Assembly (NCBI GenBank): GCA_949840915.1
Contig: CATKXY010000004.1
Coordinates: 97,979 to 161,978 of the forward strand
Direction: 5' to 3'
DNA from: an uncultured Lachnospiraceae bacterium
GTDB taxonomy: Bacteria > Bacillota > Clostridia > Lachnospirales > Lachnospiraceae
Length of the DNA stretch: 64,000 nt
Shown here: positions 1 to 64,000 of the stretch, in pieces
Numbering within the stretch: the stretch's first letter is position 1
How the letters are laid out: each line of letters starts with the position of its first letter
Made by a program: the position numbers and the translations under genes
The notes under the pieces: model-generated
Told to the model about the DNA's origin: nothing
Database searches by the model: none
Seen by the model: only the letters and a program-made list of their open reading frames with translations

Positions 1-389
1 GCCAGAAAAAGATCGTCCGTCACCGCTCCACAGCCGGAAAGCACATTGGTAAACAGAGAAGTGAGTGCAGTACAATATATGGTGGAGAGAATAAACCGAA
101 ACCCGAACCTCCACATGCCCACCGCAAGAATGGGAATATTTAAGATAAAGATCCAGGTACCCGTCTCCAGAAAGGTGATGCGGTTTAAGATAATGGATAT
201 ACCCGTGACGCCTCCGGGAGCCAGGGAATTGGGATCGAGAAAGAGGCTGATCCCCACCGCATAAATGCCGCAGGCCACCGTCATCAGGAGATAATCCAGC
301 GCTCTGCGAAAGGGGGTTTTTTTATCTATAAACCGCAGCTCCCGCTCTTTTATCTTGTCAGCCGCCTGCTTTGCACTCTGTTTTGCCAT
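1..389 (-). CDS. YitT-family membrane protein, N-terminal part (cut by window edge)
   Basis: The reverse-strand reading from an ATG at 389 gives a basic N-terminus of about 28 residues, then hydrophobic segments containing GISLFLDPNSLAPGGVTGI. That motif is typical of the YitT/DUF161 family of multi-pass membrane proteins, whose transport role is poorly defined. Only about 129 codons are visible; the C-terminal cytosolic domain lies outside the window. An in-frame GTG lies three codons upstream of the ATG, so the start is not certain. It is downstream of ilvA on the same strand, about 105 bp away, with no obvious terminator between. Confidence 0.8.
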   Translation of the reverse strand, partial: MAKQSAKQAADKIKERELRFIDKKTPFRRALDYLLMTVACGIYAVGISLFLDPNSLAPGGVTGISIILNRITFLETGTWIFILNIPILAVGMWRFGFRFILSTIYCTALTSLFTNVLSGCGAVTDDLFL

Positions 390-494
390 CCTGATCACCC
401 ACCATTCTCAAAATCCGTCCGCTCCGCCGGTCCATGTCCCGTTTCTCAACATTATGTCCTGTTATACGCTTTCTATTCCGGTATTCCGCCGCCG

Positions 495-1718
495 TCAGAT
501 ATTGGTGCGCACCTGCTTGGGCTTATAGCCCTCCTTCTCCAGCGCATCCATGATCTGTTTCTTGTGTTCTGTGCCGAAGGCCTCCAGCGTGATGCGTAGC
601 TCCACCGCAGCACTGCGGTTTATCGACACAAACTGATTGTGCTCCAGCTTGATGACATTGCCGTTTACATCGGCGATAATGCCGGACACTCTGCAGAGCT
701 CGCCGGGCTTATCCGGAAGCAGTACGGAGACGGTGAATATCCTGTCTCGCATGATCAGTCCCTGCTGAACCACAGAGGACATGGTGATCACATCCATATT
801 GCCGCCGCTCAGGATCGATACCACCTTTTTGTCGGATATCTTCAGATGCTTCAACGCAGCCACCGTCAGCAGTCCCGAATTCTCCACCACCATCTTGTGA
901 TTTTCCACCATATCCAAAAACGCCACCACCAGCTCCTCATCCTCCACGGTGATGATATCGTCCAGATTGGCCTGCAGATAAGGGAACAGCTTCTCTCCGG
1001 GCGTCTTCACCGCCGTGCCGTCGGCTATGGTACTGACTCTCGGCAGCGTTGTCACTTTGCTGTTTTTCAGGGATTCCTGCATACAGTTTGCCCCCGCGGG
1101 CTCCACGCCGATGACTTTGATCTTGGGATTCAGGAGTTTTGCCAGAGTGGACACGCCCGTGGCAAGCCCGCCGCCGCCGATGGGTACCAGAATGTAATCC
1201 ACCAGAGGCAGTTCCTTAAATATTTCCATGGCGATGGTTCCCTGTCCCGTGGCTACTGTCAGATCGTCAAAGGGATGGATAAAGGTATAGCCATGTTCCT
1301 CGGCCAGCTCATAGGCCTTGGCGCAGGCTTCGTCATACACATCGCCCCAGAGAACCACTTCAGCGCCATAGCTCTTGGTGCGGTTCACTTTCATGAGCGG
1401 CGTGGTCGTGGGCATCACAATGGTCGCCCCGGCTCCGTAGCACTTCGCAGCATAGGCTACCCCCTGGGCATGATTGCCCGCAGAGGCGGTGATCAGTCCT
1501 TTACTTCTCTCCTCGTCCGTCAGCGTGCTCATCTTATAATAAGCACCGCGCAGCTTGTACGCCCCGGTAAACTGCATGTTTTCAGGCTTCAAATACACAC
1601 GGTTTCCGGTCTGTGCACTGAAATAGTCGCTGTACACCAGCTTAGTCTCGGAAGCCACCTTGCGTACTACCTCGCTGGCCTCCTCAAATTTACTCAGAGT
1701 CAACATTTGTTCTTCCAT
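495..1718 (-). CDS. ilvA: Threonine ammonia-lyase (threonine dehydratase) with C-terminal ACT domain
   Basis: PLP enzyme converting threonine to 2-oxobutyrate and ammonia, the entry to isoleucine synthesis or threonine catabolism. The PLP lysine lies in TGAYKLRGA (K55). The substrate-binding SAGNHAQG and the phosphate-binding GGGGLATG motifs are present. At 407 residues it is the short form, with one ACT domain over about the last 80 residues (FTVSVLLPDKPGELCRVSG), which resembles clostridial TdcB/IlvA enzymes. The ATG at 1718 lies inside the 3' end of ftsY (29-bp overlap), so translation is probably coupled. A second in-frame ATG four codons later also lies inside ftsY. Biosynthetic versus catabolic use cannot be told from sequence. 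Confidence 0.93.
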   Translation of the reverse strand: MEEQMLTLSKFEEASEVVRKVASETKLVYSDYFSAQTGNRVYLKPENMQFTGAYKLRGAYYKMSTLTDEERSKGLITASAGNHAQGVAYAAKCYGAGATIVMPTTTPLMKVNRTKSYGAEVVLWGDVYDEACAKAYELAEEHGYTFIHPFDDLTVATGQGTIAMEIFKELPLVDYILVPIGGGGLATGVSTLAKLLNPKIKVIGVEPAGANCMQESLKNSKVTTLPRVSTIADGTAVKTPGEKLFPYLQANLDDIITVEDEELVVAFLDMVENHKMVVENSGLLTVAALKHLKISDKKVVSILSGGNMDVITMSSVVQQGLIMRDRIFTVSVLLPDKPGELCRVSGIIADVNGNVIKLEHNQFVSINRSAAVELRITLEAFGTEHKKQIMDALEKEGYKPKQVRTNI

Positions 1719-2661
1719 CTTGCTCCTCCTCCATGTTCACATCAAACAATGCGTTCACAAACTCATCCGGGTCAAACTTCTGGAGATCGTCTATAGACTC
1801 GCCCACCCCGATATACTTCACCGGCACATTGAGCTCGGACTGGATCGCCACTGCGATACCGCCCTTGGCCGTGCCGTCCATCTTGGTGAGCACAATACCT
1901 GTGAGACTGGCCACGTCACCAAACTCTCTGGCCTGCACCAGGGCGTTTTGACCCGTGGTACCGTCCAGCACGATGAGATTCTCACGATGCGCGTCCGGGA
2001 ACTGTGCGTCGATGATACGGTTCATTTTGCGCAGCTCCTCCATCAGATTTTTCTTGTTGTGGAGCCGCCCCGCAGTGTCGATCAAAAGAACGTCCACGCC
2101 CCGGGCTTTGGCCGCACTCACCGCGTCATACACCACACTGGCGGGGTCCGCCCCCTCCGTGCCGCCGATCATGGGTACATCCGCCCGCCTGGCCCACTCG
2201 GCAAGCTGTTCTCCGGCCGCCGCGCGAAAAGTATCTGCGGCTGCGATCAGCACCTTGCTTCCCTGGGCCTTCAGCTTCCCGGCAAGCTTCCCCACCGAGG
2301 TGGTCTTTCCCACGCCGTTGACGCCGATCACCATGATGACGGACTGCCTGTGCTCAAAATCATAGGCTGTCTCATCCACTCTCATCTGCTCCCGAATGCT
2401 ATCCACCAGAAGCTGCTTACAGTCCGCAGGTTCTTTGATGTGCCGCTCCCGCACCTGTTCCTTTAATCTCCCGATAATGGAGGCGGTAGCATTGACGCCG
2501 ATATCCCCCATGATAAGGATTTCCTCCAGCTCCTCATAAAAATCGTCGTCAATGGAGGAAAATCCGCTGAACACAGAATCGATCCCACGCACGATATTGT
2601 TGCGGGTCTTGGTCAGCCCTTCCTTCAGTCGTGTAAAAAAGCCTTTTTTCTCCTCGCTCAT
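1690..2661 (-). CDS. ftsY: Signal recognition particle receptor FtsY
   Basis: SRP-family GTPase that docks SRP-ribosome complexes at the membrane. The 323-residue protein has a short charged N region and then the NG domain. It has a P-loop GVNGVGKT at residues 113-120, the DTAGRLHNKKNL switch motif and the guanine-specificity motif TKMDGTAKGG. The tail ends in an extra acidic stretch after the usual FDVN end. The start at 2661 is preceded by GAGAGG. It lies 9 bp after smc in the common smc-ftsY order, and its 3' end overlaps ilvA. Confidence 0.97.
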   Translation of the reverse strand: MSEEKKGFFTRLKEGLTKTRNNIVRGIDSVFSGFSSIDDDFYEELEEILIMGDIGVNATASIIGRLKEQVRERHIKEPADCKQLLVDSIREQMRVDETAYDFEHRQSVIMVIGVNGVGKTTSVGKLAGKLKAQGSKVLIAAADTFRAAAGEQLAEWARRADVPMIGGTEGADPASVVYDAVSAAKARGVDVLLIDTAGRLHNKKNLMEELRKMNRIIDAQFPDAHRENLIVLDGTTGQNALVQAREFGDVASLTGIVLTKMDGTAKGGIAVAIQSELNVPVKYIGVGESIDDLQKFDPDEFVNALFDVNMEEEQDGRTNVDSE

Positions 2662-2670
2662 AGTAACCTC

Positions 2671-5600
2671 TCAATCGTCCAGTTCCTTGTCGATCAGATT
2701 CACACTCACCAGTGTGGAGACTCCCTTCTCCTGCATGGTGATTCCATAGAGTCTGTCCACCTGCTCCATGGTGCCTCTTCTGTGGGTGATAACGATAAAC
2801 TGTGTGTTCTTCGTCAGCTTATGTAGATACTTTGCAAACCGTCCCACATTGGAATCGTCCAGCGCCGCCTCGATCTCATCCAACAGACAGAACGGCGAAG
2901 GCTTCAGATTCTGGATCGCAAACAGCAGTGCAATGGCGGTCAATGCCTTCTCACCGCCGGAGAGCTGCATCATATTCTGCAGCTTCTTGCCGGGGGGCTG
3001 GGCGATAATGCGTATGCCCGCCTCCAGAATATCCTCTTCCTCCATGAGCTCAAGGGTACCTTTTCCGCCGCCGAACAGCTCTTTGAACACCTTGTCAAAC
3101 TCTCTGGTGATATCCGCAAACTTCTCCGTAAACTGTCTGCGCATGGCGGAGTCCAGCTCTTCGATGATCTTCTCCAGCGTCTTTTCCGCCTCCACCAGAT
3201 CGTCGTGCTGCGTCTTCATGAAGGTATATCGCTCCATCAGATTCTTATAATCCTCGATGGCGTTGACATTCACATCTCCCAGACGTTTTATCTGCTCCTT
3301 CAGAGCTGCCACATCCCGCTTCATGTCCGCCAGATCCGTCATATTCTCGTCCCGCATGGCCGCGGCGTCACTCAATGTGATCTCATACTCATCCCACATG
3401 TAATTGATCTGTGCCGTGACGGACTCCTCCAGCTTTTCCTTCTGGGCGTTCAGGCGATAGACTTCCTTGTCCAGGGCAGTCATACGCTCCGAAAGCTCCT
3501 CTCTGCTTTTGAAGAAGTTTTTCTGACTCACAGTCAGCTCTTCCTTGCGGGCGATATTCTCCTTCAGATTTTGCTCGGACTCGTTCTGGGCATCATGGGA
3601 AGCCGTGATCGTCTTTTGAAGCTCCGCGATCTGCTCCTGCTTTTGTTCTACTGCCCCGGCATTCTCCTCAAGCGTCTGCAGGATTTCTGCAAGCTCAGCC
3701 TGAAAACGCTCCAGCTCTCCGTCGATACGGTCCGCATTGGCCTGATGGAAGCTCTGCGTCTGCAGCATTTTGCCGACCTTTAAGTCCCACTCGGCAACCT
3801 GCGCCGCAGCCTCGGACTCGCGAACCCGTCTCTCCTCCACTTCCTTCTGTAAATTCAAAATTTCTTCCTGAGTAGTCTTCTCCAAAGTCTCGCTGTCCGA
3901 AAGTTCTTTCTGGATATCATCCTTTCCGTGCTCTATCTCAGATATCCGGCCTTCTATCTCCTGCTCTTCGGCGCGGAGGTTCTGAGCGCCCTCCTGTTCC
4001 TCTTCCATGCGTTCCCTGGCCTGTGCGATATTGAGACGGGCCGTATTCTGCGCGATGGATTTGCGCTGAAGCTCCGCTTTTAAGGTCTCCAGATTCATGC
4101 GCAGCTTATTTCTTCTGGCTTTGGTGTCCGCGATCTCCTGGTTCACCTCATCCACTGTGGCCAGAAGCTTTTTTACGCTCTTTGTAAGCTCCTCAATCTC
4201 CCGGCGTCTTCCCAGCAGATTGCTGTTGTTTTTGAAGGCGCCTCCGCTGATGGCTCCACCGGGCACCAAAAGCTCGCCCTCCAGAGTCACCATCCTGATG
4301 CCGTAATCATATTTGCGCGCGATCTTCACCGCGTTGTCCACATTGTCAACCACCACGATGCGGCCCAGCATGGCCTTCGCAACATTTTGGTACTTTTTGT
4401 CGATTTCCACCAGCTCGTCAGCCATGCCGATGACACCCTTTTCCTTCAGAGAGTCCGGATTTTTGAACTCCTGGGGCTTCGTAATGCTGGTGAGCGGCAG
4501 AAAGGTGGCTCTGCCCAGACGATTCTGTTTTAAATACTGAATCATCTTCTTTGCAGTATTTTCGTCATCGGTGACGATATTCTGGATATTGCCTCCCAGT
4601 GCGGTCTCAATGGCCGTCTCGTACTTCTTGTCTACTTTGATGATATCAGCCACCACGCCGATGATGCCTTTTTCCTTCTCCTTTTGCTCCATCACCTTCT
4701 TGACACTGCCGCCATAACCCTCATAGCGTTCTGTCAGATTTGTCAGCGCATCCAGCTTGGACTGCTCCATATGGTAGGCCGCCTGAGTCTCCCGAAGCTT
4801 TGCGTCCAGATTGGTAAGCTTCATGCGGATATCTCCCAGCTCCAGATTGACTCCGGCCTCCTCCTCATTCATCTTGCCCAGCTCTGCAGTGACAGCCTCA
4901 AACTCTGCCTCCAGCTGCTTCAGCTGTTCCTCTCTGGCAGCCTCCTCCGACTTGGCTCTGAGAAGCCTGGAATTGAGCTCCGCTTTCCTGATATTGATCT
5001 GCTCCATCATCGTATCAAAACGTCCCAGTCTGGACTTGATGGTGGCGCGCTGATTCAGTTCTCCAATTATGACATTTTTGCCGTTTTCTATCTTACCGTT
5101 CAGTTCCTCAATCTCGGCCTGAATCTGTTGAAGTGCGGCCCGCACCGAATCCGCGGTGTCCGAAATCTCCTGCACCTGATCGTCGATGGCCTGCTTTTCC
5201 TTCAGGATTCCCTGCTTCTCCTGATTGTGCGTGTCGATCTCCTGCTGCAGAGCGCTCTTTCGGTTGTTCAAATGCGCGGCACTGCCCTCGGCCGAATGGA
5301 TCTGCTCCCGCAATACATTGATCTGGCCCTCCAGCTTTCCGCGCAAGAGTCCGGTGTCTGTCAGATTCTCTCTGGCGGTCTCGATGGCCGCATCCAGCGT
5401 CTCTATCTCTGTCTGAATGCGCTCATATTCCGATTTGATGCCCTCGTACTGTTCTGCGGCATCCTGCAGATCGCGTCCTGCAATATCATACTTTTCTCCC
5501 ACGGACTGAAGCTGTCCCCTCAGACGGCCGTTTTCCATGAGAAACATATTCACATCCAGATTCTTTAATTCCTCTTTTTTCTTCAAGTAGATCTTTGCAG

Positions 5601-6231
5601 TCTCAGACTGCTTCTCCAACGGCCCGGTCTGTTTCTCCAGCTCGGTCAGAATGTCGGATACACGCACCAGATTCTGCTGCTCATTCAAGAGCTTCTGCTG
5701 GGCGGCTGCTTTGCGGCGCTTGAATTTCACAATACCCGCAGCCTCGTCAAAAAGCTCCCTGCGCTCCTCCGGTCTGCCGCTCAAAATCTTGTCAATCTGC
5801 CCTTGTCCGATAATGGAATATCCTTCTTTTCCGATACCGGTATCATAAAAAAGCTCATTCACATCCTTCAGACGGCATAAGGTTCCGTTGAGCAGATATT
5901 CACTTTCTCCGGAACGGTAGATTCTCCGCGCCACAGTCACCTCGTCGTAATCGATGGCGAGCTGGTGGTCGGAATTGTCCAGTGTGATTGCCACATAAGC
6001 ATAGCTTAACGGCTTCCTGGTCTCTGTTCCCGAGAAAATGACATCCTGCATGCTGGCTCCGCGCAGCTGTTTGACGCGCTGTTCGCCCAGCACCCAGCGC
6101 ACGGCGTCCGCAACATTGCTCTTTCCGCTTCCGTTAGGACCCACGATGCCCGTGATGCCGTTGTGAAACTGAAATACTATTTTGTTTGCGAAAGACTTAA
6201 AGCCGTGTACCTCAATGCTTTTTAAATACAT
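2671..6231 (-). CDS. smc: Chromosome segregation ATPase SMC
   Basis: Structural maintenance of chromosomes protein, 1186 residues, full length for the family. The Walker A motif GPNGSGKS is near residues 31-38. Two long coiled coils flank a central hinge (region around LPLTSITKP to GGAISGG). The C-terminal head carries the signature LSGGEKALTAIALLFA and Walker B CLLDEIEAALDD. It dimerises, binds ScpA/ScpB and compacts and separates origins. Its start overlaps the end of rnc by 20 bp and ftsY follows, so rnc-smc-ftsY form one transcription unit. Confidence 0.98.
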   Translation of the reverse strand: MYLKSIEVHGFKSFANKIVFQFHNGITGIVGPNGSGKSNVADAVRWVLGEQRVKQLRGASMQDVIFSGTETRKPLSYAYVAITLDNSDHQLAIDYDEVTVARRIYRSGESEYLLNGTLCRLKDVNELFYDTGIGKEGYSIIGQGQIDKILSGRPEERRELFDEAAGIVKFKRRKAAAQQKLLNEQQNLVRVSDILTELEKQTGPLEKQSETAKIYLKKKEELKNLDVNMFLMENGRLRGQLQSVGEKYDIAGRDLQDAAEQYEGIKSEYERIQTEIETLDAAIETARENLTDTGLLRGKLEGQINVLREQIHSAEGSAAHLNNRKSALQQEIDTHNQEKQGILKEKQAIDDQVQEISDTADSVRAALQQIQAEIEELNGKIENGKNVIIGELNQRATIKSRLGRFDTMMEQINIRKAELNSRLLRAKSEEAAREEQLKQLEAEFEAVTAELGKMNEEEAGVNLELGDIRMKLTNLDAKLRETQAAYHMEQSKLDALTNLTERYEGYGGSVKKVMEQKEKEKGIIGVVADIIKVDKKYETAIETALGGNIQNIVTDDENTAKKMIQYLKQNRLGRATFLPLTSITKPQEFKNPDSLKEKGVIGMADELVEIDKKYQNVAKAMLGRIVVVDNVDNAVKIARKYDYGIRMVTLEGELLVPGGAISGGAFKNNSNLLGRRREIEELTKSVKKLLATVDEVNQEIADTKARRNKLRMNLETLKAELQRKSIAQNTARLNIAQARERMEEEQEGAQNLRAEEQEIEGRISEIEHGKDDIQKELSDSETLEKTTQEEILNLQKEVEERRVRESEAAAQVAEWDLKVGKMLQTQSFHQANADRIDGELERFQAELAEILQTLEENAGAVEQKQEQIAELQKTITASHDAQNESEQNLKENIARKEELTVSQKNFFKSREELSERMTALDKEVYRLNAQKEKLEESVTAQINYMWDEYEITLSDAAAMRDENMTDLADMKRDVAALKEQIKRLGDVNVNAIEDYKNLMERYTFMKTQHDDLVEAEKTLEKIIEELDSAMRRQFTEKFADITREFDKVFKELFGGGKGTLELMEEEDILEAGIRIIAQPPGKKLQNMMQLSGGEKALTAIALLFAIQNLKPSPFCLLDEIEAALDDSNVGRFAKYLHKLTKNTQFIVITHRRGTMEQVDRLYGITMQEKGVSTLVSVNLIDKELDD

Positions 6232-6925
6232 ATCCCTGTTCCTTCAAAAAAAGCAGCGCCTCATAAGCCGCCTGCTGTTCCGCCGCTTTCTTTGTCCTTC
6301 CCAAGCCTCTCCCGAGACTTTTGTCCTCCATGATGACTTCCACCGCAAAGGTCTTGCTGTGCTCCGGTCCGCTCTCCTCCAAGAGCTCATAATGAAACTC
6401 TTTCTTTAACACGCCTTGGATCAGCTCCTGAAGATTGCTCTTGCTGTCATAAAACAGCCGCTTATTCTCCAGATCCGAGAGAATAAACCGATCAATAAAC
6501 CGCCTGGCGGGCTCCATACCGCCGTCCAGATAAATAGCGCCGATCACAGCCTCCATGGCGTCGGAGGTAATGCTGTCCCGTTCTCTTCCCCCGGTCAGCT
6601 CCTCCCCCTTTCCCAGACGCATGAAGCTCCCCAGCTCCAGATCCCGCGCGCAGAAAGCCAGCGCAGGTTCACAGACCATGGATGCCCGAAGCTTGGTGAG
6701 TTCGCCCTCCGGAAGCAGCCTGTGCTCATGGAACAGGAACTCACTGGACACCAGCTCCAGCACTGCATCTCCCAGAAATTCCAGACGTTCATAATCCTCC
6801 GTCCTGTTGATTTTCTGTTCATTGATAAACGAGCTGTGTGTAACTGCCTGCTTTAACAGCCTGATCTCGCGGAAGCGATATCCTATGCGTTCTTCCAATG
6901 TTTTTAATTCATATCCGTCCCGCAT
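6212..6925 (-). CDS. rnc: Ribonuclease III
   Basis: Double-strand-specific endoribonuclease for rRNA maturation and dsRNA decay. The 237-residue protein has the catalytic signature RLEFLGDAVLEL (about 47-58), the second acidic cluster DAMEAVIGAIYLDGG, and a C-terminal dsRNA-binding domain ending GLGRTKKAAEQQAAYEALLF. The start at 6925 has a strong GAGGAGG site. An intrinsic terminator separates it from acpP upstream, so the rnc-smc-ftsY-ilvA run probably has its own promoter or depends on read-through. Confidence 0.97.
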   Translation of the reverse strand: MRDGYELKTLEERIGYRFREIRLLKQAVTHSSFINEQKINRTEDYERLEFLGDAVLELVSSEFLFHEHRLLPEGELTKLRASMVCEPALAFCARDLELGSFMRLGKGEELTGGRERDSITSDAMEAVIGAIYLDGGMEPARRFIDRFILSDLENKRLFYDSKSNLQELIQGVLKKEFHYELLEESGPEHSKTFAVEVIMEDKSLGRGLGRTKKAAEQQAAYEALLFLKEQGYVFKKH

Positions 6926-6946
6926 GTTCCTCCTCTATTGTCACGC

Positions 6947-6982
6947 AAAAAAGTATTCCCAAATACGGAGATTCGGGAATAC
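6947..6982 (-). terminator. Intrinsic terminator after acpP
   Basis: Reverse-strand hairpin with a perfect 8-bp stem GTATTCCC/GGGAATAC (6975-6982 and 6953-6960), followed by six T. It lies 18 bp after the acpP stop and just before rnc. Confidence 0.85.
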
Positions 6983-6999
6983 CTGAGCAACTGAATCCT

Positions 7000-7230
7000 T
7001 TAGTTCAAAGCACCTTTAATCAATTCCACTGCTTCCTCAACCGTTGTTATCTTCTCAGCCTTCTCCGCAGGAATCTCAATATCAAACTCTTCCTCGATCC
7101 CCATAATGATCTGGAACACATCCAGGGAGTCTGCTCCGAGGTCGTCCATGAATGTGGATTCCGGCGTAATCTCCTCGGGGTCCACATTCAACACTTCTGC
7201 GATTACTTTCTTCAACTTTTCCAATTCCAT
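7000..7230 (-). CDS. acpP: Acyl carrier protein
   Basis: A 76-residue acidic carrier for fatty-acid and phospholipid synthesis. The phosphopantetheine attachment serine is S35 in [10 protein letters not shown]. The helix II region and the EEEFDIEIP segment are typical. GAAGGA precedes the ATG at 7230. It lies 82 bp downstream of plsX, and PlsX transfers acyl groups from ACP to phosphate, so the pair is functionally linked. A terminator follows. Confidence 0.98.
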
Positions 7231-7312
7231 GTCACTGTTCCTTCTTTCTTATGAATTTGCAAAAATTTATATTGAGCAGTTTCCTGCCAATTTACACTCA
7301 TCCGTTTGAAAC

Positions 7313-8323
7313 CTAATCCTCCAGGACAATTTTCTCCCTGATCTTGTCATTTATACGCTGCTCCTGGAAGGTCAGACACTGGAGGATCGAGTTTTTGATC
7401 TCCACAGCCTTGCTGCTTCCGTGAGTCTTCACCACCAGTCCGTTCAGACCCAGAAGCGGCGCTCCGCCGTACTCCTCCGTATCAAAGCTCTTCAGCGTTT
7501 TTTTCAGCGCAGGCTTCACCAGCATCGCTCCGATCGTGCTGCGCAGCGTACTTGTCATGCCTTCTTTTACCTTCTTGATCAGGACGCCGCCCACACCCTC
7601 ATACATCTTCAGGATGACATTGCCCACAAACGCCTCGCAGACCACAACGTCCGCGGCTCCGCCGGGTATATCCCTGGCCTCCACGCTGCCGATAAAATTG
7701 ATCTCCGGACAATTCTTCAAAAGCGGAAAGGTCTCCTTCACAAGAGCGTTGCCCTTCTCCTCCTCGGCACCGATATTTACGATGCCCACTCTGGGATTTT
7801 TTACTCCCATGATATTTTCCATATATACGCTTCCCATCTTGGCAAACTGTAAAAGATGAGAAGGTCTCGCGTCCACATTCGCGCCGCAGTCAATCAAAAG
7901 AGCCACGCCCTCCGCCGTGGGAATCAGCGGGGCGAGCGGAGGTCTCTCCACACCCTTGATACGGCCCACGATCACCTGCCCTCCTACCAGAACGGCTCCG
8001 GTGCTCCCGGCGGACACAAGCGCGTCGCACGTTCCGTCCTTTACCATATACATGGCCTTTACAATAGAGGAATTCTTTTTCTTGCGGATGGCCATCACAG
8101 GCGGCTCCGCCATCTCGATGACCTCCTCCGCATGGACGATCTCCACCTGTTCGGGATCGTATTGATATTTTCCGAGTTCCTCCGCCACGGCAGGCTCTCT
8201 GCCCACAAGATATACTTTGATGCGCTTGTCGGCATTTATGGCCTCCACTGCGCCCTTCACAATTTCACCGGGTGCATTGTCTCCACCCATGGCATCCACT
8301 GCCACCTTTACCATCTCGGCCAT
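7313..8323 (-). CDS. plsX: Phosphate acyltransferase PlsX
   Basis: Makes acyl-phosphate from acyl-ACP for the PlsX/PlsY glycerophospholipid pathway; peripheral membrane enzyme. It starts VKVAVDAMGGDNAPGEIVKG, the family hallmark, and also shows VALLIDCGANVDARP. I chose the ATG at 8323 (MAEMVKV) because GAGAGGGAAG lies just upstream. A longer frame to 8350 adds nine unlikely residues. The product is then 336 residues, normal for the family. A sigma-A type promoter lies 54 bp upstream, and acpP is the next gene. Confidence 0.96.
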   Translation of the reverse strand: MAEMVKVAVDAMGGDNAPGEIVKGAVEAINADKRIKVYLVGREPAVAEELGKYQYDPEQVEIVHAEEVIEMAEPPVMAIRKKKNSSIVKAMYMVKDGTCDALVSAGSTGAVLVGGQVIVGRIKGVERPPLAPLIPTAEGVALLIDCGANVDARPSHLLQFAKMGSVYMENIMGVKNPRVGIVNIGAEEEKGNALVKETFPLLKNCPEINFIGSVEARDIPGGAADVVVCEAFVGNVILKMYEGVGGVLIKKVKEGMTSTLRSTIGAMLVKPALKKTLKSFDTEEYGGAPLLGLNGLVVKTHGSSKAVEIKNSILQCLTFQEQRINDKIREKIVLED

Positions 8324-8376
8324 TTTTCTTCCCTCTCCGCGCAGCGCCAAAAAATGGTTTTTCTACGCTCTTTACT

Positions 8377-8405
8377 ACTATACTAAACAGCTTTATAAAA
8401 ATCAA
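8377..8405 (-). promoter_or_regulatory. Predicted sigma-A promoter of plsX-acpP
   Basis: Reverse strand TTGATT (8400-8405), 17-bp spacer, TATAGT (8377-8382), about 54 bp before the plsX start. It lies between the rpmF terminator and plsX, so plsX-acpP is likely transcribed separately from yceD-rpmF. Confidence 0.6.
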
Positions 8406-8415
8406 GTATAAAATG

Positions 8416-8447
8416 AAAAAGGCTTCTCCCTTCCGGAAAAAGCCTTT
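8416..8447 (-). terminator. Intrinsic terminator after rpmF
   Basis: Reverse-strand hairpin AAAGGCT/AGCCTTT with a 17-nt loop, running into a T-rich tail. It is about 50 bp after the rpmF stop and upstream of the plsX promoter. Confidence 0.75.
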
Positions 8448-8498
8448 GTCTCACATGTAAAGCCCTCATATAACCTACATAGAGCCCGTCGCCGGACA

Positions 8499-8678
8499 TC
8501 AGTCGGTCTCGACGATCTGCTTCTTATTGTAGGAACCACAGTTCTTGCAAACCCTGTGAGGCATCATCAGCGCGCCACACTTGCTGCACTTTACCAGAGT
8601 AGGAGCACTCATCTTCCAGTTTGCTCTTCTCTTGTCTCTTCTACCTTTGGAAGATTTATTCTTGGGACAAATAGACAT
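8499..8678 (-). CDS. rpmF: 50S ribosomal protein L32
   Basis: A 59-residue basic ribosomal protein, read directly from the reverse strand. It begins MSICPKNKSSKGRRDKRR and has a zinc ribbon of two CxxC pairs (CSKC and CKNC), the zinc-binding C+ form of L32. GGAGGTGTAACG precedes the ATG at 8678. The start is 2 bp after the yceD stop, giving the widespread yceD-rpmF pair. Confidence 0.97.
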   Translation of the reverse strand: MSICPKNKSSKGRRDKRRANWKMSAPTLVKCSKCGALMMPHRVCKNCGSYNKKQIVETD

Positions 8679-8680
8679 CG

Positions 8681-9211
8681 TTACACCTCCTTATCCGCGT
8701 TAAAAATATCTTTTATTGCCGCCATACGGGGGTCGGGTACGAAGGTGTCGCAGCCACATTCCCTCTCGTTCAGATTCTGTCCGCAGACCGGGCACACGCC
8801 CTTGCAGTCTTCCTTACACAAAATCTTCACAGGCCAGTTTACAATAATTTCGTCATACACAAAAGCCTCCACGTCAAGCTGATATCCCTCCATAAAGCTC
8901 CGGACATCCGCCTCCGCGTCCTCATCATCCGCAAGCGCTCCGGGCGCTGCCGCCGTCCTGTCAAACGAAAGCTCCAGAACAACCGGCACATCCGCAAGAC
9001 ATCTGTCGCAAACAGCCGCAAAGACCAGCCTGCAGCTCCCCTCCACCCTGGCCTTGTCCACGCCGATATTGGTAAAGGTAAACTCCACAGGCGATTTCTC
9101 CGCAATGGAAAAAGTACCTGCTCCGTTTGCAAAAGCGGTCATCTCCAGAGGAATCTCCCGCTTCATCACTCTGCCTTCAGAGGTTAATACATCCGATAAA
9201 TTCACTAACAT
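8681..9211 (-). CDS. yceD: YceD/DUF177 family protein
   Basis: A DUF177 protein conserved beside rpmF in most bacteria. In plants and some bacteria the family has been linked to 23S rRNA accumulation; its exact role here is not shown by sequence. The C-terminal half has a metal-binding-like cluster, CKEDCKGVCPVCGQN then ECGCDTF. The start is taken as the ATG at 9211 (MLVNLSDVL), with AGGAG five bases upstream; a longer frame to 9235 lacks such a site. The product is 176 residues. A near-perfect promoter lies 54 bp upstream. Confidence 0.92.
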   Translation of the reverse strand: MLVNLSDVLTSEGRVMKREIPLEMTAFANGAGTFSIAEKSPVEFTFTNIGVDKARVEGSCRLVFAAVCDRCLADVPVVLELSFDRTAAAPGALADDEDAEADVRSFMEGYQLDVEAFVYDEIIVNWPVKILCKEDCKGVCPVCGQNLNERECGCDTFVPDPRMAAIKDIFNADKEV

Positions 9212-9264
9212 AGCGACTCCTATGCACTCTATCATGCGTCAGCACTGCTTTCGCACACTGACTA

Positions 9265-9293
9265 ATTATACATACAGCGGTATATTTTGTCAA
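9265..9293 (-). promoter_or_regulatory. Consensus sigma-A promoter of yceD-rpmF
   Basis: Reverse strand TTGACA (9288-9293), 17-bp spacer and TATAAT (9265-9270), an exact consensus match. Predicted start of transcription is near 9258. It sits between palindromic element 1 and yceD. Confidence 0.85.
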
Positions 9294-9317
9294 TATCCAA
9301 ATTACAAAATTCAGTCT

Positions 9318-9610
9318 TTAAACAATGTTATTGCTGCTCAGCCAAATCCGGGCAGAAGGTATCGGGATGGAGTTTGCGCCTGGGTACGGTTGAGTGTTTT
9401 CTAACAGTGCGGATATAAAATCCTGCAATCTACGGGCCGGCACTAAGATGCATCCATGCATCGTAGTGCCTGAAATGCGCATCCGTGCGCATTTCTCCCT
9501 GGTCTCTAAACCGCACTATAAGAAAACACGCCAACCTTTACCAATGCCGCAAACTCCATCCCGATACCTCTTGCCCTGACACCGGACGATTCAGCAATAA
9601 AGATGTTTAA
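9318..9610 (+). repeat. Palindromic element 1 (long inverted-repeat element, core in + orientation)
   Basis: A stretch of about 290 bp that folds on itself. The outer arms pair over a long distance: TTAAACA..TTATTGCTG at 9318-9336 with 9592-9610, and GGGCAGAAGGTATCGGGATG (9350-9369) with its near-perfect complement at 9557-9576. Inside is a 132-bp core (9396-9527) bounded by GTTTTCTAACAGTGCGG and CCGCACTATAAGAAAAC. The core holds two strong hairpins: GGCACTA..TAGTGCC at 9439-9470 and GAAATGCGCA..TGCGCATTTC at 9472-9495. The core recurs in reverse at 9738-9869. No credible gene lies inside. It could be a MITE-like element or a structured RNA; I do not recognise a named family. Confidence 0.85.
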
Positions 9611-9674
9611 CATATGCTTTGAGTCTGAATGCTGCACCGCATAGATCCTTTTGAGTTTCCGGCAATGTGGAGCT

Positions 9675-9930
9675 ATTCAACGGATGTTGACAGCGGGAGA
9701 CAGGGCGGATGCTGCAGACATTGGCAGAGCTTGGTACGTTTTCTTATCGTGCGGTTCGGAGAGCAGGGAGAAATGCGCAAGGATGCGCATTTCAGGCACT
9801 ACGATGCATGGATGCATCTTAGTGCCGGCCCGTAGATTGCAGGATTCTATATCCGCACTGTTAGAAAACACCCAAGCTCCGGCGCAGACTGCAGAATCCG
9901 CCCTGTCTCCCGCTGTCTGCGCCGGTTGAA
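9675..9930 (-). repeat. Palindromic element 2 (same core, inverted, with different arms)
   Basis: The second copy has its core at 9738-9869 on the reverse strand, 132 bp long and differing from element 1 at about six positions (roughly 95% identity). Its outer arms are unrelated in sequence to those of element 1 but again complement each other: GACAGCGGGAGACAGGGCGGA (9689-9709) pairs exactly with 9897-9917. Weaker pairing reaches TTCAACGG (9675) and CCGGTTGAA (9922-9930). It ends 3 bp from the luxC stop codon, so it lies in the 3' tail of the trp-lux transcript and may act as its terminator. Confidence 0.85.
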
Positions 9931-9933
9931 CCG

Positions 9934-11136
9934 CTACTCGTTCTGCTCTATGTCTACCACGCGCACATATCTGCGCAGAGCGTATTCGCCGTCATGGGCC
10001 TCACCTATGAAGGTGTCCGACATGCTCCCCGCCCGCATGATGCGCGTCAGGCCGCAGGCTGCCAGTATATCCGTGAGTCCGGCCCGCCTTTCCCCAGAGC
10101 AGATCAGTCCGGCAGTCTGCAGCATCCCTTTGTGCCTGCGAAGCTGTTCCATCAAGCGGCCCCGGGGCAGCCGCTTGACCAGGCAGTTCCCAAACAGATA
10201 AGAGCACTCTAATGCGCTGTCTTTCATAGCCGTAAGAGAGCAGCCGCGGCCGTACCACACCCGACGTCCTGTTTTGGAAGATTTTGCATCAAATATTTTG
10301 TCAAGCTCGTCGCTGTAGCGGCGCAGGGAGAGTTCTGCTCTTGTTCCCACCGTATCCTGCCCGGTTTGCGCATATTTGTCCGCAGCTCTCTGCAGATATG
10401 GCAGAAATTCCCGGCAAAAAGCGTAGAGATCATCCATATCCTCCGTGTCGATATAAATGACCTGGCAGGAGCTGCAGAGCAATTGCTTCGTTTTGACAAT
10501 ATGCTCCGCCAGCGCCTCCAACTCCCGCTCCTTGTCCTCATAGCCTGACAGATAGGCAAAACCAAGCTTATGCCCCCACTCGATAAGCTTTGCTCCGGGA
10601 GCTGCAAGGCGGCGTACCGCCCGCACTGCCTCATCGCCGCCCCACACCACAATGCCGTCGCTCATATCCGCCATTCGCCGCATGGCCTCCACATCCTCCG
10701 AGGGAGTATCAAATACATACAGATAGGGCGAAAGGCCCGGCTCTATCTTAAGCAGCTCCAGAAGGATTTCCACGGAGAGGCCCCTATCCGCCTGAGGAAG
10801 CTTCAAAATATTGACATTCCCCGTAAGCAGGCCCTCCAGAACACTGTATACGGGCAGACCGTCCATATTGCCCGCCGCAATGTGAAACAGGGTGCCCAGA
10901 GGCATGATCCGTGTCCGGATCCTTCCCTGAAACCCGCTTTGCTCCAAGGCTTTGCCGCCGAGCTCCGACTGTAATCTATACTCCAGATGCTCCCTCTTTA
11001 AAAGCGCTGCGGCCTGTTCAATCTGCTCTCGCAGGTTCTCAGAGCCCAATAGTCCCGAGTCCGCCAGTTCACCGATCCGCTTGTCAAATCCTCCCGCAAG
11101 AATTTTGTCCCGAAGCACTGCCGCCGCAGCGATCAC
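9934..11136 (-). CDS. LuxC-family acyl-CoA/acyl-protein reductase
   Basis: Reduces an activated fatty acyl group (acyl-CoA or acyl enzyme) to an aldehyde with NADPH, in the aldehyde dehydrogenase fold. In 400 residues it shows the nucleotide-binding region HIAAGNMDGLPVYSVLEGL (about 85-103) and the catalytic cysteine in LLCSSCQVIYID (C221). The family usually has C-S-x-P-Q here; this one has cysteine in place of proline. It starts with GTG at 11136 overlapping the luxE stop (GTGA), so the two are coupled. It is the last gene of the trp run. No luciferase (luxAB) is present, so the product is presumably used for something other than light. Confidence 0.82.
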   Translation of the reverse strand: MIAAAAVLRDKILAGGFDKRIGELADSGLLGSENLREQIEQAAALLKREHLEYRLQSELGGKALEQSGFQGRIRTRIMPLGTLFHIAAGNMDGLPVYSVLEGLLTGNVNILKLPQADRGLSVEILLELLKIEPGLSPYLYVFDTPSEDVEAMRRMADMSDGIVVWGGDEAVRAVRRLAAPGAKLIEWGHKLGFAYLSGYEDKERELEALAEHIVKTKQLLCSSCQVIYIDTEDMDDLYAFCREFLPYLQRAADKYAQTGQDTVGTRAELSLRRYSDELDKIFDAKSSKTGRRVWYGRGCSLTAMKDSALECSYLFGNCLVKRLPRGRLMEQLRRHKGMLQTAGLICSGERRAGLTDILAACGLTRIMRAGSMSDTFIGEAHDGEYALRRYVRVVDIEQNE

Positions 11137-12323
11137 TGTCTCCGGCAGAAGTCTCTTCCCCGCTCTGGTCCTGTTGAGCCCGTTAGCAGCTCCGCCGCAC
11201 CCGCCGCGCAGGTCTTAATATCCTTTAATCCCACTCTACCGATCACCTCCAGATAAGGCGCAGTCAATCCGCAGCCGCACTCGCTTCCCGGATGCAGTAC
11301 ACCCAGATCGTCCGTCATCACACTGAGAACGGGCGTCGCTTTCACCATGGGCGTCAGGAGATTTACCAGCCCGGTCCGGCCCATGGGAAGCGGCTCCAGC
11401 GTATCTACATCTCTGATCAGTACGCGGCTGTATACCGGAACATGGAAATGATGTCTCTCACAGTCACAATAGAGAATCGGATGTTCCACCGCTCCGAAAA
11501 ACTCAATGATATTCTCCTCATCCACGTCCAATACCTTCTTTGCCAGCCGGTATAGTTCTTCCTTTTCCACCTGCTCTTTGTAAAACTGTTTCCAGCCGCC
11601 GCCAAGCATGATTTTGGAACCTTCCTTTAATTTAAGAGCAATGCCTCGTTCCTCCATCTGTCTGAGCAGGAAATAGGTATAGGACGGAAATCCCATAAAG
11701 CGTACCGGAAATGCAGCCCCAAAAGCATGGCCCGAAGAGTTCCTGCCTTGGGAGAATCTTTTGAGCGCACGGATGATTCCTTCCAGATCAGGTTCGTATC
11801 CGTGCCCGCTCTCATTGTATTTTAATGCGTAGGTGCGGCTGAGTGCAGGAGAAAACAGGGTAGCTCCAAACGCCGTCTTGGTCACGGCCGTCTGATTGCC
11901 TCTGTGCGGTTTGTAGCCCATCACAATATAATGAGCGGGCCGCAGAGAAAACACGCCCCTCCAGCTTCCGATTTTAAGTACCATCTTCAGCCCGCACCAC
12001 AGATCGCCAAATGCAAACCCGATTCTGCTGACTCGCCCGCTGGTCCCCGAGGAGGTTGCCTGCAGAATCATCCTTCTCTCAGGAACGGAAAACAGTCTGC
12101 GCCGTTTAAAATTCACTGTGGGAATAAAGGGAAGTCTTCCAAGCTCCTCCGTCGTCTTAAGACTCCCCGGATGAAACCGGAAATGCCTGCACAGTCTGCG
12201 ATAGGGCAGACAATTTTTATATTGGAAGCGGCAGTTCTCCCTCATTGCCTGCACAAAGCACTCCTCCGTTCCCTCAATGTCAAAGGGATCCTTGGCAGAA
12301 AACAGTTTTTTTCGTTTTTCCAT
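11133..12323 (-). CDS. LuxE-family acyl-protein synthetase
   Basis: Adenylate-forming enzyme that activates a fatty acid and passes it, through a cysteine, to the LuxC reductase. Visible family features are the glycine/serine-rich ATP-binding motif ATSSGTSG, the ENIIEFFGAVEHP region and the hinge-like GCGLTAPYLEVIGR near the C-terminus. The start is taken at the ATG at 12323 (MEKRKK), with GGAGAG upstream; the open frame extends to 12344. The 5' end lies inside trpA (about 44 bp overlap), so it is translated from the same mRNA. The native acyl substrate is unknown. Confidence 0.82.
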   Translation of the reverse strand: MEKRKKLFSAKDPFDIEGTEECFVQAMRENCRFQYKNCLPYRRLCRHFRFHPGSLKTTEELGRLPFIPTVNFKRRRLFSVPERRMILQATSSGTSGRVSRIGFAFGDLWCGLKMVLKIGSWRGVFSLRPAHYIVMGYKPHRGNQTAVTKTAFGATLFSPALSRTYALKYNESGHGYEPDLEGIIRALKRFSQGRNSSGHAFGAAFPVRFMGFPSYTYFLLRQMEERGIALKLKEGSKIMLGGGWKQFYKEQVEKEELYRLAKKVLDVDEENIIEFFGAVEHPILYCDCERHHFHVPVYSRVLIRDVDTLEPLPMGRTGLVNLLTPMVKATPVLSVMTDDLGVLHPGSECGCGLTAPYLEVIGRVGLKDIKTCAAGAAELLTGSTGPERGRDFCRRQ

Positions 12324-13143
12324 AGGAAAGACTCTCCACAGCATTCTTCATACTCCTGACATATTCATAAATCTGCTGCCCCGCCTGTGCGCCGGACGCA
12401 GCAATGATTTTGACAATGGCGCTTCCTACGATGGCGCCGTCCGAAATGGCAGCCATTCTTTTTGCCTGTTCCGGTGTGCTGATACCGAAACCGATGGCAC
12501 AGGGTGTGCCCGTCACCTGGCGGATGCTCCTCACAATGGCCTCCAGATCCGTGTTGATCTCATTTCTCACTCCTGTGACGCCCATGGAGCTCACCACATA
12601 GATGAATCCGTGCGCTTCCTTTGCAATGGACTGAATCCTCTCCTGCGAGGTGGGGGCGATCATGGAAATCACATGCACATTGCGGGCCGCCGCAGGCACT
12701 TGAACCTCCTCCCGCTCCTCATAGGGCAGATCGGGAATGATCACCGCGCCTACACCCAATTCTTCACATTTTGAAAAGAACCGTTCATACCCATAATGAA
12801 AGATCGGATTTAAGTATGTCATAAACGCCAGTGGAATCTCCGATCTCTCCCGCACCCTCCGTACAATGTCAAAGACACCGTCCGTGGTCATGCCGCCCTG
12901 CAGCGCACGGATATTGGCGTCCTGGATCACCGTGCCCTCCGCCGTCGGATCAGAGAAGGGAATGCCGATCTCGACCAAATCCGCTCCCGCCCGCTCCATC
13001 TCCAGAATAAACTCTACGGTGCTGTCCGCACCGGGATCTCCCGCCGTCAAAAATCCGATAAACGCCTTGTGACCGGATGCGGAAAACATCCGATCCACTG
13101 TGTTCTCTACACCTTTTTTCTGAATTATAGCTCTGTCAGTCAT
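12280..13143 (-). CDS. trpA: Tryptophan synthase alpha subunit
   Basis: Cleaves indole-3-glycerol phosphate to indole and glyceraldehyde 3-phosphate and passes indole to TrpB. The motifs [11 protein letters not shown] and [15 protein letters not shown] carry the catalytic Glu and Asp; the phosphate loop GFGISTPEQ is also present. At 287 residues it is slightly longer than usual, with extra residues at both ends (C-terminal [12 protein letters not shown]). It overlaps the trpB stop by 8 bp and runs into luxE. Confidence 0.96.
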
Positions 13144-14320
13144 GAATGTCTACCCCCCTGTATCTGGCGATGGCCGCCACGTCCTTGTCTCCCCGTCCCG
13201 ACACACAGATGATGATGCTCTGGTCGGGACTGTAATTTTTTGCGGTCTTTATCACATGAGCCACCGCATGGGCGCTCTCGATGGCGCAGATGATGCCCTC
13301 CGTGCGCGCCAGATACTCGAATGCCTCCACCGCCTCATCGTCGGTGACAGGCACATACTGCGCCCTGCCGGTGTCATGAAGATTGGCATGCTCCGGTCCG
13401 ATGCCGGGATAATCCAGCCCTGCGGATATGGAATAGACCGGTGCGATCTGGCCGTTCTGATCCTGGCAGAAATAGGATTTCATACCATGGAACACTCCCA
13501 ATGTCCCCGTGGCGATGGTTGCCGCCGTAAACGCTGTGTCCACACCTTTGCCTGCGGCCTCGCAGCCTATGAGCTCCACACCTTCGTCCGGGATAAAATG
13601 ATAGAACGCACCCATGGCATTGCTGCCGCCTCCCACACAGGCCACCACCGCCGCAGGAAGCTTTCCTTCCGCCTCCAGTATCTGCGCTTTTGCCTCACTG
13701 CCGATAACGCTCTGAAAATCCCGCACGATCATGGGAAACGGATGAGGACCCATGACCGAACCCAGACAATAATGCGTGTCGTCCACACGATTGCTCCACT
13801 CTCTCATCGTCTCGTTCACCGCATCCTTCAGCGTCTGCGTTCCGCTCAGTACGGGATGGACCTTTGCGCCCAGAAGCTCCATGCGGTATACATTCAGCGC
13901 CTGTCTGTCCGTGTCTTCTTTGCCCATAAAGATCTCGCATTCCATGCCCAGAAGCGCAGCAGCCGTGGCCGTGGCCACCCCGTGCTGTCCCGCCCCGGTC
14001 TCTGCGATCAGTCTGGTCTTGCCCATCTTTTTGGCCAGAAGCGCCTGCCCCAGCACATTGTTGATCTTGTGGGAGCCGGTGTGGTTCAAATCCTCACGCT
14101 TCAGATAGATTCTGGCCCCTCCCAGATCCTTTGTCATCTTCTCCGCGTAATAAAGCAGTGAAGGCCTGCCCGCATATTCATTCAAAAGCCTGTTGAGCTC
14201 TGCCGTAAAACCGGGATCTTTTCTGTACTGCTCGTAGGCTTCCTCCAGACGCAGCAGCTCATTCATCAAAGTCTCCGATATATACTGCCCGCCGTGTATT
14301 CCGTAACGTCCTTTGCTCAT
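13136..14320 (-). CDS. trpB: Tryptophan synthase beta subunit
   Basis: PLP enzyme condensing indole with serine to tryptophan. It has [13 protein letters not shown] at the N-terminus, the PLP lysine in [21 protein letters not shown], and the phosphate-binding GGGSNAMG. This is the standard TrpB1 form. The frame opens at 14329, overlapping the trpC stop as ATGA. The ATG at 14320 (MSKGRYG) has better spacing from AAAGGA and is used here. Both starts imply coupling to trpC. No trpF lies between trpC and trpB. Confidence 0.97.
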
Positions 14321-14325
14321 CTGTC

Positions 14326-15147
14326 TCATCCTTTCTGATTCTGTTTCATATTTGTTTCCCGGCCTCTGAGCTCCCGAAGCATCCCCGCTTTGTCACTGCT
14401 TCGCATAAAGGTCTCTCCGATCAACGCTCCGTCAATTCTGTGCCGCTCCAGTCTCTCGATATCCGATCTGGTCCTCATACCGCTCTCGGACACAAACAGG
14501 ATCCCGGGCGGCGCCAGAGCGCGAAGCCTCACGGAATTGTCGATATCCACGGTAAAGTTTCTCAAATCGCGGTTATTGACCCCCAGGATCTCTGCGCCGC
14601 TTCGCAGAGCCATCTCCACTTCCCTCTCGTCATGGGCCTCCACCAGGGCGGACAGTCCCAGCTCTTCCGCGATCGCTCTGTACTCGGAAAGCTGTGCGGG
14701 GGACAGGATGGCGCAGATCAAGAGCACCGCGTCCGCACCCAGCTCCTTCGCCTGATAAATCATGTATTCATCCACCGTAAAATCCTTGCGCAGAAGGGGC
14801 AGTCCCACCCTCCCGCGAATCTGCGCCAGACAGGTATCGCTGCCTTGGAAATAATAGGGCTCCGTCAGCACGGAAACCGCATCGGCTCCCGCCCGCTCGT
14901 ACTCCCCGGCAATCTCCAGATAGGGAAAATGCTCCGCGATGATCCCTTTTGAGGGCGAGGCTTTCTTGATCTCGCAGATAAAGCTGATCCCCTCTTTTGA
15001 CAGCGCTTCCTGAAACGGAAAGGGCTGTTCTGCATTCCTGTGTCTCGGCAGCTCCCTGATCCGGGCTTTCAGCTCCGTAAGGGGCATCCGCCTCTTCTCA
15101 GCCTCCATGCGCTGAATCGTTTTTCCTGCAATCTCCTCTAAAATCAT
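14326..15147 (-). CDS. trpC: Indole-3-glycerol phosphate synthase
   Basis: Ring closure and decarboxylation of CdRP to indole-3-glycerol phosphate. The 273-residue single-domain TIM barrel shows [47 protein letters not shown] and VSESGM. The protein contains IGPS only; there is no fused PRAI (TrpF) domain. It lies 46 bp after trpGD and overlaps trpB. Confidence 0.97.
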
Positions 15148-15193
15148 ATACGCTCCTCATATATTCTCATAGGTTTCGTCTGTTCGGACGGTT

Positions 15194-16801
15194 TTACTGA
15201 TTGGTCAATATTATGAATTTCTCTAACTGTGCCATAGCTTTTCCGCTGTCAACAGTCTCCGCTGCCAGTTTCACACCCTCTGCGAGACTCGCGCTTTTGC
15301 CTGCCACATAGAGAGCGGCGCCTGCGTTCAACAGTACCGTATCTCTCTTCGGACCCTGCTTGCCGCTAAGGATCTCCCTTGTGATATATGCATTTTCCTC
15401 AGGGGTTCCTCCCCTCAGATCCTCCATGGTGCAGCGTGAAAAGCCCAGCTCCTCCGGGATGACGTCATATCTCTTAAGACTGCCGCTCTCCAGCTCGCAG
15501 ACGCTTGTCACTCCCGCAGTGGAAATTTCATCCAGCTTCTCCTGTCCGTACACCACCATTCCCTTCTTGATGCCAAGCCTGCCAAGCACCTGCGCCATAG
15601 GCTCTAACAGCGCCTCCTCATAAACCCCCAGCACGATATAGGAAGGGCAGGCGGGATTCGTAAGCGGACCCAGAATATTGAACACCGTGCGGATTCCCAG
15701 CTCCCTGCGGATGGGTCCCACATGTCTCATGGCCGTGTGATACTTCTGGGCAAACAGGAAACAGAGGCCGATATTCTCTACGATCTCCCTGCTCTTACCC
15801 GGCTCTATATTGATATTCACCCCCAACGCCTCCAGACAGTCTGCCGCGCCCGATCTGGAGCTGGCCGCGCGATTGCCGTGCTTTGCCACCGGCACGCCCG
15901 CAGCGGAGACGATCATGGCTGCAGTGGTGGAGATATTGAAGGAATTGGAACCGTCTCCGCCCGTTCCCACGATCTCGAGCGTCTCCACATCAGCGTTTAA
16001 TTTCAGCGCATGGGCCCGCATCTCCTCCGCGGAGCCCGTAATCTCTTCTATGGTTTCCCCTTTCATGGAAAGTGCGGTGAGATAAGCGCTTCTCTGCACC
16101 ACCGAAGCCTGACCTCTCATGATCTCGTCCATGACCGTTCTCGCCGTCTCATAGCCGATATCCTCCTTGCGGGTCAGCCGGACAATAGCACTCTGAATCA
16201 TCTGTCTGTTTCCCGTCCGTTCTTCCGGTTTCTGCCGTCCCAGCAGAAAATTCTCCATGATCCGTCTGCCGTCCGGCGTCAGCACGGACTCCGGGTGAAA
16301 CTGTACGCCATAAACGGGGTATTCGGTGTGTTCCACCGCCATGATCTCCCCGTCCTCCGCCCTGGCTGTGATTCTCAGACAGGCAGGCATCGTGTCAGGA
16401 TCTGCCGCAAGAGAGTGATATCTGGCCGTCATAAGCTCGCGCTGCATGCCGCGGAACAAGACGCTGCCATTGTCCAGAAGCGTCACAGACTGTTTGCCAT
16501 GCATCAGTTGTTTTGCATAAATAATCCGGGCCCCGAAAACCTCACAGACCGCCTGATGCCCCAGACAGATGCCTAGCACAGGAATCCTTCCCCCGAAATA
16601 TCTCAGAATCTCCTCGCAAATACCCGCATCCGCCGGTCTTCCCGGACCGGGTGAGAGAATGATGTGACTGGGGCTCAACGCCTCAATCTCCGCCACAGTC
16701 AGCTCATCATTTCTGACCACTCTCACATCCGGAATGACAGAAGCCGCCAACTGATACACATTATAAGAAAAGCTGTCATAATTATCGATTAAAAGTACCA
16801 T
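15194..16801 (-). CDS. trpGD: Fused anthranilate synthase glutaminase (TrpG) and anthranilate phosphoribosyltransferase (TrpD)
   Basis: The 535-residue fusion has two parts. Residues 1-190 are a class I glutamine amidotransferase with SPGPGRPADAG, the nucleophile in GICLGHQA and the catalytic His/Glu in YGVQFHPESVLT. From about residue 200 it is TrpD, with GTGGDGSNSFNIST, KHGNRAASSRSGAAD and GPLTNPA. TrpG supplies ammonia to TrpE; TrpD adds the phosphoribosyl group to anthranilate. The fusion is common in enterobacteria and some clostridia. It starts 18 bp after trpE. Confidence 0.96.
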   Translation of the reverse strand: MVLLIDNYDSFSYNVYQLAASVIPDVRVVRNDELTVAEIEALSPSHIILSPGPGRPADAGICEEILRYFGGRIPVLGICLGHQAVCEVFGARIIYAKQLMHGKQSVTLLDNGSVLFRGMQRELMTARYHSLAADPDTMPACLRITARAEDGEIMAVEHTEYPVYGVQFHPESVLTPDGRRIMENFLLGRQKPEERTGNRQMIQSAIVRLTRKEDIGYETARTVMDEIMRGQASVVQRSAYLTALSMKGETIEEITGSAEEMRAHALKLNADVETLEIVGTGGDGSNSFNISTTAAMIVSAAGVPVAKHGNRAASSRSGAADCLEALGVNINIEPGKSREIVENIGLCFLFAQKYHTAMRHVGPIRRELGIRTVFNILGPLTNPACPSYIVLGVYEEALLEPMAQVLGRLGIKKGMVVYGQEKLDEISTAGVTSVCELESGSLKRYDVIPEELGFSRCTMEDLRGGTPEENAYITREILSGKQGPKRDTVLLNAGAALYVAGKSASLAEGVKLAAETVDSGKAMAQLEKFIILTNQ

Positions 16802-16819
16802 AATTTTCTCCCTTCCGCA

Positions 16820-18292
16820 TTATAAGAATTCCTCCGCCCGTTCGATGGCTCTTCTCACCGCCGCAGCCTTCTGAATACATTCTCTGTATTCCGCCTCAGG
16901 CACGCTGTCAGCCACGATACCCGCCCCGGAGCGGATAAACACCTTACCGTTCCTGGAATAAGCAAGTCTGATGGCGATGCATACATCAAGATTCCCGGTA
17001 AAGGATAGATATCCCACAGCGCCTCCGTAGATCCCTCTCCTGCTGTTTTCCAGCTCATTTATGATCTCGCAGGCCCGAAGCTTGGGAGCGCCCGAGAGCG
17101 TCCCTGCCGGCAGGACGGCATCCACCGCGTCCAGCGCATCCTTATCTGACCCGAGCCGTCCGCTCACAGCGGAACCGATATGCATCACATGAGAATAACG
17201 CTCCACGGACATATACTTCTCCACGATCACCGTCCCGACCTCACTGATCCTGCCGATATCATTTCTTCCCAGATCCACCAGCATATTGTGCTCCGCCAGC
17301 TCTTTCTCATCCGAGAGAAGCTCCCGTTCCAGCTCTGCGTCCTCCTCGGGGGACTGTCCTCTGGGTCTGGTTCCTGCCAGCGGGAAAGTGTGAAGCTGCC
17401 CCTCCTCCAGCTTTACCAGCGTCTCGGGACTTGCCCCGGCCAGCTCTCCGTCCGTGCCCGAGAAATAAAACATATAAGGCGAAGGGTTCTCTGTGCGCAG
17501 CACTCGGTAGGCATCCAAAAGACTTCCCTCCATCTCTGCCTCCAGTCTGTTGGACAACACCACCTGAAAGAGATCCCCCTCCCTGATATATTGCTTGCCA
17601 CGCTCCACCATCCGGCAATAGGCCGCCTCGTCAAACAACGGTTTAAAATCACTTCTGATCCGCAGCGGCACATGTGGCGCTTTCTCTCCCTTTTGCAAAA
17701 GCTGCTCCATACCCGCCAGCTCCGCTGCCGCCCTGTTGTAATTCGTCTCCAGTTCATCCGTTCGGACATTTATAATCAAAATAATCTTCTGCCTGTAGTT
17801 GTCGAAAGCAATCACCTTTTGGAACAGCATCAGATTCACATCGGCAAAGCCCTCCTCATCCTCCGCGTCCAATTTCAGAGAAGGCTCGCTGTATTTGATA
17901 TAATCATAGGAAAAATATCCCACCAGACCTCCGGTAAAAGAAGGCAGCCCCGCAATTACAGGACTCTTGTTTTCCGAGAGCACATCCCTGATCAGCTTTC
18001 TCACATCCTCACCGGTGGTCCTGGACGCCATGGGCGACTTTACGGTGCTGACGCCGTCGCGGCAGGTGATCTCCAGCACAGGATCATATCCCAGAAAGGA
18101 ATAGCGTCCCCATCGCTTATCGGCCTCCGCGCTTTCCAGCAGATACACATGTCCGCTGACCTTCTTCAAAACCTGCAGCGTCTCGATAGCCGTGGTATGA
18201 TCCGCGTAGAGCTCGCAGCTTATAGGAATCACACCATATGCTCCCTCGGCGGCCAGCGCTTTACATTCCTCCAGACCCGGCATCACTCTCAT
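16820..18292 (-). CDS. trpE: Anthranilate synthase component I
   Basis: Converts chorismate plus ammonia to anthranilate, the committed step to tryptophan. In 490 residues it carries the tryptophan feedback motif [16 protein letters not shown] near residue 52 and the chorismate-binding [22 protein letters not shown] and GGAVGYLSF regions. It is the first gene of the operon, about 70 bp downstream of the T-box terminator. It is thus controlled at transcription by tRNA-Trp charging and at the enzyme by tryptophan. Confidence 0.96.
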
Positions 18293-18360
18293 ACTCTTCT
18301 TCCTCCTTTTCCGAAAATATTTTTACATCCCGGCAGAATACTCCGGTTTTCAGGACAAAT

Positions 18361-18660
18361 AAAAAACGCCCCTGACAGATCGATCTGACGATCTGTCAAG
18401 GACGGGTTATACCAATACCTAATATCTGCCCGCGGTGCCACCTTGCTTTACGATTTCTCGTACTCTCACCGGATACCAACATATCCTTGACCTCTCACGC
18501 GGGTCCGACGTCGCAGGATACTCGGAATCATCTGCTCTGTGCCTGAATTCAATCCCGGCCCGTCCGCATCCGACTCTTTTCATTGCGCCCTCCGTGGTCC
18601 ATTTAACAGTCTGCATCTCTGACCTTTCTCAGCCTCCGGTCTCTCTGTAAGCGCATGAAA
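18361..18660 (-). promoter_or_regulatory. Tryptophan T-box leader of the trp operon
   Basis: On the reverse strand the leader has the T-box sequence AAGGTGGCACCGCGGG (around 18429-18444) and, upstream, a Stem I region with AGAGA. A UGG specifier followed by A is at plus 18599-18601. The terminator is a long stem at about 18366-18406 with a T-run (plus 18361-18366). The UGGC in the T-box matches the G discriminator base of tRNA-Trp. Uncharged tRNA-Trp would stabilise the antiterminator and allow trp transcription. Confidence 0.93.
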
Positions 18661-18708
18661 TGTTTTTATCTCCACATCTATGGTTTATCCGCATATTTAT
18701 TTTTCTAT

Positions 18709-18737
18709 ATCCTAACTCTCCCTTCCGAGAATGTCAA
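18709..18737 (-). promoter_or_regulatory. Predicted promoter of the trp operon
   Basis: Reverse strand TTGACA (18732-18737), 17-bp spacer, TAGGAT (18709-18714). It lies within 35 bp of the stop of the preceding exported-protein gene and directly before the T-box leader. Confidence 0.65.
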
Positions 18738-18740
18738 GCA

Positions 18741-21700
18741 TTATTTTATTTTGATCGTGACTTTCGATGTGGCATTCTCGATACGGTCATATCCGTAGTA
18801 ATAGCTGTACCTCACATAACCGGTCATGCTCTTACCCTTCAGAGCCTCTTTATCCTTTGCGGACACACCTGATTTAAACCGGATCACCGCCCTTTTCTCT
18901 CCGGTGGAGGCATCGGTCACATAAGCCAGTTCAAAATATTTTGTAAAATCATTGGCCTTTCCGCCCACATTAGCATTCATCAGCTCTGTGTCAAAATCCG
19001 GCAGAAACTCCCCTGGCACACATTTGAGCGTAACACTGTTCTCGCCCTTCTGACTGTAATTCATGGTATAGGACGGAGTAATCTTCACTGCAGAAGACTT
19101 GTTGATCTTCACCGTGACTGTCATCGGTTTACAATACAGATAACCATATTCATCATAAAAGGCAAATTTGTATTTATAACTGCCCGGCTTTATATCGTTG
19201 CCCGCATCCAGTCTCAGCGTGATCGTCCTACTGCTGCGGTCATGAGTCACATCAAGCAATGGCGCTCCCTTGGTCACACTGGTCCACTTCAACTCCCGCA
19301 CACTGAGATATCCATAGGAATAAGTCACTGTCTGATTCGGCACTTTCTCATAAAAACTGCCATCCTCATATTCACAACGGTCCAATCCCTCCTGATTGGT
19401 ATACTTATTGCTGTAAAGCTTTCCCTCCTTCAGCTTGATCTGGGGCGCGGTCTCATAGGTTTCTCCCCATCGGTCATTGGTGAAGATCAGGGTCCAGTGG
19501 ACCCGGGGCGGAGTCTTGGATGTCGTACGGTCCGTCTTCAGCCAGATCTTTAATTCGGCGGTTTTGGCGGTGGGCGTAACCGTCCACTTGTTTCCCTTCA
19601 GTTTTGCGGTTCCTCCCGTTATGGAATAGTCCCAGTCAAACCAGTTATAAGCATTTTCATCATAACGGTTAAAATACGGTACACCGTTGATCTCGGCTCC
19701 GGTAGTAAAACTGATTGAAGCCTTTTTCAGAGGCGCGCTGTAATTCAGCGTTCTTGCCGACCCGCTGCCGCTCCACTCATAATCTTGCAAAGACACCGGG
19801 AAACCGTCGCTGGTGATACTGGGATATGGACTATAGAGCATCTTGTTAAAGGAAGGTTTGGTGATCTCCAGCTTCAGCGTAAGCGTTTTCTTCTTCCCGT
19901 CTTTTGATACAGCCTTGATCGTGACCTTACCGCATCTGCGCACATACAGTTTTGCCTCTCCCGAAGAAAACTGGCTCACATAAATTCCCGCGCTGCCTTT
20001 CGCATTGTCGGTGGGGGTGATGGTGACGAACTGCGTCATTTCCTGTCCGCCCTGATCCTCCACCACCACTCTCGCGCCATGTACGGCGTTGGCAGTCAGC
20101 TTATCTCCAGTCAGCCTATATCCGTTTTTATCCTCCAGATAAATTTTGGACGGCGTCTGAGCGTTCCCCTTGATGGCCACAAATTTTGTGGCTGTCGTAG
20201 TATTTCCCTCAAAGTCCGCGGCTGTGATCACCACCGCAATGTAATCGGTGTAATCGTTTGCCGTACCTACATTGTATTCCTTCCTGACGGTAACTTTTCC
20301 GGTCTTGCTGACAGAAATATTTCTGGTCACATTCTCCGTGGGTTCTGTGACCTTATAACCGTAGCCGCTGCTGTTTGGTCTGGCGCCCTTGATCTCATAA
20401 GTAAATTTCTGGCTCTTGGCCTTGCTCCCGTATTGACAGTATCCCACCGGAACTGTGCTGAACGTGACATTTTTACTGCTGAGCACCACGCGGTCCGTGA
20501 CCCTGCCGGTATCTATGTAATTGATTCCCGGCTGGACCGTCAATGTGAAAGAAGTATTGGACTGGTACATAGTCCCGCTCTGGGGCGCGTCGGCCGTACT
20601 CTCCTCTCCGATCCCCGCATAGATCACCACCTTATATTTACCCGGATTTGTATACTCGTCGGCTGACACATACAGCTCGTCATTATCATTCTGAAATCTG
20701 CAGGTAATTCCGTCGCAGACAACTCCCCTGCTGTCATAGGCCACCGCGGCAAGATCGTGGATATAGCTTGCATTTTTGCTGTATTTGATACTGCCGGCCA
20801 GCACATTCTCCTGACCGGTATAGACGGATGTCTTCTTTTTCGTGAAGCCCAGCTTGTCCTCATAATACAGGTTTTTGGTGGAAAAGCTCTTTGTGATGAC
20901 ATTGCCGCCCAGCGAAGCGCTCAGAGGCGCTTTTATAGAGGCGTCCTGCGGCGGGACTGCAACTGTACCGGCAATCAGCACCAGCCTTACCGAAAATTCA
21001 TAAGTACAGGCCGTGGGGGCAGACAGATTCCCCGCATTTACCTTGACAGCCTTGCTCTGTTTATTCACATTCTCCGCCTTGGGGACATAGTAATACACAG
21101 GAGTGGTACTGGAACCTGCAGGCAGCGTCTCACCCTCCGCAGGCACAGCCGTCACCCCGATCTCATAATAAACCTTTTCCTGCTCCGTGCCGTCGCTCCC
21201 GTTGGGCACTGCCGTAAAATTCAGCACAATCTCATTATAGCCCTGTGCGCTGCTGGCGAGCCCGTTCAGTTTCAGGCCTTCCATTCCCGTCAGCTTCGCC
21301 TTTCTCTCGCTGGCATACAGAACCGTATAACTCACCTGCTCCGGATCGGAGATGATAAACTCCATCGCCTCCTCCACCGTAAAGTTATACCGGTTTTCAT
21401 AATCCAGCGGCATTGCCGTGTAGACGACATTGCCGTTCTCATCAACAGTCAATAAACTCAGCGTATGGCCGGGTTGTGTGACCTCAATTTCCACTGTGCC
21501 GCCAAGCTGTGCCATGCCGGCCTCATCCACCCCTGTTATGATGCCGCTGCCGGCCACAGTCACCGGGACCATATCCCTGACTGCTGTCAACGCGATCTCA
21601 CAGGGGGCATCCTCTCCGGTCGTAAGCCCGGAGACATCCAGTCCAAACCGGTAAATCCACTTGCCTTCCCGAAGCTCTCTCTCCTGCGTCTCCTCCAGAA

Positions 21701-22124
21701 TATCAGCAAGCATCCCGGGAATCTCTACCTTAAGCCCGTATGCCGTCTCTGCGGTAAACGCAATATTTACCGTCTCTGTCATATCGATGCGGTAAACGCT
21801 CCCGTCCTGCGTCTCGATCAATGTAATACCGTCAGCGTCCAAAACAGTGACACAAATGTCATCTCCGGCATCCGCAAATTTGACATACTGACAGTTCTCT
21901 TTATACTCCTGTAACCTATCGGGGTCCGCGCTTATATCGTCGCCGTCGCCTGTCCCCAGCGTCTCACTCAGATACCGGCTCCCGTCCGGCATCCATCCGT
22001 CCCCCGCGCTTTCCGCGGCTGCGCTGATCTGCAAATCCAATACGGAACACGCGAGCAGCACTGCCGCAAGCAATCCTGACAATGCTTTTCTCACAGCTCC
22101 CTCCATCATAATTCCTCTCTTCAT
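18741..22124 (-). CDS. Large exported protein of unknown function with Ig-like regions
   Basis: About 1127 residues. I chose the ATG at 22124 because GAGGAGG lies just upstream; the frame opens at a GTG at 22139. The N-terminus is a signal peptide (basic start, hydrophobic SGLLAAVLLACSVLDL, AAAES). The rest is rich in Thr, Tyr, Lys and beta-strand-like stretches with repeated phrases such as KVTVRKEYN, KVTIKAVSKDGKKKTLTLKLEI and a C-terminal KVTIKIK. These suggest bacterial Ig-like folds. No sortase LPXTG motif, S-layer domain or catalytic motif was seen. It follows the RCC1/MBG ORF by 40 bp in the same operon. The role is unknown; cell-surface display or secretion is an inference. Confidence 0.8.
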   Translation of the reverse strand: MKRGIMMEGAVRKALSGLLAAVLLACSVLDLQISAAAESAGDGWMPDGSRYLSETLGTGDGDDISADPDRLQEYKENCQYVKFADAGDDICVTVLDADGITLIETQDGSVYRIDMTETVNIAFTAETAYGLKVEIPGMLADILEETQERELREGKWIYRFGLDVSGLTTGEDAPCEIALTAVRDMVPVTVAGSGIITGVDEAGMAQLGGTVEIEVTQPGHTLSLLTVDENGNVVYTAMPLDYENRYNFTVEEAMEFIISDPEQVSYTVLYASERKAKLTGMEGLKLNGLASSAQGYNEIVLNFTAVPNGSDGTEQEKVYYEIGVTAVPAEGETLPAGSSTTPVYYYVPKAENVNKQSKAVKVNAGNLSAPTACTYEFSVRLVLIAGTVAVPPQDASIKAPLSASLGGNVITKSFSTKNLYYEDKLGFTKKKTSVYTGQENVLAGSIKYSKNASYIHDLAAVAYDSRGVVCDGITCRFQNDNDELYVSADEYTNPGKYKVVIYAGIGEESTADAPQSGTMYQSNTSFTLTVQPGINYIDTGRVTDRVVLSSKNVTFSTVPVGYCQYGSKAKSQKFTYEIKGARPNSSGYGYKVTEPTENVTRNISVSKTGKVTVRKEYNVGTANDYTDYIAVVITAADFEGNTTTATKFVAIKGNAQTPSKIYLEDKNGYRLTGDKLTANAVHGARVVVEDQGGQEMTQFVTITPTDNAKGSAGIYVSQFSSGEAKLYVRRCGKVTIKAVSKDGKKKTLTLKLEITKPSFNKMLYSPYPSITSDGFPVSLQDYEWSGSGSARTLNYSAPLKKASISFTTGAEINGVPYFNRYDENAYNWFDWDYSITGGTAKLKGNKWTVTPTAKTAELKIWLKTDRTTSKTPPRVHWTLIFTNDRWGETYETAPQIKLKEGKLYSNKYTNQEGLDRCEYEDGSFYEKVPNQTVTYSYGYLSVRELKWTSVTKGAPLLDVTHDRSSRTITLRLDAGNDIKPGSYKYKFAFYDEYGYLYCKPMTVTVKINKSSAVKITPSYTMNYSQKGENSVTLKCVPGEFLPDFDTELMNANVGGKANDFTKYFELAYVTDASTGEKRAVIRFKSGVSAKDKEALKGKSMTGYVRYSYYYGYDRIENATSKVTIKIK

Positions 22125-22164
22125 TTCGCTCCTCCTCACGATTTAACAGACAAATCTGACCTCA

Positions 22165-25100
22165 CTACTTTCTCCACCACCATAAAAATCCCTTTGCTTT
22201 GATAGAGAATTTTACCGTCTTCGTACCGCCATAGTTATCCACTCCCCGGATGGTAACGCTGGCCGTCCCTTTCTTCACATTATTCCGATAACTTCCCTGC
22301 ACAATCCGGTATTGATCCTGATCCAAGGTTTGTCCTTTCATCTTCACTGTTATCTGACTCTCATCCAGTGTGATCGCTTTCCCTGTATATTCCTGCTTCT
22401 CCACCGTCACCTTAGCTCCCGAGATATTAGCCTGTGTTATGCGGTATTCACCATTTACGGTTCCCGTATAATTGCCCTTTCCCGCTGCGCTCACCACGAT
22501 TACGGTTCCGGCAGGGATAACGTCCTCCCGCTCCACAGCCTCTCCTGCCGCCCGGGATATACCGTTATCCAGTCTGGTATCATTCTTATAGGTATAGGTC
22601 AGCGCTTTCTCATAATCTTTTCCGGCTTTGAGCACCTTGCCGTCCAAATCCGTTATCGTAACTCTGGTAGCATAGATGTTCTTCTTATTTTGATATGTCT
22701 TGTCGACAGCATTCAACGTCAGCTTTCCGATATCCTGCGTCGTAATCCTGTAAGTCAGCTCCTGTCCCTTAAATACTCCTGTGAAATTGCCTTTCCCTCT
22801 GATGGAGACTACAGGAAGCCTGTCCGCATTTTCCTCTGTGCTGACGGATTGATGATTCCGGTATACCACAGTGTAATCCGTCCCTTCCCTGAGGCTTTGT
22901 ACCGTGCCGTCTGTCTTTGTAAACGTAACCTTTAACGCGGGCTTGCCGCCGCCTTTTGCATAAGGCACCTCACGGCTCTCCATGGTCACGCCAAAACGCC
23001 CGTCCGCATTATCAGCGATATTGAACGCTCTGATCCTGAAAGTCTTTTTTAATGTTCCGGTATATCCTCCCATGCCGGTAATTAGGACTGTAGCCGTACC
23101 TGCATTGCGATTTTTCTGCCATGTTACGGTATAATCCTCACCCTCCTTCAGGGATTTTGAAACGCCGCCTGTCTTGACAGCCAACTGCAGGCCGGGAGTG
23201 ATCTCCTCGCCGGTATATGAGAAGGCAGCGCCCGACAGCCCGGTCACAGAGGTTTTCCCGATAGAAATGCCGGAAATTTTAAAGCTGACACGCTTCGTTC
23301 CGCTGTATCCTCCCTCCTTTTTGCCCGTGAGGACTGCATACGCGGTTCCGACTCCGGTATCATTGCTGAAACGCACTGTATAATGGATGCCTTCCTTCAG
23401 CGTTTCCTTCCCGTCTCTGACTGTGAGCACAGATGTGACCCCGCTCTGACTGTAGGAATGATATGGCTGAACAGGAATCTTTGACACGGAAGCTTTGCCA
23501 ATCTGCTTAAGCTCTCCCGTAATGCTCAGACAAATCCTGCGGTTCCCGCTGAAATTGCCGATACCGGTCAGTTCAATAGCATAACTGCCCTCATCCTTCA
23601 CAGAAGTCATTCTGTTCTCGCCGGTGCCGTCATAATAGGTGATCACAAAATCCTTTTTATGTTTGAGTTTTTTTCCGTTCCAAAAGAGATCAGGTACGGG
23701 TGTCCGGGCTTTCCCATTATAGGAAACCGATAGATCATCCGCATCAAACGAGTCTCCTCCGATATCTAAAGCCAGAATCCGGAAGCTTACGGTCTCTTTA
23801 CCGGAATAATTCCCCTTTCCCGTCACAGTGACGGTAGGCGCTGCTGCGGCATCGGAAGCATCGTTTGCCTTCGTATTATTCCTGTAAGAAATGACATAAT
23901 CAGTCTTTTGCTTCAACAATGTCTTGTGATCGTACACACGCACATCCGGCTTGACGGCCCGGCCTGTATAGGCATAGCCCTCCTCCGCAATCCCTGCGAT
24001 CCACAGGCCCTGAGGAATCACACCGTCCGACGGAACATCCTCCGGCAGCACATCTCCCATCCCGGGATCCGGATTCGGATCGGGATTGCCGGGATCTACG
24101 TCAGGATCCTTCTCTTTCACATGGAAAACCGCTTCCTTTTCACCGCAATAGAGACCAATTCCCCTCACAGTGATCCTATACTCGCCGATCTCCGTCACAG
24201 CGCAGCTTCCATAGACCTCATAGTCTCTGCTTTCCGTGAGCAGCTCTCCGTCATATGTAACCTTAACCTCCGCCAGATGTTCGGTTTCGTCATAGATCAC
24301 ATCATCAACTGAAATTTCTGATGACACCAGATCCATCCGGTTCCATCCGACCGCAAATATTTCCGGAGTGTCATAAGCCTCTCTCATTTCACAGGCAGCG
24401 CTGATATTTCCATTCTCATCAGAAACCTCCTGTCCTATAAAGAGCAGATTCTCCGGATCTGACTGCCCTTCCTCATCCCTGGATTTCAGGATGTAAATAT
24501 TATATCTTTCATTTGGTCTTAAATCCTTGAACTCTGCCGTTTTGCCTGATGAACCGGCAACAGCAGCAAAGGCCGTTCTGCCGGAAACGGCAGGTACAGC
24601 CGGATCATCATAAAAATACACGATCTCACAAGCCTCGGAAGCTTCCCTGCCTCCATTACCCAGCTGCCCCGACGTATTGTCTCCCCACAGATACAGGCTT
24701 CCGTCCTTTGTAACCGCAGCAATATTAAAATGGGCAGTGCCCCAGTAAGAACCGGGCGTGGGATTGTGCCGCTTCCATGTACCCGATAGACAGAACGTAT
24801 CTGCGGCCGCAGCTGACAACAGCATTCTCGGTTCTGCACTGAGGCCCTGACTGTCGCCCCATCCCCACAGGCTTCCATCCTTACACATAGCCACGGTAAC
24901 ATAGTCATTCTCTATATGAGCTACTGCACCCACATAACTCTGATGATTATACTGGATTTCTCTAACGCCCTCCAGAACCTTTATAGGGGTCTTCTGAACG
25001 GGTTCCGACGCAGCATTGCCTATGACTCCCCAGGCGTTAGCCCCCCACATATACAGGACACCGTCCTCAGTGATAGCCGCAGCGGTACCGTCATGAACCC

Positions 25101-25560
25101 AGGAAAACTCTTTCACACTTCCCAATCCGCTTACTTTTTCGGGTTTTGTCCGGGGGGCTGCGTTCTCACCGCCCTCTCCGTTTCCAAGCTGTCCGTCGAT
25201 ATTTCTTCCCCACAGATACAGGCTTCCATCCTCCGTCACTGCCGCCGCATTATGATAATCGCTCCAGCATAGTTTTTCAACACGGACACTGTCGGGCAGG
25301 TAAACTTCCACAGGTTCCGCCTGGATGCCGGTCGTTTTTCCGTTTCCAAGCTGCCCGTCACTGCTGTCTCCCCATGTATACAGTCTCCCGTCCTCCGTCA
25401 CTGCCGCTGCCGCAGTTCCGTCATAATCCTTGGACCAATAGAACTCTTTTATATTTTTCAACAATTCCAACGGCTCTGTCTGTACGCCGCTGTCAACACT
25501 GCCGTTTCCGATCCGCCGCTCCCTACTCTCACCGCTATTTTGAAACTCCTGAACGGACAC
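22165..25560 (-). CDS. RCC1-repeat and MBG/Ig-like repeat protein (probably the downstream part of a frameshifted gene)
   Basis: 1131 residues. The first third has RCC1 (beta-propeller) repeats: TEDGRLYTWGDSSDGQLGNG, TEDGSLYLWGRNIDGQLGNG, TEDGVLYMWGAN, then KDGSLYLWGDNTSGQLGNG. A proline/aspartate linker near residue 490 (DPGNPDPNPDPG) leads to seven or eight Ig-like modules, each ending like GKGNYSGKETVSFRI. The C-terminus is KAKGFLWWWRK. It has no signal peptide and its first RCC1 blade is incomplete. It begins (GTG) inside the end of the preceding exported ORF in another frame. Most likely it was, or is, the C-terminal part of that protein. Confidence 0.75.
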   Translation of the reverse strand: MSVQEFQNSGESRERRIGNGSVDSGVQTEPLELLKNIKEFYWSKDYDGTAAAAVTEDGRLYTWGDSSDGQLGNGKTTGIQAEPVEVYLPDSVRVEKLCWSDYHNAAAVTEDGSLYLWGRNIDGQLGNGEGGENAAPRTKPEKVSGLGSVKEFSWVHDGTAAAITEDGVLYMWGANAWGVIGNAASEPVQKTPIKVLEGVREIQYNHQSYVGAVAHIENDYVTVAMCKDGSLWGWGDSQGLSAEPRMLLSAAAADTFCLSGTWKRHNPTPGSYWGTAHFNIAAVTKDGSLYLWGDNTSGQLGNGGREASEACEIVYFYDDPAVPAVSGRTAFAAVAGSSGKTAEFKDLRPNERYNIYILKSRDEEGQSDPENLLFIGQEVSDENGNISAACEMREAYDTPEIFAVGWNRMDLVSSEISVDDVIYDETEHLAEVKVTYDGELLTESRDYEVYGSCAVTEIGEYRITVRGIGLYCGEKEAVFHVKEKDPDVDPGNPDPNPDPGMGDVLPEDVPSDGVIPQGLWIAGIAEEGYAYTGRAVKPDVRVYDHKTLLKQKTDYVISYRNNTKANDASDAAAAPTVTVTGKGNYSGKETVSFRILALDIGGDSFDADDLSVSYNGKARTPVPDLFWNGKKLKHKKDFVITYYDGTGENRMTSVKDEGSYAIELTGIGNFSGNRRICLSITGELKQIGKASVSKIPVQPYHSYSQSGVTSVLTVRDGKETLKEGIHYTVRFSNDTGVGTAYAVLTGKKEGGYSGTKRVSFKISGISIGKTSVTGLSGAAFSYTGEEITPGLQLAVKTGGVSKSLKEGEDYTVTWQKNRNAGTATVLITGMGGYTGTLKKTFRIRAFNIADNADGRFGVTMESREVPYAKGGGKPALKVTFTKTDGTVQSLREGTDYTVVYRNHQSVSTEENADRLPVVSIRGKGNFTGVFKGQELTYRITTQDIGKLTLNAVDKTYQNKKNIYATRVTITDLDGKVLKAGKDYEKALTYTYKNDTRLDNGISRAAGEAVEREDVIPAGTVIVVSAAGKGNYTGTVNGEYRITQANISGAKVTVEKQEYTGKAITLDESQITVKMKGQTLDQDQYRIVQGSYRNNVKKGTASVTIRGVDNYGGTKTVKFSIKAKGFLWWWRK

Positions 25561-27428
25561 TCACCCCATCCGAACTGCTTCCGGTCAATGGAATAATAAA
25601 AAGACTTCTCCCATAAAGTGATATCTTTACCGATCTCTCCATCCCCGCCAAACAGTTCAAACTTTGCCTTCAGCGGTATCTGCAGGTACATGCTGCCATT
25701 GACACAATTCCTGCAGCTATGCTTTTCATGCTGTGTGGTAATCTCTATGGCAGCTCCCGAATTGGTATAAGCGGCCTTGAGGCCCAAATGCACATCTGCC
25801 TCTAACTCCACGGAGCCAACATATTTAACATCCAATACGGGATTGAAATCTACTCCGATATAACCTTCAGCCTCGACGGAAAACTCTCCCACACGAAACT
25901 TCAGATCGGAATATGCTCCCTGACTTTCATCCTCCGCCAATCCAAATCCGGTTTTAAAACCCATCTCTCCCTCAAGCTCCAGCTTGCTGAATGTCGCTTT
26001 GATACCTGCATGCACAACAAACTTCGGAATATAAGTGACAGTCAGCACATCGCTCTTTATTTCAAGCGGAGCTGTGATAAGCGGACAGGCCAGATTGCCC
26101 TCGCATTCAAGTGTTCCCTCAAGTCCAACGGCAACCGGCACGCTGACATCCACATACGCGGAACTGTCAAAAAGGGATAGGTCTAAATAATAGATAAGCT
26201 TTACTTCCATATTCAATGATAAAGTAATCTTTCCGCCGGCTTTTCCCGACACGACGGCTCCCTGATCACTCTCAATTTTTCCCAAATCCACTTCCCATTT
26301 GTCTGTCACTGAAAAGCCGATCGGATCGTCCTCATTGGTAAGCGCGTATCCCACCGCCGTATCCCGCCCCAGATAAGTGACACCTTCCGGACAAGACAAA
26401 GCATCCGGTTCGGCCGCGTCTGCAAGAGTGGTCTCTTCTTCTATTTTAATATAACTGAACACATCGCCTGCATCCGGTGTGCTTTCTGCCGCAGTGATGA
26501 CAATAGGGGCCGTCGGGTCAGAACTTTCCGGGAAAGCAATGCTCTCCACCTCGATGATGAAAATACTGCCGCCCTCATCGGCATAAACCAGCGTGCTTCC
26601 CTGACGGATATGATCAAAACTCCCGTCCGTATTTACAAATTTATAGATACGGCCTGCCTCATCATAATCCTCCAGTACATTGACAGTACTCCCGTCTTCC
26701 CCGGCGCCCGGCTGTTCCCGTATCAATATATTGCGGTCGCTTACCACCACGAAGTTTGTCGCGGCATCCTCATCCAGATTCAATACCTTCTTTTCGTCAA
26801 AGTCCGCTGTGGTCTTTTTCAGAAACTCCTGCATTGCCCGCGTGTACATAACCGACTTATATTCCGTACTCAGCGGACGCAGACTGTCCGTATCTACAAG
26901 ATACCCTCTGACTTCAAAATACTCCGGCATCACTTCTGTGTCAATTTCCACACTGATCCGGCTCTTGTCTACAGAGACTGATGCACTGCCAAAGGCATAT
27001 GGTCGAGCGCTGCCCTCCTCATAGATGCCAACGATCACCGTACAGCCGCCTGACACATGCAGCACAACGTCCGCCGTGGTATCGATTACTTCGATTTGAG
27101 TTATGCCATACCCTGCCCAGGCCTCCTCCATCCCCGCCTGCGCGGCAAGTCTAAAATCATTGATGAGCAGACTGCCCAGCCCATTTGCAGCCTCCATGTT
27201 TATATCATCCTGCTCAACGGATACCGCAGCTTCCTCATCGGGCAGATCTTCTCCGTCTGAAGTGTACAGCTCATCCTCCGGCTGCTGTGCCTGCACGGAC
27301 ACGCTCTTTCGATTCTCCATGCCCTCTGCGGACGCTGTCAGACCGACACCGGACATTAAAAGTATTACCGCCAATATCCCGCTGAATATCCGTTTTCCCA
27401 GCGCTTTTCCTCTTTGACCTCTCATCAT
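25458..27428 (-). CDS. Exported protein, likely N-terminal part of a split RCC1/MBG surface protein
   Basis: About 656 residues from the ATG at 27428, which is preceded by GGGAGG (the frame opens at 27467). It has a clear signal peptide: KRIFSGILAVILLMSGVGLTASAEG. An acidic region and an extended beta-rich region follow; a CRNC motif (HSCRNCVNGS) lies near the end. No known catalytic motif was seen. Its last 34 codons (after GWGECPFRSFK) overlap the next ORF in the -1 frame and look non-native. Upstream lie tandem promoters, a (GTCT)16 tract and a hairpin attenuator, so expression may be variable. Function unknown. Confidence 0.78.
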   Translation of the reverse strand: MMRGQRGKALGKRIFSGILAVILLMSGVGLTASAEGMENRKSVSVQAQQPEDELYTSDGEDLPDEEAAVSVEQDDINMEAANGLGSLLINDFRLAAQAGMEEAWAGYGITQIEVIDTTADVVLHVSGGCTVIVGIYEEGSARPYAFGSASVSVDKSRISVEIDTEVMPEYFEVRGYLVDTDSLRPLSTEYKSVMYTRAMQEFLKKTTADFDEKKVLNLDEDAATNFVVVSDRNILIREQPGAGEDGSTVNVLEDYDEAGRIYKFVNTDGSFDHIRQGSTLVYADEGGSIFIIEVESIAFPESSDPTAPIVITAAESTPDAGDVFSYIKIEEETTLADAAEPDALSCPEGVTYLGRDTAVGYALTNEDDPIGFSVTDKWEVDLGKIESDQGAVVSGKAGGKITLSLNMEVKLIYYLDLSLFDSSAYVDVSVPVAVGLEGTLECEGNLACPLITAPLEIKSDVLTVTYIPKFVVHAGIKATFSKLELEGEMGFKTGFGLAEDESQGAYSDLKFRVGEFSVEAEGYIGVDFNPVLDVKYVGSVELEADVHLGLKAAYTNSGAAIEITTQHEKHSCRNCVNGSMYLQIPLKAKFELFGGDGEIGKDITLWEKSFYYSIDRKQFGWGECPFRSFKIAVRVGSGGSETAVLTAAYRQSRWNC

Positions 27429-27482
27429 TTTTCCTCCCTTACTTCCGTATATTTCGTATGCCGTCACTAATTTAAATCACAT

Positions 27483-27526
27483 AAAAACAGCCTGAGAATA
27501 AGAATTCGCACTCTCTTCTCAGGCTG
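27483..27526 (-). terminator. Intrinsic terminator/attenuator in the leader of the exported-protein operon
   Basis: Reverse-strand hairpin with a perfect 11-bp stem CAGCCTGAGAA/TTCTCAGGCTG, followed by TTTTT. It lies 55 bp before the start codon but downstream of two predicted promoters, so it acts inside the leader. A competing 5-bp hairpin GCTGC/GCAGC (plus 27523-27537) overlaps its 5' arm. Confidence 0.8.
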
Positions 27527-27585
27527 CCGAACGCAGCATTCCCCTGCAAATATATGTACAAAAACCAGACAGAACTATGCTAATA

Positions 27586-27651
<66 letters not shown>

Positions 27652-27652
27652 A

Positions 27653-27680
27653 ATTATATTTTGTACTCATAATCTGTCAA
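27653..27680 (-). promoter_or_regulatory. Predicted promoter P2 of the exported-protein operon
   Basis: Reverse strand TTGACA (27675-27680), 16-bp spacer, TATAAT (27653-27658). Transcription would start inside the AGAC tract. Confidence 0.75.
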
Positions 27681-27722
27681 CTACTTTCTCGAATTTTTGG
27701 CAAATTATATTGATATACCTAT

Positions 27723-27751
27723 AATATAAACACTGGGAAAAAATTTGTCAA
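27723..27751 (-). promoter_or_regulatory. Predicted promoter P1 of the exported-protein operon
   Basis: Reverse strand TTGACA (27746-27751), 17-bp spacer, TATATT (27723-27728), about 70 bp upstream of P2. Confidence 0.55.
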
Positions 27752-27753
27752 CC

Positions 27754-27774
27754 TTGACTTTATACTGAAGTCAA
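27754..27774. promoter_or_regulatory. Inverted repeat, possible operator
   Basis: TTGACTT and its exact complement AAGTCAA separated by 7 bp, placed just upstream of the P1 -35 box. The position would suit an activator or repressor; the regulator is unknown. Confidence 0.35.
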
Positions 27775-27822
27775 AAGCATTTTACTGTGGTGACAGCGAT
27801 CTCAGAATTTCAAAAACCTGTT

Positions 27823-27966
27823 TCAGACATTGAGACAAAAACGCCACCACAAGAACAGGAGCAGTAGAAATAATATCACTGTGGGAAGCCCCAAAAGCAG
27901 CACAGCCGCAAAGCTGTCAATCAACAGTAGACCAAACAGTAAAACTAATTCTGTCAATAAGATCAC
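27823..27966 (-). CDS. Possible short hydrophobic peptide, unrecognised
   Basis: A 47-codon reverse-strand frame from a GTG at 27966, almost entirely hydrophobic (ILLTELVLLFGLLLID, then LLLGLPTVILFLLLLFLWW). It could form two membrane helices. There is no convincing ribosome-binding site and the start is only 23 bp after the VOC gene stop. It may be a remnant of a larger membrane protein or chance. The rest of the gap 27429-27989 holds the promoters, repeat and attenuator listed separately. Confidence 0.2.
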   Translation of the reverse strand: MILLTELVLLFGLLLIDSFAAVLLLGLPTVILFLLLLFLWWRFCLNV

Positions 27967-27989
27967 GCATTTTATAATGTATGCTTATT

Positions 27990-28376
27990 TTACCCGTCCG
28001 TTATCTCTATGAAGTTTTCTTCCACGCCAATCACACAGCTTTCATAGTAACCATCGCCCGTCACTCTCGGCCCGCTGACAATACGGTAGCCATCCTGCTG
28101 CAGTCTTTGGGTCAATGCATCCACCCTTTCTCTGCTGTCAACGCTGAAAGCAATGTGGGCATATCCGGTTCTTGATTGAGACTTCGGCGCTTCAACCATT
28201 TCCGGTTTATTCATAATTTCCAGTCTTGTCCCATCCCCAAAAGAGATAAAGTAAGAACGGAAACCGGTCTTGACATTGTGATACTCCTTGTTTGCTTTAC
28301 CCTCAAAATAAGTGACAAAAAAATTTTTTGCCGCTTCCAAGTCATTCACATACAAAGCTATATGCTCGATTTTCAT
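27990..28376 (-). CDS. VOC-superfamily (glyoxalase/bleomycin-resistance fold) protein
   Basis: A 128-residue single-domain protein with two beta-alpha-beta-beta-beta units: [19 protein letters not shown] at the start, then [22 protein letters not shown], and the final [10 protein letters not shown]. His, Glu and Asp positions suit a metal-binding VOC site (H5, E52, H74 and E123 regions). The start is taken at the ATG at 28376. A longer open frame to 28805 is antisense noise from the adjacent ZIP gene. The substrate cannot be inferred; glyoxalase I-like or a resistance protein are both possible. Confidence 0.85.
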
Positions 28377-28426
28377 AATCTCTATCCGTCTCCTGATCCG
28401 AGAAAGCGTGGAAACCCTCTCTTTTT

Positions 28427-29209
28427 TTATCCTAACGCCACATCCAGGGCCATCATGACCGTAAATCCCGCTGCAAACATGACTGTGCCAATATTGGAAT
28501 GTTTTCCTTCCGACATTTCCGGAATCAATTCCTCCACCACAACATAGATCATGGCGCCTGCCGCAAAGCTCAGCAGATACGGCAGGAACGGAACGACGAA
28601 GCCCACTGCCAAAACGGTCAGAGCAGCACCGACCGGCTCTACGGCACCGGAAAGCGCACCGTAAACATAGGCTCTCTTCCTGCTGACGCCCTCTGCCCGC
28701 AGCGGCATTGAGATGATTGCTCCCTCCGGGAAATTCTGTATCGCGATCCCGAGGGAAAGCGCCAGGGCGCTCATGGCAGTGATCCCCGCCTCCCCGGAAA
28801 GCCATCCGGCATATACCACCCCCACTGCCATACCTTCCGGCAGATTGTGGAGCGCTACCGCAAGAACCAGCATCGTTGTCTTCTGCAGACTGCTTTTAGG
28901 GCCCTCCGCCCTGCTGCTGTTCCTGTGCAGATGGGGAATTGTCCTGTCCAGCAACAACAGAAACAGGATGCCAAGCCAGAACCCTACCGCAGCAGGGATA
29001 AACGACAGCTTGCCCATGGCCTCCGACTGCTCCATTGCAGGAATGATCAGACTCCAGATGGAAGCGGCCACCATGACCCCCGCCGCAAATCCCGCCAATG
29101 CCCTCTGCAGCATAGGATTAAATTTGTCTTTCAAAAACAGCACACAGGCGGAGCCAAGCGCTGTTCCCAGAAAAGGTATTAAAATGCCCAGAAAAATCTG
29201 TGCCTGCAT
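28427..29209 (-). CDS. ZIP-family divalent metal transporter
   Basis: A 260-residue integral membrane protein of the ZIP (ZupT/GufA-like) family, which imports Zn, Fe or Mn. The hallmark helices IV and V contain [12 protein letters not shown] and [13 protein letters not shown], carrying the metal-site His, Asn, Pro and Glu residues. A histidine-containing loop (PHLHRNSS) precedes them. The start at 29209 has AAGGAG upstream; the open frame extends to 29257. A promoter and a DtxR-like inverted repeat lie just upstream, suggesting metal control. The VOC gene follows after 50 bp. Confidence 0.93.
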
Positions 29210-29259
29210 AAATTCACTCCTTAAATACCGAGAACAAGAAAGTTTCTCATAAAGCATAC

Positions 29260-29280
29260 TCGGTTAGCCTTTTCTAACTC
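29260..29280. promoter_or_regulatory. DtxR/MntR-like operator upstream of the ZIP gene
   Basis: The inverted repeat GGTTAGCC-TTTT-CTAACTC lies just downstream of the predicted -10 box. It resembles the DtxR/IdeR-type box (TTAGGTTAGCCTAACC), so a metal-dependent repressor is plausible. Confidence 0.45.
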
Positions 29281-29287
29281 TTTTTCA

Positions 29288-29317
29288 AGTATACCTTACC
29301 CACATTACATTTGTCAA
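29288..29317 (-). promoter_or_regulatory. Predicted promoter of the ZIP transporter gene
   Basis: Reverse strand TTGACA (29312-29317), 18-bp spacer, TATACT (29288-29293). Confidence 0.65.
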
Positions 29318-29370
29318 CAAATCAACTTATTTTTTCAGAAACTTCCAGCTGATCTTCCCACAAGCAAAAC

Positions 29371-29395
29371 CGGCATAGCCCATGAGACTATGCCG
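29371..29395 (-). terminator. Probable terminator after the amidase-deacetylase gene
   Basis: Perfect 8-bp stem CGGCATAG/CTATGCCG. On the reverse strand it is followed by GTTTTGCTT, a weak T-run. It lies about 40 bp after the stop at 29434. Confidence 0.5.
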
Positions 29396-29433
29396 AATAT
29401 TTCAAAATTCATAAATCTGTGCCATACACAGTT

Positions 29434-30933
29434 TTAAAAATGAATCGCCTCCACCTCTTCCGTCAGCGGCAGCATCTGATACTCCGGAAACTCCTCCAAC
29501 AGCTCCTCAAGACACAGCGTTGTATTATAAACTACATCATGTGCCAGCATCACAATTTTCCTGCGCCCTAACGTGCTCTCCTTTGCATTTTTTAACAGCC
29601 GCTCCGGCTCATTATGCTTTGAGGCATCCTCCAGACTGGCGTTCCAGTCAAAATAAATATATCCCCTCTCCGTCATCTCCTCGGCGATATCTGTATAAAC
29701 CGCCTTATTATAGGCATTGATACTGCCCCCCGGAAAACGGAACAGCTTCACCTCCACGCCGGTGATCTCATATACCACATCCCATGCCTTCTCGAAATCC
29801 TCCACATAACTGTCCACGCTCTGGTAAAGCTTTTTGTAATCATGATTGTAGCAGTGAATACCGATGGTATGCCCTTCCTTTGCAATGCGTTTTGCCACCT
29901 CGGGATGCTTCTCCACACTCTCGCCCACCAGGAAAAAGGTGGCCTTGATATTATGCCGCTTCAAGATATCCAGCACAGCCATGGTATTCTCCTCACTGGG
30001 TCCGTCGTCAAAGGTCAGATACATAGTCTTCGGAAAAAAATACAGATCTACCCCCGAAGCAATCCCCTCAGCCAGCTTATTCTGATAATCCTCTGTGACC
30101 AACAGCTCCCTCTCGGTTTTATTTGAGAGGAATCCCGTCTCCACCAGACACGCAGGCATCCTGGTCTCGCGGATCACATAGAGAGACTCGTCCGCCACCA
30201 GACTCCTGTCCCTGGCCTCCGTGTAAAGCAGCACATCCTCATGGATCAGCCTGGCCAGCCGTCTGCTGCCGTCCTCTCCCTTGGTCTCATTATACCAGAC
30301 CTCAATGCCGGACACACTGGAAACCTGCTCCTCACAGGCATTCTGATGTATACTGATAAAAATGTCGGCCTCTGCCCTGTTTGCGATCTGTACGCGCTCC
30401 TCCAGGGAACGATCCTCGTCTTCCTCCCGGATCAGAAGCACCTGATAACCCATGTCCGACAACAGCGCTTCTGTAGCTTTGGCGATTCCTAAATTGATAT
30501 CCTTCTCACGGGCATCCCCTCTGCTGCAGCCCTCATCCTCTCCGCCGTGTCCGGCGTCGATGGCCACGATGATATCGCAGCGCTCTTTGGGAATATCCTT
30601 CTGCACCACCTCCGGCAGCTCGGCCTCAAAGCCTGCCGCCAGCAGTTCGTTGACGGCCTGTACAGACTTTGTCGTGAATCTGTTTTGTCCGCCTGACAGC
30701 GCATCCCATTCCGCAGGATTCTCGTATTCCATGACATTATATGAGTTGTCCGCCTGCGCGCCCGCCGCCAGCGCCTGATTGGAGGTATATACTCCCGTGA
30801 GCACTGTTCCCGCCAGCGTCAGAGCCAGTATACCGGCCAGCACACCGCGCCTGACGGCTCTTCTTCCGTTCTTTTTCCCTCTGCGCTCTCCGCAGCGCAC
30901 CAACTGATAGGTTTTCACTCTTTTGTGCATCAT
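29434..30933 (-). CDS. Exported N-acetylmuramoyl-L-alanine amidase fused to a polysaccharide deacetylase
   Basis: A 499-residue envelope protein. A basic start and one hydrophobic helix (about 29-48) form a signal anchor. An Amidase_3 domain (about 119-298) has the zinc ligands H129 (DAGHGG), E143 and H196 (SIHQNA), plus the catalytic E265 (VETGFLSN). It cleaves the glycan-peptide bond of peptidoglycan. A NodB-type deacetylase (about 301-495) has TFDDG (D309, D310), the HTIGIHCYNHDY metal histidines and FRFPGGS. It removes acetyl groups from glycan sugars. Combining both in one chain is uncommon. A hairpin precedes the AGGAGG site. Confidence 0.92.
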   Translation of the reverse strand: MMHKRVKTYQLVRCGERRGKKNGRRAVRRGVLAGILALTLAGTVLTGVYTSNQALAAGAQADNSYNVMEYENPAEWDALSGGQNRFTTKSVQAVNELLAAGFEAELPEVVQKDIPKERCDIIVAIDAGHGGEDEGCSRGDAREKDINLGIAKATEALLSDMGYQVLLIREEDEDRSLEERVQIANRAEADIFISIHQNACEEQVSSVSGIEVWYNETKGEDGSRRLARLIHEDVLLYTEARDRSLVADESLYVIRETRMPACLVETGFLSNKTERELLVTEDYQNKLAEGIASGVDLYFFPKTMYLTFDDGPSEENTMAVLDILKRHNIKATFFLVGESVEKHPEVAKRIAKEGHTIGIHCYNHDYKKLYQSVDSYVEDFEKAWDVVYEITGVEVKLFRFPGGSINAYNKAVYTDIAEEMTERGYIYFDWNASLEDASKHNEPERLLKNAKESTLGRRKIVMLAHDVVYNTTLCLEELLEEFPEYQMLPLTEEVEAIHF

Positions 30934-30942
30934 CTGTATCCT

Positions 30943-30979
30943 CCTGAATCAAGTGCATGATTGCTTTTCTTGTTTCAGG
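30943..30979 (-). promoter_or_regulatory. Leader hairpin overlapping the ribosome-binding site of the amidase-deacetylase gene
   Basis: Reverse-strand stem CCTGAAACAAG/CTTGATTCAGG (10 of 11 pairs). Its 3' arm takes in the first bases of the AGGAGG site, which ends 6 nt before the ATG. It could lower translation or act as a weak terminator for the gene at 31051. Confidence 0.4.
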
Positions 30980-31050
30980 ATACCGGACTCACACATCAAA
31001 CCTTCAACATTTCTGCATATAAATCACATGATTTTTGCATGCTTTTTGCA

Positions 31051-31884
31051 TCATCGCGATATCTTCAGATACAATTCGTTGATGCCCTCATAGAAACCCA
31101 CAGTCACTACCGTGCTCCCCTCATCCATCCCCGCAAACCGGTACTTCTCAAAATATGGTGTGTTCTCCAGAAGCGGATTGTCCGACTCATATTCCTGCGG
31201 CTCAGACAGCTCCATGTATTCCGCCCACGCGGCCGCCATGGCCCCGGGATCCATAGATTTCCATGTAGTCTGGGTGCGCACGTAAAACTCATAGATCTTC
31301 CCTGTGTCCGCATCGATATAGGCGTCCAGAAGCCGCCCCGACTTATCCGCATTCTGCCTGTTGGTGGACAGACTTACCTTCCAGACAGACACATTGTTCC
31401 GCGGCTCCAGAACATCGATGGCAGAGTAGAGCACTGCGCTGTAGGCGGAGGCCGTCACCTCCTTCACCTCATCCGGAAGAATCCCCAGCTCCTTCATTTC
31501 GCGCAGTCCGTCATTGCAGACCTGGAAGATAGCCTCCTCCGTGATCTCCCTGTCGGATGGTTCCTGCCTGTTTACCACAAATGCATAAGTTCCTGTCAAT
31601 TCCTCGTAGTTTAAGCTCTCCTCATCTTCTCTGAGTTTGGTGCTGCGCTCGCTCCCCGACGGAATCTGACTGTTAAGGCACTTAGAGACGATATAGAGCT
31701 TCTCATTGCTTCCCAGCTCATAGCGGTACCCCTCTCCCGAGGACTCCAGCGGCTCTACAGTCACCTGATTGAGCGTCTTCTGATCCCAATAGGTGGAGAT
31801 TGCCTCCGGTCCCCACAGAGCCAGTGCGGACACCAGTGCCGCCGCCGTGATCAGGACTATGATATTGAATTTATTTATTTTCAC
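31051..31884 (-). CDS. Membrane-anchored protein of unknown function, last gene of a two-component operon
   Basis: 277 residues. An N-terminal hydrophobic segment (IIVLITAAALVSALALWG) anchors or exports the protein. The remainder is soluble and acidic, with a segment ATGKIYEFYVRTQTTW-like (DADTGKIYEFYVRTQTTW) that resembles PepSY/YycI-type folds. It starts with GTG at 31884, with GGAGGAGG upstream, and overlaps the histidine kinase stop by 14 bp. By position it could be an extracytoplasmic modulator of the kinase, as YycH/YycI are for WalK, but no homology strong enough to assign this was recognised. Confidence 0.7.
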   Translation of the reverse strand: MKINKFNIIVLITAAALVSALALWGPEAISTYWDQKTLNQVTVEPLESSGEGYRYELGSNEKLYIVSKCLNSQIPSGSERSTKLREDEESLNYEELTGTYAFVVNRQEPSDREITEEAIFQVCNDGLREMKELGILPDEVKEVTASAYSAVLYSAIDVLEPRNNVSVWKVSLSTNRQNADKSGRLLDAYIDADTGKIYEFYVRTQTTWKSMDPGAMAAAWAEYMELSEPQEYESDNPLLENTPYFEKYRFAGMDEGSTVVTVGFYEGINELYLKISR

Positions 31885-33301
31885 GCCCGGTTACCTCCTC
31901 CGAATCCGGCAGCAGAAAGCCGATGCAGCTGCCCTCCCCCAGGGTACTCTCGATTTCCAGCACACTTCCGTGCAGCGCCAAAATCTCCGCACACAGCGCA
32001 AGTCCCAGACCGGCGCCGTTTTTGCTGCGGGAACGGGATTTGTCCACCATATAAAATGCCTCCGTGATCTTGCGGCACTCGTCGGCGGGGATTCCCACAC
32101 CGTAATCCTTCACTGCAAAGCGATAGCCTCCGTCTTCTCTTGTGCCGGCGATCTCCACGACACTGCCCGGATCGGACGCCTTGCAGGCATTGTCCACCAG
32201 ATTGATCATCACCGTTTTGATCAGATTCAGCTCCGCCTGAATCTGCCCGGGATCATAGTCAAATCTAAACTCCATGCCCGTATCGCTGTGTGCGCCGTAC
32301 AATTCCTGCAGATAGTCAAACAGATTCTCCACCTCCACAGTCTGCATCTCGATCTCGCCCCGTCTGGTGACGATCAGATCCAGCAGACGAAAGGCCATGG
32401 TCTCCAGCCGCTTTCCCTCCGTATAGATATAATTGGCCGACAGAAACGCCTTCTCCCCGTCGAGCTTGTGGGAGCGCAGCAGATCCGCATAACCGATAAT
32501 GGCTGTGAGGGGCGTCTTCAATTCATGGGAAAAGGCCGCGATGAATTCCTCTCTGGAGCGTATCTCTTCCTCCAGCTTATGGATATTCTCCTCCAGCGCG
32601 TTGGCCATCTGATTAAAATCCCGGGTAAGCTGTCCCATCTCATCATTGCTGATGAGCTCCGCCCGATAACCGTAATCCCCCTGGGTCATCTCCTTTGTGG
32701 CCCGTGTCAGCAGCCGTATAGGCCGTGTGAGCCAAAAGGCTATAAAGAACATCACTACGCAGCTGAACAACAGCATAGCCATCGTCACTCTGCGGTACAC
32801 GGCAAATCCCTGGGTGCGCTCTGCAAATACCGCCGTCACATCCTTCAATGTCTCCAGATAGACAATGCGGTCCAGCGCATTGATCACCGTGCCCGTCTGC
32901 ACATAATAGTGCTCTCCCTCCTGAATCACCTGATAGATCCGGGTCTGTTCTCCGATCTGTCCCAGAAAATCCGTATCCTCCACAAAACCATCGCTGGCGT
33001 AGAGAGGTCTGCGGTTCTCGTCAGAAAGCCTCAAGAGTCTGCTGCTCCCCGCCCCTCCTGTCTCCAGATTCACACCGATCTGCTCGATGGTATTGTCCTG
33101 CAGCACATCATATTTGGAAGGAATGTTCAGCGCCGCCGTCTCAAAAGCAAACTGAAGGATGCTGCTCTCGTTCATAGCCTGCCCGACCTCACGCTCCATG
33201 GACGTACTGAACACATAATTCACAAAATAAAAACCGGTTATGCCGAAAGCCGCCGCCATGATAATAATTGTCCAAAGCAAAATCTTGTAGGAAAACTTCA
33301 T
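31871..33301 (-). CDS. Two-component sensor histidine kinase
   Basis: About 476 residues from the ATG at 33301 (MKFSYKILLW), with GGGAGG upstream; the frame extends to 33445 without support. Transmembrane helix 1 (about 5-25), an extracytoplasmic sensor of roughly 130 residues and helix 2 lead to a HAMP domain (FWLTRPIRLLTRATKEM). Then come the phosphoacceptor H-box FSHELKTPLTAIIGYADLL, N-box NLVDNACKA and G-boxes KDYGVGIP and GAGLGLALC. It autophosphorylates and passes phosphate to the response regulator encoded 17 bp upstream. The stimulus is unknown. Confidence 0.94.
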   Translation of the reverse strand: MKFSYKILLWTIIIMAAAFGITGFYFVNYVFSTSMEREVGQAMNESSILQFAFETAALNIPSKYDVLQDNTIEQIGVNLETGGAGSSRLLRLSDENRRPLYASDGFVEDTDFLGQIGEQTRIYQVIQEGEHYYVQTGTVINALDRIVYLETLKDVTAVFAERTQGFAVYRRVTMAMLLFSCVVMFFIAFWLTRPIRLLTRATKEMTQGDYGYRAELISNDEMGQLTRDFNQMANALEENIHKLEEEIRSREEFIAAFSHELKTPLTAIIGYADLLRSHKLDGEKAFLSANYIYTEGKRLETMAFRLLDLIVTRRGEIEMQTVEVENLFDYLQELYGAHSDTGMEFRFDYDPGQIQAELNLIKTVMINLVDNACKASDPGSVVEIAGTREDGGYRFAVKDYGVGIPADECRKITEAFYMVDKSRSRSKNGAGLGLALCAEILALHGSVLEIESTLGEGSCIGFLLPDSEEVTGRENK

Positions 33302-33318
33302 TGTTATTCCAGCCTCCC

Positions 33319-33972
33319 TTAAACCTCCAGCCGATAGCCTACCTTGTATACCGCCACCAGATTGTTCTCCCAGCCCATCTTCTTTCTGAGCCTCTGCACA
33401 TGCAGCTCGAGCGTACGGCTGTCCGAGATATACTCGTCCCCCCATACCTTCTCATACAAAGTCTCCTTGAACAAAGCCACATTCTTGTTCTGGATAAACA
33501 AAACCAGCAGCCCGTATTCCTTATTGGTGAGCACCACCGGTTTCCCTGCCCTGGTGACTTTCCTTGCCTCCACATCCACCACCACATCACCGGCCTGCAG
33601 GAGCCTCTGCGTCTTATTAAAACGGCGCAGAACCACCTCCACCCGGGCGACGAGCTCCACCACGTCAAAGGGCTTCACCAGATAATCCTCCGCCCCCAGC
33701 CGCAGCCCCTTCACACGATCCTTCACCTCATGCTTGGCCGTGATGAAAATAACCGGCACCTTTAACGGCCTGATATATTCCATGATGTCATAGCCGTCCG
33801 CCCCGGGCAGCATGATATCCAGAAGCACCAGATCAAACTCTTCCTTTTCGATCAATTCTATGGCCTGCAGGCCATCCTGCACCGCCTTACAGTGATATCC
33901 CGCCGCCGTCAGATTGATGTCGATCAAATCACAAATAGGCTTCTCGTCATCCACAATCAGAATCCTTATCAT
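33319..33972 (-). CDS. OmpR/PhoB-family response regulator
   Basis: 217 residues. The receiver domain has the acidic pocket VDDE (D8, D9), phosphoacceptor D52 in LLDIMLPG, and the conserved lysine in VKPF. The C-terminal winged helix ends with SRTLELHVQRLRKKMG and VGYRLEV. It binds DNA as a dimer when phosphorylated. The start lies 2 bp after the stop of the upstream VCBS-like gene; the kinase follows 17 bp downstream. Confidence 0.96.
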   Translation of the reverse strand: MIRILIVDDEKPICDLIDINLTAAGYHCKAVQDGLQAIELIEKEEFDLVLLDIMLPGADGYDIMEYIRPLKVPVIFITAKHEVKDRVKGLRLGAEDYLVKPFDVVELVARVEVVLRRFNKTQRLLQAGDVVVDVEARKVTRAGKPVVLTNKEYGLLVLFIQNKNVALFKETLYEKVWGDEYISDSRTLELHVQRLRKKMGWENNLVAVYKVGYRLEV

Positions 33973-33974
33973 TG

Positions 33975-35267
33975 TTAATCAGCTTTCCCTTCCTCTATTG
34001 TTGCCTGCCAGCCCCAATAAGCCCGTATTTCCTGCACCAGCTCCTCCACCGTACAGTCGTCCCGGTATGGATGACTGTCCACAAACTCCACATCCGTGTC
34101 AAATCCGCCCGTCCGCTGATAATAGATGGAATACTGCCCTTCCACGATCAGCTCTCCGTTTTCACCCTCCCTGCTGTAGCGGGCCACCACCAGCAGATCC
34201 TTCATGCCGTCCCCGTCCAGATCCTTGCCGCTCATTCCCCTGAGAGAATATAGATTATCATAATCTCCCATGGGTTGAAAGCTCCACACGATATCCCCCT
34301 CTTCATCGATCATATATATCATAAAGATATCGTAATCCGCCATGGAAAACACTCCCGGCAAAACTTTCAGCTTCCCCAGCTTCTCATAATTGCGCCAATA
34401 GCTCTGTTCTTTAATAACCTTAAACCCCTTATCCAAAAGCTCGCTCTCCGCGGTAGCCGTATACAAAAACTCTGTAGACCTCCCGTCCCGCACAAACGAA
34501 CGGATGGATTTGGCACTCTTGTTCATATCAAAGCGATTGATCTTGTCATTGATCCTCCAGTCGCGATAAAAGGACAGCTCCTCCCCCTCATCCGCCTGAA
34601 ACAGCACCTCACCCACCTTATAAACCTTTCCGGCAAAGGCTCCCTCGTCATTGACACATCCCGCGATCAGAATGATGTCCATAAGTCCGTCGCCGTTAAG
34701 ATCCTGAAATGCCACAGATATCATATCAAAGACAGGCTGCTCCAGCTCTCCCAGGATCGTATAATTGCACTCCAGCCGATTTGTCTTATAGATGATCTTC
34801 CCCTCCTGATCCGCCAGAAAGACAGCGGCGCGATGACAGTCCTTTTCTATGGCTGAAAAAAAACGCACTGTGGGAACCTGCTGCAGCCGGACGGCATCCT
34901 CCTCGTCGATCCGGTACAGCTGCGCCGGCCGCACGACTTCCGTAGGCACCATCTCCACAGACGGCACTTCCGCTGCGGTATCCGGAGCGGTCTGTTCCGG
35001 CACCGGCATCATGGTAACTAAAGGCACGTCAAACACATGCTTCTCCACCACCTCATACCCCTGTTCTGAGATATCCTCTATGGTGTCGATCCGGTCAAAA
35101 CGATCCTCGTAGGCCTGATATGCCGCAAGAACTTCCCCGGCTCCGGATACCTTTTCCGGCGCAGGGATCAGGAATGCCGCCATACACAATACTCCTGAGA
35201 TCGCGAGCAGAACCGGTCTTTTCCCTATGTATCGTTTTCTGCGTATCCTGCCGGACTTTCCACTCAT
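33975..35267 (-). CDS. Membrane-anchored protein with VCBS/FG-GAP-like calcium-type repeats
   Basis: About 430 residues from the ATG at 35267, preceded by GGGAGGAG. A basic N-terminus and a hydrophobic segment (LLAISGVLCMAAFLIPAP) act as a membrane anchor or signal. A Pro/Val-rich stalk follows. The soluble domain contains two DxNGDGxxD-type motifs, FQDLNGDGLMDIILIAG and GKDLDGDGMKDLLVV, typical of Ca-binding FG-GAP/VCBS beta-propeller blades. It is the first gene of a four-gene operon with the response regulator, kinase and anchored protein. A role as surface sensor partner is an inference from position. Confidence 0.75.
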   Translation of the reverse strand: MSGKSGRIRRKRYIGKRPVLLAISGVLCMAAFLIPAPEKVSGAGEVLAAYQAYEDRFDRIDTIEDISEQGYEVVEKHVFDVPLVTMMPVPEQTAPDTAAEVPSVEMVPTEVVRPAQLYRIDEEDAVRLQQVPTVRFFSAIEKDCHRAAVFLADQEGKIIYKTNRLECNYTILGELEQPVFDMISVAFQDLNGDGLMDIILIAGCVNDEGAFAGKVYKVGEVLFQADEGEELSFYRDWRINDKINRFDMNKSAKSIRSFVRDGRSTEFLYTATAESELLDKGFKVIKEQSYWRNYEKLGKLKVLPGVFSMADYDIFMIYMIDEEGDIVWSFQPMGDYDNLYSLRGMSGKDLDGDGMKDLLVVARYSREGENGELIVEGQYSIYYQRTGGFDTDVEFVDSHPYRDDCTVEELVQEIRAYWGWQATIEEGKAD

Positions 35268-35289
35268 AACAAGACTCCTCCCGCCCAAT

Positions 35290-35318
35290 AGTATAACATC
35301 GGATTTTTACAAGCTCAA
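35290..35318 (-). promoter_or_regulatory. Predicted promoter of the VCBS-RR-HK operon
   Basis: Reverse strand TTGAGC (35313-35318), 17-bp spacer, TATACT (35290-35295), about 23 bp before the start codon. Confidence 0.6.
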
Positions 35319-35363
35319 TTCTTTTTCGACAAAATCAGAAAATGATGCAGCTATGATGCACAA

Positions 35364-35407
35364 ACAGTCCCCGGAGCTGCCGGATAACGGCAAGGGCCGG
35401 GGACTGT
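35364..35407 (-). terminator. Terminator-like hairpin after ackA
   Basis: Perfect 11-bp stem ACAGTCCCCGG/CCGGGGACTGT with an inner GCCG/CGGC stem. Only three T follow on the reverse strand, so termination may be partial. It lies between the ackA stop and the promoter of the next operon. Confidence 0.6.
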
Positions 35408-35448
35408 CCTCCTCACAGGTATACCTGTCTCATATCATTCTCAGCCGC

Positions 35449-36642
35449 CTATACCAGACGAACGGTTTCTCTTGCGATGGCAAGCTCCTCGTTGGTGGGA
35501 ATCACCATAACGGTAGTCTTGCTTTCCGGCGTGGAGATGGCGATATCCTCACCGCGTTTGCTGTTTGCATCAGCGTCAATGCTCACTCCCAGATACCCCA
35601 GATACTCGCACACCATGCTTCTGACCAGCGCGGCATTCTCGCCGACTCCGGCGGTAAAGCAGATTACATCCACACCATTCATGGCCGCCACATAGGAACC
35701 GATATATTTTGCCACACGGTAGCAATAGGTCTTTAATGTTCTGGTGGCATTTACGTCACCCTTGTTATGTCCATCCTCCAGATCGCGGAAATCGGAGGAC
35801 AGATTGTCCGACAACCCAAGCACACCGGACTTCTTGTTCAAAATAGCCATGATATCGTCGATAGATTTGTTCTCCTTGTGCGCCAAAAACTCCATGATAG
35901 CGGGATCAATGTCGCCGGAACGGGTACCCATGATCAGTCCCTCCAGAGGAGTCAGACCCATGGATGTATCCACGCACTTACCGTTTTTGACAGCGGAAAT
36001 GCTGGCTCCGTTGCCCAGATGACATACGATGATCTTCAGATCATCATAGTTTTTCCCCAGCACCTCGGCAGCGCGCTTGGAGACATAGGAATGGCTGGTG
36101 CCGTGGAAGCCGTAGCGTCTGATCTTATACTTCTGATAATACTCGTAAGGGAGACCGTACATATAAGCCTCCTCCGGCATGGTCTGATGGAAAGCAGTGT
36201 CAAAAACAGCCACCATGGGGGTGCCGGGCATCAGCTTCTTACACGCGTTAATGCCGATGATATTTGCGGGATTGTGAAGAGGCGCAAGGTCATTACACTC
36301 CTCAATCGCCGCCATCACCTCGTCGGTGATCAGGGTGGAAGCCGCAAATTTCTCGCCGCCGTGGACAACGCGGTGTCCCACTGCTCCGATCTCGTCCAGA
36401 CTCTTTACGACGCCTGTCTTGTCATTGGTGAGGGCATCCAGCACCAGACGGATAGCCTCCGTATGATCGGGCATGGGTGTCACGGTCACCTCCTTGTCGC
36501 CGCCTGCGGGCGCATAGGTAATCTGGCTGCCGTCGATACCGATTCTCTCGCAGAGACCCTTCGCGATACACTGCTCGGTATCGGAGTTGATAACCTGATA
36601 TTTCAGGGAAGAACTTCCACAGTTGATAACTAATATATTCAT
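35449..36642 (-). CDS. ackA: Acetate kinase
   Basis: Converts acetyl phosphate plus ADP to acetate plus ATP, the energy-yielding last step of acetate fermentation. The start is set at the ATG at 36642 ([16 protein letters not shown]), with AGAAGG upstream; ten extra upstream codons are not supported. 397 residues, the usual length. It has [24 protein letters not shown] and the nucleotide-site CHLGNGAS and GVGENA motifs. It follows pta by 72 bp. Confidence 0.97.
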
Positions 36643-36714
36643 GATGCCTTCTCTCATCCTTTCCACATACATTTTAAACGGAATCCGTCAGAACTGCCCA
36701 TCCGGCATAACGGA

Positions 36715-37716
36715 TTACACCAGCTGAGCCTGCACCGCAGTCAGAGCCACAACGCCTACGATATCCTGCCAGGAACAGCCGCGGGACAGATCGTTCACGG
36801 GCTTTGCAATACCCTGCAGCATGGGGCCGTAAGCCTCCGCGCCGCCCAGTCTCTGCACCAGCTTATAGCCGATATTGCCCGCATCCAGATTGGGGAAGAT
36901 CAATATGTTTGCATTGCCGCCCACAGGGCTGCCGGGAGCCTTGGTCTTTGCCACGGAAGGAACCAGCGCAGCGTCAAGCTGCAGTTCACCATCCAGCACA
37001 AGATGAGGATACTGCTCATGAGCAATACGGGTAGCCTCCACTACCTTGTCCACCAGAGCATGCTTTGCGCTGCCTCTCGTGGAATGGCTCAGCATTGCGA
37101 TCACGGGCTTGGGACCCACCAGCGCCTTAAAGCTTCTGGAGGAGGAGTCTGCGATGGCGGCGAGTTCTTCCGCCGTGGGATCCTGATTCAGACCGCAGTC
37201 GGCAAAGATAAACGCACCGTTTTCGCCCTGATCCTTAAACTGGGTATCCATGACAAAGAAAGCGGAAACCAGCTTTACGCCGGGAGCAGTCTTGAGAATC
37301 TGCAGAGCGGGTCTCAAGGTGTCGGCGGTGGAGTGACATGCGCCGGCAACCATGCCGTCCGCATCATTGGCCTTTACCATCACAATGCCGAAAGTCAGAT
37401 AATCCTTCAGAAGTATCTCTCTGGCCGCCTCAGGAGTCATGCCCTTTGCCTTTCTGGTCTCATATAACAGATTCACATAATCGTCAAGCTTGTCGGTAGT
37501 CTTGGGATTGATGACCTGTACTCCGGTAAGGTCAACCTCCAGCCATCCGGCACCGTCCATGATCTTCTCTTCGTCGCCGACCATAATGATGTCCGCAATG
37601 CCTTCTTCCATCAGCTTTGCCGCCGCTAACAGCGTCCTCTTGTCATTGGACTCAGGTAATACAATTGTCTTTTTGTCGAGCCTCGCTCTCTCCTTAATTA
37701 TGTCAATGTATGACAT
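36715..37716 (-). CDS. pta: Phosphate acetyltransferase
   Basis: Transfers the acetyl group of acetyl-CoA to phosphate, feeding ackA. 333 residues, the short single-domain form common in Firmicutes. It has VLPESNDKRTL near the start, GMVAGACHSTADTLRPALQ, ALLSHSTRGSA-like (MLSHSTRGSA) and GNANILIFPNLDAGNIGYK. I prefer the ATG at 37716 (MSYIDIIKE), 8 nt after AAGGAG; another ATG two codons upstream is too close to that site. A promoter with TATAAT lies about 65 bp upstream. Confidence 0.97.
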   Translation of the reverse strand: MSYIDIIKERARLDKKTIVLPESNDKRTLLAAAKLMEEGIADIIMVGDEEKIMDGAGWLEVDLTGVQVINPKTTDKLDDYVNLLYETRKAKGMTPEAAREILLKDYLTFGIVMVKANDADGMVAGACHSTADTLRPALQILKTAPGVKLVSAFFVMDTQFKDQGENGAFIFADCGLNQDPTAEELAAIADSSSRSFKALVGPKPVIAMLSHSTRGSAKHALVDKVVEATRIAHEQYPHLVLDGELQLDAALVPSVAKTKAPGSPVGGNANILIFPNLDAGNIGYKLVQRLGGAEAYGPMLQGIAKPVNDLSRGCSWQDIVGVVALTAVQAQLV

Positions 37717-37778
37717 TTGCATTTCTCCTTTCCGTGAAACAATTTTTTTAAAACATCTTAACAAATTCGGCTACATGT

Positions 37779-37807
37779 ATTATACTAAATTTGTAAATGA
37801 TTAACAA
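37779..37807 (-). promoter_or_regulatory. Predicted promoter of pta-ackA
   Basis: Reverse strand TTGTTA (37802-37807), 17-bp spacer, TATAAT (37779-37784), in the divergent region between pta and tmcAL. No equally good promoter was seen for tmcAL. Confidence 0.65.
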
Positions 37808-37901
37808 GTCATAATATCCGTTTTCGAAATATGTTATTTTTTTAACGGATTGGATTGCCCTGTAATGACCCACTAACATTTCGGTATCAAGGAGGAACGC
37901 T

Positions 37902-39173
37902 GTGAGACAGTCAGACAAACAAATCAGCCGCACATTCAAAGTAAACGGCATTGTGGCCGAATACAATCCTTTTCACAACGGGCACAGCTATCAGCTCCGG
38001 GATGCCAAGGCTCAGTCCGGAGCCGATTACACCATAGTGGCCATGAGTGGCAATTTCATGCAGCGGGGTACTCCGGCCCTTCTGGACAAATACAGGCGCG
38101 CGGAGATGGCTCTGCGAAACGGCGCCGACCTGGTGCTGGAACTCCCCACTCTCTACTCTGCCTCCAGCGCAGAATATTTTGCCACCGGGGCCGTGACTCT
38201 TCTGGACAAGCTGGGCGTGGTGGATTTTCTGTGCTTTGGCAGCGAGTGCGGCGACTTACATACCCTGCAGCAGATTGCCGACATCCTGCTGGAGGAGCCG
38301 GAAGGATATACCGCTCTCTTGCAGCAGTATCTGCGCTATGGTCTCTCCTGGCCCAACGCCAGAACCTCGGCGCTGGTACAGTTCTGCCCGTCATTAAGCG
38401 AGAGCCGGGACGTGCTCTCCCGCTCCAATAATATTCTGGGTATCGAGTATCTGAAAGCAATCAAGCGCCGGAAAAGCGCCATGAAGCCGGTGACTACCAT
38501 CCGCGGCTCCTCGGACTATCATGACCGTATGATGGGAATGTACCAGAGCTCCGCCCTCGCGCTCAGACAGGCGGTTTATGATAACAACGGCGAGGTGAAA
38601 ATGCTTGCCACCCAGATGCCCGATACTGCCTTCGCAGTCTTAAACGACGCGCTTGCCGACAGACAGCCCATGCAGTTGAATGACTTTTCCGCCCTGATGC
38701 ACTATAAGCTTCTGTTGGAGGCAGACAAAGGCTACACCGGCTACCTGGATGTGTCCGATGAGCTCTCGGACCGCATACGCAATCACCTGTACGACTTTAC
38801 CAACTTCAGGTCCTTCTGTGATCTGCTCAAGACCAAGAATATGACCTACAGCCGCATCAGCCGGTGCCTGATGCATATTCTGCTGGATATTACCGTGGCT
38901 GACATGGAACAGTACCGCGCCGCAAACCAGATCAAATATGCCCGGGTTCTGGGCTTCCGCAGAGATGCGGAGGACCTGCTGGGAGCCATCAAGGAAAACG
39001 CCTGCATTCCGCTTCTGACCAAGCTTGCGGACGCCGAACAGATACTGGATGAGACCGGATATGCGCTGTTAAAAAAAGAGCTTCTCAGAAACGCCGTCTA
39101 TGAGAGTACCGCTGCCATCAAGGCAGGCTGTCCCATGGTGAGCGAGTATCGAAGCCCTCTTGTCATCATTTAA
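37902..39173 (+). CDS. tmcAL: tRNA(Met) cytidine acetate ligase
   Basis: Uses acetate and ATP to make N4-acetylcytidine at the wobble position of elongator tRNA-Met (known for B. subtilis YlbM/TmcAL). 423 residues, starting with GTG at 37902, six bases after GGAGG. The nucleotidyltransferase motif EYNPFHNGHSYQL (H25, H28) and MSGNFMQRGTPALLDKYRRA are family hallmarks, with VLELPTLYSASSAE next. It is divergent from pta-ackA, whose pathway makes acetate, so substrate and enzyme are encoded side by side. It is convergent with the UPF0210 gene, 26 bp apart. Confidence 0.93.
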   Translation: MRQSDKQISRTFKVNGIVAEYNPFHNGHSYQLRDAKAQSGADYTIVAMSGNFMQRGTPALLDKYRRAEMALRNGADLVLELPTLYSASSAEYFATGAVTLLDKLGVVDFLCFGSECGDLHTLQQIADILLEEPEGYTALLQQYLRYGLSWPNARTSALVQFCPSLSESRDVLSRSNNILGIEYLKAIKRRKSAMKPVTTIRGSSDYHDRMMGMYQSSALALRQAVYDNNGEVKMLATQMPDTAFAVLNDALADRQPMQLNDFSALMHYKLLLEADKGYTGYLDVSDELSDRIRNHLYDFTNFRSFCDLLKTKNMTYSRISRCLMHILLDITVADMEQYRAANQIKYARVLGFRRDAEDLLGAIKENACIPLLTKLADAEQILDETGYALLKKELLRNAVYESTAAIKAGCPMVSEYRSPLVII

Positions 39174-39199
39174 TATTCTTAACGATCATTAAACCGTAC

Positions 39200-40564
39200 T
39201 TAATTCTTAAAGCTGTGGATCGGGGCGGGGATTCTCCCGCCGCGGTTCACGAACACGTCACAGGAGAAGGAATTCACCGGCATGATGGGCGCATAGCCCA
39301 GCAGTCCGCCAAACTCCACCATCTCTCCCACACCTTTTCCAATCACCGGAATAATACGCACCGCCGTGGTCTTTTGATTGACCATGCCGATGGCCATCTC
39401 GTCCGCAATAATACCTGAGATACTGGTAGCTTTCGTATCGCCCGGAACGGCGATCATATCCAGTCCCACCGAACATACGCAGGTCATGGCCTCCAGCTTC
39501 TCCAGCGTCAGCGCGCCTGCAGTAACTGCGTCAATCATTCCCTGATCCTCGCTGACAGGGATAAACGCGCCGCTTAAGCCGCCCACATAGGAGGAGGCCA
39601 TGACTCCGCCTTTTTTCACCTGATCGTTCAGGAGCGCCAGAGCTGCCGTAGTGCCGGGGGCTCCCGCATACTCCAGTCCGATCTCACAGAGAATATCCGC
39701 CACACTGTCACCGATGGCAGGCGTGGGCGCCAGAGACAGATCCACGATGCCAAAGGGAATCTGCAGCATTCTTGATGCCTCCTGCGCAACCAGCTGCCCC
39801 ACCCGGGTCACCTTGAAAGCTGTCTTCTTGATCGTCTCGCACAGCACCTCAAAATTCTCTCCGCGCACCTTCTCCAGAGCAGTCTTCACCACGCCGGGGC
39901 CGCTGACTCCCACATTGATAATCTTATCCGCCTCGGTAACGCCGTGAAAGGCTCCGGCCATAAAGGGATTATCGTCCGGCGCATTGCAGAACACCACCAG
40001 CTTGGCACAGCCCAGGGAGTCATTCTCCTTTGTGAACTCCGCCGTCTCCAGAATCATCTCTCCCATGAGCTTTACCGCATCCATATTGATACCTGTGCGG
40101 GTAGAGCCCAGATTGACAGAACTGCACACACGCTCTGTGGCAGACAAGGCCAGAGGGATGGAACGGATCAAAAGCTCGTCCGCAGGCGTCATCCCTTTAC
40201 TCACCAGCGCCGAATAACCGCCGATAAAATTCACGCCTACCTTATGGGCCACATCATCCAGAACCTTGGCCAGATAGGCAAAATCCTCCTTGGTGTGACA
40301 GGCCGCTCCACCCACCAGCGCGATGGGAGTCACAGAGATTCGTTTATTGACGATGGGTATGCCAAACTCCCGGGAAATCTCCTCCCCCGTGGAAACCAGG
40401 TCCTTTGCCGCCTCATAGATCTTCCTGTAAATCTTTTCGCCCAGCGTGTGCAGATCCGAATCTATGCAGTCCAACAGGCTGATACCCAGCGTGATGGTAC
40501 GCACGTCCAGATTCTCCTTCTCAATCATCTCATTTGTCTCAAGCACTTCATATTGATTAATCAT
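39200..40564 (-). CDS. UPF0210 family protein (DUF711)
   Basis: 454 residues matching the conserved UPF0210 pattern: [15 protein letters not shown] near the N-terminus, [34 protein letters not shown] and [10 protein letters not shown]. The family has a pyruvate formate-lyase-like barrel fold but no proven reaction. It almost always sits next to a small ACT-domain protein (UPF0237), as here, 58 bp upstream, suggesting control by a small ligand. The start at 40564 fits the family N-terminus. Confidence 0.9.
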
Positions 40565-40622
40565 ATCTATTCCTCTTAGATTCCATTCTTTTTCTCATTT
40601 CTGTTTCATACCTGTGACTGTC

Positions 40623-40895
40623 CTAAATTCTATGCATCTTATCAAATATTTCTTCCTTCTGGCACTTGATCACCACACCGATCTCCTCGCCAAGCGCGGA
40701 CAGTTCATCCGCCATATCGCCGAATACCTTGGCGGAATGGTTCGTATCCACGATCATCATCATATTAAAATAGTCCTGTACAATGGTCTGGGAAATATCC
40801 AGGATATTGATCCCGTTACCCGCCAGATAAGTACAGACTCTTGCAATAATGCCAACTGTATCCTTGCCTACCACTGTGATAATTGTCTTTTTCAT
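40623..40895 (-). CDS. ACT-domain protein, UPF0237 family
   Basis: A 90-residue protein of two ACT-like repeats: KKTIITVVGKDTVGIIARV and then the DYFNMMMIVDTNHS strand. ACT domains bind amino acids or similar ligands and regulate partners. The start is at the ATG at 40895, with GGAG upstream; the frame extends to 40925. It is paired with the UPF0210 gene, the usual arrangement, so a regulatory subunit role is likely but unproven. Confidence 0.9.
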   Translation of the reverse strand: MKKTIITVVGKDTVGIIARVCTYLAGNGINILDISQTIVQDYFNMMMIVDTNHSAKVFGDMADELSALGEEIGVVIKCQKEEIFDKMHRI

Positions 40896-40984
40896 GTCGA
40901 TCTCCGTTCCGCGCCTCTCCGGCACCGTTTCCTATTTTATAATAATATTTATTACTTTAATAATTCTTTTGCCCTTCATCCGTT

Positions 40985-41785
40985 CTATGCGATTCTTATC
41001 GCCGGCGTGGGCTCGCTGCGCCTTGCCACCTGCATGGGAAAATCACTGGCATTGTAAGGATTATCCCCCAGCGTGATCTCCATGCGCACCGCCTCGTATG
41101 CCAGCTCCGGCAGATTGTTCTCCTTGCTCAGGTGCCCCAGCAAAATGGCCTGTATCCCGTCATGGAGAATACGGCTCAAAAGTCTCCCCGAATTCTCATT
41201 GGAAAGATGCCCCTTGTCTCCCAGTATCCGCTGCTTTAAATAATAGGGATAAGAGCCTACCTGCAGCATGTTTACATCATGATTGGCCTCCAGCAGCAAA
41301 GCGTCCATCCCTCTCAGACAATCCACGGTATACTCCGTAAAGTGACCCAGATCCGTACAGATGGCCACCTTCTTTCGCCCGTAGGACACGCGATAGGCCA
41401 CAGGCTGAGCCGCATCATGGGAAATCTGCATCGGATTGACGACCAAATCCTTGATAACCAGCTTTTCATCAGCCCGCACCTCACGGAAAAGCGCCTGATC
41501 GATCTCTCCCACATTTGTATTCTCGCGAATGGCGGCGATGGTACCCTTCGTTGCATAGATGGGAATGCCGTATTTGCGCGCCATGACGCCCAGACCGCTG
41601 ATATGGTCCGCATGTTCATGGGTCACCAGAATCCCGTCTATATCTCTCCCCGAAAGCCCCAGATAATTCAGGCCGCTCTCCGCTCTTTTTCCGCTGATGC
41701 CCACATCCACCAAAAGATGTGTGGCGTCGCTCCCCACATAAATGCAGTTTCCGCTGCTCCCGCTGGCAATACTACTAAGCCTCAT
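40985..41785 (-). CDS. Metallo-beta-lactamase fold hydrolase, WalJ/YycJ-like
   Basis: A 266-residue MBL-fold protein. The metal motif is THEHADHISG (HxHxDH), with further ligands in CTDLGHFTEY and LLGHLSKENN. The N-terminus MRLSSIASGSSGNCIYVG is diagnostic of the YycJ/WalJ group, proposed to act as a DNA repair exonuclease or in linking division to replication. Here it does not sit with walRK; its start overlaps the stop of the FtsA-like gene (ATGA), which suits a division link. Confidence 0.9.
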   Translation of the reverse strand: MRLSSIASGSSGNCIYVGSDATHLLVDVGISGKRAESGLNYLGLSGRDIDGILVTHEHADHISGLGVMARKYGIPIYATKGTIAAIRENTNVGEIDQALFREVRADEKLVIKDLVVNPMQISHDAAQPVAYRVSYGRKKVAICTDLGHFTEYTVDCLRGMDALLLEANHDVNMLQVGSYPYYLKQRILGDKGHLSNENSGRLLSRILHDGIQAILLGHLSKENNLPELAYEAVRMEITLGDNPYNASDFPMQVARRSEPTPAIRIA

Positions 41786-43860
41786 GATTTTTTCCCGCTC
41801 TCTTCCCAGTAAATTTCAATGCTGTCCCCATCGCCAAGCCCCTCCATATAATCCGCGCTCCGGCCGTTTAAGAGCGTCACGATGGTTCTTCCTCTTGAGT
41901 CCTTTAAATCAAAATCAATAAAATCAAATATGTCCACAAACACATAGCTTGTCTTACCCGACAGCGTCACAGTCCGGCCGTTTGCCAGAACCTGCACCTC
42001 CCGGCCCGCAGTCTGCTGCTTACTCTGAGCATGCTGCGCCGCAGCGCGGGGTTTTGCAGTCACATCCTCCACACTGTCCGGGGTACTTTGGTATCCCGTT
42101 TCGCTCATGTCCCAGCTCACGGTAAAATTCTCGTATACTCTGGTATCCGGGCGGGCCGGCGTATCGTTTACCTTGAGATTTCCGCCCAGCGGCACATCCA
42201 GAAACTCCGCCACCTCCGTCACAGTGTAGCAGTTCTGCACACGGATGACATCTCCCTCCTGAATCCGGTAAAACTCGTTCTCGCGGACGCCGTTTACCTC
42301 CGCCGTCTTGGGCAGGCTGATTTTGCTGCCATTGACATAAACATGCAGCTGCTCCGACAGCTCCGGAAGCCTGCCCAGCTCCTGACTGCCCGCCTCGCCC
42401 TCTGTGGAAGCAGTCACAGAGATCACATCTCCGCTGTGTATTCTGGTGTGCAGATCCGCCGGATCGTCATTGAGCCTGATGACTGCTGCCTCGCCCTGAC
42501 TTCCCCTGGCCATGCGGGGCTTTTCATTGACAGTATAGGTCAGAGCCTTTCCTCTTCTGGGAAACAGCTCCTCATTGGTAAACTGCGCCTGCATGGCGGC
42601 ATCTGCCACAGTCAGCCTGCCGTTGTCATAGAGCTTGATCCTGATGTTATTAAATTCCACAAAGATAAAGTTATTGCTCTGCTCATAAAAGCTCAGACAG
42701 ATTCCGATGGGCGTCACCATCAGGGAATCCATGCGGGCATTATCCAGCTCAAAGACAATATTCTGCATCACCTCTCTGCCCCTGATGGCCACACGCTCCT
42801 TCGCAATGCCCAGATCCTTAGCAAGCGCCTCGGTATACCCGGCGACCATGCCGCCTCCGCCCACCACAAACACAGCGCTCACCGGCTTGTCACCGTTGAG
42901 CTCCCGGATACATCCGGCAACCCGGTGCGTCATATCGACTACGGCGTCCTGCAGAAGCTCCGTCACCTCCTCCGCCGTGATGACCTGGGGCAGTCCCATG
43001 ATATCGCAGTACTCGATCAGATCCTCCGTACACGCCTGCCGCTTGATCTGTTCGGCAGTCTCAAAATCCACCAGACAATGCTGTACCAGAATATCCGTGA
43101 GACTGTCCCCTGCCACAGGAATCATGCCATACGCCGTGATGGTCCCCTCCTTTGTGATCGAGATATCGCTGGTGCCCGCTCCCACATCTACCAATGCCAT
43201 ATTCAGCATCCGGAACTTCTCGGGGATCGCAACCTGAATGGCCGCAATGGGCTCCAGCGTCAGATTGGCCACATGCAGTCCTGATATCTCCACCGCCTTG
43301 TACAATCCGTCCACCACATCGTCGGGCAGAAACGTGGCGATCAGATCCGTGGCTATGGTTTTAGCCTTATGTCCCTCCAGATTACCGATCTGATAGCCGT
43401 TCATATAATAGCGCATGGCAGTATAGCCCACACAGTAGAAACGCATATCCGTGTCATTGGCCTTCTGGAATTCCTCATAGGCTCTCTCCACTCCCATGGT
43501 TTCCAGATTATAGATATCTTCGCTGTTAATCTCCTTCTCGCTCTCGAAACTGCACTCCGCTCTGGTGGTTACCGTGCGCAGCACACGTCCGGCCGCCGCA
43601 ATACACACTTCCGTGAGATTACGGTTTAAGTTCTCCTCCAGCTGCTTTTTCACGGCAGACACAGACTCTCCCACCTTAGCGATATCGTGAATCTGGCCGT
43701 CCAGCATGGCTCTGGTTTCATGCTCTCTGGAACACTGAGCCATCACATGAAATTTGCCTCCGCTCAGATACCCCACGGTTCCCACAATGCTGCGCGTTCC
43801 GATATCCAGACCAAATACCAGCTGTCCCTGATTTTCTCTGATCTCATTTAATCCCGCCAT
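41782..43860 (-). CDS. FtsA-like actin-fold ATPase with C-terminal extension
   Basis: 692 residues; classical FtsA is about 420. The actin-fold N-terminal half has phosphate 1 GLDIGTRSIVGTVGYL, phosphate 2 VDVGAGTSDISITKEG and adenosine motif FVVGGGGMVAGY, with an inserted 1C-like region between. Beyond about residue 390 come several beta-rich stretches resembling beta-grasp/SLBB-type modules (VNGSKISLPKTAEVNG; LANGRTVTLSGKTSYVF). A typical C-terminal amphipathic FtsA helix was not seen. It lies in the run polA-coaE-here-walJ and overlaps coaE by 13 bp. It is probably a cell-division or envelope scaffold paralogue; the main ftsA may be elsewhere. Confidence 0.82.
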   Translation of the reverse strand: MAGLNEIRENQGQLVFGLDIGTRSIVGTVGYLSGGKFHVMAQCSREHETRAMLDGQIHDIAKVGESVSAVKKQLEENLNRNLTEVCIAAAGRVLRTVTTRAECSFESEKEINSEDIYNLETMGVERAYEEFQKANDTDMRFYCVGYTAMRYYMNGYQIGNLEGHKAKTIATDLIATFLPDDVVDGLYKAVEISGLHVANLTLEPIAAIQVAIPEKFRMLNMALVDVGAGTSDISITKEGTITAYGMIPVAGDSLTDILVQHCLVDFETAEQIKRQACTEDLIEYCDIMGLPQVITAEEVTELLQDAVVDMTHRVAGCIRELNGDKPVSAVFVVGGGGMVAGYTEALAKDLGIAKERVAIRGREVMQNIVFELDNARMDSLMVTPIGICLSFYEQSNNFIFVEFNNIRIKLYDNGRLTVADAAMQAQFTNEELFPRRGKALTYTVNEKPRMARGSQGEAAVIRLNDDPADLHTRIHSGDVISVTASTEGEAGSQELGRLPELSEQLHVYVNGSKISLPKTAEVNGVRENEFYRIQEGDVIRVQNCYTVTEVAEFLDVPLGGNLKVNDTPARPDTRVYENFTVSWDMSETGYQSTPDSVEDVTAKPRAAAQHAQSKQQTAGREVQVLANGRTVTLSGKTSYVFVDIFDFIDFDLKDSRGRTIVTLLNGRSADYMEGLGDGDSIEIYWEESGKKS

Positions 43861-44453
43861 GAAAAAGCCTCCAGTTTTTTGTCAATCTGGCGGAAGCTGT
43901 CCTCCAGCCTGCCGCTGTTGTCTATCACAAAGTCGCAATGCTCCCGAAATGCTTCCTCGGAAAGCTGATTTTCCATAATATTTGCAATCTTTTCCCCGCT
44001 GTACCCCCGGCGCTTGGCCAGGCGCTCCCGCCTGATCTCCTCCCCGGCATAGACATACCAGAGCTCGTCCGCCAGTTCTTTGTAGCCCGCTTCGATCAAA
44101 AGCGCCGCCTCCACAAAGAACAGCTCCACCTCAGGGTCCTTTCGGGCTCTGTCAAGTCTCTGTAAAAGATATTCCCGGACCGCCGGATGAATGATGGCGT
44201 TCACCTGCTCCAAAAGAGCTTCCTCCCCGAAAATCCGCTCCGCCATGGCTCCTCTGTCAATCTCTCCGTCCTCCCGCAGAATACGCTCCCCCAGAAGGTC
44301 TCTCAGCATCTCATAACAGGAAGTGCCCTTTGCTTTGACCAGATGCGCCACCTCATCCGCCAGATAGATCTCACAACGGTAATGCTTTTTAATATATGCC
44401 AACAATTCTGTTTTCCCGGCGCCCACTCCGCCGGTAATACCGATAAAGCGCAT
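43848..44453 (-). CDS. coaE: Dephospho-CoA kinase
   Basis: Last step of coenzyme A synthesis, phosphorylating the 3' hydroxyl of dephospho-CoA. 201 residues with P-loop GITGGVGAGKTELL (8-15), the substrate-lid region HPAVREYLLQRLD and a C-terminal CDFVIDNSG. It sits 75 bp after polA, a common clostridial order. Confidence 0.96.
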   Translation of the reverse strand: MRFIGITGGVGAGKTELLAYIKKHYRCEIYLADEVAHLVKAKGTSCYEMLRDLLGERILREDGEIDRGAMAERIFGEEALLEQVNAIIHPAVREYLLQRLDRARKDPEVELFFVEAALLIEAGYKELADELWYVYAGEEIRRERLAKRRGYSGEKIANIMENQLSEEAFREHCDFVIDNSGRLEDSFRQIDKKLEAFSWRD

Positions 44454-44527
44454 GGTCTCACCCCCGCTGCCCGCTCCGGCACATTACCGCCGCAAACTTC
44501 ACCGCCGGCGTCCGGCGGTTCCGCATA

Positions 44528-47239
44528 TTATTTAGCCTCATACCAGCTTCTGCCGGTGTGCACATCCACCTCCAGCGTAACCAAAAGCTCGGCGGCGGAT
44601 TTCATATGATTCACCAGGAGCTCCTGCACCTGTTCCACCTCGTCCTCCGCCGTCTCGATCAGAAGCTCGTCATGCACCTGCAGAATCAGTCTGGAGCGCA
44701 GCCCCGACTGGCGCAGCGCCTCCCATACCCGTATCATGGCGATCTTGATGATATCCGCCGCCGTTCCCTGTATGGGAGAATTCATGGCTACACGCTCTCC
44801 GAACGAACGCCTCATGAAATTGGAGGAGGCAAGCTCCGGCACCGGACGTCTCCTGTGGAACATCGTAGTCACATAACCGTTCTGTCTGGCATCCTCCACC
44901 AGCCTGTCAAGAAAGAGCTTGATACCGGGATATGTGGCGAAATACTGCCGGATATACTCGGAAGCCTCCCCGCGGCTGATGCTCAGATCCTGACTGAGTC
45001 CGAAGGAGCTGATACCGTACACAATGCCAAAATTAACCGCCTTGGCATTACGCCTCTGCAAATCCGTCACCTCTTCGATGGGCGTGCGGAACACCTTGGC
45101 CGCCGTGATGCGATGAATGTCCTCGTCCATCCGGTATGCCTCTATAAGCTGCTCATCCCCGGACATATGAGCCAGCACCCGAAGCTCGATCTGAGAATAA
45201 TCCGCATCCAGAAACACAAAGCCCTCCCTAGGCACAAACACCTTGCGCAGCTCCTTTCCAAGCTCCGTTCTGGTGGGAATATTCTGAAGATTCGGTTCGG
45301 TTGAGCTGATGCGTCCCGTAGCCGTAATCGTCTGATGAAAGCTTGTATGGATGCGCCTGTCCTCCCCGATACAGACGGCAAGTCCGTCTGCATAGGTGGA
45401 TTTCAGTTTGGTGAGGCCGCGGTATTCCAGAATATCCCGCACGATGGGATGCTCCTCCGAGAGCTTCTCCAGCACGTCCGCAGCTGTTGAATATCCGGTT
45501 TTTGTCTTCTTGCCGCCGGGTAGTCCCAGCTTGTCAAATAAAATCTCCCCGAGCTGTTTGGGAGAATTGATATTGAACTGCTCCCCCGCCTGTCGGTGAA
45601 TGGACTGCTCCAGCTCTTCTATCCGGGAGACCAACGCATCTCCGTAAGCCTTCAGCTCCTCCCTGCGAACCTCCACTCCTTCTTTTTCCATGTCATATAA
45701 CACCAGTGAAAGCGGCATCTCAATATCCCGCATAAGCTCTTCCATCTCCAGCTCCGAGAGCTTTCTCTCCAGAACCTCCGCCGCCCGAAGAGCCACATAA
45801 GCGCCCCGGCCAAAATAATCCCGGCATTTATCGGGTTCCTGCTGCAATGCCTCCGTAAGCCTTTTCTTCCCGAAAAGCTCCGCCGTCCCGGGCAGCATCA
45901 CTCCCAGATGCTCGGAGGCAATGGTCTCGATATCATAATCGTTTTTCAGAGGATTCAGAAGATATGCTCCGATCAGAATATCAAAATAACGCCCCGTTCC
46001 GTCCTGAGCCAGATACTCATACTGTCCCTTGATATCAAAGGTGGCAATACGGGCATGAGCCGACAGATTTTTCAAAATCCGGCTCACATCCTCCCTCTCG
46101 TCTTTCCCTTCCCGCGGCATATCAAACATAGAAATCTGTCCCAGCACATCCTCCCTCCGGGATACCTCATAAAAATAAGTCTCCTCGGCAGAAAGGCTCA
46201 GCGCAGCTCCCAGAAGCGCTCCTCCCTCCTGCATCAAAAGCAGTCCTGCGCGGGAGAGCTTCCCTCCGGGCTGTCTCCCGGCCCGCTCCGCCAACTGCCC
46301 AAACTCCCGGATATCCTTTATTGTCTTTACGGCGGGCAGATCCCCTCCTGCTGATCCGGCAGACTCCGTCCGGGCCTTGTCAAAACGCCCCAGCATGCTC
46401 TTGAATTCCAGCTTTTTGAACAGTGCGTAGGCCTGTGGCGTATCGTAATCCCCTGTCCTCGCCGCCTCATAGTCAAGCTCCAGATCACAGTCCGTTTTGA
46501 TGGTGGCCAGCGTCCTGCTCAGATCCGCCAGATCCTTATTCTGAATCAAAGACTCCTTGACCGCTTTCTTGGAGATCTCCTCCACATGAGCGTACAGATT
46601 GTCCAGAGAACCGTACTCAACGATCAGCGCTGTAGCCGTCTTCTCACCCACCTTGGGCACTCCGGGAATATTGTCCGCAGTGTCTCCCATCAGCGCCTTC
46701 ACATCGATAAACTGTTCCGGAGTCACCTGATAGGCCTCACGCACATCCTCAGCATAATAATCCTCAATCTCCGTGCCGTTTCTCCTGGTCTTTGGAATCC
46801 TGATCTTGATCGTATCGGTTGCGATCTGCAAAAGGTCTCTGTCTCCAGACACCAGAGACACAGCCACACCGTCCCGCTCCGCTCTCTTCGCAAGAGTACC
46901 CAGAATATCGTCAGCCTCAAGCCCCGCCTGCTCCATGATCACGATATTCATGGCGCGCAGCACATCCTTCATCACGGGAACCTGCTCGCGAAGCTCCTCA
47001 GGCATGGGCTTTCTGGTGCCCTTATAGGCGTCATACATCTCATGCCGAAAGGTAGGCGCATGCACATCGAAAGCCACCACCAGATATTCCGGCTTCTCCT
47101 CCTCCAGAATCTTGAACAGAATATTCAGAAAACCGTGAATTGCATTGGTGTGCAGTCCCTCCGCATTGCTCAGCTCCGGCACCCCGTAGAATGCCCGGTT
47201 CAAAATACTGTGTCCGTCTATCAAAACAAGCTTTTCCAT
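44528..47239 (-). CDS. polA: DNA polymerase I
   Basis: Repair and Okazaki-fragment polymerase, about 903 residues. It has an N-terminal 5'-3' exonuclease (VLIDGHSILNRAFYG, AGLEADDILGTLA, GDTADNIPGVPKVGEKTA) to about residue 290. A middle 3'-5' exonuclease-like domain has ATFDIKGQYEYL in place of the catalytic DxE, so it is probably inactive, as in many Firmicutes. The polymerase has motif A DADYSQIELRVLAHMSGD, motif B RRNAKAVNFGIVYGISS and motif C QVHDELLIE. The ATG at 47239 fits the GGAG site better than one two codons upstream. Confidence 0.97.
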   Translation of the reverse strand: MEKLVLIDGHSILNRAFYGVPELSNAEGLHTNAIHGFLNILFKILEEEKPEYLVVAFDVHAPTFRHEMYDAYKGTRKPMPEELREQVPVMKDVLRAMNIVIMEQAGLEADDILGTLAKRAERDGVAVSLVSGDRDLLQIATDTIKIRIPKTRRNGTEIEDYYAEDVREAYQVTPEQFIDVKALMGDTADNIPGVPKVGEKTATALIVEYGSLDNLYAHVEEISKKAVKESLIQNKDLADLSRTLATIKTDCDLELDYEAARTGDYDTPQAYALFKKLEFKSMLGRFDKARTESAGSAGGDLPAVKTIKDIREFGQLAERAGRQPGGKLSRAGLLLMQEGGALLGAALSLSAEETYFYEVSRREDVLGQISMFDMPREGKDEREDVSRILKNLSAHARIATFDIKGQYEYLAQDGTGRYFDILIGAYLLNPLKNDYDIETIASEHLGVMLPGTAELFGKKRLTEALQQEPDKCRDYFGRGAYVALRAAEVLERKLSELEMEELMRDIEMPLSLVLYDMEKEGVEVRREELKAYGDALVSRIEELEQSIHRQAGEQFNINSPKQLGEILFDKLGLPGGKKTKTGYSTAADVLEKLSEEHPIVRDILEYRGLTKLKSTYADGLAVCIGEDRRIHTSFHQTITATGRISSTEPNLQNIPTRTELGKELRKVFVPREGFVFLDADYSQIELRVLAHMSGDEQLIEAYRMDEDIHRITAAKVFRTPIEEVTDLQRRNAKAVNFGIVYGISSFGLSQDLSISRGEASEYIRQYFATYPGIKLFLDRLVEDARQNGYVTTMFHRRRPVPELASSNFMRRSFGERVAMNSPIQGTAADIIKIAMIRVWEALRQSGLRSRLILQVHDELLIETAEDEVEQVQELLVNHMKSAAELLVTLEVDVHTGRSWYEAK

Positions 47240-47275
47240 TCTCATACTCCATATAATCTATTATGATTCCGCCGT

Positions 47276-47596
47276 CTACAGCAGCACCCACATCACGGCC
47301 CCCACGATCAACGCAATGACCACAGTCTCCAGAGCCGCGCCCAGATACAAAAAAAGAGAGTGAAATTTCACGCGGTTTCTGGCATCCTCCAGACGCTGGT
47401 CCAACTCGCTCTGCAAGTCGAACGCACTTCCCTCCTCAAGGCGCTGCATACCCTCTGTCACCAGAAATTGTATCACCAGCTCCTCATGACAGTCGCCGCA
47501 GGTCTCCATATGCTCATTAAATTTTTTTAATGTGAGAAAGTCCAGCTTCTGCTCTAAAAAAGCAGGAATCAGCCTCTCAAATTCCTTACAAGTCAT
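47276..47596 (-). CDS. Small membrane protein with putative zinc-finger (zf-HC2) domain
   Basis: 106 residues from the ATG at 47596, with GGGAG upstream. The N-terminal half has C-x33-HMETCGDCHEEL, a HxxxCxxC-type zinc motif of anti-sigma factors. A coiled segment and one C-terminal membrane helix (LGAALETVVIALIVGAVMWVLL) follow. The architecture is that of an anti-sigma factor, but no sigma factor gene is adjacent; polA follows 36 bp downstream. Its role is open. Confidence 0.75.
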   Translation of the reverse strand: MTCKEFERLIPAFLEQKLDFLTLKKFNEHMETCGDCHEELVIQFLVTEGMQRLEEGSAFDLQSELDQRLEDARNRVKFHSLFLYLGAALETVVIALIVGAVMWVLL

Positions 47597-47677
47597 ACTG
47601 TCTCCCAAAATGCATATATATTATTACTATACAACAATTTCCAGAAAAAATAAATATGAAAAAGCTAATAAAATATC

Positions 47678-47706
47678 TTGCCAAGACGAATAACCTATGC
47701 TAAAAT
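47678..47706 (+). promoter_or_regulatory. Predicted promoter of tRNA-Leu
   Basis: TTGCCA (47678-47683), 17-bp spacer, TAAAAT (47701-47706), about 46 bp before the mature tRNA 5' end. Confidence 0.55.
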
Positions 47707-47752
47707 ATTTTTTGTTGCAGAGATTCTAAAATCTGACAATGATTACCACTCC

Positions 47753-47835
47753 GCCGGCGTGTCGGAATGGCAGACGAGGCAGACTCAAAATCTGTTGTGG
47801 GCAACCACGTGCGGGTTCAAGTCCCGCTGCCGGCA
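47753..47835 (+). tRNA. tRNA-Leu (anticodon CAA)
   Basis: An 83-nt cloverleaf with acceptor pair GCCGGCG/TGCCGGC and discriminator A. The anticodon stem GCAGA/TCTGT holds loop CTCAAAA, giving anticodon CAA, which reads UUG. The long variable arm TGTGGGCAACCACG is class II as required for Leu, and the T-loop is GGTTCAAGTCC. CCA is not encoded. It is one of only two plus-strand genes here. Confidence 0.96.
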
Positions 47836-47838
47836 TAT

Positions 47839-47881
47839 GAAAAAGCAGTTACACACATTGTTTGTGTAGCTGCTTTTTCTA
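47839..47881 (+). terminator. Terminator of tRNA-Leu
   Basis: Stem AAAAAGCAG..TACACAC paired with GTGTAGCTGCTTTTT, ending in a T-run, four bases after the tRNA. Confidence 0.85.
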
Positions 47882-47930
47882 TATAACCGCATAAGTTGTT
47901 TCGGGGGCTTCCGCCGCCCGAAAATAAAAC

Positions 47931-47971
47931 AGGATGCCGTCCCCGGATTCACTCCGGTCGGACGGCATCCT
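47931..47971 (-). terminator. Terminator of the FliD-like gene
   Basis: Perfect 12-bp stem AGGATGCCGTCC/GGACGGCATCCT, followed on the reverse strand by GTTTTATTTT. It is 27 bp after the stop at 47998. Confidence 0.9.
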
Positions 47972-47997
47972 ACAGCCTCTATCCTGCCTTATTCAGC

Positions 47998-49206
47998 TTA
48001 TACGGTGTCAGCATAATGAGAATTGCCCTGTACATTATATGCTCCCCCGGAGGTATAGCCATTGGTGGCATTTGCCTGGGTAGTCATATAGTAATCTACA
48101 AGCGACGCGTTGGTGGCGATTGAAGAACCATAATCCTTGAAGAATTCCTGTACCTTGGACATATCGGAATTTTTAAATGTGTCTTCGTCTATCTTCAATC
48201 TGCCCTTGTTATCCACACCGATTCCAAACTGTTTCAATGCATCTGCATTACGCGCGGTCTTCTCCCTGATGTGGGAAAGATTTGCCACTACGCCGGAATT
48301 GGAACTGGACTCCGCGGTATCAAACATACGGTTATAATTGCTCACAAAGCTCTTTGCCGCAGCAAAAATCTTGTCTACATCATATTTGTCTGTCTCGTTG
48401 CCGTCCTTATCCTTTACCTTCGCATATAACTTATCATCCGCAAGCGTTTTGCTGTCCGCCTTGAGGGATGCCGCCCCCGAAGCCGTAGTAGTGCTGCCCG
48501 ATCCCGTACTTCCCGTAGCAGAATTCGTGCTGGCTGCAGAACCCGCAAACTGAAGACGGGATGCAATCATTGAGCCATAGCTCATGATATCCTTGGAAGA
48601 AAACAGTTCCTGTACTTTAGAGATACCTGCCTCCTTCAGCTTAGCCTCGTTGAGTTCAAGAGTGCCGTTGGCATTGACCTTGACACCAACCTCCGAAAGC
48701 TTATCAGCGTTGGCAGCCGTACTGCTCATCATGTTTGCCACATATGCCGTTTTATTTGACAGCGTAGAACCCTTTGCCGCAGTCACAACCTTATTATAAT
48801 CCGCTACATAGTCTTTCATCGCGGAGACAACCTTATCTGCCGCACTCTGACCCTTTTCCGTATCCGTATAGGTCTTGTCATTCCGCAATACCGCAACAGA
48901 ACTCTTCAGAGTCGAAAGTCCCGATGTCAGATTGGCATTTGCCTCCTGCACATCCTTGGAAACCTTCGGATTCCTCTTCTCCTCAAAAATTTTGTCAAGG
49001 ACATTGCTTGAGCTGCTTTTCCTGCCGGTGGCTGTTGTGTCTGAATTCTGCCCCGTTCCATAATAAGACTTGAGCAGTCTCTTGTAAGAACCGTTCTTTA
49101 AAGCGCTCCTGTCAGAGAGCATTCCATATAAACCGCTCAATCCACCGCCGGATCCAGAGCCAAACAGCGTCCCTCCTGAATTAAAATTCCAAAAATTTGC
49201 TGACAC
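47998..49206 (-). CDS. FliD-like (flagellar cap-related) protein with two internal repeats
   Basis: About 402 residues. The GTG at 49206 is 8 nt from AAAGGAG and is preferred; an ATG at 49212 is only 2 nt from it. There is no signal peptide. Two homologous units of about 100 residues each (SAMKDYVADYNKVVTAAKGS..GISKVQELFSS and AAAKSFVSNYNRMFDTAESS..DMSKVQEFFKD) are separated by a Ser/Thr/Gly linker. The units match the C-terminal part of FliD. The N-terminus (NFWNFNSGGTLFGSGSGGG) is Gly/Ser-rich. Export by a flagellar-type route is an inference. It is a single-gene unit with its own promoter and terminator. Confidence 0.75.
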   Translation of the reverse strand: MSANFWNFNSGGTLFGSGSGGGLSGLYGMLSDRSALKNGSYKRLLKSYYGTGQNSDTTATGRKSSSSNVLDKIFEEKRNPKVSKDVQEANANLTSGLSTLKSSVAVLRNDKTYTDTEKGQSAADKVVSAMKDYVADYNKVVTAAKGSTLSNKTAYVANMMSSTAANADKLSEVGVKVNANGTLELNEAKLKEAGISKVQELFSSKDIMSYGSMIASRLQFAGSAASTNSATGSTGSGSTTTASGAASLKADSKTLADDKLYAKVKDKDGNETDKYDVDKIFAAAKSFVSNYNRMFDTAESSSNSGVVANLSHIREKTARNADALKQFGIGVDNKGRLKIDEDTFKNSDMSKVQEFFKDYGSSIATNASLVDYYMTTQANATNGYTSGGAYNVQGNSHYADTV

Positions 49207-49255
49207 TATCATCACTCCTTTGCTCAAATAAACCGTTAGTTCCTTCTATAATAAG

Positions 49256-49282
49256 TTTATACCTATATTTGCCAAATGTCAA
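49256..49282 (-). promoter_or_regulatory. Possible promoter of the FliD-like gene
   Basis: Reverse strand TTGACA (49277-49282), a short 15-bp spacer and TATAAA (49256-49261). The spacing is suboptimal, so the assignment is weak. Confidence 0.4.
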
Positions 49283-49386
49283 TTCCTAATTGTTTATGTT
49301 TGTAAAGTTTTACGGCCACCCGGCCGAATCGGCAAATCACAGTATCTCTAAGACTGAGTGCCACGTCTATAGTAATAGAATTGATG

Positions 49387-49459
49387 CGTTCAACCGATAC
49401 CAATGCCAAGGGAGACAGGTGTGGAATCTGCGGGCATTGGCGGAGATTCCGCACCTGCC
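49387..49459 (-). terminator. Hairpin after the HD-GYP/GGDEF gene, related to the arms of the palindromic elements
   Basis: Arms GACAGGTGTGGAATCTGC (49414-49431) and GGAGATTCCGCACCTGCC (49442-49459) pair at most positions around a GGGCATTGGC loop. The left flank TTCAACCGAT..GGGAGACAGG resembles the left arm of element 2 (TTCAACGGAT..GGGAGACAGG). An alternative pairing CCAATGCC/GGCATTGG exists. No good T-run follows on the reverse strand, so terminator function is uncertain. Confidence 0.5.
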
Positions 49460-49492
49460 TCCTATGTATTTGCTGCCTCCTATGTATTTGCC
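49457..49492. repeat. Two tandem copies of an 18-bp unit across a stop codon
   Basis: GCCTCCTATGTATTTGCT at 49457-49474 and GCCTCCTATGTATTTGCC at 49475-49492. The HD-GYP/GGDEF stop codon (49480-49482) lies inside the second copy. On the coding strand each unit contains AGGAGG. Confidence 0.9.
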
Positions 49493-51657
49493 GCATCCCG
49501 GGCCGGAGTCAGATCCGCCACATCATGGCTCAGACTGAACTTTTTATCCGTGCTGCGTTTGTAAAACGCGCTGAGAATCCGGTTGATCACCAGCTGCAGA
49601 TTTTCTCTGTCCATATTCATCAGCACCACCAGCCGCTGGGAGCTGGAAAACTGCATGGTGACATCCACTTTCCGCAGAGAAGAGACCACCGCTCCCTCCA
49701 GAATTTTCATAGCGTTCATTTTTTCCTCCACAGTAGCGGACTCCTCATCTGCGGCCAGCACAGTAAACATAATGATCTGCATACGCTGATTGTTGCGTTC
49801 CATCAGACTTTCCAGATAACTGAGCATTCTGGAAAACTCAGGATAGTTCACCTCATAGGCACGGGAATAACTGCCCTGTCTCTGAATCGTCTCCAGCAGA
49901 TTGTCCAGATCCGACTTGGACAGGCGGGGCTGAAAGTCCACCACCAGCTCGTGGTACATGACAGTGCACCCACCGCCTTTCTGCTTGGCGAAATAGAGTG
50001 CTCTCTCCAGTCTGCTCACAGCCTCTTCCCTGTCAAACTCCCCGCCGGACACGATCAGCCCGCCTATGGAAATGGACAGACTCTCCAGCTCCTCATCCTC
50101 TTTCCGCACACGCTCCAGATAAGCATGAATCCTCTCCACCTCCCGGTTTGCCGCCTCCTTTGATGTGACGCCGCAGAGCATACAGATAAATTCATCGCCG
50201 CTGCTCCGGTAGAGTATCTTATTCATAAAGCTCTGCTCCAGCACATTTGCCACTGTGTTGAGATACAGATCGCCCTTCAGGAAGCCGTGCAGATTGTTGA
50301 CATTGCGCAGCGCATCTATGTCCACAGCCAGAAGGCATCCCTCTCCTCCATCCTCCAGATAATCCGAGAGCAGCTGCTCTCCATAGATACGATTGAAGAC
50401 CCGCGTCAGACTGTCCCTTCTCTTTTCTGTGGAATTATAAGCGCCCGCATCCTCCAGAATCTTCTGCAGCACCTCTCCGCCTACGATATCTCCTGTGCCG
50501 TCCTGCGCATTGTAGACATCGGGAGATATGGTCTGGAGCCTTCCCTTATCCAAGATCTTCAAGAAGGCTTCTGCAAACTGCGGATCAAACTGAGTTCCCG
50601 CACAGCGAGCGATCTCTTCACGCACCGCCTCGTCCGAGAGCCGCTTGCGGTAGATACGGTGGCTGGTCATAGCGTCATAGGCGTCCGCGATGCCGATGAT
50701 CCTCGCCACCGGAGGAATCTCCGAGCCTTTGAGGCCTTCCGGATATCCTTTTCCGTCATAGCGCTCATGATGGTATTTTGCTCCCACGTCCAAATCGTCC
50801 ATAGAGTTAATATCTTTTAAGATTTCTCCCCCTACCAGCGTGTGCAGCTTCATCAGGGAAAATTCCGCATTGTTGAGGCGGCCCGGCTTGTTGAGAATGG
50901 CATCCGGCACACCGATCTTGCCGATATCATGCAACAGGCCGATGTAGCGGATACGCTCCACATCCTCCCCGCTCATGCCAAGCTCTGCAGCCAGTGCCGC
51001 AGAGTACTCAGACACTCTCTGGGAATGTCCCTTGGTATATTCGTCCTTGGCGTCAATGGTATTTACGATAGTCATGATTGTCTGCATGGTCATTTGACGG
51101 CTCTGTATATTCTTTTTCTCCAGCTCCGCCATAAATTCCAGATTCTGCCTTTGAATCCGGTCATAAATCGACGTCGCCACATAACACCCTCCGAAGCAGA
51201 GCAGAATCAGCGCAATCTGTATCTCAGCATTCTTGCTCGAATCCAAATCCAGCTCTCCCGATGCAAATTTTCTCACGATAGAATACAGATTGACTGCAAT
51301 GCTGGCCACCCCGGTCCAGAGGATCAGTTTGGGCTGATGATAGAGAATGAGCAGGGACAGAAGCGGCAGAATGTAGCTGAATACCATATAGGTGCTCCCT
51401 GTTATCATGCTGAACAGATACATGACAAAATAGCCGCACACAATCTGATAGCGCAGAGTCTCCGACTCCGGCTTCCTGCGGTAGAGCAGATGGCAGCACA
51501 GATTTGGCAGAATCGTGCACAAGAGAAATACCGCCACATATCCTAATGTCCGGATTCCCTTTACATACTCTCCTAGGTAACTGAAAAACAGTACCAACAC
51601 GATGACGGTCCAGCCCACCATCAGACTACGATTAATCTTCCTTGTCTCGTTCTTCAT
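49480..51657 (-). CDS. Membrane HD-GYP phosphodiesterase with C-terminal GGDEF domain
   Basis: 725 residues. Five or six membrane helices (about 12-165) precede an HD-GYP domain with H243-D244 in LLHDIGKIGVPDAILNKPGR and HHERYDGKGYP (296-306), the c-di-GMP phosphodiesterase signature. A diguanylate cyclase-like domain (about 410-575) has YRSSGDEFICML; the motif reads SGDEF rather than GGDEF, so activity may be altered. A C-terminal region of about 130 residues is unassigned. It has GAGGA before the ATG at 51657. It probably tunes c-di-GMP in response to a membrane signal. Confidence 0.92.
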   Translation of the reverse strand: MKNETRKINRSLMVGWTVIVLVLFFSYLGEYVKGIRTLGYVAVFLLCTILPNLCCHLLYRRKPESETLRYQIVCGYFVMYLFSMITGSTYMVFSYILPLLSLLILYHQPKLILWTGVASIAVNLYSIVRKFASGELDLDSSKNAEIQIALILLCFGGCYVATSIYDRIQRQNLEFMAELEKKNIQSRQMTMQTIMTIVNTIDAKDEYTKGHSQRVSEYSAALAAELGMSGEDVERIRYIGLLHDIGKIGVPDAILNKPGRLNNAEFSLMKLHTLVGGEILKDINSMDDLDVGAKYHHERYDGKGYPEGLKGSEIPPVARIIGIADAYDAMTSHRIYRKRLSDEAVREEIARCAGTQFDPQFAEAFLKILDKGRLQTISPDVYNAQDGTGDIVGGEVLQKILEDAGAYNSTEKRRDSLTRVFNRIYGEQLLSDYLEDGGEGCLLAVDIDALRNVNNLHGFLKGDLYLNTVANVLEQSFMNKILYRSSGDEFICMLCGVTSKEAANREVERIHAYLERVRKEDEELESLSISIGGLIVSGGEFDREEAVSRLERALYFAKQKGGGCTVMYHELVVDFQPRLSKSDLDNLLETIQRQGSYSRAYEVNYPEFSRMLSYLESLMERNNQRMQIIMFTVLAADEESATVEEKMNAMKILEGAVVSSLRKVDVTMQFSSSQRLVVLMNMDRENLQLVINRILSAFYKRSTDKKFSLSHDVADLTPARDAANT

Positions 51658-51711
51658 ATTGTTTTCCTCGCATACTGAAGATTTTCCTGCGATATGTATT
51701 AATAAAGGCTC

Positions 51712-52752
51712 TCATATACGGTTCATCCGAATGGTGATATCATTGCCCTTTGCGCTGATCTCTGCCATGCTCCCCACGATAAGCGGCATCATGGGCGGCA
51801 GATGCCCCAGATCCACATCCATCACCACGGGCACATTCTTTCTCCCCGCCACATTAAGCACGGCATCATAGGCGTTCAGCCCCATCATCTCCTGTCCGAA
51901 GCACATTGGCCTGCCAATCAAAAAGCCCTTGGTGTATCGGAACCACCCGGCCTCCTCCATCTGCCACATGGCTCTGCGAATGCCAAACACATTCAAGTCA
52001 CAGGCCTCCAGAAACCAGATGATCCCGTCCTCCTTATAGCGCTCGAGGAAATCCCCCGTGCGGTCAAACCTGGTTCCCAGAAGATTCACCAGACAATCCA
52101 TGCAGCCTCCCAGAAGCCTGCCTCGCATCTTCACGTTCCCGCCGTCTGCGGATTCTCTCCCCACAAAGGTCCGCAATATCCTCTTCTCTGTCACATGATA
52201 AGGCTCCAGGGGATGCTCCTCATTTTTTAGAGACTCCTTCTCCCACCGGTCATATCCGGTCAGCTCATCCTTCTCACCAGTCAAAACAGCCATGGCATCC
52301 CTCAGTGAATCATGCCATGGCTCCATGCCAAACGCCGCGGCACAGGGGCCGTAGACCGAAGCCGTGTCACAAAGCGTGGCCAGCAGATATGTAAAGTTCG
52401 TATTGTCCGAATAGCCCATATACCATTTGGGCTTAGCTCTGCCGATACGCGCAAAATCCAGATGCGACAATATCTCACACATAAGCTCCCCGCCTCCGCA
52501 GGAAATCAGACAATCGTTTTCTTCGCTGCAATAATAATCCGTCAGCTCGGCAGCACAGCTCCCGGGAGTATTACTGATGCCCACACCCTCTCCCGCATAA
52601 CAGTTCGGCCCCAGCTGCAGCTCATAGCCCAAGTCCCTGAATTTTTTCTGCGCGTTCTCAAAACCGCTCCTGTAGGGTTCGATCTGACAGCCGAAGGAAG
52701 GAGCCACAAACCCGATGGTTCCTCCCCCGGCAAGCTTCTGTGGATATCTCAT
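51712..52752 (-). CDS. S66-family peptidase (LD-carboxypeptidase/MccF-like)
   Basis: 346 residues. S66 serine peptidases cut the L,D bond of muropeptides or detoxify peptide-nucleotides (MccF). Visible features are GGTIGFVAPSFG, the nucleophile in YMGYSDNTN, the Glu region WFLEACDLNVFGIRR and the His in DLGHLPPMMPLIVG. The length and the extended central loop fit the MccF-like clade more than E. coli LdcA. It follows lysA by 40 bp, placing it with diaminopimelate genes and suggesting peptidoglycan-peptide recycling. Confidence 0.88.
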   Translation of the reverse strand: MRYPQKLAGGGTIGFVAPSFGCQIEPYRSGFENAQKKFRDLGYELQLGPNCYAGEGVGISNTPGSCAAELTDYYCSEENDCLISCGGGELMCEILSHLDFARIGRAKPKWYMGYSDNTNFTYLLATLCDTASVYGPCAAAFGMEPWHDSLRDAMAVLTGEKDELTGYDRWEKESLKNEEHPLEPYHVTEKRILRTFVGRESADGGNVKMRGRLLGGCMDCLVNLLGTRFDRTGDFLERYKEDGIIWFLEACDLNVFGIRRAMWQMEEAGWFRYTKGFLIGRPMCFGQEMMGLNAYDAVLNVAGRKNVPVVMDVDLGHLPPMMPLIVGSMAEISAKGNDITIRMNRI

Positions 52753-52792
52753 ACTCGCTCACCGCTCCTGATCATAGAATCCGCTCCCGATA

Positions 52793-54064
52793 TCATTGCT
52801 CCAGTTTATTGTAGATATCAAAGCAGTCAAAAGTCGCAAAATAGTCTTCCGGCGTCTCGGCGCGCCGGATCAGTTTCACACTGCCGTCCTCACAAAGCAG
52901 AAGCTCCGCGGACTTTAATTTGCCGTTATAATTATATCCCATGGCAAAACCGTGAGCGCCGGTGTCGTGAATCGCCAGATAGTCGCCGATCTCAATCCCG
53001 GGCAGTTCTCTGTCGATAGCAAATTTATCATTATTCTCACACAGTGATCCCGTCACATCATAGATATGGTCACAGGGCATGTCCTCCTTCCCCAGCACGG
53101 TGATGTGGTGGTAGGCTCCATACATGGCGGGACGCATGAGATTAACCGCACAGGCATCCACACCGATGTACTCCTTGTGTGTGTGCTTTTCGTGCAAAAC
53201 CTTCGTCACCAGATGCCCGTAGGGTCCCATCATAAATCTCCCCAGCTCCGTATAGATTGCCACATCTCCCATACCTGCAGGAACCAGAATCTCCTCATAT
53301 ACCTTCCGCACGCCCTCGCCGATGGCTCTGATATCATTAGGCTCCTGATCCGGCCGATAGGGAATGCCGATGCCGCCGGACAGATTGATGAAGGCGATAT
53401 GAGCCCCTGTCCCTTCTTTTAATCTGACCGCCGTCTCAAACAATGTCTTTGCCAGTGCGGGATAGTATTCGTTGGTCACGGTATTGCTGGCAAGAAACGC
53501 ATGGATGCCAAAATGCTCCACACCCTTTGCCTTTAATATCCGAAATCCCTCAAACAGCTGCTCCGTTGTAAATCCGTATTTAGCATCCCCGGGATTGTCC
53601 ATAATGCTGTTGCTGATGGAAAAATATCCGCCGGGATTATACCTGCAGCTTATCGTCTTTGGCAGATAACCGATCGTCTTCTCCAGAAAATCAATATGCG
53701 TGATATCGTCCAGATTGATGGTCGCGCCGATCTGTGCCGCATAGGCATACTCTTCCGCAGGTGTGTCGTTAGAAGAGAACATGATCTCCTCTCCCGTCAT
53801 ACCCATGGCACGGGACAGCATCAATTCCGTCTTGGAAGAACAGTCACAGCCGCAGCCATACTCTCTCAATATATCAATCAAAAACGGATTGGGAGTCGCC
53901 TTCACGGCAAAAAACTCCTTGTATCCCTTATTCCACGCAAATGCCTCCCTCAGTGCCTGGGCATTCGCCCGGATTCCCCTTTCATCATAAATATGAAAGG
54001 GCGTGGGATAAGTCTTTACAATCTCCTCAATCATCTCTTTTGTGACAAACGCTTCTTTTTTCAT
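52793..54064 (-). CDS. lysA: Diaminopimelate decarboxylase
   Basis: PLP enzyme forming lysine from meso-diaminopimelate. 423 residues, with the PLP lysine at K55 in FFAVKATPNPFLI, HFGIHAFLASN, the glycine loop NLSGGIGIPYRP and the substrate Cys region DVTGSLCENND. The fold is ornithine-type group IV. It lies 73 bp after ddh, so precursor and lysine steps are joined. Confidence 0.93.
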   Translation of the reverse strand: MKKEAFVTKEMIEEIVKTYPTPFHIYDERGIRANAQALREAFAWNKGYKEFFAVKATPNPFLIDILREYGCGCDCSSKTELMLSRAMGMTGEEIMFSSNDTPAEEYAYAAQIGATINLDDITHIDFLEKTIGYLPKTISCRYNPGGYFSISNSIMDNPGDAKYGFTTEQLFEGFRILKAKGVEHFGIHAFLASNTVTNEYYPALAKTLFETAVRLKEGTGAHIAFINLSGGIGIPYRPDQEPNDIRAIGEGVRKVYEEILVPAGMGDVAIYTELGRFMMGPYGHLVTKVLHEKHTHKEYIGVDACAVNLMRPAMYGAYHHITVLGKEDMPCDHIYDVTGSLCENNDKFAIDRELPGIEIGDYLAIHDTGAHGFAMGYNYNGKLKSAELLLCEDGSVKLIRRAETPEDYFATFDCFDIYNKLEQ

Positions 54065-54137
54065 AATGTACCTTCCTCAATGTACCGGATTTCATGTACT
54101 GATCTGACATTCCTGATCTAAGATCCTATGGCCATGC

Positions 54138-55115
54138 TCACAGAAGCTGTGCCCGCATCTCCTCACCCGACAGCGGACTCAGATCCGCGGGAGCTACATC
54201 AAACACCGTCTTGCACCCGCTCATGCCCCGCTGATTCATGCGATATGCCGCTCTGGCGTATGCCGCCAGCACACAGGCCGTAAACTCCGGGTTGGAATCC
54301 AGCTTTAAGCTGTACTCTATCACATGATTGTGCTCTCCGTCCTTTCCGGTTCTGCCGGTGCGCAGCACAAATCCTCCGTGGGGAATCCCTGCGTGATCAC
54401 GCAGCAGTTCCTCCTCTGAGATAAAATGCACGGTGGTATCATAATCCGCAAAATAATTGGGCATATTCTTGATCTGTGCCTCGATCCGCTCCAGATCCGC
54501 CCCCTCCTCCGGCACGACAAAGCACTCTCTGGTATGCTTCTGCCTGGTGGAAAGCTGAGGATTTTCACAGGCCCGCACAGACGCAAGCGCCGCATCCACA
54601 GGAATCGTATACTGCTTGGCATTCTTCACCCCGGAGATTCTGCGCACAGCGTCCGAATGCCCCTGGCTCACCCCCTTGCCCCAGAACGTATAGTCATTGC
54701 CGTCCCGCAGGATAGCGTTTGCATACAGTCTGTTCAGAGAAAACATTCCCGGATCCCAGCCCACAGAAATCACAGCAGTCTTACCGGCAGCCTGCGCGGA
54801 GGCATCAACCTTGGCAAAATGCTCGGGGATTTTGGCATGTGTGTCAAAACTGTCCACCACATTAAAGAGCTTTGCATATTCCGGTGTCTGCTCCGGCAGA
54901 TCTGTGGCCGAGCCGCCGCAGAGAATCAGCACGTCCACCTGATCCTGCATATTTGCCAGCTCATCCGCATGAAACACGGGCACTCCGCTCACCGTCTTCA
55001 CGCTCCCGGGCGCCCGGCGGGTAAACACCCCGACCAACTCCATATCATCATTTTGAGCCACGGCACACTCCACGCCCCTGCCCAGATTACCATATCCCAA
55101 TATACCGATTCTCAT
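54138..55115 (-). CDS. ddh: meso-Diaminopimelate dehydrogenase
   Basis: NADPH enzyme making meso-DAP directly from tetrahydrodipicolinate, a shortcut found in corynebacteria and some clostridia. 325 residues, with the nucleotide loop GILGYGNLGRGVE, GGSATDLPEQTPEYA, SVGWDPGMFSLNRLYANA and WGKGVSQGHSDAVRRI, closely following the Corynebacterium enzyme as I recall it. The ATG at 55115 is preferred over one six codons upstream. It is cotranscribed with lysA. Confidence 0.95.
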   Translation of the reverse strand: MRIGILGYGNLGRGVECAVAQNDDMELVGVFTRRAPGSVKTVSGVPVFHADELANMQDQVDVLILCGGSATDLPEQTPEYAKLFNVVDSFDTHAKIPEHFAKVDASAQAAGKTAVISVGWDPGMFSLNRLYANAILRDGNDYTFWGKGVSQGHSDAVRRISGVKNAKQYTIPVDAALASVRACENPQLSTRQKHTRECFVVPEEGADLERIEAQIKNMPNYFADYDTTVHFISEEELLRDHAGIPHGGFVLRTGRTGKDGEHNHVIEYSLKLDSNPEFTACVLAAYARAAYRMNQRGMSGCKTVFDVAPADLSPLSGEEMRAQLL

Positions 55116-55172
55116 ACTATCATGTCCTCTCATTTCATCTATTATTTATTTTTATGCAATCATGAATAACTG

Positions 55173-55844
55173 CTAAATATTCTCAATCTGCCAGTCAATG
55201 GGCTCCGCTCCCCGTTCTCTCAAAAACGCATTGGTCTTACTGAAGGGTCTGCTGCCAAAAAATCCCCTGTATGCAGAGAGCGGACTGGGATGCGGCGCCT
55301 CCAGTATCAGGTGATTGGGATTATTCAGCATACTCTTTTTGCTCTGCGCAGGTTTCCCCCACAGAATGAATACAATCGGTCTGTCCTGCGAATTCAGCGC
55401 ACGGATGGCCGCATCGGTAAACTCCTCCCATCCTCTCCCGTGATGGGAATTGGCTCTGTGCGCCCGCACTGTCAGCACCGTGTTGAGCATAAGCACTCCC
55501 TGCTTTGCCCATTTTACCAGATAACCGTTATTGGGAATAGAGCATCCCAGATCATCCTGCAATTCCTTATAAATATTAACCAGAGAAGGAGGAATATCCA
55601 CTCCGGGCTTTACCGAAAAGCATAGCCCATGTGCCTGTCCCGGCTCATGGTAGGGATCCTGTCCGATGATGACCACCTTCACCTCGCCCAACGGCGTCAT
55701 ATGAAACGCATTAAAGATGTCGTCCGCAGGAGGAAATATCTGCGTGGTATTGTACTCCTGTCTCACAAACTGATACAATTCCGCATAATACGGTTTCCGA
55801 AACTCCGCCTGCAACGGCGCAAGCCAGTCATTGTCTATCATCAT
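55173..55844 (-). CDS. ung: Uracil-DNA glycosylase
   Basis: Removes uracil from DNA in base excision repair. 223 residues, family 1, with catalytic D63 in [18 protein letters not shown], the uracil pocket [24 protein letters not shown] and the DNA-contact loop [13 protein letters not shown]. The ATG overlaps the hisF stop as ATGA, an unexpected operon partner. Confidence 0.97.
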
Positions 55845-56602
55845 AGCCTAACTGCCACCCCCTGTTTGCTCAAATATGCCTTCACCTGCCGAATCTCTAA
55901 TTCTTTATAATGAAACAGGGATGCAGCAAGGGCAGCCTCGGCCCCCGCATCCACGAGCGCTTCCTTAAAATGCTCCAGCGCTCCCGCACCGCCCGAGGCG
56001 ATGACAGGAATCTTCACGGCACCGGCCACGGCTCTGGTCAGCTCAATGTCATATCCTTCCTTTGTTCCGTCGCCGTCCATACTGGTGAGCAGTATCTCAC
56101 CTGCCCCCAGCTTCTCCGCCGATCGCGCCCATTCTACGGCATCCATTTCCATGTCCACGCGACCGCCGTTTTTGTATACCGTCCAGCCGCTACCATCCGC
56201 TCTTCTCTTGGCGTCGATGGCCAACACCACGCACTGACTGCCAAATTTCTCCGCCGCATCGCTTATCAGCCGCGGATTCATGATAGCGGCCGAATTGACG
56301 GCTATCTTATCCGCTCCCTCGCGCAGAATGGCCTTAAAATCTTCCACCGTGCGGATACCCCCGCCTACGGTAAACGGGATAAAAACCTTGCCGGCCACCT
56401 GACGGACCCACGAAAGCTGTGTGGAACGGCTGTCCGCGGAGGCTGTGATATCCAGAAACACCACCTCGTCCGCTCCCGCCAGATCATAGGCTGCCGCCAC
56501 ATCCGCAGGATCTCCCGCATCCCGCAGATTTACAAACTTAACGCCTTTTACTACCCGCCCATCCTTCACATCCAGACAGGGAATGATTCTTTTTGTATGC
56601 AT
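55841..56602 (-). CDS. hisF: Imidazole glycerol phosphate synthase subunit HisF
   Basis: Cyclase half of IGP synthase in histidine synthesis. 253-residue TIM barrel with [17 protein letters not shown] (Asp11 region), [13 protein letters not shown] (Asp130 region), [10 protein letters not shown] and [12 protein letters not shown]. The start is 3 bp after the hisH stop. No other his genes except hisH are in the window. Confidence 0.97.
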
Positions 56603-56605
56603 CTT

Positions 56606-57229
56606 TCAGCCCCGCCTTTCCTTTGTCACCCCGGCAAAATTGCGCAGTATCTGCAGTCCCGCCTCCGAGCTTTTCTCGGGATGAAACTGACAGGCAAAGA
56701 GATTTCCTTGTTCCACCGCGGCATGAATCAAAGTGCCATATTCTGTGGATGCCGCCACCACAGCCTCATCGTCTGCACGCAGATAATAGGAATGCACAAA
56801 ATATACATAACTGTCCTCAGGCAGGCCCTGAAGCAAACGGCTCTGACGAGGGATATGCAGATTGTTCCACCCGATATGAGGCACCTTCAATCCTCCGTCG
56901 CCGGGGATTCGGAGGATTTTCCCCCGCAGAAGACATAATCCCTCCATCCCGGGAGACTCCTGGCTTTCCTCAAACATCAGCTGCAGTCCCAGGCAAATCC
57001 CAAGAAAGGGAATCTGCCTGTCTGCACACTCACGAATCACCGGAATCAGCCCGTAATCCCTCAGTTTACCCATGGCAACCCCAAATGCGCCCACTCCCGG
57101 CAGAATCACTCCATCCGCCGAAAGAATGGTCTCCCTGTCTCTGGTGATCACAGTCTCCTCGCCCAGATATTGCAGAGCTTTCTCCACACTCTTGATATTT
57201 CCCGCATCATAATCGATGATCGCAATCAT
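56606..57229 (-). CDS. hisH: Imidazole glycerol phosphate synthase subunit HisH (glutaminase)
   Basis: Class I glutamine amidotransferase giving ammonia to HisF. 207 residues from the ATG at 57229 (MIAIIDYDAGNI), with GGAGG 8 nt upstream; a frame to 57307 has no support. The triad is C79 in FLGICLGLQLMFE and His/Glu in ACQFHPEKSS; LPGVGAFG forms the oxyanion loop. It starts 4 bp after the stop of the acidic membrane protein gene. Confidence 0.96.
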   Translation of the reverse strand: MIAIIDYDAGNIKSVEKALQYLGEETVITRDRETILSADGVILPGVGAFGVAMGKLRDYGLIPVIRECADRQIPFLGICLGLQLMFEESQESPGMEGLCLLRGKILRIPGDGGLKVPHIGWNNLHIPRQSRLLQGLPEDSYVYFVHSYYLRADDEAVVAASTEYGTLIHAAVEQGNLFACQFHPEKSSEAGLQILRNFAGVTKERRG

Positions 57230-57233
57230 TCTG

Positions 57234-59153
57234 TCAGCCTCCATTGTTCTCCGGGAACTGCTTTTCCTCCGGCAGCATATGAGGCAGATCCGGGGATCCC
57301 GAGGCATCTGCTCCGCCCGAATGATACCCCTGACCCTGGGCAGCGGCCGTCACCAGTTTGGTATATTCCACATCGTCGGGCTCCGCCGCGATCTCCAGAG
57401 CCTGCGCCTCCGTCAGACCGTATTGATTTTGCAGGATATCCAGCATCTGTTCATAGACCGCACTGACCTCTCCTCCCGCGTTCCACTCCACGGCATACTC
57501 ATAGAGCTGCGCATAATCCTTCACGGACTGGATCAGGATATCCAATGCCTCCACCTCAGCGCCCTCGCTGTAAAACAGCTCATACTCTCTCATCCAGAGT
57601 CTGATGCGCAGAATGCTCTCCGATTTTCCGAACATTACCTTTTCGCTCTCATTCAGCTTTCTGCCGTACAGCTCCTGATAACAAGTCTCATAATCCTCCT
57701 GATAATATGCCTTATGCGCATTTCGTTTCACCGTAAAATCTCCGCCCAGATTCACCAGGAGCAGTATCACAAACAAAACCGTCACCCCTGTCAGAACAAC
57801 CGGCATCAGCTGTTTTACGGGAAGCTTCTTTTTGGGTCCCTTAGGTACATCCTCTTTAGGCTTCTTCTCCTTGGGCGGCTTTTTCGCTTTCTTGGCCTTT
57901 TTACCGCCTGCCTCCTCGTCTCCTTCGCCCTCACCCTCGGCATCTGCAGCGCCGGCTTTGCCCTTTTTGGCTTTCTTGGCCTTCTTGCCCTTTTTCCCCT
58001 TTTTGCCGGACTCCTCCTGATCCATCTCCGCCAGGATATTCTTATTTTCATCGGAGAGCGGAATATTCTCCGTCCCCTTCTCCTTCTGTTCCTCCTCGTC
58101 CTCATCCTCTTCCGTCAGGAAATCCAAAATTCTGGCAAACAATCCTTTTTTCTTTCCCGGTGACGGCTTGCCGGAGGCGGCATCCGCTGCATCTGCAGCA
58201 TCCGTGCCCTCTAATCCGTCGTCAAATTCCAGCAGATTATCAATGGCAGACATATCCACGGAGAGCGATTCATCCATATCCCCGGCATCACCCGCGTTCA
58301 GATCAGACTGCTCCTGCGCCTCTTTCTCTCCCTGGCCGGAATCCTGGTCCATATCCACACTCTGCCACGCATCCATCTGAGACTGTCCGGTCTTTTTCGC
58401 AAGCTTCGCAGCTTTCTTGGCCTCCTTCGCCGCCCTCTTTGCAGCGGCCTTCTCCTCCTTCAGCCGCTTTTTCTCCAACGCCTTCCTCTGGCGTTCGCTC
58501 AGCCCATCTCCTGCCTCCGCAGTGCCGCTGAGATTCTGAGCGGTGCTTTGCTCTGATTCAAAGCTGCCCTGAACCGGAGCTGAAAGGTCTTCGTCCAACG
58601 CCTCGTTATTGTCCGACTTCTGAAGCATATCGTGAATATCCTGTAATTCGCTGTTATCCGTTCCCTGCAACAGATTCATCAAATCCTCGTCCATGGCATC
58701 CGGAGCCATATCACCGTTCTGCAGTTCTGCGCGATTTGCCTGAAGAGCCTGCTCCACATCCTCCTCCGACATACTGCCGAGCGCCGCAGCTTCAGACAGA
58801 TCCCCCGCGCCGGAGAGCCCGTCCATGCCGGAAACAGCACTGTTGTCAGACAAACCGTCCATATTCAGCAGATTGCCGATATCCGGAAGATCTTCCAGAC
58901 TCGGCAAATCATCCAGATCAAAAAAGTCCCCCATATCAGGCGTTTCGCCTATATTGGGCAGATCCCCCAGATCAGGCATAACCCCGAGATCGGGCAAATC
59001 GCCCAAATCAGACAGAATCCCGAGATCAGGCATATCTCCCAAACCTGACAAATCTCCCAAATCCGATATGTCTGCCGGTGAAGCCTCTTTTTCGGAACTG
59101 CTCCCGTCAATACCCTTTAATAATTTGTCTAAGTAATCTTCCTGCGAAGGCAT
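57234..59153 (-). CDS. Single-pass membrane protein with acidic Asp-Leu-Gly repeats and Lys/Ala-rich segment, unknown function
   Basis: About 639 residues from the ATG at 59153, with GAGGA upstream (the frame opens at a TTG, 59168). Residues 30-110 are a low-complexity acidic repeat of the form DLGDLPDLGxMP. A long disordered region alternates acidic and strongly basic tracts (KKRLKEEKAAAKRAAKEAKK; KKGKKGKKAKKAKKGK). One membrane helix (MPVVLTGVTVLFVILLLVNL) then leads to a helical, TPR-like C-terminal domain of about 150 residues. No enzyme motif was seen. By composition it could be a scaffold. It lies 4 bp before hisH. Confidence 0.7.
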   Translation of the reverse strand: MPSQEDYLDKLLKGIDGSSSEKEASPADISDLGDLSGLGDMPDLGILSDLGDLPDLGVMPDLGDLPNIGETPDMGDFFDLDDLPSLEDLPDIGNLLNMDGLSDNSAVSGMDGLSGAGDLSEAAALGSMSEEDVEQALQANRAELQNGDMAPDAMDEDLMNLLQGTDNSELQDIHDMLQKSDNNEALDEDLSAPVQGSFESEQSTAQNLSGTAEAGDGLSERQRKALEKKRLKEEKAAAKRAAKEAKKAAKLAKKTGQSQMDAWQSVDMDQDSGQGEKEAQEQSDLNAGDAGDMDESLSVDMSAIDNLLEFDDGLEGTDAADAADAASGKPSPGKKKGLFARILDFLTEEDEDEEEQKEKGTENIPLSDENKNILAEMDQEESGKKGKKGKKAKKAKKGKAGAADAEGEGEGDEEAGGKKAKKAKKPPKEKKPKEDVPKGPKKKLPVKQLMPVVLTGVTVLFVILLLVNLGGDFTVKRNAHKAYYQEDYETCYQELYGRKLNESEKVMFGKSESILRIRLWMREYELFYSEGAEVEALDILIQSVKDYAQLYEYAVEWNAGGEVSAVYEQMLDILQNQYGLTEAQALEIAAEPDDVEYTKLVTAAAQGQGYHSGGADASGSPDLPHMLPEEKQFPENNGG

Positions 59154-59204
59154 ATATCGATTCCTCAACTTTCCAATTATGTAATAAAAAATCTCTCCTA
59201 CAGT

Positions 59205-60032
59205 TTAACACAGGTTTTGCAGCCAATCAATCGCATTCTTTGCAATTCCCACACCTTTTGCGCCAAGTTCCTCCGTCAACTGGTACAGTTTTTCATGTAC
59301 TCTGTAAAATCGGGCCTGCCTGTTAAAATAAGCCGCCTTCTCAAACGGAAACCGGATCACTGACGGAAACTGCATACCGGCTCCCAGTTCCAATACCAGC
59401 AGTCTTCTGTTAAGCGTTCCCTGCAGCCATTTCATATAATTGTGCCAATCCTGCAGGTAGCCGTTTTCGTCATAATGCGTACCATACACATTATTTAACT
59501 CCAGCGTCTTTCCGCAGACGGGACAGATCCCCAATCCGTCAGGATCCTCACTGCACATTCCCCGCAAAACCGCCTCACGCCATTCCCGCAGCTGCTCCTG
59601 CAGACTCTCCCGCTGTGTCTGTCCCGCTTCTCTCAGATTGCACTCGCACGAAGCATCACACTGCACCAGACGGTCGGAACCGCAGGGCATCACCAGACGT
59701 CCGTTCCTCCACGGAATGTCCGCAATCTCGCTGTTCACCGCCACCGATACCACAAAATAATTCTTCTTCTCCAAAAGTTCCGCCAGTGCTCCAAGCTCCT
59801 CCGTCACAGACTCTCCGGACTCTCTGCGAAATAATTTCTGCCATACGGGAAGCAGGGCGCTCTGTACTGAGCCCAGAAGCAATTCTTTGCCCTGCACATA
59901 TCCTGCTCTCCGCCGCAGGCTGCTCTCAATATCAAACTCTTCACCCAGTCCCACCAAAACCATTTCGGCCTCATTGAAGTCGTCCAGAAATTTGCTTATC
60001 ACCTTATCCTGTTGTCCGGCTTTGTTCTGCAT
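59205..60032 (-). CDS. Sirtuin-like (SIR2-fold) zinc protein, probably lacking the catalytic histidine
   Basis: About 275 residues from the ATG at 60032 (GGAGAGG upstream; the frame opens at 60047). The order of segments suits a SIR2 fold: an N-terminal AEMVLVGLGEEF strand-loop, FVVSVAVNSEIADIPW, a cysteine cluster CGSDRLVQCDASCECN and ICPVCGKT able to bind zinc, and LLVLELGAGMQFPSVIRFPFEKAA. I did not find the sirtuin GAGxS motif or the catalytic HG, so deacetylase activity is doubtful. It could use NAD otherwise or be a binding protein. Assignment is by pattern only. Confidence 0.6.
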   Translation of the reverse strand: MQNKAGQQDKVISKFLDDFNEAEMVLVGLGEEFDIESSLRRRAGYVQGKELLLGSVQSALLPVWQKLFRRESGESVTEELGALAELLEKKNYFVVSVAVNSEIADIPWRNGRLVMPCGSDRLVQCDASCECNLREAGQTQRESLQEQLREWREAVLRGMCSEDPDGLGICPVCGKTLELNNVYGTHYDENGYLQDWHNYMKWLQGTLNRRLLVLELGAGMQFPSVIRFPFEKAAYFNRQARFYRVHEKLYQLTEELGAKGVGIAKNAIDWLQNLC

Positions 60033-60049
60033 TCCATACCTCTCCATAG

Positions 60050-60077
60050 AAAAAGCTGGGATGCTTCCCAGCTTTTT
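60050..60077. terminator. Bidirectional terminator-like hairpin between cheV and the sirtuin-like gene
   Basis: Perfect stem AAAAAGCTGGG/CCCAGCTTTTT with a 6-nt loop, giving T-runs on both strands. It lies 25 bp after the cheV stop, where it would end cheV transcription. The next gene starts only about 18 bp further. Confidence 0.9.
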
Positions 60078-60101
60078 ACTCTATCCTTCACCTGTCACGT
60101 A

Positions 60102-61013
60102 CTAGTAGTTCAAATGTTTCTCTTCCACCAAACTGTCCACAACTCTGACCAGATTGCCGATCTCAGGTTTGGAAAGCTGTGCATTTGCACCCAAGGCTTC
60201 ACCTTTTCTCTTCATCTCTTCATTCACCAGGGAAGAGAAGATGATAATAGGAATATCTGTGGTCTCCGGATCATCCTTCACCAGCTTTGTGAGACGATGT
60301 CCGTCCATCTCAGGCATCTCAATATCGGTAATGATGATACGAACATGATCCTTCAGCGTTCCCTCCGCCTTACACTGGCAGACTACATCATATGCTTTCT
60401 GACCGTTCTCAGTATGGATCAGATTGTCATAACCTGCAGCTTTCAGGCAATCTACGATCAACTTATTCAACAGCGGTGAATCCTCCGCGATCAAAATCGG
60501 AACATCACTCCTGCTGCGCTGCCCGAGCTCCGCAATCTCAGAAACCTTCAAACCGGTCTCGGGATTGATGTCCGTCACGATCTTCTCGAAATCCAGAATG
60601 ATGATGAGCTTACCATCCTTCTTGATAATACCGGTGGCCACACCCTCCTCCGTAGTGGAAAGCGTCGCGTCAGGCTTGATGATGTCTCTCCAGGAAACGC
60701 GGTGAATACCTCTTACCTCCTCCACATGAAACGCAATATCAAGCTTATTGAAATTGGTTATGATAAAGAGGCCTTTCGGTTCAGACTCCCCGCGTCCAAG
60801 ACAATTCTTCAGATCGATAGCGGTAATCATTGTATCGCGAGGCATGAAGATTCCTTCAATACTCGGATGTGAATTGGGAACCGGGGTCACTGTCTGATAA
60901 GTAATAATCTCCTTAATCTTGGCTACATTAATGCCATAAGAGTTGCCGCCCAGCGTAAACTCAAGAACCTCCAGTTCATTTGTTCCGTTTTCCAACAATA
61001 TCTTTGTATCCAT
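60102..61013 (-). CDS. cheV: Chemotaxis coupling protein CheV
   Basis: 303 residues with a CheW-like domain (about 12-155: EVLEFTLGGNSYGINVAKIK, VSWRDIIKPDATLS) joined to a receiver domain (about 170-300). The receiver has acidic pocket AEDSP, phosphoacceptor D230 in IIITDIEMPEMDG and the lysine in LSKPEIG. It couples chemoreceptors to CheA and adapts by phosphorylation. It has its own promoter and terminator and GAGGTGG before the ATG. It implies a chemotaxis system in this genome. Confidence 0.95.
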   Translation of the reverse strand: MDTKILLENGTNELEVLEFTLGGNSYGINVAKIKEIITYQTVTPVPNSHPSIEGIFMPRDTMITAIDLKNCLGRGESEPKGLFIITNFNKLDIAFHVEEVRGIHRVSWRDIIKPDATLSTTEEGVATGIIKKDGKLIIILDFEKIVTDINPETGLKVSEIAELGQRSRSDVPILIAEDSPLLNKLIVDCLKAAGYDNLIHTENGQKAYDVVCQCKAEGTLKDHVRIIITDIEMPEMDGHRLTKLVKDDPETTDIPIIIFSSLVNEEMKRKGEALGANAQLSKPEIGNLVRVVDSLVEEKHLNY

Positions 61014-61039
61014 TTTTCCACCTCGCTGATTATGTTTAT

Positions 61040-61076
61040 GGATGAGAAGGCACCCTTCAGTGTTTTCCTCTCATCC
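61040..61076 (-). promoter_or_regulatory. Hairpin at the 5' end of the cheV leader
   Basis: Perfect 8-bp inverted repeat GGATGAGA/TCTCATCC starting right after the predicted -10 box. It may stabilise the transcript 5' end or bind a regulator. Confidence 0.4.
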
Positions 61077-61104
61077 ATTATAACATATTTCACAGAAAAT
61101 GGAA
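61077..61104 (-). promoter_or_regulatory. Predicted promoter of cheV
   Basis: Reverse strand TATAAT (61077-61082), 16 bp from a weak -35 TTCCAT (61099-61104). It does not look like a flagellar sigma-28 promoter. Confidence 0.45.
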
Positions 61105-61166
61105 CTACAAAATCCACCAATTTGTGAAAATTTAAAATTATTTTGTATCCTCAGTTTTCCCTGCAC

Positions 61167-62717
61167 TTATATATTCTCGTTTTGAATCGTCTCGATCAGA
61201 TTTTTCCTCTTTAATTTATTCATGGAATATCTCATAATTCCGGACAACAGCAAAAATACAGCCCCCGACGCAACCGCCATTCCTCCCACAGGCCAGTAAA
61301 ATCGCATCTTAATACCCGCGCCCAACGCTTTATGAAACAGTGCGGACAGCGCCAGTCCGAGGGGCAGGCCGATGAGCAACGCCTTGCCGCCGTAAAACAG
61401 ACCCTCCAGCCAGATCATGCGCCGAAACTCTCTCTGCGTCATCCCGATGGCCATCAGCATGGCGAACTCCTGCTCGCGAAGCTCCATATTAGTGGTCACT
61501 GTGTTAAAGATATTGGTAATGCCTATGAGTGCCACCACTGCGATAAAGCCATACAGAAAGATGGAGACCACCACAAGCATACTCCTCTCGGATTGATAGG
61601 CTTCCACATAATTAGCCAATCTATAGTTCACAAGTCCCAACTCTCCTCGCACACGCTTCTCTGTTTCCGCAGTATCCTCACACCGCAGCCAGACTGATAC
61701 CGATTCTTTCGGTTGCTGTTCCAGAATCTCCAGATGAGCGTCCATCCAACTGTCGCTGACTATACACACCGGCTCATTAAAGTGATAATATTCCATGGAA
61801 AAAGGTTTCTCATCCGTCTGAACAAGTATTTCCACAGATAGCTCCGATGCCCCCTCACCCGTCAGGATATCTCCCTGCTGAAAGCGGGCGATCCTGCCGG
61901 TGTAGGAATGCAGCTTGTTTGCCTTATCTCTCCACACCCGCTCATACTGCGCATAGACTATCGCTTTGTCCTGCGCCTGCTCGGGCGATACTCCCACACT
62001 CCGGCAATACTGCCCGTAGGCTGCATCCCCCAGAGAATACACCCTGATAATGATATTACCGGAGAGATCAGCCTCCTCATCCTCCCGATATCGATATTCC
62101 TCCGTAAAATTCAGCAAATCCGCCCTGATCCGGAAAGTGCCTGATCTCACGATCTCCGTCTCCTGCACTCCCGGAAGTGCTGATATCAGCTTTGCCTTTG
62201 CAAGGGCGTCTTCGTCGTACAGACTGATCTGCATATGATAATGCCGGTTTTGATAATACAGCTCAGACGCATCAAGACCCATATGCACAAAGCTTGTCAT
62301 GCCGATAAACACAGCGACACTGACCACGATGGACACTACCGTCGTCCGATATTTTACTCTGGCCCGCTTGAGGTTCCTGTAAGCCACCCGGCCGCCCACG
62401 CCGAACAGTCTTTCAATATAAGCCGGACATTTTAACTCTCTGCCGTGAATTTTAATCATATCATTGACGCGCATGGCATTGATGGGAGAAATTTTTGCCG
62501 CCCGCCGCGCCGACTGGAGAGCGGAGAAAAAAATTGTCACAACGGACAGCACAACCGCTATCAGCACAGCCGGGAGGGATATATCGAAAACAAGCCGGAT
62601 ATCTATGGCATTCTCCACCAGACCGCCCACGGCCCTCACCAGAATCCAGACCCCTGCAATTCCGCAGACTACCCCCAGAGGTAGGTATCCCGAAAAGTCC
62701 CAGAAAGCACGCTTCAT
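61167..62717 (-). pseudogene. ABC transporter FtsX-type permease, C-terminal part after a frameshift
   Basis: A frame of 516 codons whose true homologous part starts at about codon 12 with LPLGVVCGIAGVWILVRAVGG. It contains the second half of a two-FtsX-domain permease: a membrane segment ISLPAVLIAVVLSVVTIFFS, the motif SARRAAKISPINAMR, an extracytoplasmic domain, and the C-terminal helices YGFIAVVALIGITNIFNTVTTNMELREQEFAMLMAIGMT and LLIGLPLGLALSALF. Joined to the upstream fragment it would give an intact protein of about 841 residues. Without correction neither part is a complete permease. Confidence 0.85.
62679..62686. repeat. 4-bp tandem duplication (AGGT AGGT) causing the permease frameshift
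   Basis: Plus strand AGGTAGGT; coding strand ACCTACCT. Removing one ACCT makes the frame continuous and reads FGIPLGVVCGIAGV, exactly what FtsX permeases show at this position (GIPLG). This is a +4 change. Confidence 0.85.
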
Positions 62718-63696
62718 AATATACGATCCTGCGCTGCTGCTTAGACGTGGCTCCCACCGATGACAGTCTGCCGTAAAGCTTCACTTTCTCCATCAGGGAA
62801 ATCATAAAGCTATTTCGGATGCAGAATACGCTGGTGACAATGATGATCGCCACCGCCACTGCCGCCATGGCATAAATCATATCAAGAGTACTGGAGGAAA
62901 AGGAAAACCGAAGCCATTTATTCAGCCAGTAATTCTCCGTGACCCCCTCTGAGACTTCCGATAATGCCGCATTTACCTGATCGGCATGCCTGAGTCCCCA
63001 ATCGGTGTAGGAGGCGTAGACCTCCAGACAGGTGTCCTGCTCCGGTTTCTCCATCAGGGTAAAAACGGAATAACCCGGAGCCATACGCGCCTCCACAGCG
63101 TCATTGGGTCTTGCAATGATCCCCACAATCGTATAAGACTGCACAGCCTGAGTCTCCAGCGACTCCTTCTCATAGAGATAGGGATTCTGCTGATTCAAAA
63201 TATTCCCATCTGACACACGCTGCCCAATATCCAGTGCAAGCACATCTCCCACCTCATATTTTACAAGCCCGTTCGAGCTGATATGTCTGCTGATAACCAG
63301 CTCGGAATCATTCTCCGGCAAACGCCCCTCCAGAAACTGAAGAGAAAGCGTGTCAAATGCCTCCTGATCCAAGGCTCTGATATACAGATAGGGCTTGTCG
63401 GGGTTTTGACTCCCGGGAAGTTCGGCATAGCCTATTCCGGCCGCCATGGCCAGCTTCGTAATATGCCGGTTGTTCTCAAAATATGTGAGATGTTCCGCAC
63501 GGACTCCTGAGTACAGATAATTATAGTCCCCGTTCTGCAGCTTCTCATATTCCACGATGCTGGCACGGAAGCTAACCGCCAGACAGGCCACACCGGTGAT
63601 CAGTGCCACGGCCATAATAATCCCGATGATCGTCACGGCCGTGCGTTTTCTGTTCTCCCTCATGGAGCGGAAACAACATTTCTGCAGAATGTTCAT
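62687..63696 (-). pseudogene. ABC transporter FtsX-type permease, N-terminal part before a frameshift
   Basis: It starts MNILQKCCFRSMRENRKRTAVTIIGI, the typical FtsX/MacB permease N-terminus. A first membrane helix (IIGIIMAVALITGVACLAVS), a large extracytoplasmic domain, and helices DMIYAMAAVAVAIIIVTSVFC follow, then VKLYGRLSSVGATSKQQRRIVYYEACFLGLFGIP. There the frame breaks. The remaining codons to 62461 are out-of-frame. The ATG overlaps the stop of the upstream ATPase fragment (ATGA), with GGGGGTGGAG before it. Substrate unknown; relatives export peptides or confer antimicrobial peptide resistance. Confidence 0.85.
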
Positions 63697-63888
63697 TGCT
63701 CCACCCCCTGCCCGCCGCAGATGCAGCCATCTTCGATGACCAAAACCCTGTCTGCCCTTTTGGCCAGTTCCGCATTGTGGGTGATCATAATGATCGTCTG
63801 CTTATACCTGCGATTGGCCTCCTCCAGGAGCGTCATAATCTCGTCACTGGCCTTACTGTCAAGATTGCCGGTGGGCTCGTCCGTAAAA
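63693..63888 (-). pseudogene. ABC transporter ATPase, C-terminal fragment
   Basis: Only the last 64 or so codons of a LolD/MacB-type ATPase remain: Walker B FTDEPTGNLDSKASDEI, then the switch histidine in IIMITHNAELAKRADRVLVIEDG. The Walker A and LSGGQ signature, which must lie upstream, are absent. The sequence beyond about 63888 does not code for an ATPase in any frame I read. The gene is therefore broken by an insertion or rearrangement, although the reading frame happens to stay open to 63989. Confidence 0.8.
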
Positions 63889-64000
63889 TGTACCCTGCCC
63901 CCGCAATCCCTTGTAAACACTGGCTCTAACGGCATACAAAAGTGTGTATGGCGTTTTGTTTTTCCTGTCGTTTGCTGTAAAAAAAGCATGACCGCAGCCA
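63889..64000. other. Unrelated sequence at the ATPase break, possible end of a mobile element
   Basis: From about 63889 to the window edge the sequence is AT-richer and has no family coding match. It holds a hairpin CGGCATACA/TGTATGGCG (63930-63953) followed on the plus strand by TTTTGTTTTT, a terminator-like end. This looks like the terminal region of an inserted element whose body lies outside the window. No terminal inverted repeat or target duplication can be checked here. Confidence 0.4.

Follow-up and report, generated by a model that had tools for sequence, protein, structure and literature searches.

Two long palindromes in the window (the whole 64,000-nucleotide stretch of DNA analyzed here) are copies of a dispersed element centered on the Rfam family RF01731 (TwoAYGGAY). 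On balance, and with modest confidence, we favor a reading in which this element spreads as a non-autonomous MITE and its hairpins, if transcribed, are predicted to bind CsrA. The window comes from a genome of the genus Acetatifactor (G000; 2.6 Mb, 84.6% complete).

The two copies lie in inverted orientation (Table 1), and base checks agreed with what a sequence-only reading had reported of their layout. The cores (9396-9527 on the plus strand and 9738-9869 on the minus strand) are 132 bp each and align without gaps, with exactly 6 differences where about six had been counted; the likeness stretches over 157 bp at 92% identity. Within each copy the outer arms are complementary, as claimed, at 91% (outer) and 84% (outermost) in copy A and at 76% in copy B, which includes the exact 21-bp stretch, and each core has the two further hairpins described. 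Folding energies of the two copies lie 15.5 and 9.7 standard deviations under those of shuffled sequences (60 mononucleotide shuffles each). The copies measure 279 to 293 bp and hold no transposase gene; open reading frames of 54 to 92 amino acids cross the elements (ORF list only) and were given no weight, because they traverse the palindromes. A promoter-like TTGG(T/C)A-18-TAT(A/C)GT is present within both copies, and a perfect TTGACA-17-TATAAT match for a yceD-rpmF-plsX-like operon lies on the minus strand at 9265-9293, 25 bp outside copy A. Two minus-strand genes at 9934-12344 resemble acyl-CoA reductase and acyl-protein synthetase (LuxC/LuxE-like, translations read only) and adjoin trpA/trpB-like genes.

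Table 1. Features of the two element copies in the window
Feature	Position	Strand	Basis
Element copy A, whole palindrome (arms and core)	9318..9610	-	Arm search, folding, Rfam match strand
Copy A core, Rfam RF01731 TwoAYGGAY, 88.5 bits	9381..9543	-	Rfam covariance model
Copy A first core hairpin, loop CACGGATG at 9480-9487	9472..9495	-	Sequence and folding
Copy A second core hairpin, loop CATGGATG at 9451-9458	9439..9470	-	Sequence and folding
Copy A outer arm, partner 9548-9579	9347..9378		Arm search
Copy A outer arm, partner 9347-9378	9548..9579		Arm search
Copy A outermost arm, partner 9592-9610	9318..9336		Arm search
Copy A outermost arm, partner 9318-9336	9592..9610		Arm search
Element copy B, whole palindrome; ends at the LuxC-like gene's stop codon	9664..9942	+	ORF list, arm search, folding
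Copy B core, Rfam RF01731 TwoAYGGAY, 74.5 bits	9722..9884	+	Rfam covariance model
Copy B first core hairpin, loop CAAGGATG at 9778-9785	9770..9793	+	Arm search and folding
Copy B second core hairpin, loop CATGGATG at 9807-9814	9795..9826	+	Sequence and folding
Copy B outer arm, partner 9872-9942; holds the 21-bp stretch 9689-9709, exact reverse complement of 9897-9917	9664..9734		Arm search, base check
Copy B outer arm, partner 9664-9734; holds 9897-9917	9872..9942		Arm search, base check

The sequence-only reading knew no named family that fits, but Rfam has one: both window cores match the RF01731 model over its full length (gathering cut-off, 43 bits). Rfam files RF01731 as type Cis-reg, in the same clan as CsrB (CL00106). 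As the accessible part of the original description has it (Weinberg et al. 2010, PMC2864571), the family has two hairpins with GGA loops, and the window cores share these and match end to end. Unlike the model, the element extends 55 to 75 bp or more past it on each side in most copies, adds terminal repeats and target duplications in the genome G048, and has the spread and site choice of a mobile element. Mobility is not mentioned in the passages on TwoAYGGAY that the open-licence literature offered us.

Copies also occur beyond the window. G000 holds 12 full-length copies, two of which form another inverted pair, on contig C26. Among 61 genomes of the genus the family is present in 16: seven have a single copy, and the other nine have between 6 and at least 38 (38 candidates were scored per genome, hence a lower bound). 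In the closed genome G006 there are 30. In a sample of the phylum, matches at E <= 0.001 came from 51 of 398 genomes (34 over the cut-off) and 41 of 267 genera, again a lower bound with 6 candidates scored per genome. A local inverted duplication is ruled out by the 12 copies in the one genome and the matches across the phylum sample. For further analysis, 115 of 168 counted copies were taken (G000, 12/12; G006, 30/30; G007, 5/7; G008, 5/6; G010, 12/13; G044, 11/18; G048, 17/38; G054, 8/19; G060, 8/18; and seven singles).

With crude ORF calling, the neighboring genes are tandem for 71 of 108 classified copies, convergent for 27 and divergent for 10; 5 of the 115 cores fall inside a long ORF. 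The downstream gene is on the strand of the element in 44 of the 108 and on the opposite strand in 64, by the same calling. This placing is unlike that of a leader element, and a consistent same-strand position upstream of a gene, as in cis-regulation, was not found. The seven single-copy loci had no common neighbor and no evident transposase in the translations read. Copies in G044 (L103, contig C2) and G039 (L033, contig C93) adjoin ParA/ParB-like and DegU-like genes (translations read), and G044 has three copies within about 3 kb near such genes. Regarding a phage or plasmid origin, the window pair gave no blastn match in phage and plasmid collections, one core pattern had 0 matches in viral contigs, and the end pattern matched once in each of 47 contigs, which was taken as chance.

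Evidence of movement comes mainly from G048, the nearest relative of G000 (95% at rpmF-yceD), where copies end in terminal inverted repeats, GTAACAGTTCAGCCT. Of 29 copies examined from G000 and G048, 13 (12 from G048, 1 from G000) match the repeat at 9 or more of 15 positions at both ends and so were testable for duplication of the target. Their 8-bp flanks agree at 8, 8, 7, 7, 7, 7, 6, 5, 5, 3, 2, 2 and 1 of 8 bases; target duplications at 7 to 8 of 8 bases were thus found in 6 of 13 copies (6 of the 12 from G048), versus 0 of 156 mispaired controls. The exact end pattern was seen, among the loci examined, in element copies and in one unrelated-looking place. A single copy of the 12 in G000 reaches 9/15 at both ends, and none of the 12 has a target duplication; the window copies (L011 and L005) agree at 3/8 and 2/8 bases at guessed ends, their true ends not being recognizable. 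These two are old members whose ends have no target duplication. Outside G048 and G006, none of the other genomes scanned gave a clear target duplication, and no transposase with these ends was found among the loci examined.

Occupied and unoccupied sites, which the sequence-only reading had suggested looking for, were seen between secY and adk. The one copy of G048 there follows the secY terminator and precedes the adk promoter; in G000 the same site holds an inverted pair. Among 80 named adk loci the family is present at one, the G048 contig; the secY end is readable upstream in 74 of the 80, and the gap is 72 to 308 bp in 70 of those 74. In the unoccupied sites read, the only palindrome at the insertion point is the adjoining secY terminator. 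Genome G114, without the element, has CTTTTTGA once, and G048 has CTTTTTGA on one side of its copy and CTTTTTGG on the other (by eye), a match of 6/8 at the end fixed by the repeat. At the counterpart of the window site in G048 (L123/L152, contig C44) no element was seen: homology ends at window position 9309 and is followed by a MATE-type gene and then a LuxC-like gene, so that the site is rearranged and not a clean unoccupied one. The place of the two elements in G000 (9309-9945) is taken in G048 by a MATE-type transporter gene, flanked by the yceD-like and LuxC-like genes, a difference due to gene loss or rearrangement at the elements. All four close pairs seen (on C4 and C26 in G000, and on C128 and C152 in G048) are ordered minus then plus.

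The same core occurs in another setting in G006, where 24 of 30 copies lie inside units of 463 to 696 bp with quite different terminal repeats and TA ends (TA-AATGGAAAGTTAGT), preceded by T at the left end in 23 of 24 and followed by A at the right end in 20 of 24. Because the ends in G048 and G006 differ, the core rides in two kinds of unit. The TA-ended units (L025, L047, L050-L070 and others) are modular, with hairpin-rich blocks beside the core exchanged between copies. The element is short, multi-copy and without a transposase gene, and in G048 has shared terminal inverted repeats and target duplication. It is, or was, likely a MITE that jumps as a small transposon, on account of the G048 repeats, the 8-bp duplications and the presence of the family at only one of the secY-adk loci.

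The Correia/NEMIS elements of Neisseria are bacterial MITEs whose transcripts can form a long hairpin. Our element resembles them in being short and intergenic, without a gene of its own, with terminal inverted repeats and target duplication, and in its long hairpin fold; it differs in having a conserved CsrA-type core in units with different terminal repeats (G048 and G006) and arms that change sequence while pairing persists.

Within the core, the GGA loops are kept on one strand. Of 115 cores, 113 have the motif CA-N-GGA-N-G on the model strand and 3 have it on the opposite strand; two CANGGANG loops are present in 59 of the cores, one in 54 and none in 2. As AYGGAY, the loops are ACGGAT and ATGGAT in copy A and ATGGAT and AAGGAT in copy B, with one departure from Y. 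Binding of CsrA by TwoAYGGAY was proposed by Gardner and Eldai, in the part of PMC4333381 available to us. The SELEX consensus for CsrA is RUACARGGAUGU with GGA in a hairpin loop (PMC7652899, available in part); judged by sequence, the element loops are close to it and would have the form of CsrA sites, whereas the element stems are long and very stable and most SELEX ligands had no more than four contiguous pairs (same source). A CsrA gene was found in 49 of 51 carriers (counted by joining the element list with the CsrA list; G342 and G396 are the exceptions) and in 236 of 347 non-carriers (Fisher test, 4e-6), an association that supports a link between element and CsrA without proving it, because species are not independent and some carriers must have been missed. 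Of the carriers over the cut-off outside G000, 32 of 33 have CsrA, and G000 holds one csrA. Within the genus CsrA does not track the element (9/10 carriers, 23/27 non-carriers). The one-strand motif count and the CsrA enrichment in carriers are new relative to the earlier proposal, and the open-licence literature yielded nothing on an element that joins CsrA with MITEs.

Titration of CsrA is our best guess for what the element may do. CsrB has many short hairpins and one gene per genome. With CsrB/RsmY-type sRNAs (clan CL00106) the element shares GGA in hairpin loops, usually in pairs, a host with CsrA and a common clan; it differs in having one to two GGA loops per copy, very long stems and up to dozens of mobile copies, and in being a predicted binder. 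A MITE and nothing more, whose conserved loops are read as folded DNA by a transposition protein or otherwise serve movement, would have no role for CsrA. Such an element would fit the repeats and duplications in G048, the TA-ended units in G006, the lack of a preferred strand relative to genes (the 44 and 64 copies above) and the lack of wobble excess in the arms described below, but we think it rather unlikely, given loops kept on one strand in CsrA-site form, a core that recurs with two kinds of ends, which a transposase-specific signal does not explain, and the enrichment of CsrA in carriers.

Outside the core, pairing outlasts sequence. Over 31 to 55 bp in seven multi-copy genomes, an arm matches its own partner at 0.78 to 0.87 and the arm of another copy at 0.42 to 0.63; the conserved center inside replaced yet still paired arms, first noted for the window pair, thus recurs. 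The arms had been called unrelated between the window copies, which is right insofar as they are more diverged than the core, but across the 12 copies of G000 they are recognizably homologous (similarity between copies 0.65-0.66 in arms, 0.82 in cores). In G044 arms reach 0.39 to 0.45 across copies (shuffled, 0.32) and 0.87 with their own partner. In G010 (L023, L037, L045 and L077-L085) the arms have a conserved inner word, AAGCTGTCA, and outer ends rich in GC; the stretch of roughly 20 bp between these is near-unrelated between copies yet self-complementary in each. At one orthologous site in G000 and G048 (L001/L093), 9 positions changed on both sides with pairing kept, 14 are broken in one copy and 7 lost pairing in both copies or changed in another way; the corresponding counts for the two window copies are 16, 20 and 3. 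Two orthologous copies in G054 and G060 are near-identical, arms included, with flanks at 88 to 90%, so arm turnover is not universal across sites. Among 29 loci from other genera (one at a contig edge), arms beat all 50 shuffles in 26 of 28, the exceptions being L198 and L205.

Arms kept for the fold of one RNA should have more G-U than A-C mismatches. Outside G006 the summed arm mismatches are 244:233 (G-U:A-C), and in other genera 55:59, against 56:8 for RNase P RNA of the genus; the SAM riboswitch, at 3:6, has too few to serve as a control (G-U disallowed in both folds). The arms of G006, mostly from near-identical copies, give 86:27, which runs against a DNA-level reading, and pooling all arms, those of G006 among them, with duplicates collapsed gives 317:248. 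Cores give 50:43 with G-U disallowed in the fold, and the GGA hairpins alone (21:11) and the inner stem (5:2) are not significant. A single alignment of 99 cores from all genomes gives 132:116, with several columns misaligned, and within-genome alignments summed over eight genomes give 111:48, from a G-U-allowed fold that favors G-U columns. Equal counts would not be expected of a structure maintained as RNA, and as there is no G-U excess outside G006, arm pairing looks maintained regardless of strand, as DNA; G006 goes the other way. Two causes could account for this: one arm is copied over its partner in DNA, or each of the two strands has to be able to fold. Selection on structure, as first suggested, stands in that arms are replaced yet paired; it does not equal selection on RNA.

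These counts bear on whether the family is a fixed RNA gene or cis-regulatory RNA, as in Rfam, which looks mobile through duplication of copies. The Rfam entry, the covariation published in PMC7657543 and PMC11701678 (available in part) and the G054/G060 orthologs, where the element is better conserved than its flanks, are in keeping with that. It nevertheless appears improbable in view of the target duplications and unoccupied sites, a copy number from 0 to at least 38 within one genus, a downstream gene strand that is unrelated and the lack of wobble excess outside G006.

REP/BIME elements are intergenic palindromes, often in inverted pairs, associated with RAYT transposases. Our element is likewise an intergenic palindrome found in inverted pairs, but has target duplications (G048), a conserved center and a variable outside. 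An element of the REP/IS200-IS605 kind, mobilized as single-strand DNA by a Y1 (RAYT-type) transposase that recognizes imperfect hairpins, would match the imperfect intergenic hairpins and the minus-then-plus order of all four close pairs; it is very unlikely, since REP/RAYT movement leaves no target duplication, and the 8-bp duplications and terminal repeats of G048 and the TA ends of G006 point to a double-strand mechanism.

That the core inserts into, or copies, pre-existing palindromes, as the sequence-only reading had also proposed, is hardly credible, though less firmly so for G044 and G010: the near-unrelated yet well-paired arms of G044 would suit it, but duplications fall outside the arms, and the arms belong to the element and are not captured palindromes, because the unoccupied sites read (those at secY-adk) have no such palindrome bar the secY terminator and arms co-change at one site between species.

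In the favored reading of a MITE with CsrA-binding hairpins, a transposase encoded elsewhere would act on the terminal repeats, and the arms of the palindrome would be matched at the DNA level, by arm-to-arm copying or through a need of each strand to fold. A neighboring promoter or the element's own would drive synthesis of a hairpin RNA, whose GGA loops may capture CsrA, either titrating the regulator or recruiting it to the host transcript. More tentatively, these could be transposon-borne CsrA decoys: hairpin cargo of at least two unrelated MITE backbones, in dozens of copies, that resets the level of CsrA in gut Clostridia, with arms palindromic as DNA and free in sequence.

An orphan RNA family of 2010, its center so far catalogued as an RNA of obscure function, would then prove to be a mobile element, and this identity would explain the patchy, multi-copy distribution and the lack of a fixed gene neighbor. 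The arms are a clean case of how a long palindrome stays complementary during sequence turnover. In Bacillus subtilis the protein FliW antagonizes CsrA; whether FliW and sRNAs act together in any species was undetermined according to a 2020 review (PMC7652899, available in part). If the CsrA part is true, a transposon would carry decoys for a global regulator, and clostridial RNA antagonists of CsrA would fill a gap beside FliW.
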